The notes beneath the pieces are model-generated. The model saw only the letters and a program-made list of their open reading frames with translations. It did not search any database and was not told where the DNA came from. DNA of 64,000 nt from contig NZ_CP166625.1 of NCBI RefSeq assembly GCF_041320595.1, forward strand, positions 1,189,501 through 1,253,500, given 5' to 3'. This DNA comes from Pleomorphomonas sp. PLEO. GTDB lineage: Bacteria; Pseudomonadota; Alphaproteobacteria; Rhizobiales; Pleomorphomonadaceae. Every line of letters begins with the position of its first letter. Position 1 is the stretch's first letter. Of the stretch, positions 1 to 64,000 are shown in pieces. The position numbers and the translations under genes were made by a program.

Positions 1-380
1 GCCGGATAGAGGATTTCCTCCACCGCCGGGCTCATGCGGTGGATTTCGTCGATGAACAGAACGTCGCGGTCCTCGAGATTGGTGAGGAGAGCGGCGAGAT
101 CGCCGGCCTTGGCGATGACCGGACCGGAGGTGGCGCGGAAGTTGACGCCGAGCTCACGGGAAACGATCTGGGCCAGCGTGGTTTTCCCCAGGCCCGGCGG
201 GCCGACGAACAGCACGTGATCGAGGGCTTCCTTGCGAGTCTTGGCGGCTTCGATGAACACCTGGAGATTAGCGCGGGCCGACGCTTGGCCGACGAATTCG
301 GAAAGCGCGCTCGGCCGGATCGACTGCTCGAAATCCTCGGCGCGTTTTTCGCCCGTGACGATCCGGCTCTCTTCGCTCAT
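1..380 (-). CDS. ruvB: Holliday junction DNA helicase RuvB, N-terminal part (runs off window)
   Basis: ATPase motor of the RuvABC branch-migration complex in the cytoplasm. The first 126 residues are visible: an N-terminal segment with the usual [12 protein letters not shown] stretch, Walker A GPPGLGKT and Walker B LFIDEIHR, all typical of RuvB AAA+ domains. The start codon is the ATG read from 380 downwards; the 3' end lies before the window. In many alphaproteobacteria ruvC-ruvA-ruvB are contiguous, but the 440 bp upstream of this start contain no recognizable ruvA, so ruvB appears to have its own promoter here. Identification is secure from the motifs. Confidence 0.95.
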
Positions 381-820
381 GGTGATCCGATCGTCTCCGG
401 CGGTCTGGAGCTTTCAGGTGAAAGCCAGTTCACCAAAAAAAGCTCCATCTTCCTGCTTTGGCGCCCTTCCATACCGAAGCCGCGACAGGCTTTTTCTGGA
501 ATTGCTCTGGTGGCTCGGCTCCATGGTCGGGACCTGCCCGATGGAGGGCCCCACCGCGGGCGCCAGACCATCTAGCCGAATCGACCTGTTGTGCCGGTTG
601 TTCGCCTTTCGTTTTGCACGAAAGGGAGGCGATTGCCAAGCAGTCGGCGGGGCAGTGAGAAACTGCCGCAGCCGATCGTGGGCTATTGTGCTCGATTGTT
701 GGCCGTCAATGATCACAATTGCGTCACGCATCCGTGATCAGTTGGATTGACCTGAGCTGAGGTCTGGTTAATTCTCCTCTTGGGTTCGAGACGTTTCCAT
801 CCCTCCGCGACGAGGTGGTT
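381..820. other. Intergenic region between divergent ruvB and DUF2927 gene
   Basis: About 440 bp between two divergent genes. Short open frames exist on both strands, but none resembles RuvA or any family I recognize and none has a convincing ribosome binding site. It presumably carries the promoters of both neighbours. I see no clear terminator or operator. Confidence 0.5.
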
Positions 821-1561
821 ATGGCAGCTTTCAGGACAGTGTTCGGGCTTATGTTGCTCGTGACGGCGCTGGCGGTGGTTGGCAATTTTCTGGCCAATCC
901 AGCGCGAGCTGAAAGCATCGGCGGTTTTTCCGACGATGAGTTGATGGACGGCTTCCAGAAAACGGTGTTCGGTGTCGAATACGGCAGCGTGGCGGCGGGA
1001 AGCAGCGTCAAGAAATTCGAAAGTACCGTCCTCGTTCGCGTTATCAATCTCGCCGACAAGGATCGTCAGCGCCAGATCGCTGGTTTCGTCTCCCAGCTGC
1101 CGCGTCTCGTGCGGGGGCTCGACATTCGTATGGCGGGACCTGGTGACAATCCCAATTTCACCGTCTACGTGGTCGATCGCGCCGATTATACCGACACCGT
1201 GCGGACCGACGTGCTCGGTACGTCGCGCGGCGCGGCACCGGGTCAGTGTCTGGTGCGCGTTTACCCAGGGTCGCTTGGCATCGTTCGGTCCACCGCGGTG
1301 ATCGTTTCCGATGAGGGCGACAGCCTGTTCCGGCGCTGCATGGTCGAGGAGATCCTGCAAGGCCTCGGCCCGATGAATGACAACGCCGCGCTCTACGCCT
1401 CGGTATTCAACGATCGTTCGCGCCACGATAGCTTCATGCCCTTCGATCGGGCTGTGGTGTCAATGCTCTATGACCGGCGCATTCGCCCCGGCATGAGCCG
1501 TTCCGAGGTCGGCACGCTGTTGCCGAGGGTACTCGCCGACGTGCGGCGCTCCGTCCGCTAA
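821..1561 (+). CDS. Secreted DUF2927-family protein
   Basis: A 246-residue protein with an N-terminal signal peptide (hydrophobic FGLMLLVTALAVVG, cleavage near ANPARA) and a DUF2927 domain over most of the mature part. The C-terminal half has the family's conserved features: a Cys in the FRRCMVEEI stretch, QGLGPMNDN, and the LYDRRIRPGM motif near the end. Biochemical function is not established as far as I know. A GTG two codons upstream is possible, but GAGG at 812-815 is well placed for the ATG at 821. The gene stands alone, divergent from ruvB. Likely periplasmic or exported. Confidence 0.75.
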   Translation: MAAFRTVFGLMLLVTALAVVGNFLANPARAESIGGFSDDELMDGFQKTVFGVEYGSVAAGSSVKKFESTVLVRVINLADKDRQRQIAGFVSQLPRLVRGLDIRMAGPGDNPNFTVYVVDRADYTDTVRTDVLGTSRGAAPGQCLVRVYPGSLGIVRSTAVIVSDEGDSLFRRCMVEEILQGLGPMNDNAALYASVFNDRSRHDSFMPFDRAVVSMLYDRRIRPGMSRSEVGTLLPRVLADVRRSVR

Positions 1562-1830
1562 GAGCCCGACCCGAAACTCTACTGGGGTGGGCATCTAGCT
1601 TCGAGTTCTGCGCTTCCGGTGCTCACGAACAGGAAGTTCGCTCCGCTCCGGTTCTCGAACTCATCGCTATCTGCCTGACCCCAGCGAGTTTCGAGTCAGG
1701 CTCTAAGAGATTTGGCGATCAGATTGAATTCTTCTCTGATCGCCAAGTGCGACCCGTCCAGTTAAATCTCACTGGAGCGCCGGCCGATTTTGGGCCGGCT
1801 CAAACCGGAGCCCGGCGGATGCTCCACCTC
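1561..1830. repeat. Cluster of intergenic hairpins, including a long imperfect inverted repeat
   Basis: Directly after the DUF2927 stop codon an arm at 1561-1593 is nearly complementary to 1672-1704 (about 28 of 33 positions), enclosing a 78-nt loop that itself contains inverted segments. A second, perfect 12-bp stem follows (1712-1723 with 1735-1746, 11-nt loop), then a GCCGGCC/GGCCGGC stem near 1780-1800. No open frame of note lies in 1562-1929. Could be a palindromic intergenic element (REP/RIME-like), a strong terminator array, or a structured RNA. Confidence 0.6.
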
Positions 1831-1929
1831 TCACACACAACAGTGGGGCAGGCCTGCTGATAGGCTCTGCTGCAAGTTCTATGATCGAAGTGAAGTTCAC
1901 AGGCTCGCCGACGGATGGGCGGGTCTGTT

Positions 1930-2598
1930 TTACTGAATGTTGCGGTGGATGCGGCTCAGGAAATTGGCTTGCTCGCCAGCGGGCCGCTTCTCGATGACGG
2001 CTGTGATCTGGTCGCGCCGGTCTGGCGTTGCAATGTATATTTTGGCCAGATCCTCACGCCCGCGATTGCTGGCAGCCAGCGTTTCGATGTCGGCATCGGC
2101 GATGGCCTTGATCGCGGCAGGCGCGTCCGGAAGCAGGTTTATCAGCTGTATCCGGTCGCTGGCGAGGGCATACTGCCAGGGGCCGTAGGCTCGGCTGAGT
2201 TCGATGGCGCGCAAGGTGGTGTCGCGCTTATCGGCATCGGTGGCGGCGAACCTTGCCAGCGTCAGCCAAAGAATGCCGTTGCCCGGTGCCGCTTCCACCA
2301 GTGATTTCGCCCGCTCGTAGCAGGCTTGATTGAGGCGCGGGCGATCCTCAAAGGGGATCGGCTCGGCGGTCGGATCGAAGGCGAGCCGGCGGCAATCGAT
2401 GTCGTAAACGCTGAGGGCTCGCTTGCCGGAAAGGAAGGGTACGTCCGGGTTGGTCGCCACAGACTGCAACCGGTCGGCGGTGGTGCCGGTCGTGCTGAGG
2501 AAGGGCGCGGATTCCAGACTCATTCCGTAAAGGCCGAGACAAAGCAATCCGGCCGAGAACACACCAATGAAGGGCGCGGACAGCTTCAGTGACTGCAT
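1930..2598 (-). CDS. Membrane-anchored protein of unknown function with TPR-like C-terminal part
   Basis: A 222-residue protein. One hydrophobic segment near the N-terminus (residues about 8-27, FIGVFSAGLLCLGLYG) is an uncleaved anchor or signal peptide. The rest is probably periplasmic and alpha-helical, with helix pairs resembling TPR units (for example NGILWLTLARFAAT and YGPWQYALASDRIQL). I do not recognize a named family. The ATG at 2598 is preceded by GAGGAAG at a good distance, so I prefer it to an in-frame start 11 codons upstream. It is convergent with the DUF2927 gene across the hairpin cluster. Small membrane proteins of this type sometimes sit near polysaccharide genes, but nothing here shows that. 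Confidence 0.55.
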   Translation of the reverse strand: MQSLKLSAPFIGVFSAGLLCLGLYGMSLESAPFLSTTGTTADRLQSVATNPDVPFLSGKRALSVYDIDCRRLAFDPTAEPIPFEDRPRLNQACYERAKSLVEAAPGNGILWLTLARFAATDADKRDTTLRAIELSRAYGPWQYALASDRIQLINLLPDAPAAIKAIADADIETLAASNRGREDLAKIYIATPDRRDQITAVIEKRPAGEQANFLSRIHRNIQ

Positions 2599-2828
2599 CG
2601 ACAACTTCCTCAAAATCAGACGTCCATCCACACGAACAGCTTGTCGGACTAAGGCCCCGGCGCGGAACCAAAGGGATCGGCCGCCGTTTTCATTCTATCT
2701 ACCCCGGCCCGTCTTAACCGTCTCGGTAAAATTCAACGACCGCAGGAGAAATCGCTGGACGTTTGTAAGCGTAAACCGGATAAATACGTAAAGACAAGAA
2801 GTATTGCCGGCAGGCTTCCGAGGGTGCT

Positions 2829-3659
2829 GTGCAAAGCTGCTGCCTGCCTCAGTTTGGAGTCCCTTATTTGCTCACCGCTGTTCGATCGCTTTTCGGTATG
2901 GGAACAAAGTCTGAGCCGGTTCCACCCACGAACCGCCGCGAGCGCATCGAGATCGATCCGACAGAGGCAGTCGTCTATGCCATTGGCGACGTCCACGGTT
3001 GCCTCGCCGAGCTGAGAGCTGCCGAGCGGCGGATCATCGCCGATGCTCACGACCTGCCGGCCAAGCGCCGGATTATTCTTTGCCTCGGCGATCTCGTCGA
3101 CCGAGGTCCACAGTCGTCCGATGTGCTCGATCATCTGATCAGCGCGCCACCGTCCGGCTTCGAACGTCTGACGATCTGCGGCAATCATGACGCATCGTTC
3201 GTCGACTTCGTCGACGATCCTCACGCCAACATGGGATGGCTGGAATTCGGCGGCGAGCAGACGCTCGCATCCTACGGCATCGACATGACACGATTGGCCC
3301 GCCATCGTGGCGGCCTCAGCGGGGTCGGCGATATAGCACGCAGCACTGTTCCCGAGGCACATATCAGCTTTCTGAGAAGCCTGCCGGTGTCGGTGCTGTT
3401 TGGCGGTGTGTTGTTCGTCCATGCCGGCGTTCGTCCCGGCGTACCGCTTGAGCTGCAGGACGACAACGACTTCATGTGGATTCGCGAGCCCTTCGTCAGC
3501 CGCCCAAACGGGTTGGGCATCACGGTGGTGCATGGCCATACGCCGGCCAACGAACCGGTTTTCGCGCCGGGGCGCATCGGTATCGATACCGGCGCCTTCG
3601 CGACCGGCCGCCTTACCGTGTTGCGCGTTTTCGGCGATCGCGCGACCGTCATTACCTAA
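2829..3659 (+). CDS. Calcineurin-type metallophosphoesterase (serine/threonine phosphatase family)
   Basis: A cytoplasmic two-metal phosphoesterase of about 276 residues. The complete motif set is visible: GDVHG near residue 57, GDLVDRG, GNHD, then the C-terminal VHAG and GHTP with a final DTGA. This arrangement matches the bacterial PrpA/ApaH-like serine/threonine phosphatase branch; the substrate (phosphoprotein or dinucleoside polyphosphate) cannot be told from sequence. The GTG start at 2829 follows GAGGG closely and gives an N-terminus with an RSLFG stretch like rhizobial relatives; an ATG at 2898 is the alternative. It stands alone, with about 190 bp upstream for its promoter. Confidence 0.8.
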   Translation: MQSCCLPQFGVPYLLTAVRSLFGMGTKSEPVPPTNRRERIEIDPTEAVVYAIGDVHGCLAELRAAERRIIADAHDLPAKRRIILCLGDLVDRGPQSSDVLDHLISAPPSGFERLTICGNHDASFVDFVDDPHANMGWLEFGGEQTLASYGIDMTRLARHRGGLSGVGDIARSTVPEAHISFLRSLPVSVLFGGVLFVHAGVRPGVPLELQDDNDFMWIREPFVSRPNGLGITVVHGHTPANEPVFAPGRIGIDTGAFATGRLTVLRVFGDRATVIT

Positions 3660-3752
3660 GGTTTCCGAGGCGCGCGGTAAATCAGCCTTGCGACAAAATG
3701 CTGACGCCGGCCCCGCGAGGGACCGGCGTCTTTCGTTCTGCCAGGACTATTT

Positions 3753-5471
3753 TCAGCGCATCGCCAGCTGGCGCCGCGTGAAGTCGATGATCTCGGTCGG
3801 CGCCGCCACCGGTCCGGCGAAATGGGTCGATACCAGCGCGCCATAGGGTTGGGCGGAGAAGGTGGCGTTCACCACCTGGGCCGGCGCCTCGAACATCGTG
3901 GCGAGATGCAGTTGGTCGGGGTGGGTCAGCGTCCGGAAGTGACCCCAATAGACGGACTGACCGCCATCGAGAAGCATAGGCCCGTCCTCGGAGGCGACTT
4001 CGGGCAGCTCGACGTTGCCGAACATGTCGCTCTTGCCGCCGTCGATCACTGGCCGGGCAAGTTCAGCCACCGGTGCCGGCGACGCCGGCTTGCGAGGCGT
4101 GGGCGACAGGGATGCCATCTGTACCGGCTGACGTGCCGGAGCCGCCGCTGGTAGGGGCGATTCGGTGGCGGGCGGTGCAAAGGAAAGCGCGGTGGCGGCT
4201 TGCGGTGTCTGGTCCTGGGCCACCTCGGCCAGCGCAAGCTGGGCGGCGATGGCGTCGTCCTGGCGACTGGCGGCCACCGGCAGCGGCACCTCGACCGGCA
4301 CCGGCGGCTTCACCGGCGGCAGCATCATCGGCGTATCGGCCATGGCGACCTCAACCGAGTCGGCGGCGATCTCCGAAGGTTTGGCCTGTGGCAAGGGCAC
4401 GCTATCCATCGCCAACCGATCGGCACCGGTGAGCTGCGGTACGGCGCCGGGCTCGAGGTTGGCCGGCAGCGTCGCCTCGGCGAGGCTGGTCACCCGACGC
4501 TCGGGGGCGGCGGCGGGCGGCGGCGGCGTGAAAGCGGCGGTCAACACGGGCGCGGTGGGGGGCGCCGTCACGACTGCCGGAGGGGTTGCCTTGGGGACGA
4601 GGGGAGCCGGCTTCGCGGCGACGGCCGGTGCCTCGTCTTCCCCACTGGCCGAGCCGATCTCCTCGGCGTTGTCTTCCTCGTCGTTCGAAAACAGCATGGC
4701 CAGCAGGCCCTTGCCGGAGCTGCCGGAAGAAGACCCGGCCGAAGCCATGGCGATCGGAGCGGTGCCCTTGTCGCGTTGGAGCTCGGCGAGCGCCTGGCTG
4801 TAGCCGGGCAGAGGCTTGCCATCGGTTGGGATGTGGGCGGTCTTGCCGTCGGGGAACAGGCCGACGAGCTGCGTCCGGCTGAGGCGCGGCCAGGCGCGCA
4901 CCGAGCCGACGTCGATATGCACGAAGGGGCTGTTGGCCGACGGATACCAGCCGACGCCGCCGTTCTGCATCTGGACGGCGATCATGCGTAGCTTGTCGAC
5001 GGACACGTCGGGAATGTTCATGTCCATCGCCTTGCCGAGCGTGTGCTGGCTGTGCTTGGCGACGGCCGACGAACGGGACCGCAGCAAATTATTGGTGGCG
5101 AGCGACCGGTAGCCGCAGACAACCTGGAGCGGCTGGCGGGAACCGGACTTCTGATAGAGCTCCCATACCGTGTCGAACAGGCGCGGGTCCATCCGCGTCG
5201 CCTCGTTGCGTCGCCAGTCGCGCAGGAAGCGATTGAGCTCGGCAAGGGCGGAGGGAACGTAACGACCATCCTTCTTGAAGGTAATGGTCAGCCGCTCCTT
5301 GGTGTGCATGTTGTAGAGGTCGAGGGTGCGGTTATCGGCAGCTTTCGCCGCCGAGGCCAAAAGCGACAACGCCGCGACCGTGCCTACGAAGGTGCCCAGC
5401 GCCGCGTGACCGGCGGCGAGGGCGAAGCGGGAAGGGGTCACTGTCACGCCGAAAGCCTTGGCTGCTTTCAT
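3753..5471 (-). CDS. DUF882 / M15-type peptidoglycan hydrolase with long proline-alanine-rich C-terminus
   Basis: An exported protein of about 572 residues. A signal-type hydrophobic stretch (TFVGTVAALSLLASAAKA) is followed by a DUF882 domain of the YcbK/peptidase M15 superfamily: CGYRS, HSQHTLGKAMD and FVHIDVG supply the typical His-Asp-His zinc ligands. These proteins probably cleave peptide crosslinks in murein in the periplasm. The C-terminal 330 residues are low-complexity Pro/Ala-rich, with a short ordered end. The ATG at 5471 has AGGAAG upstream; the GTG at 5519 lacks a Shine-Dalgarno sequence. The downstream neighbour on the same strand is an L,D-transpeptidase, so this looks like an envelope-maintenance pair. 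Confidence 0.8.
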   Translation of the reverse strand: MKAAKAFGVTVTPSRFALAAGHAALGTFVGTVAALSLLASAAKAADNRTLDLYNMHTKERLTITFKKDGRYVPSALAELNRFLRDWRRNEATRMDPRLFDTVWELYQKSGSRQPLQVVCGYRSLATNNLLRSRSSAVAKHSQHTLGKAMDMNIPDVSVDKLRMIAVQMQNGGVGWYPSANSPFVHIDVGSVRAWPRLSRTQLVGLFPDGKTAHIPTDGKPLPGYSQALAELQRDKGTAPIAMASAGSSSGSSGKGLLAMLFSNDEEDNAEEIGSASGEDEAPAVAAKPAPLVPKATPPAVVTAPPTAPVLTAAFTPPPPAAAPERRVTSLAEATLPANLEPGAVPQLTGADRLAMDSVPLPQAKPSEIAADSVEVAMADTPMMLPPVKPPVPVEVPLPVAASRQDDAIAAQLALAEVAQDQTPQAATALSFAPPATESPLPAAAPARQPVQMASLSPTPRKPASPAPVAELARPVIDGGKSDMFGNVELPEVASEDGPMLLDGGQSVYWGHFRTLTHPDQLHLATMFEAPAQVVNATFSAQPYGALVSTHFAGPVAAPTEIIDFTRRQLAMR

Positions 5472-5777
5472 TGAAGCGATTCCACTTCCTGATGATGTGT
5501 TCGTTGTCCGGGTTTTCACGCGTCTCTGTCCGCTTGCTCTCGTCTCCAGCCAACTCTGATTATTGGCGGATAGAATTAAGCAACGGTTTACCGTAAGCCA
5601 ATGAAGGCCGGCTTAGGCTCCGATGGTGGAAACTTCCCCTGGATTTCACGGGGCGTACAATACCCGCCACCGGCCGAAAGGCCAAGTGGGTAGTTTATGG
5701 CATGGGATAAACGCCAAAATACCCGCTCCGCCAAAGGCGAAGCAGGTTCTCAGCCGGGAAAATCGTGCGTTTGCAGA

Positions 5778-7598
5778 TCAGACCTGCGACATGCCCAATG
5801 CCTTCTTGATGGCCTGGATGTGGCCATAGATATCGTCGCGGATCTGCAGCTTGCCGCCGTCGTCGACGAAAGCGGTGAAGTAGGCGAGATGCACTTTGAG
5901 GTGAGTGGCAATATCGACGCGCTTCTCATCGCCGCCGAACATCGCCTGAAGCTTGGGTACCGTCCACTGCGGGTCACCCTGCAGAACGGCGTCGGCGAAG
6001 GACATCGGATCGTCGACGCGCACGCAGCCATGACTGAAGGCGCGGACGTCCCGGTTGAACAGGCTCCGCAGCGGCGTATCGTGCAGGTAGACGGCGTGCT
6101 GGTTCGGGAACATGAACTTGATGTGGCCCAGCGCATTGGCCTCGCCCGGCACCTGGCGGATACCGACGGCCTTTACCGCGTTCTCGTCCCAGATGATGCG
6201 GGTCGGATCGATCAACTGGCCGTCCCAGGTGACCTCGTAGCCGTGGCGCGAGAAGTAGCCGGCCGGATCCGCCTTGATTTCCGGCAGCATCTCCTTGACC
6301 TTGATGGACTCGGGGACGTGCCAATAGGGGTTGACCACCAGATACTGCATTTCGCCGGAGAATATTGGCGTCTGGTTTGTCGACTTGCCAACCACGACCC
6401 GCGCTTCGTGCACCTTCTGCCCATGGCGGAAGACGCGCACCTTGAATTCGGGGATGTTGACCAAGACGTAGTCCTGGCTGAGATCGCGCGGCATCCAGCG
6501 CCACATTTCCATGTTGGCGATGATCTCGCCTTCGACGTCGCGATGGGCGCCGTTGAGGACGGAAACCGTTCGGCTGCCGACGACACCATCGGCGGAAAGG
6601 CCGTTTTCCTTCTGGAAGGCCTCGACGGCGGTAACCAGCGCTTCGTCATAGAGGGCAGGGTCGAGGCCGGCGTCGGGCAGGGCGAGGCCGAGCCGCTTGC
6701 GCAGCGTGGGAACGCCGTCATCGCTCATGCCGGGTTTCAGCGATTTCGTCAGGGCGACCGTTTCGGCGGGAGCCGTTCCGGCATTGCTGTTGGCAGCTCG
6801 TACCTCGGCCAGCATGGCCCTGAGGCGGCGGAAACCTTCGGTCGGCGGATTGAAACTATCCAGGGCGGCCGCGGCATCGCTGGCCCCTGAGACCTTTGCG
6901 AGCGCCCTGTCGGCCGAAATGCGCTCCGGCGTACGGGTGATGTCCTTGGAGATGGACAGGGGAGCAACGCGGCCGCCGGACGCCTGTTCGGCGAAGGTGG
7001 CCACGGCCATCGAAACGCGGAGATCGGCGTTGGCGAGCAGTTCCGTGGTGTCGGCGGTCAGGCCGGCCTCGGGCAGGGCATAGTCGATCGGGTTGAGACC
7101 GTCTTCGACGGCATCGGCGAGCCGGGCGATGACCGCCTTGGCCTTGGTCGAATAATGATCGCCTTCGACCCAAAGCGGCTGGTTGCCGCGGGCGGCATAG
7201 ACCTTGGCGACAGCGTCGGCCCGACGGCGCGCATCGCCGGTTGCCGAGGCGACGACCTTACCGATCTCGGCGACAATGGCCTGATCGGTCGGCATTCCTG
7301 GCAAAGTTGTCACCGCGACAGGTGTCGGTGCCGGATCGACGGTGGGCGCCACGACGGGCGCGGCGGTCTCGGTCGTCGGGGCGGCGGGCTCGGCCTTTGG
7401 CGCGACGACTTCGGCGGATGGCGTCGTGGTCGCAGTGGCAGGCGGCAGCGTTTTGGTTTCGACGGCTCCCGGCGTCGTGGTGTCGGTGGTTTTGGCTCCC
7501 AGCGGGTCGAAGCCGGACTCGGCGACGGCCGGCACGGCGGACAGGCCGAGGCCGATCACGGCGGTAGAAAGAAGAAGTCTGGACAGCGAGGAGATCAT
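5778..7598 (-). CDS. L,D-transpeptidase, YcbB/LdtD-like, with peptidoglycan-binding domain
   Basis: A periplasmic enzyme that forms 3-3 crosslinks in peptidoglycan. After a signal peptide (LLLSTAVIGLGLSAVPAVA) comes a Pro/Thr/Ala-rich linker, a YcbB-type N-terminal region, a putative peptidoglycan-binding domain, and a C-terminal YkuD catalytic domain with the Cys motif FSHGCVRVDDP. The 606-residue length fits the LdtD/YcbB branch. I start at 7598 because the signal peptide begins there; earlier in-frame starts add a non-signal Arg-rich leader, and no start has a strong Shine-Dalgarno. It lies between an orphan response regulator and the DUF882 hydrolase, all on the same strand but with gaps that suggest separate promoters. 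Confidence 0.88.
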   Translation of the reverse strand: MISSLSRLLLSTAVIGLGLSAVPAVAESGFDPLGAKTTDTTTPGAVETKTLPPATATTTPSAEVVAPKAEPAAPTTETAAPVVAPTVDPAPTPVAVTTLPGMPTDQAIVAEIGKVVASATGDARRRADAVAKVYAARGNQPLWVEGDHYSTKAKAVIARLADAVEDGLNPIDYALPEAGLTADTTELLANADLRVSMAVATFAEQASGGRVAPLSISKDITRTPERISADRALAKVSGASDAAAALDSFNPPTEGFRRLRAMLAEVRAANSNAGTAPAETVALTKSLKPGMSDDGVPTLRKRLGLALPDAGLDPALYDEALVTAVEAFQKENGLSADGVVGSRTVSVLNGAHRDVEGEIIANMEMWRWMPRDLSQDYVLVNIPEFKVRVFRHGQKVHEARVVVGKSTNQTPIFSGEMQYLVVNPYWHVPESIKVKEMLPEIKADPAGYFSRHGYEVTWDGQLIDPTRIIWDENAVKAVGIRQVPGEANALGHIKFMFPNQHAVYLHDTPLRSLFNRDVRAFSHGCVRVDDPMSFADAVLQGDPQWTVPKLQAMFGGDEKRVDIATHLKVHLAYFTAFVDDGGKLQIRDDIYGHIQAIKKALGMSQV

Positions 7599-7724
7599 AA
7601 CGTTCACCACGGCCATTTCTGCGGGCTTGAGCCTGACGGGAAATGTCATAAGGGTTTTGTTTGGCGCTTCGGCAGCGCGTCGACAAGGCCGACACACCGC
7701 CAAAGGTCGATTACGGGCTTCTTG

Positions 7725-9272
<1,548 letters not shown>

Positions 9273-9454
9273 GCGTTAGTCCGTCCTTCCGCGTCTGTGC
9301 CAATTCGGGGCACTGTGCCGACCGAAGGGTTAAGGGAAGGTTAGGGTACGGCCATCGATCACCCATTTTTCACCGACATTTCCGTTGATCGTCGGTGGCT
9401 GGAACACGTAGTCTTGCGCATGGCGCCTTGCGCCGAATTTGGAGTTGCAGTTCG

Positions 9455-11308
9455 ATGAGCCGTTTCCGTCTGCCCCGTCCCGCTTTTCATCCCGCCGACG
9501 TCGGTGCCGTTGCCGAGGTGCTGCCGGAGTGGGATCTTTCGGCGCTGTATGCCTCGCCCGACGATCCGGCCATCGAAGGCGACATTCAGGCGGCGGGCGA
9601 CGCCGCCGCCGCTCTCGCCGGCCGGGCAAAGGGCCGGCTCGAAGCGCTTCTCAAGGCGCCGGACGGGGCTTCCGCCTTCGCCGCGCTGATCGCCGACTAT
9701 GAAAAGCTGCAGGATCTCCTGGGGCGGGTGATGTCTTATGCCGGCCTGCTCTATTCGGGCGACACCACCGATCCCCAGCGCATGAAGTTCTATGGCGACG
9801 TGCAGGAGAAGGTCACGGCCATCTCCTCGGGTCTTCTGTTCTTCGAGCTCGAAATCAACCGGATCGACGACGGCCTGATCGAGGCCGGCTTTGCCGAGCC
9901 GGCGCTTGCCCACTACAAGCCCTGGCTCACCGACATCCGTCTCGACAAGCCCTACCAGCTCGAGGATCGGGTGGAGGAGCTGTTCCACGAGAAGTCGATC
10001 ACCGCCTATTCGGCCTGGAACCGGCTGTTCGACGAGACCATCGCCGGCCTGCGCTTTCCTATCGATGGCGAGGAGCTAGCCATCGAGCCGACGCTGCATC
10101 TCCTGCAGGAAGTCGATCCGGCCAAGCGCAAGGCGGCAGCCGAGGCACTCGGCAAGGTTTTTGGCGACAACATCGGCATCTTCGCCCGCATCACCAACAC
10201 GCTGGCGAAAGACAAGGAAATCTCCGACCGTTGGCGCGGCTTCAAGGACATCGCCGACTCGCGCCATCTCGCCAACCGCGTCGAGCGCGAGGTGGTCGAC
10301 GCGCTGGTCGAGGCGGTGCGGGCGGCCTATCCTCGCCTCAGCCACCGCTACTACCAGCTCAAGGCGCGCTGGATGGGCAGCGAGACCATGCCCTACTGGG
10401 ATCGCAACGCACCATTGCCCGGCGCCGTCACCCGGCAGGTGCCGTGGGGCGAGGCCAAGGCGATGGTGCTCGACGCTTATGGCCGCTTCTCGCCGGAGAT
10501 GGCCAATATCGCCCGCCGCTTCTTCGACGAGCGCTGGATCGACGCGCCGGTGCGGCCGGGCAAGTCGCCCGGTGCCTTCGCTCATCCGACGGTGCCGTCG
10601 GCGCATCCTTACGTGCTGCTCAACTATCTCGGTCGCACGCGAGACGTGATGACGCTGGCCCACGAACTCGGCCACGGCGTGCACCAGGTGCTGGCCGGCC
10701 GGCAGGGCGCGCTGATGGCGCCGACGCCGCTGACGCTGGCGGAGACGGCCTCGGTGTTCGGCGAGATGCTGACCTTCCAGTCGCTGCTGCGCAACGCGGC
10801 GACGCTGGCCGAAAAGCGGACGCTCCTCGCTTCAAAGATCGAGGACATGCTCAACACCGTGGTGCGGCAGATCGCCTTCTATTCCTTCGAGCGCAAGGTG
10901 CATGCCGCCCGTCGCGAGGGCGAACTGACGGCCGACCGCATCAACGAGGCCTGGCTTTCCGTGCAGGGCGAGAGCCTTGGGCCGGCCATCACCTTCGGAT
11001 CGGGCTATGAGACCTTCTGGGCCTATATCCCGCACTTCATCCACTCTCCGTTCTACGTCTACGCCTATGCCTTCGGCGATTGCCTGGTGAACTCGCTCTA
11101 CGCCGTGTTCGAAACGGCCGAGACCGGCTTCCAGGACAAGTATTTTGCCATGCTGGAGGCCGGCGGCACCAAGCACCACAAGGAGCTGTTGGCGCCTTTC
11201 GGCCTCGATGCCAGCGATCCGGCCTTCTGGCAGATGGGCCTGTCGGTGATCGAGCGCATGATCGGCGAACTCGAAGTGCTCGACGCGGCCATCGCCAAGC
11301 AAGGGTGA
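9455..11308 (+). CDS. pepF: Oligoendopeptidase F, M3B family metallopeptidase
   Basis: A cytoplasmic zinc endopeptidase of 617 residues that degrades oligopeptides. The active site HELGH is at residues 403-407 in AHELGHGVHQVL, with the third ligand region further along, as in M3 peptidases. Length and the N-terminal helical region fit the alphaproteobacterial PepF branch. Of several in-frame starts I chose the ATG at 9455, preceded by GGAG ten bases upstream; earlier starts only add a leader without homology. It is divergent from the NtrC-like regulator and followed by a strong intrinsic terminator, so it is monocistronic. Confidence 0.92.
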   Translation: MSRFRLPRPAFHPADVGAVAEVLPEWDLSALYASPDDPAIEGDIQAAGDAAAALAGRAKGRLEALLKAPDGASAFAALIADYEKLQDLLGRVMSYAGLLYSGDTTDPQRMKFYGDVQEKVTAISSGLLFFELEINRIDDGLIEAGFAEPALAHYKPWLTDIRLDKPYQLEDRVEELFHEKSITAYSAWNRLFDETIAGLRFPIDGEELAIEPTLHLLQEVDPAKRKAAAEALGKVFGDNIGIFARITNTLAKDKEISDRWRGFKDIADSRHLANRVEREVVDALVEAVRAAYPRLSHRYYQLKARWMGSETMPYWDRNAPLPGAVTRQVPWGEAKAMVLDAYGRFSPEMANIARRFFDERWIDAPVRPGKSPGAFAHPTVPSAHPYVLLNYLGRTRDVMTLAHELGHGVHQVLAGRQGALMAPTPLTLAETASVFGEMLTFQSLLRNAATLAEKRTLLASKIEDMLNTVVRQIAFYSFERKVHAARREGELTADRINEAWLSVQGESLGPAITFGSGYETFWAYIPHFIHSPFYVYAYAFGDCLVNSLYAVFETAETGFQDKYFAMLEAGGTKHHKELLAPFGLDASDPAFWQMGLSVIERMIGELEVLDAAIAKQG

Positions 11309-11361
11309 TGGGTTCAGAGACCGTCGATCGTTGATAAGTATTTGCGCGCAAAGTCGAGACA

Positions 11362-11386
11362 CCCGCCGGTTCGCCGGCGGGTTTTT
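11362..11386 (+). terminator. Intrinsic terminator after pepF
   Basis: Perfect 8-bp GC stem, CCCGCCGG with CCGGCGGG, a TTCG tetraloop and a run of five T. It isolates pepF from the pnt operon. The remaining 220 bp to pntAA hold the presumed pnt promoter; nothing else is recognizable there. Confidence 0.9.
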
Positions 11387-11608
11387 CCTTTCAGGCCAAA
11401 TACCTATGGGGAAAAATGCTTCTCAAGAGGGGCTGTCATCGCGTCCCACAACCCGAACGTTACGTTGCATTACGCAAGCAAAAGGCTCTAGGAGTTTTTC
11501 CGGAGGTCCGGCCGGCCTCGGCTCGCTTTCCGGGAGGGAGGCGGGAAGGGGGCGCCTTGGGGCGGCTCTTCCGATGCTGGCATATGCGAGACACCCTGGA
11601 GAAGCTCA

Positions 11609-12742
11609 ATGAAGATTGCGGTGTTGAAGGAACCCGATCCCGAGGAGGGGCGCGTCGCCATCACTCCCGAGACGGCCAAGCGCTTCATCGGCCTTGGCGC
11701 CACGGTGCTGGTGGAAGCTGGCGCGGGAATACGCTCGCTCATTCTGGACTTTGATTATTCGATGGTTGGCGCGGTGCTGACCGAGACGGCGGCCGACGCG
11801 GTGCGCGAGGCCGATATCGTGTTGACGGTACGGCGCCCGTCGCAGGAGATCCTGTCGCACCTCAAGAAGGGCGCGCTCGCCATCGCCATGATGGACCCTT
11901 ACGGCGATAATGACGCCATCAAGGCCATGGCCGATACGGGTGTTACCGCCTTCGCCATGGAGTTCATGCCGCGCATCACCCGTGCCCAGGTGATGGACGT
12001 GTTGTCGAGCCAGGCCAACCTTGCCGGCTATCAGGCGGTCATCGATGCCGCGTCCGAATATGGCCGCGCCTTTCCGATGATGATGACGGCGGCTGGCACG
12101 GTGCCGCCGGCGCGCGTCTTCGTGATGGGCGCCGGTGTCGCCGGTCTGCAGGCGATCGCTACCGCCCGCCGGCTTGGTGCCGTGGTGACGGCCACCGACG
12201 TGCGGCCGGCTGCCAAGGAGCAGGTGGAAAGCCTCGGTGGCAAGTTCGTCGCCGTCGAAGACGAGGAATTCAAGCAGGCCGAGACGGCGGCGGGTTATGC
12301 CAAGCCGATGTCGGCCGAATATCAGGCCAAGCAGGCGGCGCTGGTCGCCGAGCACATCAAGAAGCAGGACATCGTCATTACCACGGCGCTGATCCCCGGC
12401 CGGCCGGCGCCGCGCCTGGTTTCCGCCGATATGGTGAAGTCGATGAAGCCGGGCTCGGTGCTGATCGACCTTGCCGTAGAACGCGGCGGCAACGTCGAAG
12501 GCGCCCGGCTCGGCGAGGTCGTGACGACGGCGGAAGGCATCCGCATCGTCGGCCACAAGAATGTGCCCGGCCGAATCGCCGCCACCGCCTCCCAGCTCTA
12601 CGCCAAGAACCTGTTCGCCTTCGTCGAGACACTGGTCGACAAGAAGGAAAAGGTTCTCGCCGTCAATTGGGACGACGAACTCGTCAAGGCAACCGCGCTG
12701 ACGCGCGACGGTGCCGTCATCCATCCTGCTTTCCTGAACTGA
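11609..12742 (+). CDS. pntAA: NAD(P) transhydrogenase subunit alpha 1 (NAD-binding domain)
   Basis: The soluble NAD(H)-binding domain I of proton-translocating transhydrogenase, which uses the proton gradient to reduce NADP+ with NADH. The 377 residues match the split alpha subunit of alphaproteobacteria, with no membrane segments. The Rossmann motif [20 protein letters not shown] is visible near residue 170. GGAG lies a short distance before the ATG. It is the first gene of a three-gene operon with pntAB 16 bp and pntB about 500 bp downstream. Confidence 0.95.
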
Positions 12743-12758
12743 CGCGGAGAACCATCCG

Positions 12759-13238
12759 ATGTCCTCTACGCTCACGGCCGATCAGGCCCTTGAACAGGCG
12801 CGGTTCGCCGCGCGCGTCGCCGCCGAGGCGGCCCGCGCCGCCGAAGCCGCAGCCAACGCCGCCGCCGATGCCGTCGCTTCCGGCCAGGCGGGCGCGGCCA
12901 CTGATGTGGCCGGCGCCGCCGCCCATGCGTTGTCGGGCGGGGTGATCGATCCCTTCGTGTTCCGCCTGTCCATCTTCGTGCTGGCGATCTTCGTTGGCTA
13001 TTTCGTGGTGTGGTCGGTGACGCCAGCCCTGCACACGCCGCTGATGGCGGTGACCAACGCCATCTCGTCGGTGATCATTGTCGGCGCGCTCTTGGCCGTC
13101 GGCGTTGAATTTCTGGCGCCGGGTACCGGCGTGTCGCGTGGCTTCGGCTTCGTCGCCGTGGTCCTGGCATCGGTGAACATCTTCGGTGGCTTCCTGGTCA
13201 CCAGTCGCATGCTCGCCATGTACAAAAAGAAGCATTGA
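12759..13238 (+). CDS. pntAB: NAD(P) transhydrogenase subunit alpha 2 (membrane)
   Basis: A small membrane subunit carrying part of domain II of the transhydrogenase. The C-terminal hundred residues have three to four transmembrane helices (for example [16 protein letters not shown]). The first 60 residues are an extended alanine-rich, probably coiled-coil or disordered segment, longer than in compact homologues; it may serve as a linker. Located between pntAA and pntB with short gaps, so co-transcribed. Confidence 0.92.
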
Positions 13239-13248
13239 GGGGACGGAC

Positions 13249-14643
13249 ATGACAGCCAATTTCTCCGCCGTCCTCTACCTGGTCTCGGGCGCCCTGTTCA
13301 TCCTGGCGCTCAAAGGACTCTCCAGCCCGGTGACGGCCCGGCGCGGCAATCTTCTGGGTATGCTCGGCATGGCGATCGCCATCTGCACGACGCTCGCCTC
13401 GATCAAGCCATCCTTCGGCGCCTATGCGCTGATCGTCGTCGGCCTCGCCATAGGTGGCGGCATCGGCGCCTACATTGCCCGCAAGATCCCCATGACGGCC
13501 ATGCCGCAGCTGGTCGCGGCCTTCCACTCGCTCGTCGGCCTCGCCGCCGTGCTGGTGGCGGCCGCCGCGATCTATGCGCCGGAAGCCTTCGGCATCGGTC
13601 TGCCCGGCTCGATCCATGCACAGGCGCTGGTCGAGATGAGCATCGGCGTCGCCATCGGCGCCATCACCTTCACCGGCTCGGTGATCGCCTTCCTCAAACT
13701 CGATGGCCGGATGAGCGGCAAGCCGATCATCCTACCGTTCCGCCACTGGGTGAACGGCGGGCTGGCCGTGCTGCTGGTGGTGCTGATCGTGCTGCTCGTC
13801 AACACGGAAAGCCACCTGGTGTTCTGGCTGATCGTGCTGGTCTCGCTGGCCTTCGGCGGCCTGCTCATCGTGCCGATCGGTGGCGCCGACATGCCGGTCG
13901 TCGTCTCCATGCTGAACAGCTACTCGGGCTGGGCGGCGGCCGGCATCGGCTTCACGCTGGGCAACACGGCGCTGATCATCACCGGCGCGCTGGTCGGCTC
14001 GTCGGGCGCCATCCTCAGCTACATCATGTGCAAGGGCATGAACCGCTCGTTCATCTCGGTGATTCTCGGCGGGTTCGGCGGCGAGACGGCGGTGGCCGGC
14101 GGCGCGGTGGAACAGCGGCCGGTCAAGCAGGGCTCGGCCGAGGACGCCGCCTTCATCATGAAGAACGCCTCCAAGGTGATCATCGTGCCCGGTTACGGCA
14201 TGGCGGTGGCCCAGGCCCAGCACGCGCTGCGCGAGATGGCCGACAAGCTGAAGGCTGAAGGCGTCGAGGTGAAATACGCCATCCACCCGGTGGCCGGCCG
14301 TATGCCCGGCCACATGAACGTGCTGCTCGCCGAGGCGTCGGTGCCTTACGATGAGGTGTTCGAACTCGAGGACATCAACTCGGAATTCGCCACCGCCGAC
14401 GTTGCCTTCGTCATCGGCGCCAACGACGTCACCAACCCCGCCGCCAAGACCGACAAGACCTCGCCGATCTATGGCATGCCGATCCTCGACGTCGAGAAGG
14501 CCGGCACGGTGCTGTTCGTCAAGCGCGGTATGGGCTCTGGCTACGCCGGCGTCGAGAACGAGCTGTTCTTCCGCGACAACACCATGATGCTGTTCGCCGA
14601 CGCCAAGAAGATGGTGGAGACGATCGTCAAGAACCTCGAATGA
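13249..14643 (+). CDS. pntB: NAD(P) transhydrogenase subunit beta
   Basis: Membrane subunit of 464 residues holding the rest of domain II (about nine transmembrane helices in residues 1-260) and the NADP(H)-binding domain III at the C-terminus, where VIIVPGYGMAVAQAQHAL and IGANDVTNPAA are typical. I start at the ATG at 13249, ten bases after the pntAB stop and preceded by GAGGGGACGG; the longer frame starting at 13186 would overlap pntAB. The operon ends in a clear terminator. Confidence 0.95.
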   Translation: MTANFSAVLYLVSGALFILALKGLSSPVTARRGNLLGMLGMAIAICTTLASIKPSFGAYALIVVGLAIGGGIGAYIARKIPMTAMPQLVAAFHSLVGLAAVLVAAAAIYAPEAFGIGLPGSIHAQALVEMSIGVAIGAITFTGSVIAFLKLDGRMSGKPIILPFRHWVNGGLAVLLVVLIVLLVNTESHLVFWLIVLVSLAFGGLLIVPIGGADMPVVVSMLNSYSGWAAAGIGFTLGNTALIITGALVGSSGAILSYIMCKGMNRSFISVILGGFGGETAVAGGAVEQRPVKQGSAEDAAFIMKNASKVIIVPGYGMAVAQAQHALREMADKLKAEGVEVKYAIHPVAGRMPGHMNVLLAEASVPYDEVFELEDINSEFATADVAFVIGANDVTNPAAKTDKTSPIYGMPILDVEKAGTVLFVKRGMGSGYAGVENELFFRDNTMMLFADAKKMVETIVKNLE

Positions 14644-14667
14644 GGTTCGAAACGGGCTGAAAAAGCA

Positions 14668-14704
14668 GGGGCCGTCGCGGGGTACGCGGCGGCCCCTTCG
14701 TTTT
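14668..14704 (+). terminator. Intrinsic terminator of the pnt operon
   Basis: Eleven-base-pair stem (14668-14678 with 14686-14696, one G-U pair), 7-nt loop, then TTCGTTTT. It separates pntB from the convergent MATE gene that ends at 14707. Confidence 0.88.
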
Positions 14705-14706
14705 AC

Positions 14707-16095
14707 TCAGGCCGAGCTGGGGTGGAAGATGCCCCAGGATAGGTGGTGCCGGCGGGCGTTCCAGATGAGCAGGGCGGCCACCACGCCGAGCATCACCACG
14801 TCGCTGACCGGATAGGCGATCCAGATGCCGATCTCGCCGACCGCCATTGGCAGCAGGACGAGCACCGGCAGACTGATGACATAGGTGCGGACGAGATTGA
14901 GGATCGCCGCGCTGCCGGCCATGCCGAGCGCCTGATAGTAGCCGCCGAGGATCATTAGCGGTGCCGACAGCACATAGGTGACGTTGGTAACCGGCATGAT
15001 GCGCGCCACCTCGTCGATTACCTGGAGATCGGCAACGAACAGCGAGCCGACCGGCCGAGCGAGGAACATGAACATCGCTTCGAACAGAACCGCGTAGACC
15101 ACGGCGATGCTGAAGGCGACCTTCAGCGTCGTCCTGACACGATCGTGCAGACCGGCGCCGAAGTTATTTCCGGCAATCGACTGGCAGGCCATGGTGACGC
15201 CGAGGAGCGGCAGGAAGGCGAAGGTCATGACGCGGTTGAGGACGCCGTAAGCGGCGATGGTGGCGGCCGGATTGGCGGTCGACCACACCTGGATGTCAGT
15301 GATCACCGTGGCGCTCGACAGGCTGATGCCGAGCAGGCCCAGCGATGGCGGCGCGCCGAGGGCAAGCATTTCCTTCCAGTTGGCAAGAAGCGACCCTGTG
15401 CCGCGCGCATAGAGCGGCAGCCGCGTGCGGCCGGAGAGGCGGAGGAAGAATACGGCGGCGATGGCCACCACCTGCGCCAGCACGGTGCCGGCGGCCGAGC
15501 CGGCGACGCCGAGCCCGAACGGGCCGATCAGGATGTAGTTGAAGACGATGTTGAGCAGCGTCACCGAGATGGCGACGATTGCCATCATCCCGACCTTGCC
15601 CTCCGAGCGCAGCGCGTCGCCCTGGATCGACAGGAAGAAGCTGAAGGGCGAGAACACCACCATGATGGTGGTGAACACGAGACCCATGTGGGCGATCTCC
15701 GGATCGCCTTCCGACAGCGCGCGCGTCATCGGCCCGCCGACGAACAGCAGCACCAGAATCAGGACGCCGCAGACGATGAGCGCCAGGAGGTTGGCGGCAT
15801 TGACGCTGCCCTCGGCCGCGCGGATGTCGCCGGCGCCGATCTCGCGGGCGACGATGGACGCCATGCCCGAGGACACCATGCTCTGCAATGCCACGATCAG
15901 CATCATCACCGGAAACATCAGCGTCACTGCGGTGAGCGCCTTCGGTCCGGCGAGGCGGCCGAGCAGCAGCGCGTCGACCACGGTGTAAAGACCGCTCACC
16001 GTCATGAACAGGACGATCGGCGCGGCGGTGCGCACGAACACCCGCGTCAGCGAGCCGTGAAGATAGGGATTCTGGGTTTTTTCTTGTTCGGACAT
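14707..16095 (-). CDS. MATE family multidrug/sodium antiporter
   Basis: An inner-membrane exporter of 462 residues with twelve predicted helices in two halves of six, the MATE layout. The N-terminal half begins FVRTAAPIVLFMTVSGLYTVVDALLLGRLAG, where the VDALLLGRL stretch is characteristic of MATE helix 1. The ATG at 16095 is preceded by GAGG; a longer frame reaching 16137 has no better signal. The substrate cannot be predicted. It stands alone and is convergent with pntB. Confidence 0.88.
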   Translation of the reverse strand: MSEQEKTQNPYLHGSLTRVFVRTAAPIVLFMTVSGLYTVVDALLLGRLAGPKALTAVTLMFPVMMLIVALQSMVSSGMASIVAREIGAGDIRAAEGSVNAANLLALIVCGVLILVLLFVGGPMTRALSEGDPEIAHMGLVFTTIMVVFSPFSFFLSIQGDALRSEGKVGMMAIVAISVTLLNIVFNYILIGPFGLGVAGSAAGTVLAQVVAIAAVFFLRLSGRTRLPLYARGTGSLLANWKEMLALGAPPSLGLLGISLSSATVITDIQVWSTANPAATIAAYGVLNRVMTFAFLPLLGVTMACQSIAGNNFGAGLHDRVRTTLKVAFSIAVVYAVLFEAMFMFLARPVGSLFVADLQVIDEVARIMPVTNVTYVLSAPLMILGGYYQALGMAGSAAILNLVRTYVISLPVLVLLPMAVGEIGIWIAYPVSDVVMLGVVAALLIWNARRHHLSWGIFHPSSA

Positions 16096-16374
16096 GACCT
16101 CGCCTCGCAGCGCACTCCGGAGCCATAGCCCAGACATTGCAAGGGCTTTGCTCTAACGCTTTGTGTCAGGCGCCCGCTTGATCAGGCTTGTCGCAAGCCG
16201 GTCGCGCGGACGCATTGGAAACGAGACGAGGAACCCGCATTGCCGCACGTCGGAGCGCGAAAATGGATGAGACAAGGAAACTGGCTTCACCAATGCTCGA
16301 AAAAGCATGCGGGCGGCCGGCGCCAGGGACCGGCTGCCGAAGTAGAACGTCACGGAATGGTTGTCAATATCGGC

Positions 16375-16830
16375 CTATTGCCGGCTGTCGAGATAGGCCT
16401 CGAAGGCCTTCAGCGTCGTCTCGGAGACGTAATGCTCGATGCCCTCGGCATCCATTTCGGCCGCCTCGGGCGGTACGCCGACGGCGATCAGCAGGCGAAC
16501 CACCAGGCGGTGGCGGGCCTTCACCTCGCGGGCCATGGCGGCGCCGGTGTCGGTGAGGAAAACGCCGCGATAAGGCCGCGAAATGACCAGACCTTCGCGC
16601 TTCAGCCGCAGCACTGCCTTGTTGGCGGTGGGGTGGGTGACGCCCAGCCGGCGGGCGATGTCGGTGATGCGCGCCTCGCCGAACTCCTCGGTGAGGTCGG
16701 CGATCAGCTCGGTATAGTCCTCGAAGAGGGCCGTTGAGCGGATGGCGCGGGCGTTGGTGAAGCGGTCGGCGTCGGTCGCCTCCGGCGGGATGCCGTCGTC
16801 GGGCTCGGGCGGCAGATCATCCCTCGACAT
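16375..16830 (-). CDS. mntR: Manganese-responsive transcriptional regulator MntR
   Basis: A DtxR/MntR-family repressor of 151 residues. Residues about 35-95 form the winged helix (ITDIARRLGVTHPTANKAVLRL), followed by the metal-binding dimerization part with Glu and His ligands (RHRLVVRLLIAVGV, EAAEMDAEGIEHYVS). It has no SH3 domain, as expected of MntR. It is divergent from mntH with about 230 bp between, which contain an MntR-type palindrome. The expected role is repression of manganese uptake when Mn(II) is plentiful. Confidence 0.9.
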   Translation of the reverse strand: MSRDDLPPEPDDGIPPEATDADRFTNARAIRSTALFEDYTELIADLTEEFGEARITDIARRLGVTHPTANKAVLRLKREGLVISRPYRGVFLTDTGAAMAREVKARHRLVVRLLIAVGVPPEAAEMDAEGIEHYVSETTLKAFEAYLDSRQ

Positions 16831-16981
16831 GGGTCCAGTCCTTCACGGTCCTTTGGGCGGCAGCAAGGGGCCGACGCGCTGCTTTGATGGCGCGGCACAC
16901 TATGCAGCCCAGGCTAAGATTTGCAATCGTCCATCAGGATTGGCGGGTTTCGGCGGAACCGATGACGGTCACGCGGATTTA

Positions 16982-17000
16982 ATTGCAAGTTAGTCGCAAT
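16982..17000. promoter_or_regulatory. Possible Fur/Mur-type operator upstream of mntH promoter
   Basis: ATTGC (16982-16986) is inverted as GCAAT (16996-17000) around an AT-rich centre, just upstream of the -35 element. The form resembles alphaproteobacterial Fur/Mur boxes (TGC...GCA with an AT-rich core) as I recall them. Alphaproteobacteria use Mur or MntR for mntH, and both signals may be present here. Tentative. Confidence 0.3.
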
Positions 17001-17004
17001 AAGC

Positions 17005-17032
17005 TTGACGGAAATGTAGCCTATGCTATATT
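17005..17032 (+). promoter_or_regulatory. Probable mntH promoter
   Basis: TTGACG at 17005-17010 and TATATT at 17027-17032 with a 16-bp spacer, about 32 bp upstream of the mntH ATG. The whole spacer and -10 element are covered by the MntR palindrome, giving a simple steric-repression layout. Confidence 0.65.
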
Positions 17033-17033
17033 T
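17012..17033. promoter_or_regulatory. MntR box overlapping the mntH -10 element
   Basis: AAATGTAGC and GCTATATTT flank a 4-bp centre. This is a 22-bp dyad close to the enterobacterial MntR consensus as I remember it. A second perfect inverted repeat, CCTATGCT (17020-17027) with AGCATAGG (17037-17044), overlaps it and could be a further MntR half-site. The location between mntR and mntH supports the call. Confidence 0.8.
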
Positions 17034-17063
17034 CCAAGCATAGGAAACCTCCTGGTGATCCCG

Positions 17064-18389
17064 ATGTCCGCAGTCTCCCAGTCCGCCGTCAGCGTAACCC
17101 CCTCCGGAATGACCGGTCGCACGTCGATCGCCATCTCGGAAGCGCTGGCGGGCCGGCTCAAGGGACCACGGGCGATGCTGGCCTTCGTCGGCCCGGCGGT
17201 GATCGCCTCGATCGCCTACATGGACCCCGGCAACTACGCCACTAACATCGGTGCCGGCGCTGGCTATGGCTACGCGCTGATCTGGGTGGTGGTGATGGCC
17301 AATCTCGTGGCCATGCTGTTCCAGGCGCTGTCGGCCAAGCTCGGCATCGTCACCGGCCGCAACCTCGCCGAAATGAGCCGCGATCATTTTCCCTTCCCGG
17401 TGGTGATCGTCATGTGGATCATCTCCGAGATCGCCGCCATGGCCACCGACCTCGCCGAGTTCCTTGGCGGAGCGATCGGCTTGTCGCTGCTGTTCGGTAC
17501 CTCGCTGTTCACCGGCATGGTCATTACCGCTCTGGTCACCTACGGCCTGCTGATGTTCGACCGCGGTGGCTTCAGGCCGATGGAGCTGATCATCGGTGGT
17601 CTCGTCGGCGTGATTGGCGTCAGCTATCTGATCGAGATGCTGATCGCTCCGATCGACTGGATGGCCGCCGCCACCGGCGCCGTGACCCCGGTATTGCCGG
17701 ACGCTGGCGCGCTGACCTTGGCCGTCGGCATCATCGGTGCCACCGTCATGCCGCACGCCGTCTACCTGCACTCCGGCCTCACCCAGCATCGGGCGAAGGT
17801 GCGCAACGAGGGCGAGCGCCGCAAGGTGCTGAAGTTCTCCAACATCGAAGTGGTGGCCGCGCTGGCCGTTGCCGGCCTCGTCAATATCGCCATGGTCATG
17901 ATGGCCGCCTCGGCCTTCCACGCCGGCCATAGCGACGTCGCCGAGATCGAGACCGCCTATCACACCCTGACCCCGCTGCTCGGCGCCGCTGCCGCCGGTG
18001 TGTTCCTGGTGTCGCTGATCGCCTCCGGCATCTCCTCGTCGGTGGTCGGCACCATGGCCGGTCAGATGATCATGCAGGGCTTCGTTCGCTTCGAGATCCC
18101 GGTTTTCCTCCGCCGTCTCATCACCATGGTGCCGGCGTTCGCAGTGGTCGCCGCCGGCGTCAACGCCACCGACGCGCTGGTCATCAGCCAGGTGGTGCTG
18201 TCGTTGGCGCTGCCGGTGCCGATGATCGCCCTTGTGCTGCTCACCCGCCGCGCCGATATCATGGGCGCCTACGCCAATGGCCGCCTGACCGACGCGCTCG
18301 CCATCGCCGCCACCGTCGCGGTGCTGTCGCTCAATGCCGTGCTGGTGTATGGCGCCTTGGGGCTGAAAATCCCCGGCCTTTCCGGCTGA
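17064..18389 (+). CDS. mntH: Nramp family manganese/divalent metal transporter
   Basis: A proton-coupled Mn(II) importer of the inner membrane, 441 residues with eleven predicted helices. The Nramp signature in helix 1 is visible as YMDPGNYATNI (metal-ligand Asp and Asn), and helix 6 shows VMPHAVYLHSG with its Met and His. I take the ATG at 17064; the longer frame would start inside the operator region. Expression should fall in high Mn(II) through the MntR box in its promoter. Confidence 0.95.
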   Translation: MSAVSQSAVSVTPSGMTGRTSIAISEALAGRLKGPRAMLAFVGPAVIASIAYMDPGNYATNIGAGAGYGYALIWVVVMANLVAMLFQALSAKLGIVTGRNLAEMSRDHFPFPVVIVMWIISEIAAMATDLAEFLGGAIGLSLLFGTSLFTGMVITALVTYGLLMFDRGGFRPMELIIGGLVGVIGVSYLIEMLIAPIDWMAAATGAVTPVLPDAGALTLAVGIIGATVMPHAVYLHSGLTQHRAKVRNEGERRKVLKFSNIEVVAALAVAGLVNIAMVMMAASAFHAGHSDVAEIETAYHTLTPLLGAAAAGVFLVSLIASGISSSVVGTMAGQMIMQGFVRFEIPVFLRRLITMVPAFAVVAAGVNATDALVISQVVLSLALPVPMIALVLLTRRADIMGAYANGRLTDALAIAATVAVLSLNAVLVYGALGLKIPGLSG

Positions 18390-18566
18390 AAGGGGCCTGA
18401 AGGCCTCATTGCAACGACTCTTTCGGCTAGCTCCGCGAATCGTGATTGCTGCCTTCTTACCCTGTGAACGAGAAATAAGCAGATTAGGACAGTTGCCAAG
18501 AGTGGCGATTGTCGTCATTCCTGTCGTATAAGTCATGCGACAAGCCCTGCGAGTTCCGCGTTTCCC

Positions 18567-19169
18567 ATGAGCATGCCAAACCGCCTCATACCGAACCAGC
18601 CGGTTCCCCCGCTACGGGTGAAGACCGTCGGTGGTCCTTGCTGGCGGCTGTGCGACCAGAAGCCGCAGCACTTCACGCTTGTCCTGTTCTACAGCGGCCT
18701 GCAGTGTCCTTTCTGCAAGGCGCAGCTCCAGGAGTACGAGGCGCGTTACGAAGAGTTCCGCAAACTCGGCGTTCGTGTTCTCGCCGTCTCCGCCGACAGC
18801 CGTGAGCGCGCCGAGCAGGCGGTTCGCGACTGGCATCTCGACGAGCTGACGGTCTGCTGGGGATTGACGGTCGACCAGGCGCAGGACTGGGGTCTCTATC
18901 TCAGCGAAGGGCATGGCAGGGTGTTTAATGGCATCGAGGAGCCCAGCTGGCATGTCGAGCCGGGATTGTTCTTCATCAAGCCCGATGGTCGCCTCTACGC
19001 CGGCTTCGTGCAGACGGTGCCAGTTGCCCAGCCTCGGATCGATGACGTGCTCGGCGGCATCCGCTTTGCCATCGAGACGGCGATGGAGCCGTCGGGTAGT
19101 GCTGACGACGAAGCCTGTCGTGGCGAAGACTGTGGCTGTGGCGAGCCCGCCAAGCTGCACGCCGTTTGA
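18567..19169 (+). CDS. AhpC/TSA-family peroxiredoxin-like protein
   Basis: A thioredoxin-fold protein of 200 residues without a signal peptide. The catalytic region is LQCPFCKAQL, with a CxxC pair in which the first Cys fits the peroxidatic position of peroxiredoxin-like proteins. A short Cys-rich tail (CRGEDCGCGEP) near the C-terminus is unusual and could bind metal or act as a redox relay. It probably reduces peroxides or acts as a thiol oxidoreductase. It follows mntH by about 180 bp on the same strand; shared function in oxidative stress is possible but no common promoter is evident. Confidence 0.75.
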   Translation: MSMPNRLIPNQPVPPLRVKTVGGPCWRLCDQKPQHFTLVLFYSGLQCPFCKAQLQEYEARYEEFRKLGVRVLAVSADSRERAEQAVRDWHLDELTVCWGLTVDQAQDWGLYLSEGHGRVFNGIEEPSWHVEPGLFFIKPDGRLYAGFVQTVPVAQPRIDDVLGGIRFAIETAMEPSGSADDEACRGEDCGCGEPAKLHAV

Positions 19170-19201
19170 CCGGGCAAAGGCCCGATCTGTTTCTTTCAAG
19201 C

Positions 19202-19246
19202 TCCGCCCGGAAGGTTGATGACTTTCCGGGCGGATCTTTTTGTTTT
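19202..19246 (+). terminator. Intrinsic terminator between convergent genes
   Basis: Eleven-base-pair perfect stem (19202-19212 with 19224-19234) followed by TCTTTTTGTTTT. It serves the peroxiredoxin-like gene; the T-rich tail runs up to the thiY stop. Confidence 0.9.
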
Positions 19247-20181
19247 CAGCGCAGCTCGACCGCGTAGTCCTCGACCGGCTTCACCGTCTTGATCAGGCCG
19301 GCGTCCTTCATGAACTGAGAGAAGCGCTGGTAGCGGCCGGCGTCGAGCGCGGCGGGACGCTTGGCAAAGCGCGGCAGCGTGTCGGCCCAGGCGCGGCGGT
19401 TGAGGTCGTCGTTGAGGTCGGGATAGGCCTTGATGAACACCGCCCAGGCGTCGTCCGGGTGGTTGGTGAGGTAGATGGTCGCCTCTTCGACGGCGGCGAG
19501 GAATTCCGGCAGGCGCTTGTCGCCGATGAGATCCTTGCGCGTCACGTAGATCAGTTCGTCATAGGCCGGCATGCCGTTTTCTTCCGGATAGAAGGCGACG
19601 CCTTCATGCCCTTCGATCTTCATCTGGTTGAGTTCGAAGTTGCGATAACCGCCGACCACCGCGTCGACCTGGCCGGCCAGCAGCGACGCCGACAGCGAGA
19701 AATTGACGTTGACCAGCTCGACGTCGTCGGTCTTGAGGCCGGCCGTCTTCAGGAACTGGCCCAGCATGGCATCCTCGAAACCGGATACCGAATAGCCGAT
19801 TTTGCGGCCCTTGAGGTCGGCCAGCGTCTTCACCGGCCCGTCTTTGAGGGCGATCAGCGTATTCAGCGGCGTCTCGATCAGCGTGCCGAAGCGGACGAGC
19901 GGCAGGCCGGCATCGACGTCGAGGTCGAGGCTGGGCTGGTAGTGCAGCGCCACGTCGGCCTGGCCGGCGGCGACGAGACGCGGCGGCGCTGACGGATCGG
20001 CCGGGGCGATGAGGTCGACGTCGAGGCCGTGGGCGGCAAAGATACCCTTTTCCTTCGCCACCACCAGCGGCGCGTGGTCGGGATTGACGAACCATTCGAG
20101 CAGCACGGAGAGCTTGTCGGCGGCGGCCGCTGGGCTGACCGCGAGCATGAGGGCGGTGGCAAGGGCGGGAAGAAGACGCAT
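19246..20181 (-). CDS. thiY: ABC transporter substrate-binding protein for thiamine pyrimidine precursor (ThiY-like)
   Basis: A periplasmic NMT1/THI5-type binding protein of 311 residues. The signal peptide is MRLLPALATALMLAVSPAAA, and the mature start KLSVLLEWFVNPDHAPLVVA is characteristic of ThiY, which binds formylaminopyrimidine or HMP. The long frame reaching 20619 is excluded because it overlaps thiX. It is the second gene after a TPP riboswitch, 20 bp downstream of thiX, which supports a thiamine-precursor role over other NMT1-family substrates. Confidence 0.85.
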   Translation of the reverse strand: MRLLPALATALMLAVSPAAAADKLSVLLEWFVNPDHAPLVVAKEKGIFAAHGLDVDLIAPADPSAPPRLVAAGQADVALHYQPSLDLDVDAGLPLVRFGTLIETPLNTLIALKDGPVKTLADLKGRKIGYSVSGFEDAMLGQFLKTAGLKTDDVELVNVNFSLSASLLAGQVDAVVGGYRNFELNQMKIEGHEGVAFYPEENGMPAYDELIYVTRKDLIGDKRLPEFLAAVEEATIYLTNHPDDAWAVFIKAYPDLNDDLNRRAWADTLPRFAKRPAALDAGRYQRFSQFMKDAGLIKTVKPVEDYAVELR

Positions 20182-20201
20182 CGATAGATCCTTTCGGGAG
20201 G

Positions 20202-20990
20202 TCAGTCTTTCTCGATCCAGGGAATGAGGCGGAGGGTCAGCCGGTCGACGGCGATCTTGATGAGCAGCGTCGCGGCGGCCAGCACGCCTAGGGCGGCGAA
20301 CAGCAGCGGCGTCTGCATGCGGGCGTTGGCCTGCACCATCAGCAGGCCGAGGCCGCGCGAGGCGCCGACCCATTCGCCGATCACCGCGCCGATCGGCGCG
20401 TAGACGGCGGCGACGCGGATGCCGGTGACCAGCGCCGGCAGGGCGGCCGGCACGCGGATCAGTCTCATGGTGCGAAAGCGGCCGGCGCCGGTGAGGCGGG
20501 CGAGGTCGAGGAAATGCGCCGGTGTGCGGCGAAGGCCGTCGGCAAAGGAGGAGGCGACGGGAAAGAAGATGACCAGCGTGGTCATCACCACCTTGGAGGC
20601 GAGGCCGAAGCCGAACCACAGCACCAGGAGCGGCGCCAGCGCGAACACCGGCAGTGCCTGACTGACCACCAACAGCGGCGACAGCAGCCGGTTGGCCAGC
20701 GGCGAGGCGGAGACGGCAAGGCCGGCCAACAGGCCGAAGGCGATGCCGGCGGCAAGGCCGAGCACGGTTTCCGCCAGGGTGACGCCGGCTTCCGCCAGAA
20801 GGCGCGGGCCATAGGCGGCATAGGCTGCCACGACATCGGCCGGCGACGGCAGCAGGAAGGCGGGCAGGGCGAGGCCGGTCGCCGCCGCCTGCCAGAGGAT
20901 CAGCACGGCGGCGAACGAGATGAGCGCCTGAATGGCGACACCACGGCCGGCGGCAAGCATCGTCTTCGGGCGCATCGCGGTTCCCATCAT
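20202..20990 (-). CDS. thiX: ABC transporter permease (ThiX-like)
   Basis: An inner-membrane permease of the BPD type with about six helices; the EAA-like loop is LTGAGRFRTMRLIRVPAALP. It is the first gene under the TPP riboswitch and co-transcribed with thiY. The start is uncertain among ATGs at 20990, 20987 and 20975. A small hairpin (GCCCT/AGGGC, 20998-21012) sequesters the AGGG just upstream of the 20990 ATG and could be the riboswitch expression platform. No ThiZ ATPase gene adjoins; an ATPase encoded elsewhere must serve it. Confidence 0.82.
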   Translation of the reverse strand: MMGTAMRPKTMLAAGRGVAIQALISFAAVLILWQAAATGLALPAFLLPSPADVVAAYAAYGPRLLAEAGVTLAETVLGLAAGIAFGLLAGLAVSASPLANRLLSPLLVVSQALPVFALAPLLVLWFGFGLASKVVMTTLVIFFPVASSFADGLRRTPAHFLDLARLTGAGRFRTMRLIRVPAALPALVTGIRVAAVYAPIGAVIGEWVGASRGLGLLMVQANARMQTPLLFAALGVLAAATLLIKIAVDRLTLRLIPWIEKD

Positions 20991-21082
20991 TCGCCGTGCC
21001 CTAAAAAAGGGCGGATGGGCCACGAGCGTTGGGGGAAACATGGCCGAAGGACCGCGAATAACGCGGCGGGGCCATGAGGTTC

Positions 21083-21179
21083 CGTTCCTTCGCCGGCATG
21101 ACCCGGATCAGGTTCGAAGGGTTCGACCCGCCACGCGGATCATCTCAGCCTTCCCGGATGGAAGACACCCCTCGGAACG
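21083..21179 (-). ncRNA. TPP (THI element) riboswitch
   Basis: On the minus strand all conserved blocks are present in order: GGGGTGTC, GGCTGAGAT, ACCCTTCGAACCTGAT and CCGGGTCATGCCGGCG, closed by a P1 helix CGTTCC (21174-21179) with GGAACG (21083-21088). It lies about 90 nt before thiX. It should switch thiXY off when thiamine pyrophosphate is abundant. Confidence 0.95.
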
Positions 21180-21384
21180 CCCCTGTTATGATCGTCGGCG
21201 GCGGCGATGTCCAGCGGCAAGACGACGGGTCGCCACGCCGGGCGTTCGCCGGAGGGCGGGAAATCGGGGAACTGACAACGGCTTGGCGAGGCGCGCCGGG
21301 AAAGCCGAGCCGGAAAACGAAATTCCCCTTGCGCTCTCAAAACGCCTTCGCTATATCCGCCCCACGCTCTTAGAAGCGTGCCGC

Positions 21385-21460
21385 GCTCCCATCGTCTAGC
21401 GGTCCAGGACGTCGCCCTCTCACGGCGAAAACACCGGTTCGATTCCGGTTGGGAGTGCCA
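21385..21460 (+). tRNA. tRNA-Glu (anticodon CTC)
   Basis: A 76-nt cloverleaf with encoded CCA. The acceptor stem is GCTCCCA with TGGGAGT, the anticodon stem CGCC/GGCG holds loop CTCTCAC (anticodon CTC), and the T arm contains GGTTCGATTCC. Everything fits bacterial tRNA-Glu. The DNA immediately downstream is markedly AT-richer than upstream. Confidence 0.95.
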
Positions 21461-21731
21461 ATTTTTCAAATTGTATATTACGGTATGTCTGTCTAGCGGC
21501 TTAGTCGTTGGATTATGGTGGTATGTGTGTATTTGAAGGATGCCGCCGGACTTTGCCGACTTCCGGTCATTGGAGACTACATTCCGCTCTTCCCATCGCC
21601 CTTTGGGGATTTTCCTCAACGATTGTGCTGTTGCGGGCCGCGAACTCTTTGGATTTGACCGTTCCTTTTAAGAGCAGGCGCTGTATCGTATGGTCATAGC
21701 AACCTAAGCTATTGCGTTCGGTGGGACCCCG

Positions 21732-22721
21732 ATGAACAGGGCTGTTGTGTTTCTCGTCGCTGCGTGTCTCGGATGGCCTCTTACTGCCTTGGCTGCGCCA
21801 ACACTGGGTCTACTCTGCATTCCGAAGCCCGATCCCCTGGGGCCGGTGCCGGACCCAATCGACACAATCTCTGTTACTTACCGGGACGCGGTGTGGACAG
21901 TGGTCCACTCAGCTGCCTCGGGGAAATTCTATGTTCGCTCAGAGCAATATGACATCAAGGACACGTCGGCAGAGGGTACCTCGTGGGGATGGGTTGGCTT
22001 TCACAAAAGGAAGAAAAACGTTGGCATGGTGTCGGCAACCTACAAGCTTGGAGATGGTTATGTTTATGCCGAGACGGTTGCCGATACTGCGACGGGCAAA
22101 ATTCTGGCCGAGGTGAGCGCGCGCTGTATTGAGCGGTCTTCGCTTGCTGGCAATTTTGAACTTCTTGACACCGCAGTGAGAGTCAACTCGCCGCTTGCGG
22201 AACAAAGGCCTGTCAGCAGACCCAATCCGGATCGTCAGCAAGATTTTGCGCAAAGACACCCAGATCTGGGTCTGTCTGCTCAATTCAATATGTCTGGCGG
22301 GACCCCTCAGGTTCCTGTCCTGATAAATGACAGACTAAGCCTTGATTTCATTATCGATAGTGGTGCTAGTGACGTATCCATCCCGTCGGATGTGGCGCTG
22401 ACGCTTGTGCGGACAGGCACCATTGCTGATAATGATTTTCTGGGGGCTAGCGATTACACTCTTGCCGATGGAAGAACGTCCTCAGCCAGCCGCATAAATA
22501 TTCGCTCGCTTTCTATTGGTGGCATTACCATACGGAATGTCACTGCAAGCGTAGCCAATGCGGCCGGACCGCTGCTGTTGGGAGAGAGCTTCCTCACTCG
22601 TTTGCCGAAATGGACTATAAATAACGAAACTCGAGCATTTGAGTTCGACCGTCCCGATTTAGCCGAAATGGGGCCTTCACCCATAGGGCCGTCTCGTGGC
22701 CAGAGTGCGATGAGGAAGTAA
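21732..22721 (+). CDS. Exported retropepsin-like aspartic protease
   Basis: A 329-residue protein with signal peptide (VVFLVAACLGWPLTALA) and two parts: an N-terminal region of unknown fold (about residues 25-170) and a C-terminal clan-AA aspartyl protease domain. The active-site motif is FIIDSGASDVSI near residue 210, with a later LLLGESFL loop as in TIGR02281-type bacterial retropepsins. Probably periplasmic, forming a homodimer. Codon use and base composition are less GC-rich than the neighbouring genes, suggesting acquisition. The ATG at 21732 follows GGTGGGA. Confidence 0.78.
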   Translation: MNRAVVFLVAACLGWPLTALAAPTLGLLCIPKPDPLGPVPDPIDTISVTYRDAVWTVVHSAASGKFYVRSEQYDIKDTSAEGTSWGWVGFHKRKKNVGMVSATYKLGDGYVYAETVADTATGKILAEVSARCIERSSLAGNFELLDTAVRVNSPLAEQRPVSRPNPDRQQDFAQRHPDLGLSAQFNMSGGTPQVPVLINDRLSLDFIIDSGASDVSIPSDVALTLVRTGTIADNDFLGASDYTLADGRTSSASRINIRSLSIGGITIRNVTASVANAAGPLLLGESFLTRLPKWTINNETRAFEFDRPDLAEMGPSPIGPSRGQSAMRK

Positions 22722-23475
22722 CCTTTGCCTTAGCGAACTGTCTCACTGCGAAATACCCGGCAGTCATGATTTTTCTGACGAGGAGCGGCGCGAACGGCTG
22801 CGCGACATAATGAGGTTAGGTCATCAAAGCTCGCTAGCTATCTCGCGCTTTACCCGAGCAAGGAGTTCGCGCTGCTATCACCGGACAGTGGCCAATCAGT
22901 TTACCGTCTGGCAGCCCGCCTGGGCAGAGGTGATCTCGATCACAAATAAGAAGGCGAGGCTAACCGGAGCGTTTCGATCCGTCTTGCTCCAACACAATTG
23001 TGGATGCTCTTCGCGCCGCGCTTTGGATTGGCTGTAAGGCAACGACAGCTGGGCTGGTATCTTGACCCGCGCCCGAAGCGTTCAAAAATTAGGTGGACTT
23101 GAAGGCTCGGGCTCAAGTGATCGGATATGAGCGTGTGGCCTATTTCTAAATCTTCGCGGCCGTCCGCTTTTCAAATGTCGCGGCGTTCTGCGTCACAACC
23201 AATGGATCATATACCTTTCTTCATCAGGATAGTGCCCAAGGCCTTTATTCGACGCGTATTTTGGCTCTGCAAAACACCGCTCAGTAGTTCCCTTGGTTAT
23301 TCATGCAATCTTTAGTTTACAAAAATTTAAGTCGCCAAAGTTATTTAGATTTATGGAGCATCAGTCGATCAGGTTGGACCCTCTGGCGGCCCAGCGATAG
23401 CTCCTGATGTTTTTGCTGGAACGACCTCCTCTCCACCGGGTTGTTTCGGCGTGGGCGATGCTCTCGGAGTTCGAA
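22722..23475. other. AT-rich region with no confident gene
   Basis: About 750 bp without a gene I can defend. Two overlapping frames between about 22740 and 23040 look coding-like in parts (one reads SDEERRERLRD, another LASYLALYPSKEFALLSPDS), as if a gene had been frameshifted, but neither matches a family I know. Composition is AT-rich relative to the window. Confidence 0.35.
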
Positions 23476-24372
23476 ATGCCCAATACCGCACTATATCGCC
23501 GACAGGCCCCGGTATCCGCCGCCGCCACGCCCCAACCGGCCAGGGCGGATCTTTCACCGCTTGGCGGCTCCGAGATCCAGGTCTGGGAGGGCACCGGGGT
23601 TTTCAGCGTGTGTCGATCGATTTTTCTTCGCACGCGTCTCGAGAGCTGGATCAAGGCGAGCCGATTGGCGGGGGCGGCACCCCTCCTGAAGGAACTTTAT
23701 GGCTTCGAGGAGGAAACGCATCTCGATGACGCCATGTTGCTTTTGCAGCAGGGCGACGACTTCCTCTACGTTCATCAGGGCACGAAATCTGTTCATGAAT
23801 ATGGGCGGATTTTTCGCGGGGTGCTTTTGTCCACGATCCCCGGCACCATGAGCCAGTCGTTTCGGCGCCACTACAATTTGACCCTCGGCGACATGAGGCC
23901 GCGCTATATGCAGTTCCGAACTGACTTTTCCGCTCGCCACGTCCGGTGGGAGCGTATCGCCCTGCCGCTCGTTTCCGATGAAAAGCAGACGACCAAGTTT
24001 CTTCTGCTCTATTCGGTGCCGCTCGACGACAAGATGGAGATCTTGCAAGCCACCTTCGACAGGTCGGCCGTGGGGATGGTCGCCGCCGCGAAGACGATCG
24101 GCGAGGAAAAGACGCTGGAAGACGCGGCGGTTCTCTTGGTCAACCATCGGGCCCGCTCCATGCTGGGGATCGAAGACGACATGCTGCCCCTGTCCACGGT
24201 GCGCGACCTTCGGGCCTGGGTGCAAAACGTGAGGAAGTGGGAGCAAGTCGGCGAACCCAAGACCACTTCGGGAAAGACGATCCTCGGTTTCAGAGACAAG
24301 GAAAAGGCGAAGAACATCACGGTGGTCATCGAGCCGATCGAACACTTCGTCATTTTCCATCTGATCGACTGA
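23476..24372 (+). CDS. PAS-like sensory protein without output domain
   Basis: A predicted cytoplasmic protein of 298 residues. Its central region (QQGDDFLYVHQG, then GDMRPRYMQFRTDFSARH and LLLYSVPL) resembles PAS-type sensor domains found before GGDEF or kinase modules in alphaproteobacteria. Nothing follows it: the protein ends after a probable second PAS-like segment, HFVIFHLID, with no GGDEF, EAL, HisKA or HTH region. The ATG at 23476 has GGAG at a good distance, so I prefer it to 23407. It could be a single-domain regulator or the remains of a longer one. Confidence 0.5.
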   Translation: MPNTALYRRQAPVSAAATPQPARADLSPLGGSEIQVWEGTGVFSVCRSIFLRTRLESWIKASRLAGAAPLLKELYGFEEETHLDDAMLLLQQGDDFLYVHQGTKSVHEYGRIFRGVLLSTIPGTMSQSFRRHYNLTLGDMRPRYMQFRTDFSARHVRWERIALPLVSDEKQTTKFLLLYSVPLDDKMEILQATFDRSAVGMVAAAKTIGEEKTLEDAAVLLVNHRARSMLGIEDDMLPLSTVRDLRAWVQNVRKWEQVGEPKTTSGKTILGFRDKEKAKNITVVIEPIEHFVIFHLID

Positions 24373-24643
24373 TGCCAATTTGCAAAGCCCGAGCGGGGCG
24401 ATGGCCTTGCCGTTGTAGCTGAAGAGATCGAGATCGAGGGCAGGGCCTCCATGACGCGGGTGTTTCGTCAGGTCAGGCAGGCGACCGCGAATCTTGGTCA
24501 GCAGTTTGTGGTGAACGCCGACATCCAGATAACCGGGGTAGGTCCGCCAGTCGCGGCGTTCGCTGGCATCAGCCGCGGCGTCCGGGGCTGAGTGATCGCG
24601 GCACGCGCCTGTTCGGGACAAAAGACGGGAGCCCAGAAACGAC
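24373..24643. other. Intergenic stretch with ambiguous open frames
   Basis: Between the PAS gene and the hairpin at 24644 a plus-strand frame reads GLAVVAEEIE, reminiscent of the methyl-accepting chemotaxis signalling tip, and a minus-strand frame is also open. Neither has a start with a ribosome binding site or extended similarity I can name. No gene called. Confidence 0.3.
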
Positions 24644-24674
24644 GAACGCCGCGACTGGGGGAGTCGCGGCGTTC
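24644..24674 (-). terminator. Strong hairpin downstream of the arabinofuranosidase gene
   Basis: Perfect 13-bp inverted repeat (24644-24656 with 24662-24674) around a GGGGG loop. It lies between the minus-strand GH51 gene and the plus-strand PAS gene and probably terminates the arabinoside operon. The minus-strand tail is only moderately T-rich (GTCGTTTCT). Confidence 0.7.
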
Positions 24675-24755
24675 ATGCGGCCGGCTGGCGAGCTATGTCC
24701 AGCCGGAGGATGCGGGGACCGGGGAAGCGGTCGCCGCACTCCCGCTTACGGCTAC

Positions 24756-26270
24756 TCAGGCCTTCGGCTTGGTGACGATGACGTTCCAGGAGCCGGGCAT
24801 CAGCTTGGCGGTCAGCGTGTCGTTGTCGATGGCGACCGACTTGATGGGCGCCGGCGCCACCGTGTTGGGGGCGTCCTTGGTGTTCACCGCCTTCATGTTG
24901 GGGTGATAGACCTGCTGGGCCTCGCTGACTTCCCGCGCACCGCCGAAGCCGCGCAGTTCGACCTTGAGGTCCATCGGCTCGGCAAGGTTACGGTTGAGCG
25001 CGAAGATCACCACTTCGCCGGTGCTCTCGTCCTGGGTGACGGCCGAGATGAGGTAGGGCATCTCCTCGGCGGTCTTGCCGGCATAGCTGGCGGAGGTGGC
25101 AAGCGTGCGGAGCACGCGGCCACGGGCGTATTTCGCCGTCAGCGCGAAGGGATGGAAAATGGTCTGCCGCCAGGCCGGGCCACCTTGCTCGGTCATGATC
25201 GGGCCGATGATGTTGACCAACTGGGCAAGGCAGGCGCATTTGACGCGGTCGGAGTTGTTGAGGAGCGTGATCAGCGCGCCACCGATGAGCAGGGCGTCCT
25301 CGGTGTTGTAGACTTCCTCGATCAGCGGCGGATGCTCGGGCCAGCCGGGCTTCCTGAGATCGTCGTGACCGCGCGCCTTGTACCACACGTTCCATTCGTC
25401 GAGCGACAGCATGATGCGCTTCTGCGAACGGCGGTTGGCGGCCACGGCGTCTGCGATCGCCACCACTTCCTTGATGAAATAGTCCAGGAGCTCGACGTTG
25501 CCGAGGAACTCCTCGGTCGAGTCATGCGGGTTCATGAAATAGGTGTGCAGCGAGATGAAGTCGACGTGGTCGAAGCAGTGGTCGAGCACTTCGTATTCCC
25601 AGCGGGCGTAGGTGGCCATGTCGCGGTTCGACGAGCCGCAGGCGGCCAGTTCGATCGACGGGTCGACCCAGCGCATCACCTTGGCCGTTTCGTGGGCGGC
25701 GCGGCCGTATTCGGTCGCCGTCTTGGCGCCGATCTGCCAGGGGCCGTCCATCTCGTTGCCGAGGCACCAGAACTTGATGTCGTGCGGCTTCTCGTAGCCG
25801 TGGCTCTTGCGCAGCTCGGAAAGCTCGGTGCCGCCGGGGTGGTTGCAGTATTCGATGAAGCGGCGGGCATCGTCGATGCCGCGCGTGCCGAGGTTGACGC
25901 CGAACATCGGCTCGACGCCGACCTGCCGGCTCCAGTCGATGAATTCATTGGTGCCGAAAGCGTTGGTCTCGGTCGAGAACCAGGCAAGGTCCAGGCGGCG
26001 AGGCCGCTGTTCCTTGGGGCCGACGCCGTCTTCCCAGTTATAGCCGGACAGGAAGTTGCCGCCGGGATAGCGGACGATGGTGACGCCGAGTTCCTTGGTG
26101 AGCTCGGCAACGTCCTGACGGAAGCCGTTCTCATCGGCGGTGGAATGGCCCGGCTCGAAGATGCCGGTATAGACGCAGCGTCCCATATGCTCGACGAAGG
26201 TGCCGAACACCCGGCGGTCGAGATCGGAAATGGCAAAATCGGCGTCGACGATAAGACGAGCGGACGTCAT
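24756..26270 (-). CDS. Alpha-L-arabinofuranosidase, glycoside hydrolase family 51
   Basis: A retaining glycosidase that removes terminal alpha-L-arabinofuranose from short arabinosides. The 504 residues have no signal peptide, so it acts in the cytoplasm on imported oligosaccharides. The acid/base Glu is in FWCLGNEMDG and the nucleophile Glu in LSLDEWNVWY, both in a TIM barrel, followed by the C-terminal beta domain. It is the last gene of an operon ATPase-permease-permease-binding protein-GH51, which indicates that the transporter imports arabinosides. Confidence 0.93.
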   Translation of the reverse strand: MTSARLIVDADFAISDLDRRVFGTFVEHMGRCVYTGIFEPGHSTADENGFRQDVAELTKELGVTIVRYPGGNFLSGYNWEDGVGPKEQRPRRLDLAWFSTETNAFGTNEFIDWSRQVGVEPMFGVNLGTRGIDDARRFIEYCNHPGGTELSELRKSHGYEKPHDIKFWCLGNEMDGPWQIGAKTATEYGRAAHETAKVMRWVDPSIELAACGSSNRDMATYARWEYEVLDHCFDHVDFISLHTYFMNPHDSTEEFLGNVELLDYFIKEVVAIADAVAANRRSQKRIMLSLDEWNVWYKARGHDDLRKPGWPEHPPLIEEVYNTEDALLIGGALITLLNNSDRVKCACLAQLVNIIGPIMTEQGGPAWRQTIFHPFALTAKYARGRVLRTLATSASYAGKTAEEMPYLISAVTQDESTGEVVIFALNRNLAEPMDLKVELRGFGGAREVSEAQQVYHPNMKAVNTKDAPNTVAPAPIKSVAIDNDTLTAKLMPGSWNVIVTKPKA

Positions 26271-26436
26271 GAGCTTTCAGCTTTCGGGTTTGGATGGTCT
26301 CGGAGGGTGGCGGTGCCCCGGCTGGGGAGAGGGCGCCGCGATCCTCGGTACGGTCTCCGGTCCCAAGGGGCCGGAAGGCGCTTGTCGTTCGTTTCCAACC
26401 GGGGGGAGGGTCCGGCCGCACGAACCGTGGCGGTGT

Positions 26437-26473
26437 CCTGCCCGGCCGGTCATGACGACCGCGGCCGGGCAGG
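26437..26473. repeat. Intercistronic hairpin between binding-protein and GH51 genes
   Basis: Perfect 12-bp stem CCTGCCCGGCCG (26437-26448) with CGGCCGGGCAGG (26462-26473), 13-nt loop, no T-run on the minus strand. Such hairpins after binding-protein genes usually protect that mRNA segment or attenuate the downstream gene; that role here is inferred. The rest of 26271-26483 shows nothing further. Confidence 0.6.
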
Positions 26474-26483
26474 GCTTTTCGTA

Positions 26484-27803
26484 TTACTTGGCGTTGGCGA
26501 GCAGCTCGTTGACGCGGGTCTCGGCGTCGGTCAGAGCCTGATCGATCGGCTTGTCGCCACGCATGGCCGAGCCGACTTCCTCACCTTCGATCTCCTGGAT
26601 CGAGAACTGACGCTTGACGGCCGACGGCAGGGCGGTGCCGTTGACGGCCAGCGAGGCGATGTCGCCACGATGCGGCAGGTTCTTGAACGCGTCGCTGTCG
26701 ATGATCGACTTGCGGACCGGCAGATGGCCGGTACGCGACCACTCGTAGTTATTGTCCCAGAGGAACTTCATGAATTCGATCGCCGAGGCGCGCTGCGCTT
26801 CGGAGAGATTCTGCTTCAGAAGAACCCAGCTATGACCGTCGGCCCAGACGCGTGGGCTGCCGGGGTAGATCTGCGGGAAGGCCGTCACGGCATAGCCGTT
26901 GGCAAGCGGGCCGTCCTTCTTGGCTTCCTGGTCGTAGGTATCGATCAGCCAGGTGCCGCAGATGAACACGCCACCCTCGCCGGCCGCGAAGCTCGACACG
27001 GACGCCGCGTAATCCTGGTTCTTGGTGGTCAGATCCTTGGAGAAGATGTCAGCCAGCAGCTGGGCGGCATTCTTGGCTTCCGGCGAGGAGAAATTCACCT
27101 TGTTCGGATCGGCGAAGAAGTCGGCATTCTGCTGGTAGAGCAGCGTGTCGAAGGTGCGGGTGTAGAAGGCCGTCTCGTTGGCAAGCGTCGAGATGAAGTA
27201 GGGCTTGCCGGTCTTTTCCTTGAACTGCTCGGCCTGCTTCATCAACTCGTCGGTGCTCTTGGGCAGGATCGGCTTGCCCGCCGCGTCGACGAGGCCCGCC
27301 TGCTTGAACAGGTTCATGTTGATGTGCCACAGCCAGGTGTGGGTGTCGAACGGCATGGCGTAGATCTTGCCGTCCTTGGTGACACCCTGGCGGGCGGCGC
27401 CGGTCATGTCGTTGACGTCGATGCCGGCCTTGGCGAAGTCCTCATCGAGCGGCTCGAGCAGGCCGCGCGAGGAATAGTCGGAGATGACCGCCTCATGCAT
27501 GACGGAGATGACCGGCGGCTCGCCCGAACGGATGCGGGCGGTGAGCTGGTCGTAGCCCGGCCACTCGACGATCTCCGGCTTGACGACGGTGGTCTTGCTG
27601 TCGGCGTTGAACTTGTTGATCAGCGCGGTGATGATGCCGCACTCGCCGTTGGCCTTGGTCACGTCGGTGACGGTGCCGTAGTCGGCTTCGCAGGCGCCGA
27701 AGAAGCGCGCAACGGAGATCTCGGTCTTGTCGGCCGCGAGCGCGGCGCCAGCGCTGGCCGTAAAGACCAGACCTGCCAGCAGGGCAGTGGATAGCTTTCT
27801 CAT
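26484..27803 (-). CDS. Sugar ABC transporter substrate-binding protein
   Basis: A periplasmic family 1 solute-binding protein of 439 residues with signal peptide (KLSTALLAGLVFTASAGAALA). The fold indicators are typical of UgpB/MalE-like carbohydrate-binding proteins: GIITALINKFNAD, YAMPFDTHTWLWHINMNLF and a late GHLPVRKSI. The ATG at 27803 follows an excellent GGAGG. Given GH51 downstream, the ligand is probably an arabinose-containing oligosaccharide. Confidence 0.88.
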   Translation of the reverse strand: MRKLSTALLAGLVFTASAGAALAADKTEISVARFFGACEADYGTVTDVTKANGECGIITALINKFNADSKTTVVKPEIVEWPGYDQLTARIRSGEPPVISVMHEAVISDYSSRGLLEPLDEDFAKAGIDVNDMTGAARQGVTKDGKIYAMPFDTHTWLWHINMNLFKQAGLVDAAGKPILPKSTDELMKQAEQFKEKTGKPYFISTLANETAFYTRTFDTLLYQQNADFFADPNKVNFSSPEAKNAAQLLADIFSKDLTTKNQDYAASVSSFAAGEGGVFICGTWLIDTYDQEAKKDGPLANGYAVTAFPQIYPGSPRVWADGHSWVLLKQNLSEAQRASAIEFMKFLWDNNYEWSRTGHLPVRKSIIDSDAFKNLPHRGDIASLAVNGTALPSAVKRQFSIQEIEGEEVGSAMRGDKPIDQALTDAETRVNELLANAK

Positions 27804-27900
27804 TGGACCTCCTCCAAAACGGCCGATTTCACTCCCAAAATCCCTCGCGCTCGGCCGCTCGTGCGTTGGATTCCGCTTTCCCAATCCCCTCCTCCGGGGA

Positions 27901-28746
27901 TCAGCTGATCGCCGCGCCGGCGACGGCCCGGACGATGTATTTCTGGAAGAAGAGGTAGACGATGAAGACCGGCAGGCCCGCGAAGATCGCTTGCGCCATC
28001 AGGAAGCCTAGGCCTTCCGATTGGGCGAAGTTGGTCTGGGTGGAGGCGATGCCGACGGTGATGGTGAACATTTCCGGCTTGGTCGCCGAGATCAGCGGCC
28101 AGAGGTAGTCGTTCCAGGCGCCGAGGAAAGAGAAGATGCCGAGCGTCGCCTGAGCCGGGATGGTCAGCGGCAACAGAACCTTCCAGAAGATCTTGAAGCG
28201 GGAGGCGTTGTCGAGCATCGCCGCCTCGTCGATGTCCTTGGGGATGGCCTTGAAATACTGGGTCATCAGGAAGACGCCGAAGGCGCTCGACAGGCCCGGC
28301 AGAATGATCGCCGGGTAGGTGTTATGCATCTTCAGGTCGGAGAACATCTGATGGCGGGCGATGATCACCGCCTGTTCCGGCACGGCAAGGCCGAGCAGAA
28401 CCAGAACGAAGATGATGTCGCGGCCCTTGAACTCGGCACGGGCAAAGCCGTAGCCGGCCAGCGAGGACAGGATCAGGATGCCGGCGGTGACGCCGATCGA
28501 CACCACCGCGCTGTTCCACAGCCAGCGGAATACGCCCGAGCTCTGGAAGATGTCGGTGTAGTTCTTGAGCGTGTAGGGCGGGTGGAAGGCCGAGGCCGTC
28601 GAGATCATCAGCTCGGAGTTCGGCTTGAACGACAGGATGAGAGTCCAGGCGATCGGCAGCATCCAGATGGCGGCGACGAGGACGACGGTGAAGAGGATCA
28701 GCTTGTTGCCGATACCACGGCCGACGATGTGTTCACTGGCAGCCAT
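27901..28746 (-). CDS. Sugar ABC transporter permease (MalG/AraQ type)
   Basis: An inner-membrane subunit of 281 residues with six helices and the EAA loop IDEAAMLDNASRFKIFWKVL, which contacts the ATPase. It belongs to the carbohydrate uptake transporter 1 family. It starts 3 bp after the stop of the partner permease and precedes the binding-protein gene. Confidence 0.9.
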   Translation of the reverse strand: MAASEHIVGRGIGNKLILFTVVLVAAIWMLPIAWTLILSFKPNSELMISTASAFHPPYTLKNYTDIFQSSGVFRWLWNSAVVSIGVTAGILILSSLAGYGFARAEFKGRDIIFVLVLLGLAVPEQAVIIARHQMFSDLKMHNTYPAIILPGLSSAFGVFLMTQYFKAIPKDIDEAAMLDNASRFKIFWKVLLPLTIPAQATLGIFSFLGAWNDYLWPLISATKPEMFTITVGIASTQTNFAQSEGLGFLMAQAIFAGLPVFIVYLFFQKYIVRAVAGAAIS

Positions 28747-28749
28747 GGC

Positions 28750-29679
28750 TTATTCCTCCACGCGCTTGCGGGACACGAAGAACTGGGCGAGGGCGGCGAC
28801 CGCCATGATCAGGAACAGGATTTCCGAGGCAGCGGCGGCGTAGCCGAGGTTCCAGGAGCGGAAGCCCTGCTCGTAGATGAACTGAACGATCGGGCGAGAC
28901 GCATTGTTGGGGCCGCCCTGGGTGAGCAACTGGGCCTGGCCGAACAGCTGGAACTGGGCGACGATCTCGTAGATGACAACGACCAGCATGGTGCGGCGGA
29001 TCGACGGCATGGTGATCGACCAGAACGAGCGCCAGCGGGAGGCGTTGTCGAGGGCGGCGGCCTCATAGAGTTCGCCGGGGATCTGCTGCAGCGCGGCGAG
29101 GAACAGCATCATCGGCAGGCCGATGATCCACCAGATGGTACAGATGGCGATCGCCACCAGAGCCAGCGAAGACGATGTGATGAAGGCGACCGGCTGGAGG
29201 CCGAGAACCTTGAAGATGCTGGCAATGGCGCCATTGCCGGGCATGTACATCATCTTCCAGATGATGGTGACGATGGTGACCGACAGCACCGAGGTGCCGA
29301 AGAAGATGGCGCGCAATGCCGCCGCCGTGCGGTCGCCGCGGTTGAGGGCGAGCGCCAGGAGAAGGCCGATCGCCACGAACACCGGGACCGTCATCAAAAC
29401 GAACAGGAAGGTGTTCCAGACGGTGCCGATGAAGATCTTGTCGTTGAACAGCCGGTGGTAGTTGGCCAGTCCGGCAAATTTCGACGTGTCGTCGAACATG
29501 TCGGACTGGAGCATCGACATCCAGATGCCCTTGAAAAGCGGATAGACCAGCAGCACGAGGTAGAACACCAAGTATGGTGCCACGAACAATGCGTTGGACC
29601 AGCGTGGCCCGATCGAGGCGCCCGTCGGGCGCTTGACCGCCGCGACCGCCTTGCCGGGGGATAGCGTGACGTCCGTCAT
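28750..29679 (-). CDS. Sugar ABC transporter permease (MalF/UgpA type)
   Basis: An inner-membrane subunit of about 309 residues with six helices and an EAA loop ELYEAAALDNASRWRSFWSI. Length and order fit the MalF-type partner of a CUT1 transporter. The ATG at 29679 is preceded by GGAGGGTGAG; an in-frame start 15 bases upstream lacks such a signal. It lies immediately after the ATPase gene. Confidence 0.9.
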   Translation of the reverse strand: MTDVTLSPGKAVAAVKRPTGASIGPRWSNALFVAPYLVFYLVLLVYPLFKGIWMSMLQSDMFDDTSKFAGLANYHRLFNDKIFIGTVWNTFLFVLMTVPVFVAIGLLLALALNRGDRTAAALRAIFFGTSVLSVTIVTIIWKMMYMPGNGAIASIFKVLGLQPVAFITSSSLALVAIAICTIWWIIGLPMMLFLAALQQIPGELYEAAALDNASRWRSFWSITMPSIRRTMLVVVIYEIVAQFQLFGQAQLLTQGGPNNASRPIVQFIYEQGFRSWNLGYAAAASEILFLIMAVAALAQFFVSRKRVEE

Positions 29680-29690
29680 CTCACCCTCCG

Positions 29691-30779
29691 TCAATGGCGC
29701 GCGTGATAGGCGAGGCCGGCGGCGTCGAACAGGTGCGCGGTGGCGCTTTCGACCGCGAGGCGGACGCTGTCGCCGGACTGGGCCTGGCTGATGCCGGTGT
29801 CCTCGGCCACCAGCGTACTGCCGTCGGTCAGGCGAACGTGCAGATGCGTGCGGTCGCCGAGGCGCTCGACCACTTCCACCTTGCCGGGAATGGCACCGTC
29901 CGGCCGAGCGCGGATCGCCTCGGCGCGGATGCCGACGCGCAGGTCGGCGCCAGCCGGCAGGGCGGCGAGAGGAACGTCGGTTTCGATAACCGAGCCGTCG
30001 CTGAGCGTGGCGGAGGCAAGGCCGCCACGATCGCTGACCTGAACGGGCAGGAAGTTCATGGCCGGGGAGCCAACGAAACGGGCGACGAATTCGGTGGCCG
30101 GGCGGCCATAGATTTCCATCGGCGCGCCGACCTGCTCGACCTTGCGAGCGTTCATCACCACAATACGGCTGGCCAGGGTCATCGCCTCGACCTGGTCGTG
30201 GGTGACGAAAATGGTGGTGGCACGCGTCTGCTGGTGCAGGCGGGCCAACTCGACGCGGGTACGGACGCGCAAGGCGGCGTCGAGGTTGGAGAGCGGCTCA
30301 TCGAACAGATAGGCCTTGGGGTCCTTGACCAGGGCGCGGCCGATGGCGACGCGCTGGCGCTGACCGCCGGAAAGCTGGCCGGGCTTGCGTTGCAGGAGAT
30401 GGCTGATCTCCAGGATGCGGGCGGCTTCCTCGATGCGGCGGGCGATCTCATCCTTGGCGGTGCCGATGTTCTTGAGACCAAAAGCCAGGTTATCGAACAC
30501 GGTCATGTGCGGATAAAGTGCATAGTGCTGGAACACCATGGCGACGCCGCGCGCCCCAGGAGGGAGATGATCCACCCTCTCGCCGCCGATGCGGATCTCA
30601 CCAGCGTTGACCGTTTCCAGCCCGGCGATCATGCGCAGAAGCGTCGATTTGCCGCAGCCGGACGGTCCGAGGAAGGCGACGAACTCGCCGGAGTGGATGG
30701 TCAGCGACAGCTCCGAGATCACCTCGACGGAGCCGAACCGCTTGGACACCGAATCCAGTTCGATGCTGCTCACCTGCAT
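29691..30779 (-). CDS. Sugar ABC transporter ATP-binding protein (MalK/UgpC type)
   Basis: A 362-residue ATPase. Walker A GPSGCGKST, signature LSGGQRQRVAIGRAL and Walker B AYLFDEPLSNLD are present, followed by a C-terminal TOBE/MalK-type regulatory domain. GGAGGAG precedes the ATG at 30779. It is the first gene of the arabinoside operon and lies just downstream of a palindromic operator that faces the GntR regulator. Confidence 0.92.
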   Translation of the reverse strand: MQVSSIELDSVSKRFGSVEVISELSLTIHSGEFVAFLGPSGCGKSTLLRMIAGLETVNAGEIRIGGERVDHLPPGARGVAMVFQHYALYPHMTVFDNLAFGLKNIGTAKDEIARRIEEAARILEISHLLQRKPGQLSGGQRQRVAIGRALVKDPKAYLFDEPLSNLDAALRVRTRVELARLHQQTRATTIFVTHDQVEAMTLASRIVVMNARKVEQVGAPMEIYGRPATEFVARFVGSPAMNFLPVQVSDRGGLASATLSDGSVIETDVPLAALPAGADLRVGIRAEAIRARPDGAIPGKVEVVERLGDRTHLHVRLTDGSTLVAEDTGISQAQSGDSVRLAVESATAHLFDAAGLAYHARH

Positions 30780-30804
30780 TCTCCTCCACAAAACCAGTTT
30801 TCTT

Positions 30805-30823
30805 CTTATGGTATGATGATAAG
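30805..30823. promoter_or_regulatory. Candidate GntR-family operator of the arabinoside operon
   Basis: A dyad with outer arms CTTAT and ATAAG around TGGTATGATGA, the centre resembling FadR-type sites (TGGT..GA.CA form). It sits 26 bp upstream of the ATPase start, and the divergent GntR/FCD regulator begins 300 bp away. Nothing else is evident in the intervening sequence. Confidence 0.5.
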
Positions 30824-31121
30824 ATTGTACGGCGAGGAGGGGCCTTGTCAATCCTCGCCTTGGACAATTTTGGTGAGATAGGTACAGCTAAACGGCGCTT
30901 CTGGGCGGAAGAGCTGGATTGGCTGGTCGCCATCTTGCTGTCGGACCTTCGTCGGAAGCGCCGTTGGAAGCGGCGGTGCATCCGCCGGGTGACCCGAGTG
31001 TTCGCCGAACTGGGGGACGCCTCAGGCCGGTCCATGAAGGTTCCGAATTGGTTTGGCTAGGCAGCCGCTCTTCAATCTGGCCGGTGCGGCTTGATCGGCG
31101 GGGACTCTGGGAAAGAGAAGT

Positions 31122-31859
31122 ATGTTCGAAAGAGACTCCACCATCGGCACCATGAGTGCTCAGGTCGCGCGAATCATCGGCACCCGCATCGTTTCAGGCG
31201 AATTCGGCCCCGGCGACTCGCTGCCGATCGAAGCCGAGCTTTGCCAAGAGTATGGGGTCAGCCGCTCGACGGTGCGCGAGGCGGTGAAGAATCTCGCGGC
31301 CAAACGGCTGATCGAGGTGGCGCCCAAAGTCGGAACGCGGGTTCTGCCCTTCGCCGACTGGAACCTGCTTGACCCCGACGTGCTCTCCTGGCGCCTCAGC
31401 GCCCAGTTCGACGAGCAGATCATCGAGGATCTCTACGAGGTGCGGCAGTGCTTCGAGCCGCGTGCCTGCTATCTCTCCGCCCGCTACGCCACCACCGAGG
31501 ACCACGATCGCATCAGCCGGCGCTATACGGACATGGTTTCGATGCTGGATCAGGCGCCGCTCGCCGCCGGTGCCGAAAGCGAGTTCCACCTCGCCATCAT
31601 CGCGGCGACGCACAACGGCCTGTTCGTCACCATCGGGGGCGCCGTCAAGACGGCGCTCAAGGCATCCTTCAGCCTGACGCAGAAGGATGCCAGCGGCACG
31701 CCGATCGACCTCGCCCCCTATGAGGAGGTTCTGTCGGCCATCCTGGTGCGCGATGGCGAGCGCGCCGAGGCGGCGATGCGGCGGCTCTTGGACCTGTCGC
31801 GCCAACGTGTCCTGAAGGCGGTCGCCCATAATCGCGAGCGCAGCCGCGGCTGGCGCTGA
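31122..31859 (+). CDS. GntR family transcriptional regulator, FadR/FCD subfamily
   Basis: A 245-residue repressor-type regulator. The N-terminal winged helix (residues 8-75) contains LPIEAELCQEYGVSRSTVREAVKNL, and the C-terminal FCD ligand domain shows the expected Asp/His metal-site region (EFHLAIIAATHN). The WNLLDPDVLSW linker is typical of sugar-acid and sugar FCD regulators. Divergent from the arabinoside transporter operon, so it probably represses it until a pathway sugar binds. Confidence 0.87.
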   Translation: MFERDSTIGTMSAQVARIIGTRIVSGEFGPGDSLPIEAELCQEYGVSRSTVREAVKNLAAKRLIEVAPKVGTRVLPFADWNLLDPDVLSWRLSAQFDEQIIEDLYEVRQCFEPRACYLSARYATTEDHDRISRRYTDMVSMLDQAPLAAGAESEFHLAIIAATHNGLFVTIGGAVKTALKASFSLTQKDASGTPIDLAPYEEVLSAILVRDGERAEAAMRRLLDLSRQRVLKAVAHNRERSRGWR

Positions 31860-31868
31860 TTTGTAAAG

Positions 31869-33512
31869 TCAAAGCCCGAGCCAGCCGACCGACTTTTTCT
31901 CAGCCTCGTCCTTTGCTTCGGCGTAGCCGGCGTCGGCGTAGCGGATGACGCCCAGCGACGTGTCGTTGGTGAGCGACAGTTCGAGGCGACGGTCGGCCGC
32001 GGCGGTGCCATCGGCAACCAGCGTCACGCCGGCCGAGGTCATGAAGCCGGCATAGCCGCCGCCGCCCGAATGGACGACCACGAGGTCGGCCATCGATGAA
32101 CAGAGCAGCATGGCGTCGATCAGCGGCCAGTCGGCGATGGCGTCGGAGCCGTCCTTCATCTTCTCGGTCATGATGTTGGGGTGGGCCATGGCGCCGGCGT
32201 CGAGGTGATCGCGCGAGAAGGCGACCGGCCCCTTCAGCGCGCCGTCCCGCACCATCGCATTGACGGCGAGCGCCAGCTCGGTACGTGCGCCGTGGCCGAG
32301 CCAGGCGATGCGGGCCGGTAATCCCTCGAAGGGGACGTTTTCCCGCGCCAGCTTGATCCAGTTGCCGACGATGCGGTCGTCGGGGAATAGCTCCAGCACC
32401 TTGTCGTCGATCCTGGCGATATCCTGGGGGTCGCCGGAAAGCGCCATCCAGCGGAACGGGCCGATCGCTCTTGCGAACAGCGGTCGTAGGTAGGCCTCGG
32501 TGAAGATCGGAATATCGAAGGCATTGGCAACGCCGCCATCACGGGCGTGGGTGCGGATAAGGTTGCCGTTGTCGAACACCTCGGCGCCGGCCTTTTGAAA
32601 ATCGAGCATGGCCGAGACGTGGACGGTAATGGCGGCGCGGCTTTCGGCCATCAAGGTCGCCGGATCGGTCTTGCGCAGGGCTCGCGCCTCGGTGAGCGTG
32701 CGGGTGTTGGGAACGTAGCCGTAGACAAGGTCGTGGGCGGCGGTCTGGTCGGTGACGACGTCGGGAATGATGCCGCGGCGAAAGATCTCCGGATAGACGT
32801 CAGCGGCGTTGGCGACGAGGCCGACCGATAGAGCGCGTCCTTCCGCCTTGGCAGCGAGCACCATGGCAAGAGCGGCATCGAGGTCGGGCGCGATGGCGTC
32901 GAGATAGCCGATCGCCTTGCGCTTTTCCGCCCTTTCCGGATCGATGTCGACGCAAAGGATGCTCGCACCGGCCATGCGGCCGGCCAGCGGCTGCGAACCG
33001 CCCATGCCGCCGAGGCCGGCGGTCAGCACGAAGCGACCCTTCAGTGTGCCACCGAAGCGTTTTTCGGCGATGCGCATGAAGATCTCGTAGGTGCCCTGGA
33101 TGACGCCCTGGCTGCCGATGTACTGCCAGGCGCCGGCCGTCAGTCCGCCCCAGCAGATCAGGCCCTTTTCCTGCAGCTCATAGAACACCTCGGCCTTGGC
33201 CCATTGTCCGACGATGTTGCAGTTGGCCATGATGACCAGCGGCGCTTCAGCGTGCGTCCTGAGAAGGCCGACCGGCTTGCCCGACTGGATCAGCAGCGTC
33301 TGATCCTCGTCCATCGTCTTCAGTGTCTCGACGATCCTGTCGTGTGCCGCCCAGTTGCGGGCGGCGCGACCGAGCGAGGCGTAGACGATCAGATTGTCCG
33401 GGTCTTCGCCCACCGACAGCACGTTTTCGAGAAGGCGCAGCAGCGCCTCCTGCCGCCAGCCCTTGGCGCGCAAGGTGGAGCCGCCGGGCGTCGGAAAGCG
33501 GGGATTGGCCAT
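31869..33512 (-). CDS. Urocanate hydratase homologue, probably (S-methyl)thiourocanate hydratase
   Basis: A 547-residue NAD-dependent hydratase of the urocanase family. The NAD-binding motif TAGLGGMGGSQPLAGRMAGAS is kept. Several positions invariant in true urocanases are changed: the Cys of the ARICWVG block is Ala (A403, ARIAWLG), the HHGGGVG block reads HSGGGGY (481-487), and FDYGN reads FDNGN (313-317). Together with a DUF917 protein and hydantoinase in the same operon, this favours hydration of a 2-thio or 2-methylthio-substituted urocanate rather than urocanate. It is the last of nine genes and is convergent with the GntR gene, 9 bp apart. Ordinary HutU remains the fallback call. Confidence 0.75.
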   Translation of the reverse strand: MANPRFPTPGGSTLRAKGWRQEALLRLLENVLSVGEDPDNLIVYASLGRAARNWAAHDRIVETLKTMDEDQTLLIQSGKPVGLLRTHAEAPLVIMANCNIVGQWAKAEVFYELQEKGLICWGGLTAGAWQYIGSQGVIQGTYEIFMRIAEKRFGGTLKGRFVLTAGLGGMGGSQPLAGRMAGASILCVDIDPERAEKRKAIGYLDAIAPDLDAALAMVLAAKAEGRALSVGLVANAADVYPEIFRRGIIPDVVTDQTAAHDLVYGYVPNTRTLTEARALRKTDPATLMAESRAAITVHVSAMLDFQKAGAEVFDNGNLIRTHARDGGVANAFDIPIFTEAYLRPLFARAIGPFRWMALSGDPQDIARIDDKVLELFPDDRIVGNWIKLARENVPFEGLPARIAWLGHGARTELALAVNAMVRDGALKGPVAFSRDHLDAGAMAHPNIMTEKMKDGSDAIADWPLIDAMLLCSSMADLVVVHSGGGGYAGFMTSAGVTLVADGTAAADRRLELSLTNDTSLGVIRYADAGYAEAKDEAEKKSVGWLGL

Positions 33513-33526
33513 GATCGTTCCCTCCC

Positions 33527-34624
33527 TCAGACAGTGGCGCCGAGCGCATAGCGGGCGATATCGATGCCCATCGCCTTTTCCACCGGCGGGTAGACGGTGG
33601 GGTCGAGCACCGAGGAGCCCAGCGGAATCAGCGTTTTCGGCACATGCAGCACGAAGATGGTCATGCCCTCTTCGAGCTGGCCGACCGACAGCGGCTCGCC
33701 GGCGGTGTTGAGCGTGGTGATGACGTCGGGGAAGGTGGCGATGCGTCGTCCGTCGGCGTCGTCGACCGCCATGTATTCATTCATGACGTGGAGCGTCGTC
33801 GCTCGCTTGCCGCTTTCGAGCGTCACCGTGCCGATGTCGAAGGCTTCCTTGGTGTAGACGACCGCCTTCCTGGTGATGCGGCCCTCGGAGAGCAGCGTGC
33901 CGCCGGTGGTCTTGAGGATGGCGTCGATCACCGCCGCGCCGCCCTTGTCCTCGGCGTCGAGGATAGCCTCGCCGAGGGCGAGCGCCATGGATATGCCGCC
34001 CAGCGCCGCGTTGGCCTTAACGTAGGCGGCGGTGACGGGCGCGCGGCAGGAGGCGATGAAGCCGCCGGACATGTCGGAGGCGGTGCGCAGGATTGGCGAC
34101 ACCTTGGCGGTGGCGCCGCGCACCACGAGTTCTATGTAGCGGTTCTCAGCGCGGTTGCCGCCGACGGCGGTTTGTATGGTCGGTGTCGGCGAGCCGGCAA
34201 GGCCGATCGAGCCCATGTCGCCGGTGGGGTGCGCACGAATGTCGCCGACGGCGTCGACCACCTTGGCGCCGAGCGCCACGGCCGGCAGCCAGCCATTCAG
34301 CGTCGACGAGCGGCCGTTCTGACCGACCATGAAGCCGGCGATTGTCTTGCCCAGCGCTTCCTGCAGCAATTGGGCGGCCTTGACGTAGTCGATGCCCTGC
34401 ATCTCCCAGGGAGTTGTGCCGGCCGGCGCACCGATGGCCGCCGCCGTGGCGACGATCGCCTCGGGGTCGAGTTCGTTGACCGAGACCAGCTCCGGCTTGC
34501 CCATGCGGACGGCGGCGCCCCCCAGCATCAAGCCGTGGTCGACCCAGCCGCCGCCACCGGCGGCGTAGACCGAGCCGCCGCGCACGGCGGCCTCGACGTC
34601 GCTGAGCGTGAGAATGCGGCCCAT
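33527..34624 (-). CDS. DUF917 family protein, candidate S-methyl thiohydantoin desulfurase
   Basis: A 365-residue protein of the former DUF917 family (PF06032). The conserved N-terminal AAGGGGWVDHGL and the central VVDAVGDIRAHPTGDMGS are present, and there is no signal peptide. To my recollection the family has been redescribed as S-methyl thiohydantoin desulfurase; relatives also sit next to hydantoinases. It would remove the sulfur substituent from the hydrated imidazole ring and give hydantoin-5-propionate. It lies 4 bp from the carbamoylase and 14 bp from the urocanase homologue, so co-transcription is near certain. Confidence 0.75.
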   Translation of the reverse strand: MGRILTLSDVEAAVRGGSVYAAGGGGWVDHGLMLGGAAVRMGKPELVSVNELDPEAIVATAAAIGAPAGTTPWEMQGIDYVKAAQLLQEALGKTIAGFMVGQNGRSSTLNGWLPAVALGAKVVDAVGDIRAHPTGDMGSIGLAGSPTPTIQTAVGGNRAENRYIELVVRGATAKVSPILRTASDMSGGFIASCRAPVTAAYVKANAALGGISMALALGEAILDAEDKGGAAVIDAILKTTGGTLLSEGRITRKAVVYTKEAFDIGTVTLESGKRATTLHVMNEYMAVDDADGRRIATFPDVITTLNTAGEPLSVGQLEEGMTIFVLHVPKTLIPLGSSVLDPTVYPPVEKAMGIDIARYALGATV

Positions 34625-34628
34625 GGGT

Positions 34629-35882
34629 TCACTCCGTATCTTGGCGCGCGTCGAGGCGCCGGATGGTTTCGATCAGCACATCGGTGCCGAGGGCAATCGC
34701 CGAGGGCTCCGCCCATTCGTCGGGGGAATGGCTGCGGCCGCCCCGGCAGGGGACGAACAGCATGGCGGCCGGCGCGATGCGCGCGAAGAACGCCATGTCG
34801 TGGCCGGCACCGGAGGCCATGCGGTGATGCGTGGCACCGGCCGCCTCGGCGGATGTTTCCAACAGCGAGACCAGTGCCGGATCTGAGGGCGTCGGTTGAT
34901 TGTCGGACACGAGGCGCGGTTCGGCGATTGTGATGGCGCGACGGGCTGCTACCTCGGCCACGACGCGCGTGAGGTCGGTGAGGAAGGCGTCCATATCGGC
35001 GCGACGCTCGGCGCGGGCGTCGATCAGCATGCGAGCCGACGACGGTATGACATTGGCGGCGCCGGGCAGGATGGAGAATTCGCCGACGGTGGCCGCGAAA
35101 TGGGCATCGCCTCGCGACCGTTCCAGCGCCAGCTGCTCGACGGCGGTCACCAGATCGGCGGCGGCGACCAGCGCGTCGGCCCGCGCCGTCATCGGCGTGG
35201 TACCGGCATGGTCGGCTCTACCGGTGACGATAATCTCGACACGGGTGATGCCGGCAATGGCCGTAACGATGCCGACGTCCAAGTGATCGGCCTCGAGTAC
35301 TGGTCCTTGCTCGATATGCAACTCCAGGAAGGCGGCGATATCGGATCGCCTGGCGTCCTTGAGGTGGGCGGGGTCGCCGCCCACGTCTTTGATGCCCTCG
35401 GAAAGGGCAAGACCGTCGGCGGTGCGGTCCAGCCAGTCCTCCGGCAAAACGCCGGCGATGGCCCGGGAGCCAATGCAGGAGACGCCGAAGATCGACACTT
35501 CCTCGGCGAGGCAGTCGATCACCTCGAGATCATGGTCGAGCTCAATACCGCGTTCGTTGAGGACGCGCACGATTTCCAGCCCGGCGATGACGCCGGCAAT
35601 GCCGTCGAACCGGCCACCGTCCGGCACCGTGTCCGAATGCGAGCCGACGGCGAGCACGCCTTTACCAGGCACGCGTCCTGGCCGGCGACCGATCATGTTG
35701 CCGGCGGCGTCGATACGCACTGTCAGGCCGGCATCGACCATCGCTTTTTCGACATGCGCGCGTCCGTCGAGGAAGCGTGGCGTGAACGCACGGCGCGTCC
35801 AGGGACGATCGGGATCGGTCAGCGCGGCCAGCGCGTCGATATCGACGGCGATGCGGTCAGCGCGGGCGAGGCGGTTGGTCAT
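34629..35882 (-). CDS. M20 family amidohydrolase, probable N-carbamoyl-L-amino-acid hydrolase
   Basis: A 417-residue zinc hydrolase of the allantoate amidohydrolase / N-carbamoyl-L-amino acid hydrolase (HyuC/AmaB) branch. Metal-ligand motifs are VGSHSDTVPDGGRFDG (H82, D93), the CLAEEVS Glu pair (127-128) and ELHIEQG. A lid domain follows (TGRADHAGTTPM). It overlaps the hydantoinase gene by 4 bp (ATGA). Next to a hydantoinase it should hydrolyse an N-carbamoyl amino acid to the free amino acid, CO2 and ammonia; in this operon the natural candidate is N-carbamoyl-glutamate. Confidence 0.85.
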   Translation of the reverse strand: MTNRLARADRIAVDIDALAALTDPDRPWTRRAFTPRFLDGRAHVEKAMVDAGLTVRIDAAGNMIGRRPGRVPGKGVLAVGSHSDTVPDGGRFDGIAGVIAGLEIVRVLNERGIELDHDLEVIDCLAEEVSIFGVSCIGSRAIAGVLPEDWLDRTADGLALSEGIKDVGGDPAHLKDARRSDIAAFLELHIEQGPVLEADHLDVGIVTAIAGITRVEIIVTGRADHAGTTPMTARADALVAAADLVTAVEQLALERSRGDAHFAATVGEFSILPGAANVIPSSARMLIDARAERRADMDAFLTDLTRVVAEVAARRAITIAEPRLVSDNQPTPSDPALVSLLETSAEAAGATHHRMASGAGHDMAFFARIAPAAMLFVPCRGGRSHSPDEWAEPSAIALGTDVLIETIRRLDARQDTE

Positions 35883-37252
35883 TGCGAAATCACCCGCGTC
35901 AATGGCGGTCGCACGAAACGACCACGACCGGGCTCGGCGACCACCGTCGTTCCATCGAACACGCCTTCGCCCCGGTTGTAGGTGGCAGCGACGCGCCAGG
36001 GCAGTGTCATGCCGTTATAGGGCGACCAGCCGACCACGGTGTTGCCGCTCTTCTCGGCATCGTAGACATAGGGTTCCGGCGTCATCACCACGATATCGGC
36101 ATCGCGGCCGACGGCGAGCGCCCCCTTGACGTGATCAATGTGGAAATGGCGGGCCGGGTTTTGTGCCATCAGCCGCGCCGCCCAGGTGAGCGGTATGCCG
36201 CGCTCCAGTGCGCCCTTGACGAACAGCGGCAGCATCGCCTCGAGGCCGGGGGCGCCGGAGGCGTTCTTCAGCATGTCCGGATCGGTCTTGCGCTCTTCCG
36301 ACCAGGCGACATGGTCGGTGGAGACCAGCCAGACGTTTCCGGCGGCGACGTGGCGCCACAGCGTCTCCACCTCGGCACGCGGTCGGATCGGTGGGTTGAT
36401 CTTGGCCTTGCCGCCAAGGCGGGCAACGTCGTGTTCTTCATCGAGCGTCAGGTAATGGATGCAGGCCTCGGCTGTCGCCCTATGGCCTTCGGCGCGGTAG
36501 CGGGCGGCAAGCTCATAGCCGCGCCCCACCGAACAATGGACGACGTGGGCGTCGCAGCCGGTGGCGGCGCCGATCTCATAGATCTCGGCCATGGCCAGCG
36601 TCTCGGTGATCGGCGGTCGGGAGAGGCCGTGGGCACGCCAGTCGGTGATGCCAGCCGCCAGCACCTTGGCCATGTAGGCTTCGACAGCCTCGTGGTTCTC
36701 ATTGTGAACGCCGGCGGTGAGGCCGAAAGGGGCGATCGCTGCGAAGGCGTCGTAGAGCATTTCGGGCGGGATGCGGGGAAAGCGCGTCGGGTGGGTGCCG
36801 AAGGTCGAGAACTTGAAGGCGGCGACGCCGGCTTCGATCATCTCGGGTATTCGGCTTGTACCCTCCGCGGGGTCAATGGTGCCGTGCAGCGCGAAGTCGA
36901 CGCGTGCCTGACTTTCCGCATGGGCGACCTTGCGTTTGACGGCATCGGCCGAGTTGACGACGTCGCCTTCGTCATAGGGCATGTCGACTATGGTGGTGAC
37001 GCCGCCGGCCGCCGCTGCTCGTGTCGACCAGATGAAGTCTTCCTGCCCCTTCTGGCTGAGCGAATGCACTTGGGCGTCGATGGCGCCGGGCAGGATCAGC
37101 GCCTCGCCGAGGTCGTGGCGGATGTGGGCTGCCGGGGCGACGCCCTGGCCGACCATTATGATCTTGCCGGCTGAAACGGCGACGAAGCCGCGCGGCACCA
37201 GCTCGCCCGGCAGAACCAGCGTGCCGGCGAGGACGAGGTCGAAATCGGACAT
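35879..37252 (-). CDS. Hydantoinase/dihydropyrimidinase-like cyclic amidohydrolase
   Basis: A 457-residue amidohydrolase of the dihydroorotase/allantoinase/hydantoinase type. It has the carboxylatable Lys (K147, AFKFSTFG), His at 183 (GVHNEN), a His in HVVHCS (239) and Asp at 313 (STDHVAWS). The first metal motif, normally HxH, reads QVH (61-63), so one ligand is replaced. The reaction expected from context is hydrolytic opening of a hydantoin ring to the N-carbamoyl acid used by the next enzyme. It overlaps the carbamoylase by 4 bp. Confidence 0.8.
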   Translation of the reverse strand: MSDFDLVLAGTLVLPGELVPRGFVAVSAGKIIMVGQGVAPAAHIRHDLGEALILPGAIDAQVHSLSQKGQEDFIWSTRAAAAGGVTTIVDMPYDEGDVVNSADAVKRKVAHAESQARVDFALHGTIDPAEGTSRIPEMIEAGVAAFKFSTFGTHPTRFPRIPPEMLYDAFAAIAPFGLTAGVHNENHEAVEAYMAKVLAAGITDWRAHGLSRPPITETLAMAEIYEIGAATGCDAHVVHCSVGRGYELAARYRAEGHRATAEACIHYLTLDEEHDVARLGGKAKINPPIRPRAEVETLWRHVAAGNVWLVSTDHVAWSEERKTDPDMLKNASGAPGLEAMLPLFVKGALERGIPLTWAARLMAQNPARHFHIDHVKGALAVGRDADIVVMTPEPYVYDAEKSGNTVVGWSPYNGMTLPWRVAATYNRGEGVFDGTTVVAEPGRGRFVRPPLTRVISQ

Positions 37253-37255
37253 GGC

Positions 37256-38023
37256 TCAGGTCTCCATCTGCGGGCGGGCGCCGCGCCGTTTTGCCGCGTT
37301 GCGCGCCACGGCCTGGAAGCTGTCGGAAATCAGCACCGCCAGGATGCCGGTGATGACGCCACCCTGGACGATGAAGGCGAGATTGTTGGACAGGAGGCCG
37401 GCGACGATCACTTCGCCGAGCCCCTTGGCAGCCACCGTCGAGCCGATGGTGGCCGTGGCGAGGCCGATGACGGCCGACAGGCGGATACCCTCGATGATCA
37501 ATGGCATGGCGAGCGGCAGTTCGACCTTCAAGAGGCGCTGGCGGTTGGTCATGCCCATCGCCGACGCGGCCTCGACAACGGCGGGCGGCAGCGTCGACAG
37601 GCCGACGAGCGTATTCTCGAAGATTGGCAACAGGCCATAGAGGAACAGCGCCATGCGCGTTGGCGCTTCGCCAAAACCCATGGCCGGCACCGACAGCGCC
37701 AGGACGGCTACCGGCGGGAAGGTCTGGCCGATGTTGACCACGGCGCGCGACAGGGCGAGGAACTCCATGCCGGCCGGCCTCGTGACGAAGATGGCGAGGC
37801 CGACCGCCACGACGGCGGCGGCCAGCGTCGAGACGCCGACGGTGAACAGGTGCGACAGCGTCAGGTCGATCAGGCTGCCCTGATTGTAGATCGGTGGCGC
37901 GCCATTTTCGGTCAACGGTGCCAGCAGTCCGGCGAAGCGATCCGGCGCCAGCAGGAAGGTGATGAGCGCCAGAAAGACGATCAGTCGCAGGATGTTGCCA
38001 AGACGGAACAGGTCGCGGTTCAT
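37256..38023 (-). CDS. Betaine-type ABC transporter permease (OpuCB/YehW-like)
   Basis: A 255-residue permease with about six helices, of the osmoprotectant/quaternary amine uptake family. The ATPase-contact region reads VEAASAMGMTNRQRLLKVELPLAMP, as in OpuCB/ProW proteins. It overlaps the ATPase gene by 4 bp and is the second permease of the transporter, whose other permease lies upstream of the ATPase. In a catabolic operon the substrate is likely a quaternary ammonium compound used as food rather than for osmoprotection. Confidence 0.87.
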   Translation of the reverse strand: MNRDLFRLGNILRLIVFLALITFLLAPDRFAGLLAPLTENGAPPIYNQGSLIDLTLSHLFTVGVSTLAAAVVAVGLAIFVTRPAGMEFLALSRAVVNIGQTFPPVAVLALSVPAMGFGEAPTRMALFLYGLLPIFENTLVGLSTLPPAVVEAASAMGMTNRQRLLKVELPLAMPLIIEGIRLSAVIGLATATIGSTVAAKGLGEVIVAGLLSNNLAFIVQGGVITGILAVLISDSFQAVARNAAKRRGARPQMET

Positions 38024-38958
38024 TGCGGCCGCGCCGCCCGTCCGGCGATGCTGTCAAGGCTGACGCGGCCGATCGGCGCGCCAGCGGCATCGACCACCGG
38101 CGCGGCCTTGCGGCCAGACCAAAGCAGTGCGCCGAGGCCTTCGTAGAGGCTGGCGTCGGCGTTGAGTGGCGCGCCATCGGCTTCGCCCGGTTCGACCGCC
38201 GAGCCCACCGCGCCGAGCGTCAGGTAGTGGAACGGCCGATCGAGCGCGCCGATCAGGTCGTCGACGAAACCGTCGGCCGGGCGGGCGAGAATGTCGGCGG
38301 CCGGCGCGTATTGCTTCAGGCGGCCGCCATCCATGACGGCGATACGGTCGCCGAGGTGGACCGCCTCGGCCATGTCGTGGGTGACCAGCAGGATGGTGGT
38401 GCCAGTGCGGCGCTGGATGGCCTTGAGGTCGGTTTGCGCCTTGGCGCGGATGATCGGGTCGAGCGCGCCGAACGGTTCGTCCATCAGGAGCAGGGCGGGT
38501 TTGGCCGCCATCGCCCGGGCGACGCCGACGCGCTGCTGTTGACCGCCGGACAGTTCATGCGGATATCGGTTGGCGAACTGATCGTGATCGAGCTGGAACA
38601 GCTCCATCAACTCTTCGACCCGCGCTGCGACCTTTTTCCGATCCCAGCCGAGCAGCATCGGCACGGTGGCAATGTTGCGCGCGACGGTCCAGTGCGGGAA
38701 CAGGCCGTGGTTCTGGATGGCATAGCCGATGGAGCGACGAAGTTCGTAGGCCGGCAGCCCCGACACGTCACGTCCTTCGATGAAGACGCGGCCTTCGGTC
38801 GGCTCGATCAGCCGGTTGACCATGCGCAACAGCGTCGACTTGCCCGAGCCGGATGTGCCGACGATGACGGTGATGGTGCCGGACTCGATTACCATGTTGA
38901 CGTCGTTGACGACGGCGATGTCGCCATAGACCTTGGTGAGATGGCTGAGTTCGATCAT
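38020..38958 (-). CDS. Betaine-type ABC transporter ATP-binding protein (OpuCA/YehX-like)
   Basis: A 312-residue ATPase with Walker A GTSGSGKST, Q-loop, signature LSGGQQQRVGVARAM and Walker B LLLMDEPFGALD. A C-terminal extension of about 80 residues replaces the two full CBS domains of OpuCA/ProV (ending GRVSLDSIAGRAARP), so regulation by ionic strength is doubtful. It overlaps both permease genes by 4 bp, indicating translational coupling. Confidence 0.9.
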   Translation of the reverse strand: MIELSHLTKVYGDIAVVNDVNMVIESGTITVIVGTSGSGKSTLLRMVNRLIEPTEGRVFIEGRDVSGLPAYELRRSIGYAIQNHGLFPHWTVARNIATVPMLLGWDRKKVAARVEELMELFQLDHDQFANRYPHELSGGQQQRVGVARAMAAKPALLLMDEPFGALDPIIRAKAQTDLKAIQRRTGTTILLVTHDMAEAVHLGDRIAVMDGGRLKQYAPAADILARPADGFVDDLIGALDRPFHYLTLGAVGSAVEPGEADGAPLNADASLYEGLGALLWSGRKAAPVVDAAGAPIGRVSLDSIAGRAARPQ

Positions 38959-40139
38959 GCCTTGCCTCCGCCGGAAATCTCGATAACGGCGTCAAGCACG
39001 ACGGCGGCGGCGAAGGCCAACGCCACCGGTGGCAGTGCGCCGAGCAGGATGAGGTCGGTGGCCGTCTGGCCGAGCCCCTGGAACAGGAAAACGCCGAAGC
39101 CGCCGCCGCCGATCAGCGCCGCTATCGTGGCAAGGCCGATGTTCTGGACGAGGACGATGCGGATGCCGGTGAGAACTACCGGCAGGGCCAGCGGTATTTC
39201 CACCTGGAAGAGCCGCTGACGTTCGGTGAGACCCATGCCGCGCGCGGCGTCGACCACGGCGCGCGACACGCCGGAAAGGCCGACCACGGTGTTGGCGACC
39301 ATCGGCAGCAACGAATAGAGGAACAGTGCCAGGAAGGCCGGCGCCATGCCGATGCCGCGAATGCCGAGGGCATGCCCGCCCGGTATGTTGGCGGCGATCC
39401 AGCCGAGCGGAGCGATCAGGATGCCGAATAGCGCCATCGACGGGATGGTCTGGATGATGTTGAGGACGTTGATCAACGGGTCGCGGACGGCGCGAACCTG
39501 ATAGGCGAGGACGCCGAGTGGCAGGCCGACGGCGAGGGCGGCGGCGAGCGATCCGGCGGCAAGTATCAGGTGCGTGCCCGCTTCGCGCCAGAATACGTCG
39601 GCGCGGCTACGATATTCGGCCAGCAGTGACAGGTGGCTCCAGGCGCCCGAGGCGAGGAGGGCGGCAATCAGCCCCGCAGTGACGACGAGGGCAATGAGCC
39701 GGCTGACCGGACCGAGCTTCAGCCGCACCATGGCATCTGTGACCAGCATGGCGGTGGCAAACAGGGCGAGCCAGAAGCCGCTGGCCGGTGCGATGCGGGC
39801 GTAGGTGTCGCCCTCCGGCGTCAGATGGGCACCGGCGGCACCGGCTCCGAGAGCCAGGGCGGCGAGGGCCAACGCGCCCAGGGCGAGGCGGAACGTAGGC
39901 CAGCGGCTCGCCACGGCCGTCACCAGGGCGGCGACCAACACGACGGCGACCGACACGGCGACGAGCACAGGCAGCGCATCGAACAGTCTGAGCCCGTTTC
40001 CCGAGGCGATGCGGTTTGCCCGGAAGGTGACGAAAGGCAGCGCCAGTGACCCGGCGACGAGGATGGCGATGACGACGCCGAGACGGTCGACCCGCGGCGT
40101 GGCGGTCCCGTCCATTTCGGCGTCTGCGAGCGTCGTCAT
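38955..40139 (-). CDS. Betaine-type ABC transporter permease (YehY-like, long form)
   Basis: A 394-residue permease with about four extra N-terminal helices before the conserved permease domain, as in YehY. The contact loop reads VDAARGMGLTERQRLFQVEIPLALP. It is preceded by the binding-protein gene and overlaps the ATPase gene. The four-gene order (binding protein, long permease, ATPase, short permease) equals the YehZYXW-type osmoprotectant systems. Confidence 0.87.
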   Translation of the reverse strand: MTTLADAEMDGTATPRVDRLGVVIAILVAGSLALPFVTFRANRIASGNGLRLFDALPVLVAVSVAVVLVAALVTAVASRWPTFRLALGALALAALALGAGAAGAHLTPEGDTYARIAPASGFWLALFATAMLVTDAMVRLKLGPVSRLIALVVTAGLIAALLASGAWSHLSLLAEYRSRADVFWREAGTHLILAAGSLAAALAVGLPLGVLAYQVRAVRDPLINVLNIIQTIPSMALFGILIAPLGWIAANIPGGHALGIRGIGMAPAFLALFLYSLLPMVANTVVGLSGVSRAVVDAARGMGLTERQRLFQVEIPLALPVVLTGIRIVLVQNIGLATIAALIGGGGFGVFLFQGLGQTATDLILLGALPPVALAFAAAVVLDAVIEISGGGKA

Positions 40140-40196
40140 GGCAATCCTCGAAAAAGGGGAGAGCGGAGGGGCGAGGCTCCTCCGCCGGAGGTTTTG

Positions 40197-41105
40197 TTAC
40201 TTCAGGAAGCCCTTGGACTTCAGATAGTCCTCGGCGACCGCCTTGGCCGGCTCGCCGCCGATCTGGACGCGGGCGTTGAGGGTCTGCAGCGTCACGAGAT
40301 CGAGGCTCTCGAAGATCGGCTTCAGCGTGTCGGCGATCGCCGGGTTGGCCTTCAGCACCTCTTCGCGGACGATGGCGGTCGGCTGGTAGACCGGCTGCAC
40401 GGCCTTGTCGTCATTGAGTACCACGAGGCCGGACGGGGCGATGGCGCCGTCGGTGCCGTAGACCATGGCGGCGTTGGCACCATTGGTCTGGTCGGCCGCC
40501 GCCTTGATGGTGGCCGCCGTGTCACCGCCGGACAGCACGATCAACTGCTCGGGCGTCAGCTTGAAGCCATAGGTGGTCTGGAAGGATGGCAGCGCCGAGG
40601 CCGAATTGACGAACTCGGCCGAGCCGGCCAGCTTGACCTCGCCGCCCTTGGTCACCCAGGCGCCGAAGTCGCTGAGCGACTTGACGCCGGCCTTGTCGGC
40701 GACGTCCTTGCGCAGCGCGATAGCCCAGGTGTTGTTGGCCGGCGACGGCGTCAGCCAGACGATCTTGTTGGCGTCATAATCGAGCTTCTTGGCTTCCTCA
40801 AAGGCCTTGGCGGCATCCTTCCACAGCGGGTCGTCGGCCTTGTTGAAGAAGAAGGCGGCGTTGCCCGTGTACTCGGGATAAATGTCGATCTCGCCGGCCG
40901 TGATGGCCTTGCGCACCACCGGCGTGCCGCCGAGCTGGATGCGATCCTCGACCTCGATGCCGGAATTCTGAAGGGCAAGCAGAATAATATTGCCGATAAC
41001 GCCGCCTTCGGTGTCGATCTTCGAGGACACCACGACCTTTGCATCGGCTGTGCCGGCGAAAAAGCCGAGGGCAAGCGCGGCGGCAGCGTATTTCAAATGG
41101 GTCAT
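40197..41105 (-). CDS. Periplasmic binding protein, OpuAC/YehZ (OsmF) type
   Basis: A 302-residue binding protein with signal peptide (YAAAALALGFFAGTADA). The early motif SKIDTEGGVIGNIILLAL and the EIDIYPEYTGNAA block are hallmarks of the glycine betaine/choline-type OpuAC fold. The ATG at 41105 has GGAG upstream; the longer frame is rejected because its first 18 residues are polar. Ergothioneine importers (EgtU) belong to this fold family, so a trimethylammonium thio-histidine is a reasonable ligand given the operon. Confidence 0.85.
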   Translation of the reverse strand: MTHLKYAAAALALGFFAGTADAKVVVSSKIDTEGGVIGNIILLALQNSGIEVEDRIQLGGTPVVRKAITAGEIDIYPEYTGNAAFFFNKADDPLWKDAAKAFEEAKKLDYDANKIVWLTPSPANNTWAIALRKDVADKAGVKSLSDFGAWVTKGGEVKLAGSAEFVNSASALPSFQTTYGFKLTPEQLIVLSGGDTAATIKAAADQTNGANAAMVYGTDGAIAPSGLVVLNDDKAVQPVYQPTAIVREEVLKANPAIADTLKPIFESLDLVTLQTLNARVQIGGEPAKAVAEDYLKSKGFLK

Positions 41106-41183
41106 CACTGTTCTCCTGGCTGGTAGCGGGTAATCCCGTTCTATTTTTTCAGTCTTCACCGGCCATTGAGAGGCACGGCATTC

Positions 41184-42794
41184 TCAGGCGCTGTCGAAAA
41201 TAGCAAAAAAGCCGTCGAAATCTGGCAGTGGTGAAGTTTTCCCGAACTCGGCGATCCGCGCCGGGGAGGCCAGATCGGCGGCAATCGCTTCGATCTCCTG
41301 CGACAGTTGCCGATCACGATCATGCGGTGCGGCAAGGCGACGCACAGCGGTATAGACGCGGCCGGCAAGGCCTTCGGGGCGAAGACCGGCCACGTCGAGA
41401 GCGGCGGCGGCGATCAGCGCTTCGAGCGCCGCCAACAGGTCCAGCGCGTCGAGCGCGCGGGAAAGGTTTTCAACGGCGAGCGGCAGGAAGGTCGCCTCGT
41501 CTTCCAAACCATCGGCGACCACAACCGGTTCCGTCGATACCGGCATGGTGAGGTGGCGGACACGGGCGAACAGTTCGCCCGCCAGCTTCAGCACTGGACC
41601 AAAACCGGTCATCGTTGCGCCCGGCGCCACGAGGTTTACTGGCAGGTTCACGAGCCGGCCGTTGACGAGGAGGATGCAGCGGTTCATGGCATTGCGCGCC
41701 AGATGAGCGAGGGCCAGTGCCGCGCCTTCGATGGCGAGCGTCAGGTCGAGCGGCATCGATCCGCCCGAAGACAGAATGGTGCCGCCGATCAACACCGGGT
41801 TGTCGTCGTTGCGGGCCGTATCGGCAACAGCGACACGGCCGGCGGCTTCCACGGCATCGATCGCAGCGGCGAACACCTGCGGCATCATGCGCAAGCTCAG
41901 CGGGTCATGGATGCGATCGCCGGGTGGAATGGCCGATTCGGTTCGGGCGGTATCGAGCCAGCGACCGATTTCCGCCTGGCGAGGCGTGCCGAGAACGGTG
42001 GCGGCCAGCGCAGGCGCCGGCAGTGAGCCGGCTGCCGATGCCGCGGCAAGTCCCGTCGCCATCAAAGTGCGCAGCGTACCGGCGGCGCGACCGATGGCCG
42101 ACGCGGCGAGCGCCACGCCAGCCGCATTGGAGCTCAAGGCCGCGAGACTGTCCTTGACGCCGCATTCGTGGATCGTCAGGCCGGCCCTGGCGATGGCTTC
42201 GGAGGCCGGCAACCGGACACCGGCGAGCATCGCCTCGCCCTCTCCGGCAAGCGCTGCGCCCACCTGCCCCATCAAGCCAATGTCGCCGGTCCCAAGCGAG
42301 CCGATCGGCCGAAGCAGAGGGGTCAATCCGGCATTCAGCCAGGCAACCAGCTGACGGACGAGGCCGGGCGTCGAGCCGGTGTGGCCGGCGAGCATGGTGT
42401 TGGCGCGGATCGCCATGGCAAGGCGAGTGACCGTTACCGGCAGCGGCGTGCCGACGCCGAAGGAATGGGCGATGACGAGGTCGGCGTTGAAGCGGGCGAG
42501 ATCTTGCGGCGACGGCGTCCAGTCCTTCATGGCGCCAACGCCGGTGTTGGCACCGTAGACGATGGCGCCGGAAGCCAGGGCTTCCTCGAAGGCCGCCCGA
42601 GCGGCGGCGACGGCGGCCAGCGCCCCTTCGTCGATCACCACGGCGTCGGCCCCGGTCGACAGACGGCGTATCGCCGTGAAATGCAGCGGCTTGCCATCAA
42701 GCACCACGGCACCGACACCCGCTGCCACCGCTTCCAGCACGGCAAGGCCCGTCGATGTACCTTCGGGGATTTCGGAAGAAGACAATTCGGACAC
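41184..42794 (-). CDS. MIO-less histidine ammonia-lyase homologue, candidate ergothionase (trimethylamine lyase)
   Basis: A 536-residue member of the aromatic amino acid lyase family. The catalytic Tyr loop is kept (YGANTGVG, residues 80-87). The Ala-Ser-Gly triad that cyclizes into the MIO electrophile in histidine ammonia-lyase is Gly-Thr-Gly (168-170, in SLGTGDIG). Without MIO, deamination of histidine is unlikely; elimination of a better leaving group such as trimethylamine is plausible and matches the ergothionase branch. The GTG start at 42794 has AAAGG upstream; the frame extends further only by overlapping the divergent regulator. It is the first gene of the nine-gene operon. Confidence 0.78.
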   Translation of the reverse strand: MSELSSSEIPEGTSTGLAVLEAVAAGVGAVVLDGKPLHFTAIRRLSTGADAVVIDEGALAAVAAARAAFEEALASGAIVYGANTGVGAMKDWTPSPQDLARFNADLVIAHSFGVGTPLPVTVTRLAMAIRANTMLAGHTGSTPGLVRQLVAWLNAGLTPLLRPIGSLGTGDIGLMGQVGAALAGEGEAMLAGVRLPASEAIARAGLTIHECGVKDSLAALSSNAAGVALAASAIGRAAGTLRTLMATGLAAASAAGSLPAPALAATVLGTPRQAEIGRWLDTARTESAIPPGDRIHDPLSLRMMPQVFAAAIDAVEAAGRVAVADTARNDDNPVLIGGTILSSGGSMPLDLTLAIEGAALALAHLARNAMNRCILLVNGRLVNLPVNLVAPGATMTGFGPVLKLAGELFARVRHLTMPVSTEPVVVADGLEDEATFLPLAVENLSRALDALDLLAALEALIAAAALDVAGLRPEGLAGRVYTAVRRLAAPHDRDRQLSQEIEAIAADLASPARIAEFGKTSPLPDFDGFFAIFDSA

Positions 42795-42839
42795 GCTCGT
42801 TACCTTTCGCCGGCGAGGATAGGCCAAGGTTGCGAGGGC

Positions 42840-42851
42840 AGGGATATCCCT
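42840..42851. promoter_or_regulatory. Candidate operator between lyase operon and LysR-type gene
   Basis: A perfect 12-bp palindrome, AGGGATATCCCT, followed by TATATC, in the roughly 125-bp divergent intergenic region. LysR-type regulators often bind such dyads next to the controlled promoter and their own start. Confidence 0.5.
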
Positions 42852-42921
42852 ATATCTGAACAGCCTATGTCTGGCTTCTGGCGCTGCCTCGGACTTGGTC
42901 ACTCGCTCGGATCTGCCGCTT

Positions 42922-44094
42922 ATGGATACAGCAGCCCTCATCATTTGCGATAGCGTTTTGCGCATGGCATCGCTCAGAGGCGCGGCACGGGCACTCGAAC
43001 GACCGATTGGAAGTGTGGCGGCAGCCTTCCGACGGGTGGAGGCGGCGCTCGCCGTCGATCTAGCCTTCGCTGCCGGCTCCAGTCTGACCTTCACATTCGA
43101 AGCACGCCGCATCGGGACGGATCTCTCTCACATCGCTAGCCTCGCCATGAAGATCGCGCGCGGCGACGAACTGGAAGAGGGACGTCGGCTGGCCGCCGCT
43201 CGCCCGCTGTCTCTTCTGGCGCTTCAGCACCTCGTCGACACGCTCGACGCCGGCAGTATCCGCACGGCGGCTCGACGCCTCGGCATTGGCCAGCCGCAGT
43301 TGTCGCGCCAACTCGCCCACCTGGAAGACAAGCTCGGGACACGGCTGCTCGATCGGAGCGCCGAGGGATGCCGACCAACGGCGGACGGGGAAAGGGTGGC
43401 GGCGCTGGCGTCCGAACTCCTCGCGCGTTGGACCTTGCTCACCAGCACATCGGCGCGTGACTTCCGGCGACAGATCACCACGCTCCGGCTGGGCAGCATC
43501 GTGCCGCTCGGCCACGAGAGCCAGATCGCCCGCATGCTGGCCGACCTCGTCGCAGTCTGGCGGCAACCGGGGCGGCGCAGCCACCTGATGCTGAAGAGCT
43601 CGACGGCCGAGGAGCTGATCTCCGAACTGAAGGCGGGGCGGCTCGATTTCGTTCTCGTCGACATGGTGATCGCAAGCGACGATCTCCAGGGTATCGAGAT
43701 CGATCGCTCCCGCCTGGCTGTGGTCGGGCCGGTCGGCTTCCGGGAGCGTTGTCGTGATCCGGTGGAAGCTTTGCGCCGCGAGCCGGTGGCGGTACCCACC
43801 GCTCGGTCAGGTTTGCGCCGCGCCGTCCACGATCTGCTCGATGCCGGCGGCGAACGCAGTGACCAGACGCCCGCCAACTTCACCGAGATCGATTCGATCC
43901 CGGTGATCATCAACCTGGTGCGTGAGCATGGCTATCTCTCCGTGCTGCCCAAGGTCTCGGTTGATGGCGTCATCGGCGGCATCGAGGCGGTGGAACTGTC
44001 CGCCGCCTTCGACTTGCCCATCTGCCTTGCCTGGGTGAAGGCCCGCGACCTCGGACAGATCGCCGCTGAGATCATCCGGGATATAAGGAGCTGA
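42922..44094 (+). CDS. LysR-like regulator with two tandem helix-turn-helix domains
   Basis: A 390-residue regulator that differs from ordinary LysR proteins (about 300 residues). Residues 3-60 look like a degenerate LysR HTH (SLRGAARALERPIGSVAAAFRRVEA). Residues about 92-155 hold a second, canonical one (SIRTAARRLGIGQPQLSRQL with LGTRLLDRS). The C-terminal part is a LysR substrate-binding domain (LRLGSIVPLGHESQ onward). The start is uncertain: a TTG at 42895 or the ATG at 42922, which begins right at the first HTH. Divergent from the lyase operon, so it probably controls it. Confidence 0.75.
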   Translation: MDTAALIICDSVLRMASLRGAARALERPIGSVAAAFRRVEAALAVDLAFAAGSSLTFTFEARRIGTDLSHIASLAMKIARGDELEEGRRLAAARPLSLLALQHLVDTLDAGSIRTAARRLGIGQPQLSRQLAHLEDKLGTRLLDRSAEGCRPTADGERVAALASELLARWTLLTSTSARDFRRQITTLRLGSIVPLGHESQIARMLADLVAVWRQPGRRSHLMLKSSTAEELISELKAGRLDFVLVDMVIASDDLQGIEIDRSRLAVVGPVGFRERCRDPVEALRREPVAVPTARSGLRRAVHDLLDAGGERSDQTPANFTEIDSIPVIINLVREHGYLSVLPKVSVDGVIGGIEAVELSAAFDLPICLAWVKARDLGQIAAEIIRDIRS

Positions 44095-44100
44095 ACCTGC

Positions 44101-45141
44101 TCAGGCCGCGGATGTGTCCGTCGCATCGACCTCCGCCGCGTCGGCCTCCGCGTAATAGCGGCCGATGCGCTCGACCTCGCTCTTCGAGCCGAGGATCACG
44201 CTGGTGCGCTGGTGCAGCCGCTCGGGCATGATATCCAGGATTCGCTCGCGGCCGGTTGTGGCGAGGCCGCCGGCTTGCTCGATGATAAAAGCCATCGGGT
44301 TGGCCTCGTAAAGCAGGCGCAGATGTCCACCGCGCGGGGCATTCTCGCTATCCACCGGATACATGAAAACGCCGCCGCGCATCAGGATGCGATGCACTTC
44401 CGCCACCATGGAGGCGATCCAGCGGGTATTGAACCGCTTGCCGCGCGGCCCTTCCGGCCCCGCGACGCATTCGCGGACATAGCGGTGGATCGGCTCGGGC
44501 CAGTAACGCTCGCGCGAGGCGTTGATCGCATATTCGGCCGTATCGTCGGGGACGCGCATGTTCGGATGGGTGAGGACGAAGACGCCGATGTTGTGGTCGA
44601 GCGTGAAGCCGTTGACGCCGTGGCCGCTGGTCAACACCATCATGGTCGATGAGCCATAGATGGTGTAGCCGGCCGCCACCTGTTTCACGCCGGGCTGCAG
44701 GTAGCCTCGCTCGTCGGAGGGGTCGACGCCGTCGGGCAGGCGCAGGATGGAGAAAATGCTGCCGACCGCCACGTTGACGCCGATGTTGGACGAGCCATCG
44801 ATCGGGTCGAACAGCAGGAGATAACGGCCGTCGGAGCCGCGCGACATGTAGGCGTTATCGAGTTCCTCGGAGGCGACGCCGGCCCAGTTGCCGCTCTGGT
44901 CGATCATGTAAAGGAAGATGTCGTTGGCCAGAACGTCCAGTTCCTTCTGCTCTTCGCCCTGCACGTTGCGCGAGCCGGCGTAGCCCATGGTGCCGGCCAT
45001 GGCGCCGCGGTTCACCTCGTTGGAGATCGTTTTGCAGGTGGTGCAGATGTCGGTCATCAGCGCGGTGAAGATGCCACTGCCGCCAAGGCGGCGCTGCTCC
45101 TGCACCAGGAAGAGCGGCAGGGTAATGCGTCTATAGGTCAT
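44101..45141 (-). CDS. fbp: Fructose-1,6-bisphosphatase class 1
   Basis: The cytoplasmic gluconeogenic enzyme that hydrolyses fructose 1,6-bisphosphate to fructose 6-phosphate. In 346 residues it shows metal-binding SEELDN, LLLFDPIDGSSNIG and the later GGVFMYP and GHLRLLYEANPMAFIIEQAGG blocks of class I FBPase. Length is normal. It ends 6 bp from the convergent LysR-like gene. No Calvin-cycle genes adjoin, so gluconeogenesis is the likely role. Confidence 0.95.
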   Translation of the reverse strand: MTYRRITLPLFLVQEQRRLGGSGIFTALMTDICTTCKTISNEVNRGAMAGTMGYAGSRNVQGEEQKELDVLANDIFLYMIDQSGNWAGVASEELDNAYMSRGSDGRYLLLFDPIDGSSNIGVNVAVGSIFSILRLPDGVDPSDERGYLQPGVKQVAAGYTIYGSSTMMVLTSGHGVNGFTLDHNIGVFVLTHPNMRVPDDTAEYAINASRERYWPEPIHRYVRECVAGPEGPRGKRFNTRWIASMVAEVHRILMRGGVFMYPVDSENAPRGGHLRLLYEANPMAFIIEQAGGLATTGRERILDIMPERLHQRTSVILGSKSEVERIGRYYAEADAAEVDATDTSAA

Positions 45142-45515
45142 GGTCTCTCCTGTCGGCGGGAAAGGGCTGGTCGTCTCGGTGTATCGTTTTCAGGAACTGG
45201 ATGGGCTGAAAGAAGGCATCTGCTGTTGGTTTGTGCCTCAAATAAAATCATCCGAGCCAACCGTCTTTCGGCGGCGTTTCCTTAGTTGGTAAAGCTCATA
45301 GCCGAGATAATAGCCTCGCTATATTTCAGACCAAGCTATCCATTGGGCGAAATAGCCATGAAACAGGGTGATGCATGGCACATATACGAAAAATGGATGG
45401 CTCGTGCTTGTAACTGTCTTTAACTCATCCATAATGAGGAAATCGACGCAGGAACGACTTTCAAACGTCCGTTGGGACGCTATGCTTCCCCGGCATTCCA
45501 CTTTCGGAGCCGACC
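45142..45515. other. Intergenic region, partly AT-rich
   Basis: About 370 bp upstream of both fbp and the cyclodeaminase-family gene. Two short opposite frames of about 60 codons exist but lack ribosome binding sites and resemble nothing I know. Presumed promoter region only. Confidence 0.4.
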
Positions 45516-46454
45516 ATGCTCGTACTCGACGCCACCGCCACCGCGTCCGCCCTTGATTATCCGACGCTGATCGCCGGACTGCGGCGGATATTCGCCGCCG
45601 GCGTCACGGCGCCGCTTCGCCATGCTCACGGCCTGCCGCGGGCGGGTGAGCCGGATGCCACGTTGTTGATGATGCCGGCCTGGATGGGCGACGGCAGCCA
45701 CGGCGGTGTGAAGATCGTCAATGTCGTGCCGGGCAACGCCAAGCGCGGCCTGCCGGCGGTGACGGCGAGCTATCTGCTGTTCGATGAGACGACCGGCGCC
45801 CATGTGGCGCTGTTTGATGGCGCGGCACTGACCGGCCGGCGCACGGCGGCGGCCTCGGCGCTCGCCGCCTCCTATCTGGCGCGCAGCGATGCCCGCACGC
45901 TCCTAGTGGTCGGGGCGGGGCATGTCGGCTCGGAGATACCGGCCGCCTATCGCGCCGTGCTGCCGATCGACAAGGTTCTGGTGTGGAATCCGACGCCAGC
46001 GCGGGCCGAGCGGTTGGTCGCCAATCTCGGGAGACAGGGCATCGACGCGGAAGCACGGACCGATCTCGAAGCGGCGGTTGGCGAGGCGGATATCATCTCC
46101 TGCGCCACGCTTTCGACAGCGCCACTGATCAAGGGCGACTGGCTGAAACCCGGCCAGCATCTCGATCTGGTCGGTTCGTTCACGCCTGAGATGCGCGAAG
46201 CGGACGATCAGGCGCTGGCGCGCGGCCGGGTGTTTGTCGACGGGCCGGCGGCGGTGATCGAATCGGGCGATATCAAGGGGGCGATGGCGTCGGGGGCGCT
46301 GAAGGAAATCGCCGGCACGCTCTATGATCTTTGCGGCGACCGGGTCGAAGGGCGTCGTTCAGCGGCCGATATAACGGTGTTCAAGTCGGTCGGCCTCGCC
46401 GTCGAGGATCTCGCCGCCGCTCGTGTCGCTCTGGCGGCGCGGCGGCAGGATTGA
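45516..46454 (+). CDS. Ornithine cyclodeaminase / mu-crystallin family protein
   Basis: A 312-residue NAD(P)-dependent enzyme of the OCD/mu-crystallin family. The N-terminal substrate domain contains GGVKIVNVVPGNAKRGLP, and the Rossmann motif is LLVVGAGHVGSE around residue 130, followed by AALTGRRTAAASALA-type contacts upstream. Members include ornithine cyclodeaminase and delta-1-pyrroline-2-carboxylate reductase; the latter activity is common in proteobacteria, but substrate cannot be assigned. GGAG precedes the ATG. The last 96 bp overlap the end of the opposite-strand gene. Confidence 0.85.
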   Translation: MLVLDATATASALDYPTLIAGLRRIFAAGVTAPLRHAHGLPRAGEPDATLLMMPAWMGDGSHGGVKIVNVVPGNAKRGLPAVTASYLLFDETTGAHVALFDGAALTGRRTAAASALAASYLARSDARTLLVVGAGHVGSEIPAAYRAVLPIDKVLVWNPTPARAERLVANLGRQGIDAEARTDLEAAVGEADIISCATLSTAPLIKGDWLKPGQHLDLVGSFTPEMREADDQALARGRVFVDGPAAVIESGDIKGAMASGALKEIAGTLYDLCGDRVEGRRSAADITVFKSVGLAVEDLAAARVALAARRQD

Positions 46455-47288
46455 CGTTTCGCCGAACAGCCTGCCGGCCGACTTTAGGTCGATGACTGCC
46501 TTGACCGGCAGGTGGTCGGACGCCCGGCGGGCGACCGGGCTGTCGTGAACGGCGAAATCGGCGACCAGCCCGTCGGGCCAGCCGAAGATGCGATCAAGCG
46601 GAAACACCGGCCGGCGCGAGGGAAAGCTCGGCACGGCGTTACTCGTCTGGAACAGCGGCGACAGCCGCTCGAGCGGCGAATTGGTTCGGCCGGGTCGCCA
46701 TTCGTTGAAATCTCCGCAGAGCAGCGTCGGCATCGGCTCGCGCGCCTCGAGATGGGAGCGCAGGCGCTCCATCTGCAAGCGGCGGGTACGGCTCAACAGG
46801 CCGAGATGGGCGGCGACGACGCGCAGGTGGCGGCCGCCGATGTCGAATTCGGCCAGCACCGCGCCGCGCGGTTCGGCATGCGGCAGGTGAATGCGCTCGG
46901 CGCGGAGCACGGTGCCACGCCGGTAGAACAGGGCGTTGCCGTGCCAGCCGTGGCTCATCGGTCGGGCGGCGACCGGCACCAGCGTCAGGCCGGTTTCCTT
47001 TTCCAGTGTGGCGAGGTTGAGCCGGCCCTTGCGGTCGCCCAACCGGCGGTCGGCTTCCTGCAGGGCGATGATGTCGGCGTCGATCTCGGCGATCACCGCT
47101 ATGGTGCGGGCGGGATCGTAGGTACCGTCGTTGCCGATGGCCTTATGGATGTTGTAGCTGGCGACACGCACGAGATCGCAGCCATCGCAGGCTGTCGAAG
47201 CGGCGGCGGCATCCGGAGGCTGGCCGAGCCGTATGAAGCGGCCGACGCCATCAAGCAGTCGGGAAAGGCTGGCAAACTGCCCAGGCAT
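46359..47288 (-). CDS. Endonuclease/exonuclease/phosphatase (EEP) family protein
   Basis: A 309-residue EEP-fold hydrolase. Motifs: VASYNIHK (metal Asn), ALQEADRR (metal Glu), CGDFNEW and the C-terminal SDHLPV His. A Cys-containing N-terminal leader (residues 1-40) precedes the domain; a start nearer the domain cannot be excluded. Substrates in this family range from DNA to phospholipids and phosphoinositides, so no specific function is proposed. Its 3' end runs 96 bp into the convergent cyclodeaminase-family gene. Confidence 0.75.
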   Translation of the reverse strand: MPGQFASLSRLLDGVGRFIRLGQPPDAAAASTACDGCDLVRVASYNIHKAIGNDGTYDPARTIAVIAEIDADIIALQEADRRLGDRKGRLNLATLEKETGLTLVPVAARPMSHGWHGNALFYRRGTVLRAERIHLPHAEPRGAVLAEFDIGGRHLRVVAAHLGLLSRTRRLQMERLRSHLEAREPMPTLLCGDFNEWRPGRTNSPLERLSPLFQTSNAVPSFPSRRPVFPLDRIFGWPDGLVADFAVHDSPVARRASDHLPVKAVIDLKSAGRLFGETSILPPRRQSDTSGGEILDGEADRLEHRYIGR

Positions 47289-47511
47289 GGTGTTCGAGCC
47301 TCGTCGTCCGGCTTCGGGAATCGACTTCGGGAATCTGGGCGCCGGCCCCGGTCCCTATGCGATAACAGCGGAATGGCGGCGAGAAAAGGGCAGGGGCTGC
47401 GATAATGCCGCTGGCCGGTGCACGGAACCGCTACCCGTCGAGGTGGTTGTCATGGCGTCCGTGCCGTCCCTCCGCTTTAATGGAGCGCGACGTTCGCAAC
47501 ACGAGGTGACC

Positions 47512-47943
47512 ATGAGCGGTTCCGCTGCGTCGCGTCTGTTCTCGAAATTTGCCTCCACGATCTCGGAGCTGTCTGGCCGGCCGGCAACCTTCGCCATTGC
47601 CGTGGGCTTGGTCGCGGTCTGGGCGATTTCCGGCCCGTTCTTCGCCTTTTCCGAGACTTGGCAGCTCGTCATCAACACGTCGACCACCATTATCACCTTC
47701 CTGATGGTGTTCGTCCTCCAGAACTCCCAGAACCGCGACGGCAAGGCGCTGCAGGCGAAGATCGACGAACTGATCCTCACCTCGGAGGCCCAGAACAAGT
47801 TCGTCGGTATCGAGAAGCTCGACGAGGACGAAATACGCCAAGTCAGCCAGAACCTGGCCGAGAAAGCCGAGGCACTGGAAGACGTCGCCAACAGGGCGGA
47901 GGCGCTTGATAATATGACCGAGCAGAAGACGGATTCCCGTTAG
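47512..47943 (+). CDS. Low-affinity iron permease family small membrane protein
   Basis: A 143-residue protein with two transmembrane helices (ATFAIAVGLVAVWAISGPFF and TIITFLMVFVLQ). The VFVLQNSQNRDGKALQAKIDELI stretch after helix 2 is characteristic of PF04120 proteins, followed by a helical cytoplasmic tail. The family is named after yeast Fet4, but these small bacterial members are functionally unclear. The ATG at 47512 has a good GAGGTG; the longer frame upstream overlaps the divergent EEP gene. Confidence 0.78.
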   Translation: MSGSAASRLFSKFASTISELSGRPATFAIAVGLVAVWAISGPFFAFSETWQLVINTSTTIITFLMVFVLQNSQNRDGKALQAKIDELILTSEAQNKFVGIEKLDEDEIRQVSQNLAEKAEALEDVANRAEALDNMTEQKTDSR

Positions 47944-48179
47944 CCGGCATGCCATCGGTCCGGCGTCTTTCCCACCGCCGCAGAATCAGCCGTCTCTCCC
48001 CGAAAAGTCGGTCATCGTGCAATTGACATCGGCGAGGTCGATACGTATGGTCCGCCCGAATTCGGGCAAGGGGGCCTCGGCCCTTCTGGCATCGGGATTG
48101 ACGACGTCGGGCTTCGCCCCGTCGGCGGCGCGTCGTGAGGCGCAGACGCCGTGGTGGCATGTCGGCAAGGATGGACCAA

Positions 48180-48305
48180 ATGAAGATCAAGAACTCTCTC
48201 CGGGCCCTGATGACCCGCGACCGCAACAATCGGATGGTCCGTCGCAAGGGCCGCATCTACATCATCAACAAGAAGAATCCGCGCTACAAGGCCCGTCAGG
48301 GCTGA
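48180..48305 (+). CDS. rpmJ: 50S ribosomal protein L36
   Basis: A 41-residue basic ribosomal protein. It reads [17 protein letters not shown] and ends [10 protein letters not shown], matching the Cys-free (zinc-independent) L36 form usual in alphaproteobacteria. AAGGATGG lies just upstream of the ATG. It is followed 14 bp later by the TPR protein gene on the same strand. Confidence 0.95.
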
Positions 48306-48319
48306 GGAAGGGCGGGCCG

Positions 48320-48991
48320 ATGGCCTGCCTTGGCGTCAGGATGCACTCGACGATCGCTGCCCGGGAAGGTACCTTCCCGGGTATGCGTGTTTTTGTGCCC
48401 TTCGCATTGTTGCTGTTGATCGCCGTTGGACCGGTTGCCGCCGGTGACGGTTTGCCGCCGCCTGTCTCAAGCGGGCGCGAGCGGTTGATGACGGTCGTCC
48501 CTGCCGATAAGGCCGGTGAGCTCGATGGCCTGTTTGCGCGCCTTTCCGCCGCCAAGGACCGGACCGAAGCGGCCAGCCTTGAAGGCGAGATTCGCCAGCG
48601 CTGGGCGGCGAGCGGCAGCGCCACCGCCGATCTTCTCCTGTCTTGGACGGAAAAAGCGGTGGTCGGCGGCGATGCCGCCGCGGCGCTCGACATTCTCGAC
48701 GAACTGACGGTACGGCGGCCGACCTTCGCCGAAGCCTATTATCGGCGCGGCACCTTGCATCTTCTGTCCGGCCAGGTGTCGCAGGCGCTCGGCGACTTCC
48801 AGACCGTGCTGCGCATCGAGCCGCGCCATTTCCTGGCAATGAAAGAGCTGGCTGTGCTGCTCGAGGATCTCGATGAGCACGATCGGGCGCTTTCGGTGCT
48901 CAAACGCCTGCAGGTGGTCGATCCACAGTTCGACGGCCTCAACGAGGCGATCGAGGCCATCGTCGCCGGCAGCCACGGCCGGGATATCTGA
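48320..48991 (+). CDS. Exported tetratricopeptide-repeat protein
   Basis: A protein of about 200-223 residues with a signal peptide (VFVPFALLLLIAVGPVAA) and two to three TPR-like units in residues about 110-215 (AYYRRGTLHLLSGQVSQALGDFQ, then HFLAMKELAVLLEDLDEHDRALSVL). Similar proteins occur next to rpmJ in rhizobia. There are two candidate starts: ATG 48320, with GAGGAAGG upstream, and ATG 48383, directly before the signal peptide but immediately behind a perfect 22-bp palindrome without a free Shine-Dalgarno. I list the longer form. Periplasmic, probably a protein-interaction module. Confidence 0.72.
   Translation: MACLGVRMHSTIAAREGTFPGMRVFVPFALLLLIAVGPVAAGDGLPPPVSSGRERLMTVVPADKAGELDGLFARLSAAKDRTEAASLEGEIRQRWAASGSATADLLLSWTEKAVVGGDAAAALDILDELTVRRPTFAEAYYRRGTLHLLSGQVSQALGDFQTVLRIEPRHFLAMKELAVLLEDLDEHDRALSVLKRLQVVDPQFDGLNEAIEAIVAGSHGRDI
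48360..48381. repeat. Perfect 22-bp palindrome at the TPR gene start
   Basis: CCCGGGAAGGT followed by its exact complement ACCTTCCCGGG, one base before the ATG at 48383. There is no T-run after it, so it is not a standard terminator. It could be an mRNA hairpin occluding the second start codon, or a protein-binding site. Confidence 0.6.
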
Positions 48992-49084
48992 GGCTAGGAA
49001 AAAAGCCGCCGTCTCAACCGGCCGCCCTTGTCTAGAGGGGAATTTGAGTCGCCCGTGCGTTCTCGGCGCGCTTCCCAACAGGGA

Positions 49085-50326
49085 TCACTTCGCAGAGCTT
49101 CCCCGAACACAGCCCTCACGCCACGTCGGCATGAGAAATGGACTCAGCGAGAGTATGCAGGCCAGCAGGACTGCGACCGCCGTGAAAGACATGACCGAAG
49201 CCTGCGCGCCCCAGTACTGGGAGAGAACTCCGGCTAGTGCCGAACCGAGCGGATAAAGCGAAAAGGCTATCAACCGACAGGCACTGTTGACACGCCCTTG
49301 AAGTCGCTCCGGCACGGACTTGATGCGGTAGGCGAACTGCATCACCGCATACAGGGAGTAGAAGCCAATAATGAGACCATAGACCAAGCCGAGCAATGGC
49401 AAGCTCGGCACGAAGATCAGCGCGCCGAAGGCCGCGGCGTGCAGCCAAGTGGTGAAGGCCACGCCTCGCCCGAATCCGTGCAGGCGCAACCAGCGCGGAC
49501 CGCAAAGCGACCCCAGAACGCTTCCAACGCCTCCGCAAGCGACCGTTGTTCCAATCGACGCATTGCTGGCCCCCAGCGTTTGCCCCAGCGTGATCGCGAT
49601 GAGCGGCATCGCGGCATTGATGAGGTTGAGGCCTCCCATGATGCAGGCAAGCAGAAGAACGAGGCGGGCACCGATAAGCCACCGAATGCCCTCCGTTATT
49701 TCCTCGATCAGAGTTTGACGCGTTGGCAGACGGGCGGGGTTCAGCCCCGTCTTGATGATCGTCAGCAGAAAGAAAGACGCGAGGTAGCAAAGAGCGCCTG
49801 CCAAGAGCGTGCCGCCGATCCCCCAAAATTGGTAGACGATCGTGGCAGCGGGAGGCCCCAGAATCATCGCGGTGCCGAAGCCTGCTTCGTTGGTGCTGGA
49901 CGCGTGAGGTAACAATGCACTGGGCACGACACATGAAAGAACCGCAGCTTCCGCGATGTTGAAGAACACGAACAAGATGCCGTCTATCTGGCAGACAAAG
50001 TAAATGTGCCACTGATTGAGGGCGCCGTAATAGGCCGTCAGGGCGAGACCAAAAAAGGCGATCAAACGTCCGAGCTGACACGCCATCATAATGTAACGGC
50101 GGTTCCAGCGATCAACCAACGCTCCCAATGGCAAGCTCAGGACGAGGTAAGGCGCGGATCTCAGCACGCCGACAATGCCGGCGGTCGCCAACGATCCCGT
50201 GAATTCAAGGATTGCCAGCGGGAAGACGACATTCATGCCGGCGCCAACCAATGTCGACGTCGATTGTGCCGAAAGCAGAAAAATATAATCGCGGATTTTC
50301 CAGAGGTTCATAGAGAGGTTTCCCAT
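49085..50326 (-). CDS. MFS transporter (MFS_3-type exporter)
   Basis: A 413-residue, twelve-helix major facilitator transporter. The loop 2-3 motif reads GALVDRWNRRYIMM, and the overall form resembles macrolide- or enterobactin-type exporters. Its substrate is unknown. Base composition and codon use are less GC-biased than those of neighbouring genes, which suggests horizontal acquisition. The ATG at 50326 or 50311 could be the start. A long inverted repeat (50458-50506) lies upstream. Confidence 0.8.
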   Translation of the reverse strand: MGNLSMNLWKIRDYIFLLSAQSTSTLVGAGMNVVFPLAILEFTGSLATAGIVGVLRSAPYLVLSLPLGALVDRWNRRYIMMACQLGRLIAFFGLALTAYYGALNQWHIYFVCQIDGILFVFFNIAEAAVLSCVVPSALLPHASSTNEAGFGTAMILGPPAATIVYQFWGIGGTLLAGALCYLASFFLLTIIKTGLNPARLPTRQTLIEEITEGIRWLIGARLVLLLACIMGGLNLINAAMPLIAITLGQTLGASNASIGTTVACGGVGSVLGSLCGPRWLRLHGFGRGVAFTTWLHAAAFGALIFVPSLPLLGLVYGLIIGFYSLYAVMQFAYRIKSVPERLQGRVNSACRLIAFSLYPLGSALAGVLSQYWGAQASVMSFTAVAVLLACILSLSPFLMPTWREGCVRGSSAK

Positions 50327-50457
50327 CCCAGTCTGCTCAGGGAAATCCGCGGAGTGAACCGTCGGCGAAATCCGCCGCTTGCAAGGATCTGCCGCCCGAC
50401 AATCTGGTCACGGCAGTCGCAGCGTCAACAATATGTCGAGGACATTCGCGCCGCGAA

Positions 50458-50506
50458 TTTGACATTCGAATCCGGTCGAGCATCACTCTCCGGATCGAAT
50501 GTCAAA
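50458..50506. repeat. Long inverted repeat upstream of MFS gene
   Basis: TTTGACATTCGAATCCGG (50458-50475) is complementary, with one bulged base, to 50490-50506 across a 14-nt loop. No T-run follows on either strand. It is either an operator for the MFS gene, 130 bp away, or part of the region that terminates pyk transcription. Confidence 0.6.
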
Positions 50507-50530
50507 CTCAGAAGCTGCAATAGAAACAAT

Positions 50531-50591
50531 GGCTTTGACTCCGACACTTGCTCGATGGCATCGAGCGAACACAAGCGTCGGAGTCGAGCCA
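50531..50591 (-). terminator. Compound hairpin directly after pyk
   Basis: Outer arms 50531-50550 and 50573-50591 pair over about 19 bp and enclose a second hairpin with CTCGATG/CATCGAG. The structure abuts the pyk stop codon, and the minus strand continues with T-rich ATTGTTTCTATTG. Likely pyk terminator. Confidence 0.65.
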
Positions 50592-52028
50592 CTAGATGCC
50601 CGACTTGCCGTCGGCGCCGATGCTGGCGATGCGCAGGAGGTTGGTCACGCCCGCCGTGCCGAAGGGCACGCCGGCGGTGATGATGATGCGATCGCCAGGC
50701 TTGGTGAAGCCTTCCTCGGCCGAGATGCGGCTGGCACGCTGCACCAGATCGTTGAGCGAGCGAGCGTCGTCGGTCACCACCGAGTGGATGCCCCAGACCA
50801 GTGCCAGACGGCGGGCCATCGAGCGGTTGGGCGACAGCGCAAGGATCGGCGTCGACGGCCGCTCGCGAGCGGCGCGCAGGCCGGTGGCGCCGGAGGCGGT
50901 GAAGCAGACGAGGGCGGCGATGCCCAGCGTTTCGGCGATCTGGCGGGCGGAGGCGGAAATGGCGTCGGCCGGCGTTGCATCCGGCTCGCCGCGCTGACCG
51001 GCCAGGATCGAATGGAAGTGCTCGGAATTCTCCACTTCCTCGGCGACGTGGCTCATGGTCTGAACCGCCTCGACCGGGTAGGCGCCGGCCGCCGATTCGG
51101 CGGACAGCATCACCGCGTCGGCGCCTTCGAAGACGGCGTTGGCGATGTCGGACACCTCGGCGCGGGTTGGCACCGGCGACTGGATCATCGATTCCAGCAT
51201 CTGGGTGGCGACGACCACCGGCTTGCCGGCCTTGCGCGTGGTGCGGGTGATGCTCTTCTGCACGCTCGGTACCTGCTCGAGCGGCAACTCGACGCCGAGA
51301 TCGCCACGCGCCACCATGATGGCGTCGGACAGTTCGAGGATCTCGTTGAAGCGCTTGACGGCCTGCGGCTTCTCGATCTTGGCCATGACGCCGCACTTGC
51401 CGTCGACGATCTCATGCACTTCCATGAGGTCTTCCGGCCCTTGCACGAAGGACAGCGCGATCCAGTCGACGTCGGCTTCGAGCGCGGCGGTGAGATCGGC
51501 GCGGTCCTTCTCGGTCAGGGCGCCCGAGGTGAGAACGGTGTCGGGCAGGCTGACGCCCTTGCGGTCGGAGATCTTGCCGCCGACTTCCACAACGGCGATC
51601 GCCAGCTTGCGGTCATTTTCGACGATGCGCAGCCGGAGACGGCCGTCGTCGATCAACAAGCGATGGCCAGGCTCGAGGGCGTCGATGATTTCCGGATGCG
51701 GCAGCGTCACGCCGGTGACGTCGCCGTCGAACTTCTCGCGATGGAAGGCGAATTTCGCGCCGATCTCCAGGAACACGGGACCGTTGGCGAAGGTGCCGAC
51801 GCGCAGCTTGGGGCCCTGCAGGTCGGCGAGGATGCCGATAGGACGCCCAGCTTCGGCCTCGACCTCACGGATGGTCGAAACGTAGTAGCGCAGCTTTTCG
51901 TGATTGGTGTGGCTCATGTTGATGCGGAAACAATCCGCACCCGCCTCATGCAGCCGGGCAATCATGTCCTTGTCGGAGGAGGAGGGGCCCAAAGTTGCAA
52001 GAATCTTGACCTTGCGGTTTCGTCTCAT
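50592..52028 (-). CDS. pyk: Pyruvate kinase
   Basis: The last glycolytic enzyme, converting phosphoenolpyruvate and ADP to pyruvate and ATP. The 478 residues show KILATLGPSSSD at the start, the catalytic signature MAKIEKPQAV with ARGDLGVELP, and KPVVVATQMLESM. The C-terminal regulatory domain is complete. The start ATG overlaps the TGA of the upstream DUF1036 gene (ATGA), so the two are translationally coupled. Confidence 0.95.
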   Translation of the reverse strand: MRRNRKVKILATLGPSSSDKDMIARLHEAGADCFRINMSHTNHEKLRYYVSTIREVEAEAGRPIGILADLQGPKLRVGTFANGPVFLEIGAKFAFHREKFDGDVTGVTLPHPEIIDALEPGHRLLIDDGRLRLRIVENDRKLAIAVVEVGGKISDRKGVSLPDTVLTSGALTEKDRADLTAALEADVDWIALSFVQGPEDLMEVHEIVDGKCGVMAKIEKPQAVKRFNEILELSDAIMVARGDLGVELPLEQVPSVQKSITRTTRKAGKPVVVATQMLESMIQSPVPTRAEVSDIANAVFEGADAVMLSAESAAGAYPVEAVQTMSHVAEEVENSEHFHSILAGQRGEPDATPADAISASARQIAETLGIAALVCFTASGATGLRAARERPSTPILALSPNRSMARRLALVWGIHSVVTDDARSLNDLVQRASRISAEEGFTKPGDRIIITAGVPFGTAGVTNLLRIASIGADGKSGI

Positions 52029-52486
52029 TTCGCCCCGTTTCCTTTTTGGGTCGGCTGGTAGAGGTGTACGGTCCAGCTGCGTTGTTCGGCGGTGTCGACC
52101 TCGAAAAAGCCCGTCCGCTCATAGCCTCGGGCGACACAGTTCTCGACGCCACCGATGGTAAACATCTTGCGTCTCGTGCACATGAACGCCTTGCCGCCCC
52201 ACTCGCCACCATGCTGACTGTCGACGGCGTAGAGGTAGTAATAGCGCGAGGCGAGAGCACCGGTCAGCAGCGTTCCGCATTTCGATCCGCCGATATTCCA
52301 CCAGCCTTCGGAGCGCCAGCCGTCCGCGGCCTTGTAGCCGATCGCCACGGAAATGGTACCGTCGGTCTTGTTGCAGAGCCTGAGATCGGCCTTGGCGGGT
52401 GTCGCCGCGGCGAGGGCGATAAAGGACAGCGCCGCGGCAAAAATCGCCGGCCGCGTCCGTCGTACCGGTCCCCTATCTGCCGCCAT
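52025..52486 (-). CDS. Exported DUF1036 protein
   Basis: A protein of about 153 residues with signal peptide (IFAAALSFIALAAATPAKA) and a DUF1036 domain: LRLCNKTDGTISVAIGYK, then GWWNIGGSKCGTLL, YYYLYAVD, and conserved Cys residues that may form disulfides. DUF1036 genes commonly precede pyk in Hyphomicrobiales, as here, but their function is unknown. In-frame starts further upstream (52525, 52687) are possible; none has a clear Shine-Dalgarno. Confidence 0.8.
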   Translation of the reverse strand: MAADRGPVRRTRPAIFAAALSFIALAAATPAKADLRLCNKTDGTISVAIGYKAADGWRSEGWWNIGGSKCGTLLTGALASRYYYLYAVDSQHGGEWGGKAFMCTRRKMFTIGGVENCVARGYERTGFFEVDTAEQRSWTVHLYQPTQKGNGAK

Positions 52487-52683
52487 CGGTTTTCCGCTCG
52501 CCAACGATCCTTGTCCGGTGCTCATCGGAGAATGCCCCGCCTTATCGCGTGACCTACGGCAAAATGTCAACGTATAATTACGCAAGCTCCCGCACTGTTC
52601 CGCCGTGTCCGGTCTGGCTCCAGCATTAACACGCATCCTCAAGGGCTTACGCTCCAGTCTTTGGTCGTGTCCGAGGGCGTCTG

Positions 52684-53577
52684 TCACGATCGCGGCCGGG
52701 CGATCCAGATGCCCCCCAGGATCATCAGACCGCCGGCCGCCTGGCTCCAGCCGATCGCCTCGCCGAACACCAGGAAGGCGAGGAGGGCGGCGGCGATCAC
52801 TTCCATGAAAATGACCAACGACGAGAAGGCGGCGGAAAGATAGCCGAGGGCGAAAGCAAGCAACCCTTGCCCTCCGATATGGCTGACATAGGCGAGGGCG
52901 GCGAGCGTCGCCGCGCCGGCCAGCGAGGACGGCAGCAGCTTCTGCTCGAAGGTAAAGGCGATGATGCCGAGGCAGAGCGCCGTCACCGTGGTGGCGCCGA
53001 AAGTGACGGTGCCAGTGCTGTGCTCACGGCGGGCGGCGCGGATGGCGAGGAAGTAGGTGCCGAAGCCGAAGGAGGTGCCGATGCCGTAGATATCGCCGAT
53101 CAGCTTGGTGGAATCGAGCGTGTAGGAGCCACCGAGCAGCACGGCGCCGCCGAGGATGCAGACGATGACGCCGCCGGCCTCGCGCCGGCCGACCTTTTCG
53201 CCGATGAACAGGCCGGAGAACAGCAACACCCAGATCGGCGCCATCGACGACAGGAAGGTGGCGTTGGCGATCGAGGTGTGGAGGATCGAAAGGTGCCAGA
53301 AGAACAGGTCGATGGCGAAGAAGAAACCGGCGAGCCAGATGGCCCTCGAACGGAAGGCGGCCAGAAGCGCGCCCCTGCCGCCCTCGCTCACCGCCCAGAT
53401 GGCCAGCACCGGCACTGCCAGGGCGACGCGCCAGAAGGCGCTGGCGAACGGGCCGACGTCGGCGATGCGGACGAAGATCGGCGATATGCCCATGGCGACG
53501 GCGCCCAGGCAGAGGGCGAGGAAGGCCACAACCTCACCGGGGCGGGCGGATAGCGGCAGCGATCTGGCAGCGGACAT
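52684..53577 (-). CDS. EamA/DMT-family transporter
   Basis: A ten-helix inner-membrane transporter of 297 residues with two EamA repeats; conserved features include the FWRVALAVPVLAIW region and, late in the second repeat, SLVIFMEVIAAALLAFLVFGE with its Glu. Probably exports a metabolite or amino acid. It is divergent from the N-formylglutamate-amidohydrolase-family gene across 124 bp. Confidence 0.88.
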   Translation of the reverse strand: MSAARSLPLSARPGEVVAFLALCLGAVAMGISPIFVRIADVGPFASAFWRVALAVPVLAIWAVSEGGRGALLAAFRSRAIWLAGFFFAIDLFFWHLSILHTSIANATFLSSMAPIWVLLFSGLFIGEKVGRREAGGVIVCILGGAVLLGGSYTLDSTKLIGDIYGIGTSFGFGTYFLAIRAARREHSTGTVTFGATTVTALCLGIIAFTFEQKLLPSSLAGAATLAALAYVSHIGGQGLLAFALGYLSAAFSSLVIFMEVIAAALLAFLVFGEAIGWSQAAGGLMILGGIWIARPRS

Positions 53578-53701
53578 GAACGGACCTGGAGGGGCGGCCT
53601 CCGGGCGGACCGCGGCGAATGTGCAACGGTCGAACGATCGGTGGGCCAGTGGACGGATCTCGACTTTATCCGACCGATATCAGCATTTAGGATCGTTAGC
53701 C

Positions 53702-54499
53702 ATGCAGGACCCGACGGACGACTCCCCTTTCGTTTTTCTGCCCGGTAACGAAGCTGGCGGCCTTCTGATCATCGCCGACCACGCGTCCAACCGGGTCCCC
53801 CCGCCCTATGGCGATCTCGGCCTGCCGGCGGCAGAATTCGAGCGCCATATCGCCTATGACATCGGTACCGAATGGCTTGTCCGTCGCCTCGCCGCCTTCA
53901 CCGGCGCGCCGGCCCTTTTGACCCGCTTTTCGCGCCTGCTGATCGACGCCAATCGCGGCGAGGACGACCCGACGCTGGTGATGCGGCTTTCCGACGGGGC
54001 GATCGTACCAGGCAATGCCGGCGTCGACGCCGCCGAACGGCAGCGACGTATCGAGCGCTTCCACCGGCCTTATCACCGGGCGATTGCCGAGCTGGTCGAC
54101 CGGATGATCGGCACTGGCGTACCGCCGGTGATCCTGTCCATCCATTCCTTCACGCCGGCTTGGAAGGGCGTTCCTCGCCCCTGGGACATGGCGATTCTCT
54201 GGGACAGCGACGACCGCATGGTCACTCCGTCGCTCGACGCCTTCCGGGCGCGCGGCCTCAAGGTGGGCGACAACGAGCCCTACGATGGTGCGCTCAAGAA
54301 TGATACGCTCTATCACCACGGCACGGCGCGCGGCCTTGCCCATCTTCTCATCGAGGTGCGACAGGATCACATCGCCGACGAGGCGGGTGCAAACCACTGG
54401 GCGAAGACGATTTTCGAGGTGGTCGCGCCGCTGGCGGGCCGGCCGGCGATGCGCGACGCCGTCTTTTACCGATCGCGCGCCGACGAGCCAGGCGTGTGA
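53702..54499 (+). CDS. N-formylglutamate amidohydrolase (HutG) family protein
   Basis: A 265-residue protein of the FGase family (PF05013). Characteristic blocks are DHASNRVPPPYG, HIAYDIGTEWLVRRLA, SRLLIDANR and ILSIHSFTP, the last with the His-containing active site. True HutG hydrolyses N-formylglutamate in histidine degradation, but most isolated family members have unproven substrates, and this one lies over 10 kb from the hut-like operon. It could act on N-formyl or related acyl amino acids. Confidence 0.8.
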   Translation: MQDPTDDSPFVFLPGNEAGGLLIIADHASNRVPPPYGDLGLPAAEFERHIAYDIGTEWLVRRLAAFTGAPALLTRFSRLLIDANRGEDDPTLVMRLSDGAIVPGNAGVDAAERQRRIERFHRPYHRAIAELVDRMIGTGVPPVILSIHSFTPAWKGVPRPWDMAILWDSDDRMVTPSLDAFRARGLKVGDNEPYDGALKNDTLYHHGTARGLAHLLIEVRQDHIADEAGANHWAKTIFEVVAPLAGRPAMRDAVFYRSRADEPGV

Positions 54500-54609
54500 A
54501 TGGACGCTTGAAAATGGTTGACGGGCCCATGAAGTTCGGACTTCATGCCGGCCTCACGGGCGGCAGCCCCGCCCGGACCCAATGACAAGATCGGCAGGAC
54601 AGATATCCC

Positions 54610-54870
54610 ATGAGCATGGAATCGGCAGAATCGCAGGGCGGCGTCGCGGCGGGTGAACTCCGGCAGTTCATCGAACGCGTCGAGCGGCTCGAGGAAGAAA
54701 AGGCCGCGCTCCAGGACGACATCAAGGACGTGATGGCCGAGCTCAAGGGCCGCGGCTACGACGTCAAAGCGGTCAGGGCCATCCTAAAACTGCGCAAGCA
54801 GGATCCGGATGAGCGCCAGGAGGCGGAAGCCATCCTCGAACTCTACATGAACGCCCTCGGCATGGTCTGA
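54610..54870 (+). CDS. gapR: Nucleoid-associated protein GapR (DUF2312)
   Basis: A DNA-binding protein of 86 residues, typical of alphaproteobacteria, that binds overtwisted AT-rich DNA ahead of the replication fork and at gene ends. The whole sequence matches DUF2312: the coiled coil [22 protein letters not shown], then [23 protein letters not shown] and a C-terminal helix. An ATG two codons later (54616) is also possible. It is monocistronic. Confidence 0.93.
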
Positions 54871-55031
54871 GGCGCGGCCGCGCCGCCACATGGTCCGTTA
54901 CGGCGGGTCGTCTCGTGGTGGAAGATGCGGCGCAGCGAGGGCCGGCCATTCCGGCATCGCGTGGTTCCAGAGAATACGGTGGGCTCAGCAAGCCCACCGT
55001 GCTTGGGGTCGTAATTCAATCAATCGCCCAA

Positions 55032-55295
55032 TTATGCCTGTTTCAGGTTTCGGCCGGTACTCTCTAGGTCCCGGCACGCCTGTTGGGTGGTTGCGACGAT
55101 CAGGCGGCTCACGCCGGACGCGATCGTTTCGGGATGATCTTCCTGGAGATAATGGGCGCCAGCGCCGACCGGCACGACTTCGCAATTCTCGAGATTGGCT
55201 GCAAAGCGTTTGGCGAAATCCGGCGAGACGAGGGCTCCTGGATCGCCGACGAACAGCATCTTGGGATAGCGGCTCGCGCGCAGAGCCGCGTGGGC
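55032..55295 (-). pseudogene. C-terminal remnant of a haloalkane dehalogenase-like alpha/beta hydrolase
   Basis: About 88 codons match only the C-terminal end of haloalkane dehalogenases (DhaA type): YPKMLFVGDPGALVSP, FAANLENCEVVPVGAG and HYLQEDHPETI with the catalytic His. The nucleophile Asp, oxyanion region and cap domain are all absent, and the frame upstream has unrelated sequence. It is therefore a truncated gene, perhaps cut when the adjoining TetR gene arrived. Confidence 0.7.
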
Positions 55296-55432
55296 TCTGC
55301 CTAAATTGCCAGACGTCGCCTGGCTCGCCGGCAAAAAGCCGTGCTCTGTTTGTGGAGACCCTGCCATGGGCGGAGCAGGCGTCACGGCCGCTGAGTGTCG
55401 GGGCAGTCTCCCGCAACGCTCAATTGGTATAC

Positions 55433-55461
55433 TTGACCATCAATACGAACGTACGTATTTT
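55433..55461 (+). promoter_or_regulatory. TetR-gene promoter with overlapping palindromic operator
   Basis: TTGACC (55433-55438), a 17-bp spacer and TATTTT (55456-55461) precede the regulator start. An 18-bp near-perfect palindrome AATACG...CGTATT with centre ACGT (55442-55459) covers the spacer and -10, a layout expected for autorepression by a TetR-type protein. Confidence 0.7.
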
Positions 55462-55467
55462 CAAGCT

Positions 55468-56058
55468 ATGCCGAGACCATCGAACAAGAACGACATCATT
55501 GAAGCGGGTCTGCGGGTGATGTTCCGCAAGGGATACCATGCGGCTGGCGTGCGCGACGTGGTCGCCGACGCCGGTGTGCCCCAGGGCTCCTTCACCAATC
55601 ACTTCCGCTCCAAGGAAGCCTTCGCCGGAGAGGTGCTCGACTACTATTTCTCGCACACGCGAAAGCTGGTCGGAGAGGCGCTCAACGACCACACACTGAC
55701 GCCGCGCGAGCGATTGTTCCGCTATCTCGATATCATTACCGATCGCCTGGCCGCCGACGGCTATCTGCGCGGCTGCCTGATCGGTGATTTCAGCATCGAG
55801 GTGTCGCAGGCAAGCGAGGTGCTGCGCGAGCGGCTGGCCGCGATTTACCGGGAGTGGCTGGAGCCGTTCGAGCGCTGCATCGAAGAAGGGCAGAGAGCAA
55901 AAGAGATCGACACCCAGTTCCCGGCCAAGGACTTGGCCGAGTTCCTGCTGACCTCATGGGAAGGGGCGATCCTGCGTATGAAAGTCGAGCGCAGCCCGGA
56001 GCCGCTCGATCGCTTCAAACGGATCGCCTTTGACACGGTTTTCCGCGGCAAGCCATAG
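55468..56058 (+). CDS. TetR/AcrR family transcriptional regulator
   Basis: A 196-residue repressor. The N-terminal HTH spans residues 5-50 (IIEAGLRVMFRKGYHAAGVRDVV and GVPQGSFTNHFRSKEAFAGEVL), and the C-terminal half is the TetR_C ligand domain with a Cys in YLRGCLIGDFS. The YLRGCLIG motif is typical of the branch that controls oxidoreductases and small-molecule detoxification. The ATG at 55468 lies only 7 bases after the -10, so the transcript may be leaderless or start slightly differently. The dehalogenase remnant on the other strand may have been its target. Confidence 0.85.
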   Translation: MPRPSNKNDIIEAGLRVMFRKGYHAAGVRDVVADAGVPQGSFTNHFRSKEAFAGEVLDYYFSHTRKLVGEALNDHTLTPRERLFRYLDIITDRLAADGYLRGCLIGDFSIEVSQASEVLRERLAAIYREWLEPFERCIEEGQRAKEIDTQFPAKDLAEFLLTSWEGAILRMKVERSPEPLDRFKRIAFDTVFRGKP

Positions 56059-56160
56059 GCTGCTGCGGATATGGTGTTCGCCGGGAGTCTTCGTGTTTTT
56101 TGGGGGGCAAATCCGGACTTAGGGCGCGAGCAGATATGTTCCGTACCCTTGTACGTGTGA

Positions 56161-56238
56161 CCAGCTTAGTTTTCTGTATCGTTTCAAAGAAGGCGCCGCG
56201 CCAACGACCGATGATCGGTGGGTGGCAGGCGCCTTTTT
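56161..56238 (+). repeat. 35-bp repeated element followed by a terminator-like hairpin, copy 1
   Basis: The first 35 bp (56161-56195) are identical at 33 positions to 59635-59669. They run into a hairpin AAGGCGCC/GGCGCCTT (56190-56197 with 56228-56235) with inner stem ACCGAT/ATCGGT and a T-run, a perfect intrinsic terminator. A promoter plus short terminated RNA would fit. The rest of 56059-56388 holds no gene. Confidence 0.55.
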
Positions 56239-56388
56239 GCATGTGCGGGGCCGGCTGGGTCAGCCCGTCGAATGGGCGCGCTCGGCCAGCGATCCACAAT
56301 CCGTTCACAGGCCGTATAGGTAGAACCGCTCACCGCGAGCGTCTTTCATTGACCCGACTCGTGAGGCACGAAATACTAGTTGTTGAGC

Positions 56389-56560
56389 TGAGGTTCTTCA
56401 GATGCCACAACATCTGGAGCCAAGAGGGAAGCCGGTGCGAGTCCGGCGCTGCCCCCGCAACTGTCAGCGGCGAGTGCCCGTTCCACGGAAGTCACTGGTG
56501 CCCTAGGGTACTGGGAAGACGGAACGGTTGCGATGACCCGTGAGCCAGGAGACCTGCCCC
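56389..56560 (+). ncRNA. Cobalamin riboswitch
   Basis: Conserved B12-element blocks in order: GATGCCACAACATCTGG, AAGAGGGAAGCCGGTGCGAG, the B12 box GCTGCCCCCGCAACTGT, CACTGG, GGGAAGACGG, and GAGCCAGGAGACCTGCC. It ends about 130 nt before nrdD. It should repress the oxygen-sensitive class III reductase when adenosylcobalamin is available, presumably in favour of a B12-dependent class II enzyme. Confidence 0.95.
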
Positions 56561-56688
56561 AGCCGAGTTGATTTGTCCTCGGGCGGGGTGCACCGGTGGA
56601 TCGTCGTCGACGCACGGCCGGAGTCCGTCTCCGCCGTTGTCGATTGCGTTCCTTCCGTTCTCTGCCCTGAATTCGGTGCAAGGGAACG

Positions 56689-58707
56689 ATGTCGGAAATA
56701 TCTCCAGTCAAGCCGCCTCTCAGCGTCCTCAAGCGATCGGGCGCGCTCGCCCCCTTCGATGCCGACAAGATTCGTTCCGCCGTCGAGCGCGCCGGTGCCG
56801 CAAGTGGCGAGTTTTCCAGCGCCGAGGCCCAGCTCCTCGCGATGCAGGCAGTGAAGGTGATCGCCCACCGCTTCGCCGAGCGTATGCCGTCGATCGAGGA
56901 GATCCAGGACGTCGTCGAGCAGGTACTGATCTCGGCCAACCACTTTGCGACGGCGCGCGCCTACATCGTCTATCGCGAGCAGCGGGCGCGCCTTCGCCGC
57001 GACGCCAACACTGTCGTCGACGTGGTGTCCTCGATCGACGAGTATCTCGAACGCGCCGACTGGCGGGTGAATGCCAATGCCAACCAGGGCTATTCGCTGG
57101 GCGGTCTCATCCTCAATGTCTCCGGCAAGGTGACGGCCAACTACTGGCTCAGCCACGTCTACCCGCCGGAAGTCGGCAAGGCGCATCGCGACGGCGACAT
57201 CCACATCCACGACCTCGACATGCTCTCGGGTTATTGCGCCGGCTGGTCGCTCCGCATGCTGCTCACCGAAGGCCTCAATGGCGTGCCGGGCAAGGTGGAG
57301 GCGGGGCCGCCCAAGCATCTCTCGAGCGCCGTCGGCCAGATCGTCAATTTTCTCGGCACGCTGCAAAACGAGTGGGCTGGCGCCCAAGCCTTCTCCTCGT
57401 TCGACACCTACATGGCTCCCTTCGTCCGCAAGGATCAGCTGACTTATGAAGAGGTGCGGCAATCGATCCAGGAACTGATCTACAATCTCAACGTCCCCTC
57501 GCGTTGGGGTACGCAGACGCCGTTCACCAACCTCACATTCGATTGGGTATGCCCGGATGACCTGAAAGATCAGGTGCCGGTCATCGGCGGCGCCGAGATG
57601 GACTTCCGCTATGGCGATCTGCAGGCGGAGATGGACATCATCAACCGCGCCTACATGGAGGTGATGACGGCTGGCGATGCCAAGGGACGCGTCTTCACCT
57701 TCCCGATTCCGACCTACAATATCACGCCCGACTTCCCCTGGGAGAGCGACAACGCCACGCGCCTGTTCGAGATGACGGCCAAATATGGGTTGCCCTACTT
57801 CCAGAACTTCCTCAATTCCGAGCTGACGCCGAACATGGTCCGCTCGATGTGTTGTCGGTTGCGGCTCGATCTTCGGGAGCTTCTGAAGCGCGGCAATGGT
57901 CTGTTCGGTTCGGCCGAGCAGACGGGATCGTTGGGCGTCGTCACGGTGAACTGCGCCCGTCTAGGCTACCTCCATAAGGGTGATGAGACCGGACTGTTGC
58001 GCCACCTGGACGAACTCCTGGCCATCGGCCGCACCAGCCTGGAGATCAAGCGCAAGACCATTGAGCGGCTGATGGACGACGGCCTCTTTCCCTATACGAA
58101 GCGCTATCTCGGCACGCTCCGGAATCATTTCTCGACGCTTGGCGTCAACGGGGTCAACGAACTGATCCGCAACTTCACCGGCGATACCGAGGACATCACG
58201 ACGGAGTGGGGCGAGGCCTTCGCCATCCGTCTGCTCGACCATGTCCGCAGCCGCATCGTCGCCTTTCAGGAGGAGACGGGGCACCTTTACAATCTCGAAG
58301 CCACACCGGCGGAAGGCACGACCTACCGCTTCGCCCGCGAGGACAAGAAACGCTTTCCGAGCATTCTACAGGCAGGCACGCCGGATGCGCCCTACTACAC
58401 CAATTCCAGCCAGTTGCCGGTCGGCTTTACGGACGACGCCTTCGAGGCGCTGCGCCGCCAGGAGCCGCTTCAGATGCGCTACACCGGCGGCACCGTGCTC
58501 CATCTCTATCTCGGCGAGCGCGTGTCGTCAGCCGAGGCCTGCAAGAAGCTCGTCCGGCGAGCTCTCGAAAATTTCCGCCTGCCCTACGTCACGGTGACGC
58601 CAACTTTCTCCATCTGCCCAAAGCACGGCTATCTCGCTGGAGAGCATGAATTCTGTCCGATCTGCGATGCCGAGAGGCTTGCCCAGAAGCAGGCCGCTGC
58701 CGAGTGA
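56689..58707 (+). CDS. nrdD: Anaerobic ribonucleoside-triphosphate reductase, large catalytic chain lacking the glycyl-radical segment
   Basis: Class III ribonucleotide reductase, which makes deoxynucleotides without oxygen. The 672 residues hold an N-terminal ATP-cone (about 10-95), the barrel with HRDGDIHIHDLDMLSGYC, RSMCCRLRLD and GVVTVNCARLGYL, and a partial zinc motif at the end (C643, C656, C659). The usual C-terminal RVxGY glycyl-radical segment is absent: the chain stops after CPICDAERLAQKQAAAE. That segment is encoded by the next small gene. AAGGGA precedes the ATG. A cobalamin riboswitch controls the operon. Confidence 0.93.
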   Translation: MSEISPVKPPLSVLKRSGALAPFDADKIRSAVERAGAASGEFSSAEAQLLAMQAVKVIAHRFAERMPSIEEIQDVVEQVLISANHFATARAYIVYREQRARLRRDANTVVDVVSSIDEYLERADWRVNANANQGYSLGGLILNVSGKVTANYWLSHVYPPEVGKAHRDGDIHIHDLDMLSGYCAGWSLRMLLTEGLNGVPGKVEAGPPKHLSSAVGQIVNFLGTLQNEWAGAQAFSSFDTYMAPFVRKDQLTYEEVRQSIQELIYNLNVPSRWGTQTPFTNLTFDWVCPDDLKDQVPVIGGAEMDFRYGDLQAEMDIINRAYMEVMTAGDAKGRVFTFPIPTYNITPDFPWESDNATRLFEMTAKYGLPYFQNFLNSELTPNMVRSMCCRLRLDLRELLKRGNGLFGSAEQTGSLGVVTVNCARLGYLHKGDETGLLRHLDELLAIGRTSLEIKRKTIERLMDDGLFPYTKRYLGTLRNHFSTLGVNGVNELIRNFTGDTEDITTEWGEAFAIRLLDHVRSRIVAFQEETGHLYNLEATPAEGTTYRFAREDKKRFPSILQAGTPDAPYYTNSSQLPVGFTDDAFEALRRQEPLQMRYTGGTVLHLYLGERVSSAEACKKLVRRALENFRLPYVTVTPTFSICPKHGYLAGEHEFCPICDAERLAQKQAAAE

Positions 58708-58730
58708 ACGATTTGCGAAGGAGACTTCAG

Positions 58731-58928
58731 ATGAACAAGCCGCTTTCTGCCATCAAGAACGATGCCGCCGCCCTTCTGTCCAACGACGAGCGCCAGCCCT
58801 GCGAAATCTGGACGCGAGTGATGGGCTATCACCGCCCCGTCTCGTCCTTCAACAAGGGCAAGAAAAGCGAATTCGCCGAACGGACCGCGTTCGCGGAAGG
58901 CAAGAGCCTTGCCGATGCCCGTCGATAA
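58731..58928 (+). CDS. Separate glycyl-radical subunit of class III ribonucleotide reductase
   Basis: A 65-residue protein. Residues 24-50, beginning CEIWTRVMGYHRPVSSFN, match the C-terminal glycyl-radical domain of NrdD, with Gly32 as the expected radical site; Cys24 may complete the zinc site of the large chain. It has its own start and a strong GAAGGAG, and lies in a different frame from nrdD with 23 bp between, so it is a real gene rather than a simple readthrough. It overlaps nrdG by 14 bp. Comparable to detachable radical domains such as YfiD for pyruvate formate-lyase. Confidence 0.88.
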   Translation: MNKPLSAIKNDAAALLSNDERQPCEIWTRVMGYHRPVSSFNKGKKSEFAERTAFAEGKSLADARR

Positions 58929-59544
58929 TCTGGCGGTCGGCGGATTTTCGCCTCTGTCGACCTGTGACTGGCCGGGCGAACTGGTTGCCACGGTATTCTG
59001 CCAAGGCTGTCCGCTCGCCTGCCGCTATTGTCACAACGTCGACCTGATCCCGCCCGGCCGTGGTGCCGGGCCGGACTGGCAGGCGGTCTTGTCGGTTCTT
59101 GAGAAACGGCGAGGTCTCCTTGACGCCGTGGTGTTTTCGGGAGGCGAGCCAACTTTGCAGAAGATGCTGCCGGAAGCCGTCGCCGCCGTGAGAGCGCTGG
59201 GTTTCCGGGTCGGCCTGCATACGGCCGGCCCCTATCCCGATCGCTTTGCGCGCCTTTTGCCGTACCTCGACTGGGTCGGTTTCGACGTCAAGGCGCCGTT
59301 TGCCGACTATGAGCGCGTCACGGGAGTGGTGGGAAGCGGGACGCGGGCGCGCGAAAGCCTCCTTGCGTTGGCGGGAAGCGGCGTCGCCTTTGAGGTTCGA
59401 ACCACCGTGCATCCGTCGCTGCTTGCCGAAGCCGATCTCGCTCACCTCGATGCTGATCTTGCCATGCTGGGTCTGGCGCCGACACGGCGGCAGCCATTCC
59501 GGAGCAAGGGCTGCCAGGACGCGGAACTGCTGGTCGCCTATTGA
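58915..59544 (+). CDS. nrdG: Anaerobic ribonucleotide reductase activating enzyme (radical SAM)
   Basis: The radical SAM activase that abstracts hydrogen from the glycine of the radical subunit. The 4Fe-4S motif is CPLACRYC within FCQGCPLACRYCHN, and SGGEPTLQ is the SAM-binding loop. The 209 residues are longer than E. coli NrdG and match the alphaproteobacterial and clostridial form. I take the ATG at 58915; a TTG two codons upstream is in frame. It overlaps the radical-subunit gene, indicating coupled translation. Confidence 0.92.
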   Translation: MPVDNLAVGGFSPLSTCDWPGELVATVFCQGCPLACRYCHNVDLIPPGRGAGPDWQAVLSVLEKRRGLLDAVVFSGGEPTLQKMLPEAVAAVRALGFRVGLHTAGPYPDRFARLLPYLDWVGFDVKAPFADYERVTGVVGSGTRARESLLALAGSGVAFEVRTTVHPSLLAEADLAHLDADLAMLGLAPTRRQPFRSKGCQDAELLVAY

Positions 59545-59634
59545 TCGGGCGCGCGCCGAGTTGGAAGCGAGCTGGCTCGGCGTGGCGCGGACGGCTGCGC
59601 GGCGTGCCGCTGTCCGCTTGACAGCCCGCCAACG

Positions 59635-59711
59635 CCAGCCTAGTTTTCTGTATCGTTTCAAAGGAGGCGTCAAGCCGACCGCCGGTCACCGGTGGCGGAG
59701 GGCGCCTTCTT
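59635..59711 (+). repeat. 35-bp repeated element followed by a hairpin, copy 2
   Basis: Near-identical to copy 1 over 59635-59669, then a diverged but similarly built hairpin (AGGCGT with GCGCCT, inner CCGCC/GGCGG stem) and a CTTCTT tail. A TTGACA lies at 59618-59623. It sits between nrdG and the MFS gene, immediately before the MFS start. Confidence 0.55.
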
Positions 59712-59712
59712 C

Positions 59713-60909
59713 ATGTGGATCTCCATGACCGTCCCTTCGCGCACCCCGTCCGTACCGACGCCCATTCGGCGCGACCGGCTGACTTGGGCCGCCTATCTGG
59801 CGCTCGCCCAGTTCACCTTTTTTCTGAATATTCAGGGCAACATCATCCCCTTCCTGAAGGACGAGTTCAACCTTAGCTACCGGGTGGTGACGCTGCATCC
59901 AGCCGCCGTGGCGGCCGGGCTGATCGTCTCGGGCCTCATCGGTGAACGACTGACGCGCAAGTACGGCCGACTGTGGTCGGTGATGGTCGGCTTGGCTGGT
60001 ATGGCGCTCGGGGCGCTCGCCATCATCCTTGCGCCCAATCCGGTGGTCAGCATCCTCGGCTGCTTCGTGATGGGGGCGGTCGGCTGCCTTATCTTGATCG
60101 TCGTGCCGACGCTGCTGGCCGATTGGCACGGCGCCAATCGCTCGGTGGCGATCGGTGAGGCCAACGGCGTCTCCTACGTCGCCTCGCTGACGGCGGCGAT
60201 GGCGGTGGGGCTGTTCGTCGCCATCGGCCTCGGCTGGCGGACGGCGCTGCTGTTCGGCGTTGTGCTGGCTGGCCTGCTGCTCCTCTTCATGCGTGGCGTG
60301 CCGATGCCGGCGGCGGAAACACCACCGGCCGCCGTGGACGGAGCGCGTGGCGGCCGTCTGCCTTTGGCCTATTGGTTCTATTGGCTGACGATCATCGCCT
60401 TCGTGGGTGTCGAGCAGTCGGTACTGGTGTGGGCGACGGAATTCCTCACCCGCGTCAAGGGCGTGCCGATCGCTTCGGCAGCGATTACCGCCGGCGCCTT
60501 CTCGCTCGGCATGCTGGTCGGCCGGCTGTCGTCGGCTTTCGTGCTGACGCGGATAACGGCGGCCCGGGCGCTCTACCTGTCGGCGGTTCTCACGGTGCCG
60601 GCCTTTTTCCTGTTCTGGGGCTCGCCGAGCCTGACGTTTTCGGTGATTGGCCTGTTCGCCGTCGGCCTTGGTTGCGCGCTGCAATATCCGCTGACGCTGA
60701 CCAAGGCCATCGTCACCGCCGGTCCGTTCGGTGAGCTGGCAACGGCGCGCGCCTCGCTGGCCAGCGGCCTTTCCATCCTGGTCATCCCCTGGGCGATCGG
60801 TGCGTTGGCCGACCATGCCGGGCTCTGGATGGCGATGTCGGCACTGCCGATCCTGACTGTCGCGGCCGCGGTCTTCCTTTTCCTCGGCGAGCGGGTCGTC
60901 CGCCGCTGA
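59713..60909 (+). CDS. MFS transporter
   Basis: A twelve-helix major facilitator of about 398 residues, with the loop motif GERLTRKYGRLWS between helices 2 and 3. Sequence layout resembles nitrate/cyanate/sugar-type uptake members, but no substrate can be assigned. The frame opens at 59692, inside the preceding hairpin; ATG 59713 or 59725 are better starts. Its stop codon directly abuts the stop of the convergent GH5-type gene, leaving no intergenic base. Confidence 0.78.
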   Translation: MWISMTVPSRTPSVPTPIRRDRLTWAAYLALAQFTFFLNIQGNIIPFLKDEFNLSYRVVTLHPAAVAAGLIVSGLIGERLTRKYGRLWSVMVGLAGMALGALAIILAPNPVVSILGCFVMGAVGCLILIVVPTLLADWHGANRSVAIGEANGVSYVASLTAAMAVGLFVAIGLGWRTALLFGVVLAGLLLLFMRGVPMPAAETPPAAVDGARGGRLPLAYWFYWLTIIAFVGVEQSVLVWATEFLTRVKGVPIASAAITAGAFSLGMLVGRLSSAFVLTRITAARALYLSAVLTVPAFFLFWGSPSLTFSVIGLFAVGLGCALQYPLTLTKAIVTAGPFGELATARASLASGLSILVIPWAIGALADHAGLWMAMSALPILTVAAAVFLFLGERVVRR

Positions 60910-62172
60910 CTATCTGTTGGCGAGGCCGAGCGCCGCCTTCACCTTCGGTTCGAGGGTAAGGGCCTTGCCGTCGCCCATCACTGAAAAAGCCTTGTCCGCG
61001 CTCGTCAGGCCGGCGGTGAAGATCGCCCAGGCGAACCCCTGGCGTTCGGCGGCGGCACGCGTCGCCTCGATGAGAGCGATCCGCGCAGCCGGGTCGGCAC
61101 CGTCCTGATAGACACCGAACTCGCCGAGCAGGATGCGATCGGCCGGAATGTTATTCTCAGCCGCCCAGTCGCTTATCCGCTGGAAATCGGTGGCGATGGT
61201 CGCCGGGCCGGCATCGGAGGCTCGGTAATCAGCAAGTGTCTTGCCAACCGCCGCGTTGAGTGCCTTTCGCTGCTTGGGGGCGGTGACGGCTTTAGCGATG
61301 CGCTGCCGGGCGTCGCGGGCCAGTGCCTTGCCGGTGGCATCGTCAATGAGCGCGGCCGGGTAGGGCAAATGCGTCAGATAGCGCGAAGCATCGTCGAGCC
61401 ATGGCCGGCCGGCGTGGCTGACGGCCATCGGCTCGTAATAGTGGAACGTCCAGACGATGTTGGGGTCGTCAGCGAAGGGGGCTGGATCGAGGCGAATGAG
61501 CCCGTCGATAAGGCCCGATCGTCCACCGGTCAGCACCAGGGTCAGCGTTGGCGCGGCGGCGCGGGCAGCGGCCCTCAGCGCGGCGAGCTGATCCGGCCAG
61601 CGATCTGTCAGGGCGAAATGGGAGTTCCAGTCCTGGTTGGGTTCGTTGATCGGCTCAAGGAGGGTGAGGTCCGGCGGCAAGACGGCGAGGCGGGCGGCGA
61701 CGCGGGTGACGAGGCCGAGATAGCGGTCCCACAGCACCGGCGGGTGATCGTTGGTGCCGAGCACGTCTTCAAGGCCTTCGGGGCGCTCCTCGTCGGCGGG
61801 CAGGAGGTGCAGGTCGACGATCACCGCGAAACCCAGCGCCTGAAGACGCGCCGTTGCCGTTACGACGTGGTCGATCAGCGGCCCGGCGCCGTCATCGCCC
61901 GCCCAGAGCATGGCGGCGGAATCGATATCGAGACGGACGAAATCGAAGCCCTCGGCCTTCAGGCGAGCCAACTGGCGGTCATCGATGCGCGCCATCCAGT
62001 CGGGGAAGTTTTCCCGGTCGAAGCCGGGCGCCAGGAAACCGTCGCGTCCGATCCAGGTTTGCCAGACCTCGAAGTTGATGCCGCGCTTGAGTTGAGGCGC
62101 CGCCATGGCAAGGGAAACGCAAGCGGCAAGGCAGAGCATCGCGAGGCTAAGGACGCGATGGAGGCGGGGCAT
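60910..62172 (-). CDS. Exported glycoside hydrolase family 5 (cellulase-type) protein
   Basis: A 420-residue exported retaining hydrolase. Signal peptide (VLSLAMLCLAACVSLAMAA), then a TIM barrel with acid/base Glu in LLEPINEPN and nucleophile Glu in ILLGEFGVYQ, the GH5 arrangement. Substrate could be cellulose, another beta-glucan or the cell's own polysaccharide. GGAGGAG precedes the ATG at 62172. Possibly a periplasmic or secreted endoglucanase; no cellulose synthase genes adjoin. Confidence 0.82.
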   Translation of the reverse strand: MPRLHRVLSLAMLCLAACVSLAMAAPQLKRGINFEVWQTWIGRDGFLAPGFDRENFPDWMARIDDRQLARLKAEGFDFVRLDIDSAAMLWAGDDGAGPLIDHVVTATARLQALGFAVIVDLHLLPADEERPEGLEDVLGTNDHPPVLWDRYLGLVTRVAARLAVLPPDLTLLEPINEPNQDWNSHFALTDRWPDQLAALRAAARAAAPTLTLVLTGGRSGLIDGLIRLDPAPFADDPNIVWTFHYYEPMAVSHAGRPWLDDASRYLTHLPYPAALIDDATGKALARDARQRIAKAVTAPKQRKALNAAVGKTLADYRASDAGPATIATDFQRISDWAAENNIPADRILLGEFGVYQDGADPAARIALIEATRAAAERQGFAWAIFTAGLTSADKAFSVMGDGKALTLEPKVKAALGLANR

Positions 62173-62355
62173 GGGCGGTCTCCTCCGGCCGGACCGAACC
62201 GGCGGTGCCCGATCATGCAGGGCTCGGGCCGTTGGCGCAATGCACCCGTACGGAAGGGGACGGTCTTCCGTCAGGCGTGCCAACGTGAGAGAAGGCAATC
62301 AGAATTAAATCCCGGCGCGAGCATTCGCTCGCCCGGCAATATCGGTAGACCCGTC

Positions 62356-62964
62356 ATGTTCCTCACCCTGGTCGACTTCGTCGGCTGTTTCGCCTTCGCC
62401 CTCAGTGGTGGAACCCGCGCCGTGGAGCGGCGGCTCGATCCGTTCGGAATCGTCTTCCTGGCTTTCGTTGCCGCCACCTTCGGCGGCATCATGCGTGACG
62501 TGGTGATCGGCGCCGTGCCGCCAGTGGCTTTCGTTACCTGGCATTATTTCGCAATCTCTTGCGCCGCCGGCTTCTGCTGCATCTTCGCCCACAATCAGAT
62601 CGCCCGTCTTGCCGCGCCGGTGGCCGTGTTCGACGCGCTGGGCCTGGGGCTTTATGTGGTTGTCGGCACGCGCAAGGCGATGGAGGCCGGCCTGTCGCCG
62701 CTGATGGCCGCGGTCGTCGGCATGATCACCGCCATCGGCGGCGGCATTGGCCGCGACATCCTGGCGGCGCAGACGCCGATGGTGCTGCACAAGGAGATCT
62801 ACGCCCTGGCGGCGCTGATTGGCGCCCTGATGGTGTCGGTCGGCGACTACTATCACCTGCCATCCGTGCTGGTGGCCGTCGCCGGCGGCGGGCTGTCCAT
62901 TCTGTTGAGGCTCGCCGCCATGCGCTGGGACTGGAACCTGCCGCCGCCGGCCGGCGGCTCCTGA
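62356..62964 (+). CDS. UPF0126 / TRIC-type membrane protein
   Basis: A 202-residue protein with seven helices in two repeats of the UPF0126 (YadS/YicG) domain; each repeat has the signature of the family, FGGIMRDVVIG and IGGGIGRDILA. Bacterial homologues form trimeric TRIC-like cation channels, while some act in glycine uptake. The ATG at 62356 is chosen because the first helix starts there; the much longer frame upstream overlaps the GH5 gene on the other strand. Confidence 0.85.
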   Translation: MFLTLVDFVGCFAFALSGGTRAVERRLDPFGIVFLAFVAATFGGIMRDVVIGAVPPVAFVTWHYFAISCAAGFCCIFAHNQIARLAAPVAVFDALGLGLYVVVGTRKAMEAGLSPLMAAVVGMITAIGGGIGRDILAAQTPMVLHKEIYALAALIGALMVSVGDYYHLPSVLVAVAGGGLSILLRLAAMRWDWNLPPPAGGS

Positions 62965-63090
62965 ACGCTGCCACGTCCATAAGGGTGGAATGCCTCCTCA
63001 TCTGGCATGGATGCCGGGGAGGGGCGGGTGCGCTCATGCCATATGGCATTGCCGCGCGGTCAGCGCTTCACTCGCTTCGCTTCAAGTTCA

Positions 63091-63126
63091 AAATAAAAAA
63101 AAAGGCGCCGAAGCGCCATTTTTTCA
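63091..63126 (-). terminator. Bidirectional terminator between UPF0126 gene and tRNA-Val remnant
   Basis: GGCGC/GCGCC hairpin (63105-63118) with a CGAA (minus strand TTCG) loop. Nine consecutive A at 63096-63104 give a strong minus-strand T-run, consistent with the original tRNA-Val terminator. ATTTTTT on the plus side also allows termination of the UPF0126 gene. Confidence 0.88.
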
Positions 63127-63143
63127 GTCGTCCGGAAACCGGA

Positions 63144-63188
63144 TGGTGGGCGTGACAGGGATCGAACCTGTGACCCCTACGATGTCAA
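63144..63188 (-). other. Attachment site: 3' half of tRNA-Val (GAC) at the island edge
   Basis: Read on the minus strand, 45 bp equal a tRNA-Val 3' half: anticodon loop TTGACAT, stem strand CGTAG, variable GGGTC, T arm ACAGGTTCGATCCCTGT, acceptor strand and CCA. The 5' half is missing; beyond the anticodon loop the sequence becomes unrelated and AT-rich. A tyrosine integrase gene starts 170 bp further. This is the chromosome-side att copy created by insertion into the tRNA gene; the intact tRNA should lie at the far end of the island. Confidence 0.85.
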
Positions 63189-63361
63189 ATTTTGGACTAG
63201 GCATTTCGCGACTTTTGCCGAACTTTCCGCAAGTTGGCTAGGTGTATGATTTTGCTAACGAAAGATGGTGAAATCGTTGGATGGCGATTTCGAGGCTATT
63301 CCCTCGTTTCCGATTTTGTGGTGACTCTATGGTGACACTAAACGCTCAGTAGGGGTCACCG

Positions 63362-64000
63362 ATGGCGAGATTGACCAAGACAATCGTCGAGAAGGCCGAG
63401 CCAAAAGACAAGCCATATTTCGTGTGGTGCAGCGACCTTCCCGGCTTTGGTGTCCGCGTATTCCCCTCTGGTAAGCGGGTCTATTACATCGACTATCGCA
63501 ACCGCGATGGATCGCGAAAGCGGATGACGATTGGCCCTCATGGCAAGATCACCTGCGAGGAAGCCCGCAAACTCGCTATGGTGACACTGGGCGATGTGGT
63601 GAAGGGTGAAGACCCCGCTGAAGAGCGTCGGAGCCGGCGAACATCGCTGACGGTGTCGCAGCTCTGCGAGGATTACTTCGTCGCGGCTGATAAGGGGCTT
63701 GTCATCGGCCGGGCAGGGCGCCCTAAGAAGGCGTCGACGCTAACGCTCGACCGATCCATGGTGGAGGCGCATATCAAGCCGCTGCTCGGCAAGCGGCTCA
63801 TTATCGACTTGAAGCGATCCGATATTCAGAAGTTCGTCGGTTCGGTGACCGCCGGCAAGACGGCTAAGGCCAAGCCGGAGAAGTCTGGCAACCTGCGTGG
63901 ACGCATCCGCCGGCCGGGCGGACCTGGTGCCGCCTCACGGTGCACGCAAACCCTCGGCGCCATCCTGTCATGGGCGGTTTCTCAGGGTGTGATGGAGATT
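63362..64000 (+). CDS. Tyrosine recombinase/integrase, P4 type, N-terminal part (runs off window)
   Basis: Site-specific integrase of a genomic island or prophage. The first 213 residues show the DUF4102-type arm-binding domain (DLPGFGVRVFPSGKRVYYIDYR, then TIGPHGKITCEEARKLA) and the beginning of the SAM-like core-binding domain; the catalytic R-H-R-Y part is beyond the window. It points away from the adjacent tRNA-Val att site, as usual for tRNA-targeting integrases. Confidence 0.93.
   Translation, partial: MARLTKTIVEKAEPKDKPYFVWCSDLPGFGVRVFPSGKRVYYIDYRNRDGSRKRMTIGPHGKITCEEARKLAMVTLGDVVKGEDPAEERRSRRTSLTVSQLCEDYFVAADKGLVIGRAGRPKKASTLTLDRSMVEAHIKPLLGKRLIIDLKRSDIQKFVGSVTAGKTAKAKPEKSGNLRGRIRRPGGPGAASRCTQTLGAILSWAVSQGVMEI

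Follow-up and report, generated by a model that had tools for sequence, protein, structure and literature searches.

What does an operon that resembles a histidine-utilisation cluster do in Pleomorphomonas sp. PLEO? In the window, the stretch of 64,000 nucleotides of NZ_CP166625.1 analysed here, the genes run outward from a divergent regulator in the order lyase, substrate-binding protein, permease, ATPase, permease, hydantoinase, M20 hydrolase, DUF917 protein and urocanase homologue. The first-pass annotation took the set for a probable catabolic route for ergothioneine, its S-methyl derivative or another trimethylated thio-histidine. Fungi and certain bacteria produce ergothioneine, which animals accumulate, and to our knowledge the microbes that remove it are not well mapped.

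Layout of the locus and of the hut genes

The span 31869-44094 holds nine genes on the minus strand plus a divergent regulator (Table 1), and the description of them as an operon with several 4-bp overlaps was accurate: there are three such overlaps (38955-38958, 38020-38023 and 35879-35882). The other downstream intergenic gaps in the operon are of 3, 4 and 14 bp, and the binding-protein gene is flanked by gaps of 78 and 57 bp. Two starts were set by eye, that of the lyase at a GTG (42794) and that of the binding protein at an ATG (41105) ahead of a signal-peptide-like stretch. As had also been said, the operon lacks hutI, hutG and hutF; all three sit elsewhere in the genome: hutH, hutI and hutG are together and hutU is with hutF at another place, all scoring over their model cut-offs. 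The EgtD family PF10017 has no match in this genome, so the ergothioneine used may come from outside. A search of the same genome for MttB, relevant to the fate of trimethylamine, likewise gave no match.

Table 1. Features of the locus, in window positions, with model scores in bits
Feature	Coordinates	Strand	Basis
LysR-type regulator, divergent, with second degenerate N-terminal HTH	42922..44094	+	HTH_1 at 100-157; LysR_substrate
Lyase, ergothionase-like, putative ErtA role	41184..42794	-	PF00221; best PDB match 6s7j; fold; motifs; start by eye
OsmF-type periplasmic substrate-binding protein	40197..41105	-	NF049931 498.9, cut-off 400; signal-peptide-like start by eye
ABC permease 1	38955..40139	-	PF00528
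ABC ATPase, betaine/proline type	38020..38958	-	PF00005; best NCBIfam match TIGR01186 270.6, below cut-off 326.6
ABC permease 2	37256..38023	-	PF00528
ErtD, hydantoin-5-propionate amidohydrolase	35879..37252	-	NF058538 781.1, cut-off 600
ErtE, N-carbamyl-L-glutamate amidohydrolase	34629..35882	-	NF058540 588.4, cut-off 520
Thiohydantoin desulfurase, DUF917 / S-Me-THD-like	33527..34624	-	NF058529 584, cut-off 440
Thiourocanate hydratase	31869..33512	-	NF058530 1018.1, cut-off 930; best PDB match 7ned, 794 bits

The pathway enzymes and the lyase

Four of the five enzymes (hydratase, desulfurase, ErtD and ErtE) exceed the cut-offs of the NCBI models for ergothioneine breakdown. ErtE is likewise over the cut-offs of two general models (PRK12893.1-5, 641.1 against 486; TIGR01879, 346.4 against 204). 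In a profile comparison of the hydratase, suggested in the first-pass annotation, the operon hydratase scored as a thiourocanate hydratase and the genome's own HutU as HutU. The operon protein also passes the hutU model TIGR01228 (700.1, over a loose cut-off of 375), as do S-methyl and thiourocanate hydratases. DUF917 is now part of the Pfam S-Me-THD families, and among the literature matches listed there is no paper devoted to either thiourocanate hydratase or the desulfurase.

Comparison establishes the families of these four enzymes, shows that the lyase lacks the MIO triad and reveals a conserved linkage of the genes across genera; the physiology of the operon is proposed. The OsmF-type ABC importer would take ergothioneine into the cytoplasm, where the cytosolic MIO-less lyase would eliminate trimethylamine to give thiourocanate and the hydratase would form the thiohydantoin. 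The DUF917-type desulfurase would then release sulfide to leave hydantoin-5-propionate, whose ring ErtD would open to give N-carbamyl-L-glutamate, and from this ErtE would give glutamate, CO2 and ammonia, with the divergent LysR-type regulator controlling the operon. The route put forward earlier, in which the imported compound loses trimethylamine, is hydrated and desulfurated, and then undergoes ring opening and decarbamoylation to glutamate, fits the genes, and the four enzymes pass the models for their own steps. Judged from sequence, the operon is very probably a self-contained unit for the use of ergothioneine as a nitrogen and carbon source.

Neither the chemistry nor the pathway is new: there are curated models for it, and Beliaeva, Leisinger and Seebeck reportedly reconstituted bacterial ergothioneine breakdown in vitro in 2021. 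The enzyme roles equal those of that five-step catabolism as embodied in the NCBIfam models, including ErtD and ErtE, but the window lyase is on a separate branch that has no model, and the locus also contains genes for an ABC importer and a LysR regulator. Against the known pathway, the lyase, importer and regulator stand out as unusual versions.

The lyase is no histidase. It is without the MIO Ala-Ser-Gly triad, having GSLGTGD, with GTGD where histidases have ASGD, and its scores on two HutH models are far under the cut-offs (203.9 on TIGR01225, 204 against 539 when rounded, and 214 against 524). The best solved match by sequence is the Treponema denticola ergothionase 6s7j at 153 bits, a modest lead over histidases at 142 and 138, and an AF2 model of the lyase has its top TM-score to 6s7j (TMt 0.92-0.93), which ties with a P. 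putida HAL by Foldseek E-value. The window lyase shares with 6s7j a HAL-like fold without the MIO triad, a Lys after GVGxx, DDNP, FGxxxK and a Leu at the HAL Tyr280 position, but identity is only 26-27% and the two are on separate branches. The lyase alignment contains residues shared with ergothionases and not with MIO-type HAL: the GASGD motif is absent in all 84 ert lyase rows (among which are the window row and duplicate counts of two places), and motifs common to ergothionases are present in 78 to 84 of them. A Gly before Glu-Asp, considered as a trait of all ergothionases, was dropped, as the alignment shows Leu or Ile there.

An unrooted tree of 22 lyase rows places 12 alphaproteobacterial ert lyases on one branch with 100/100 support. 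On the same side (98/96) are the rows from T. denticola, Burkholderia arboris, Paracoccus denitrificans and Deinococcus, and on the opposite side are four MIO-type and two GSVGY lyases. The expectation that the lyase would not cluster with true HutH holds at this level, the enzyme lying beyond the ergothionases from HutH, and since the tree is unrooted the ert lyase branch may have had a separate origin. The window lyase is predicted to act on ergothioneine, eliminating trimethylamine to give thiourocanate, though it may instead use a different trimethylammonium compound. It triggered no ergothionase model in Pfam or NCBIfam, and the Burkholderia-type lyase triggered none in NCBIfam; enzymes of this sort are therefore readily annotated as histidine or aromatic lyases. 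Ergothionase came out as rare in a BLAST survey of 2026, which itself warned of divergent homologues (PMC13405746) and names the characterised lyase of Burkholderia HME13 (BAM63550); that survey may have missed the ert lyase branch. A lyase-profile search of 385 genomes of the class gave four scores of 668-880 and the next at 283 or less, a result informative only for the absence of further matches because all four high scorers were alignment rows.

Importer and regulator

The binding protein shares 77% identity with the PDB chains 5teu and 4nd9 and 66-67% with the ert-linked binding proteins of Martelella and Ochrobactrum; a quick tree had 5teu and 4nd9 as its only outside members, a sampling too small to tell whether the ert-linked proteins are one clade. 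Among the 385 genomes of the class, 10 encode an OsmF protein at an E-value of at most 1e-60, 3 of them within an ert operon, and the desulfurase is over its cut-off in five. The two are together in four genomes (hypergeometric P 1.2e-6, or 3.5e-5 without the own genome). An OsmF-type importer is inside the ert operon in several genera, and these ABC genes are missing from every Rhizobium, Ensifer and Shinella locus of the census. The idea that the OsmF importer is exclusive to ert is not supported, as OsmF transporters are also found outside ert operons; the one 74% relative examined has no ert genes within 19 kb.

Ergothioneine is the predicted substrate of the importer. As far as the available text on the ergothioneine ABC transporter EgtU (PMC9732360) allows comparison, the window binding protein is similarly of quaternary-ammonium type, but it passes the OsmF model, is separate from the permeases and, by eye, has NNTW where EgtU has N339-x-Y341. 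Sequence comparison does not favour an importer of EgtU type: the OsmF model is passed, and in the PDB search the EgtUC chains reach roughly 90 bits at most, against 475 for the best OsmF chain.

The LysR regulator has two DNA-binding domains, the N-terminal one degenerate, with an HTH_1 score of 16.4 bits that is below the Pfam cut-off of 26.6. Among the literature matches listed, no paper deals by title with a tandem-HTH LysR. The regulator's ligand, like the substrates of the lyase and the importer, is putative.

Alternative substrates and occurrence in other genomes

An ordinary duplicate of histidine utilisation, with HutH and HutU, would account for the family names and for the hydratase passing the loose TIGR01228 cut-off, but it is barely credible and was rejected: the MIO triad is missing, the HutH models failed, and the hut genes are separate in the genome, with hutI, hutG and hutF outside the operon. 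S-methyl-ergothioneine as the true substrate, with the desulfurase releasing methanethiol, would agree with the Pfam families of the DUF917 protein and with a hydratase match to the S-methyl model NF058531. This is quite improbable, because both S-methyl models stay below cut-off (hydratase 739.3, under 880; desulfurase on NF058532 285.8, under 450) and both unmethylated models are over. The clusters of A. tumefaciens Ach5 (pAt) and Lichenihabitans (plasmid) are alike in having a DUF917 protein, a hydratase and two hydrolases together, but their hydratases score the opposite way (975.1 and 970.5 on the S-methyl model, cut-off 880), their lyase motif is different and their gene content includes a glutathione S-transferase in both and a molybdopterin reductase in Ach5. 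The first-pass substrate proposal thus stands for ergothioneine, and its S-methyl form is not supported.

The chance that the main substrate is ergothioneine sulfonate, a different oxidised analogue or the selenium analogue selenoneine is similarly slim. Going by a title in the reference list of PMC13405746, a pathway for the sulfonate has been reported in Agrobacterium radiobacter, and the divergent lyase branch could have shifted its substrate. Such a route would not be expected to need a desulfurase, so the thiohydantoin desulfurase over its model cut-off in the operon speaks against it, as does the presence of a desulfurase homologue and the lyase at one locus in 77 of the 80 named loci described below. 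With ergothioneine itself as the substrate, the earlier interpretation of the operon biochemistry is supported by the comparisons as largely right.

A desulfurase scan of named genomes gave 401 relatives, and the best 80 loci were kept. The hydratase is present in 80 of these, ErtD and ErtE each in 79, the lyase in 77, LysR in 44 and three or all four of the ABC genes in 13; because partners recur across these best 80 of 401, the grouping of the ert genes is more than chance. The three loci lacking the lyase (L046, L075 and L079) end at contig ends, and one locus (L062) gave no match to ErtD or ErtE.

The Hyphomicrobiales may have a distinct cytosolic ergothionase lineage, an OsmF-type importer that in some genera would amount to Gram-negative catabolic uptake, and tandem-HTH LysR control, with the arrangement elsewhere being an apparently exported lyase beside an MFS carrier, or no lyase and a TRAP or ABC importer taking up the thiourocanate of neighbours; we give this wider picture about even chances. 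If the lyase and importer assignments are true, ergothioneine-degrading rhizobia and their relatives would be recognisable from sequence, and a candidate sensor protein for ergothioneine would be at hand. Variants found elsewhere include lyase-less loci and an apparently exported lyase, and in one genome (G086) the hydratase and desulfurase are beside a lyase of MIO type.

Enzymes of the ert operon

The first-pass annotation had read the operon as a probable catabolic pathway for ergothioneine, its S-methyl derivative or another trimethylated thio-histidine, running from import through trimethylamine loss, hydration, desulfuration and ring opening to decarbamoylation to glutamate; for ergothioneine itself this is very probably correct. 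Systems of this kind are known, and what is distinctive here is the divergent branch to which the lyase belongs, the importer inside the operon and the tandem-HTH regulator. Its nine co-directional genes overlap by 4 bp at three junctions and are separated by 3, 4 and 14 bp at three others, consistent with one transcript. The GntR-like gene converging on it, recognized by eye, more likely belongs with the preceding sugar-type ABC genes.

Features of the ert region and of related loci
Feature	Position	Strand
ert operon, nine co-directional genes	31869-42794	minus
Divergent LysR gene	42922-44094	plus
Extra degenerate LysR-type HTH, ahead of the normal HTH	42922-43200	
GntR-like gene	31122-31859	plus
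Lyase region, signal-peptide-like, Burkholderia arboris	L146:14700-17758	
Lyase region, signal-peptide-like, Paracoccus denitrificans	L153:14746-17897	
Thiourocanate-type genes with MIO-containing lyase	L036:7561-12602	
hut cluster of the same genome (G000:C1:3276001-3296000)	L040:7783-16532	
Distant DUF917 pair of the same genome (L041)	G000:C1:4662401-4664478	

NCBIfam models with cut-offs distinguish thiourocanate-type from S-methyl-type enzymes, and the window proteins pass those for thiourocanate hydratase (1018.1 versus 930), thiohydantoin desulfurase (584 versus 440), the hydantoin-5-propionate amidohydrolase ErtD (781.1 versus 600) and the N-carbamyl-L-glutamate amidohydrolase ErtE (588.4 versus 520; two general hydrolase models also passed), while falling below the S-methyl cut-offs for hydratase (739.3 versus 880) and desulfurase (285.8 versus 450). 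Among control hydratases, the one from A. tumefaciens Ach5 pAt reaches 975.1 with the S-methyl model and 724.6 with the thiourocanate model, and the one from Lichenihabitans psoromatis 970.5 and 712.5, so that both stay under 930 with the latter; HutU of the same genome scores 990.4 on hutU and is below cut-off on both others, and the Deinococcus hydratase passes neither the thiourocanate nor the S-methyl model. The best solved relative of the window hydratase is 7ned (794 bits), titled only urocanate hydratase, which we take to be the Paenibacillus thiourocanate hydratase.

The genome, 5.48 Mb in a single contig, has Pleomorphomonas koreensis as nearest named match in the scan of named genomes (desulfurase 93%). 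It has adjacent hutH, hutG and hutI genes (685.3, 384.5 and 441.3, all above model cut-offs), with hutU, hutF and hutC located elsewhere. A profile search of it for the EgtD family PF10017, covering this ergothioneine route only, gave no match, nor was MttB matched there. Two adjacent distant DUF917 genes near ABC transporter genes score 92 and 110 bits against the desulfurase model, below cut-off, and are not ert genes.

A divergent ergothionase-like lyase

The best solved match of the window lyase is T. denticola ergothionase, 6s7j, at 153 bits, versus 142 and 138 for the Thermoplasma and P. putida histidases (HAL). An AF2 model (28-row alignment, mean pLDDT 87.1) superimposes on 6s7j at TMt 0.92-0.93 (rmsd 2.3), on Thermoplasma HAL at 0.88 (3.0), and on P. 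putida HAL at 0.86-0.87 (3.3-3.7); structure-search E-values do not separate the top chains of 6s7j and HAL. No ergothionase model in NCBIfam fired on this lyase or the Burkholderia one.

In place of the Ala-Ser-Gly triad that forms the MIO cofactor of HAL there is G-T-G-D, one residue shorter. The window, T. denticola, B. arboris and P. denitrificans lyases differ together from MIO-type HAL in Lys-Asp after GVGxx, in DDNP and FGxxxK, and in Leu or Ile replacing Gln before Glu-Asp; they also share, again unlike MIO-type HAL, Ser-x-Asn near the HAL Asn and Leu at HAL Tyr280 (1gkj is the Y280F mutant), a Leu found in GSVGY lyases too. Across 84 lyase rows with the window lyase as best query (itself included, and two places counted twice), the no-MIO motif, D[DE]NP and GxE[DE] occur in all 84 and GASGD in none; GVGxxK[DERS], the KD/S-x-N type and the FG...K type each occur in 83, and the [QH]D[PQ]L[SA] type in 78. 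An unrooted tree of 22 rows groups the 12 alphaproteobacterial ert lyases in a single branch (100/100). This branch shares one side of the tree (98/96) with the rows from T. denticola, Burkholderia, P. denitrificans and Deinococcus, and on the other side are four lyases of the MIO type and two of the GSVGY type; the G262 and Deinococcus rows are long and of uncertain placement.

Conservation, importer and regulator

The best 80 of 401 relatives from a desulfurase alignment scan of named genomes have alphaproteobacterial titles throughout, mostly Rhizobiaceae by name. At these 80 loci the hydratase is present in all, ErtD and ErtE in 79 each, the lyase in 77, LysR in 44 and at least three of the four ABC genes in 13. 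The three lacking the lyase (L046, L075, L079) are each cut by a contig end, and L062 has no ErtD or ErtE match. Counting the genome itself, the desulfurase exceeds cut-off in 5/385 class genomes sampled and 6/398 phylum genomes.

The window SBP passes the OsmF model (498.9 versus 400), shares 77% identity with the solved chains 5teu and 4nd9, and matches only itself in its own genome. EgtUC, the known ergothioneine binder, is a distant match (about 90 bits or less); the EgtU cage pattern described in PMC9732360 is absent from the window SBP when compared by eye. Since OsmF genes are found also outside ert loci, it is operon position that suggests ergothioneine import by this ABC system. In a census that took in short stubs, places counted twice and loci on plasmids, 101 locus entries matched the desulfurase strongly, and 16 of these have at least three ABC genes: Pleomorphomonas, Chthonobacter, an Ancalomicrobiaceae MAG, three Martelella, five Devosia, UR115 (twice), Ochrobactrum, whose ABC genes lie past the regulator, and two others. 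No Rhizobium, Ensifer or Shinella entry in this census has as many. In one Ensifer locus a different type of ABC transporter is encoded past the hydratase, on the opposite strand; one Rhizobium locus has none in the flanking ORFs scanned, and an annotated Rhizobium plasmid locus has no ABC genes directly adjoining the ert genes.

Among 51 ert-linked LysR ORFs, the window's included, nine others were scanned with HTH_1 (seven as stop-to-stop frames, two with their annotated ends), and in all nine it matches twice (E 0.01 or better). The window protein reaches this level only in its second stretch; its first is degenerate (16.4 bits). To our knowledge tandem HTH domains are unusual among LysR-type proteins.

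Variant clusters and other MIO-less lyases

In Paracoccus aminophilus pAMI4 and Thalassospira marina pCSC3H3 the later ert enzymes are accompanied by a TRAP transporter, and about 25 kb there holds no lyase; the G646 variant has a polar-amino-acid-type ABC, with neither lyase nor ErtE match within 19 kb. Lyase-less clusters of these kinds, with TRAP at L145 and L149 and a different ABC importer at L187, are possible thiourocanate scavengers. The ergothionase-like lyases of B. arboris and P. denitrificans have N-termini that by eye resemble signal peptides, and an MFS transporter gene immediately precedes each; were the ergothionase periplasmic, a carrier for thiourocanate would be required. 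The variants suggest that some bacteria may import ergothioneine, some export the lyase and others scavenge thiourocanate.

S-methyl-type clusters L150 and L155 both include a glutathione S-transferase; in the Ach5 cluster a molybdopterin S/N-oxide reductase is also present, and its lyase is of the GSVGY type, that at L155 of the MIO type. At L036 a thiourocanate hydratase (962.5 versus 930) and desulfurase adjoin a MIO-containing HAL-like lyase (GASGDLAPL), the only thiourocanate-type locus seen with one.

The hut cluster L040 comprises hutU, hutC, hutF and an ABC transporter and closes with a lyase in which the MIO triad is deleted (GSVGYLSHMAHIA). At E 1e-100 or better such a lyase occurs in 10/150 genomes of the order, the present one counted, always lacking the triad; in eight of the ten its neighbours are homologous to the ABC genes and hutC, five of these having hutF too. 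The lyase may act on hercynine, yielding urocanate and trimethylamine. Further MIO-less HAL-family proteins, with GSIGAGD or GSIGAAD, occur in other Alphaproteobacteria (L161, L162, L163).
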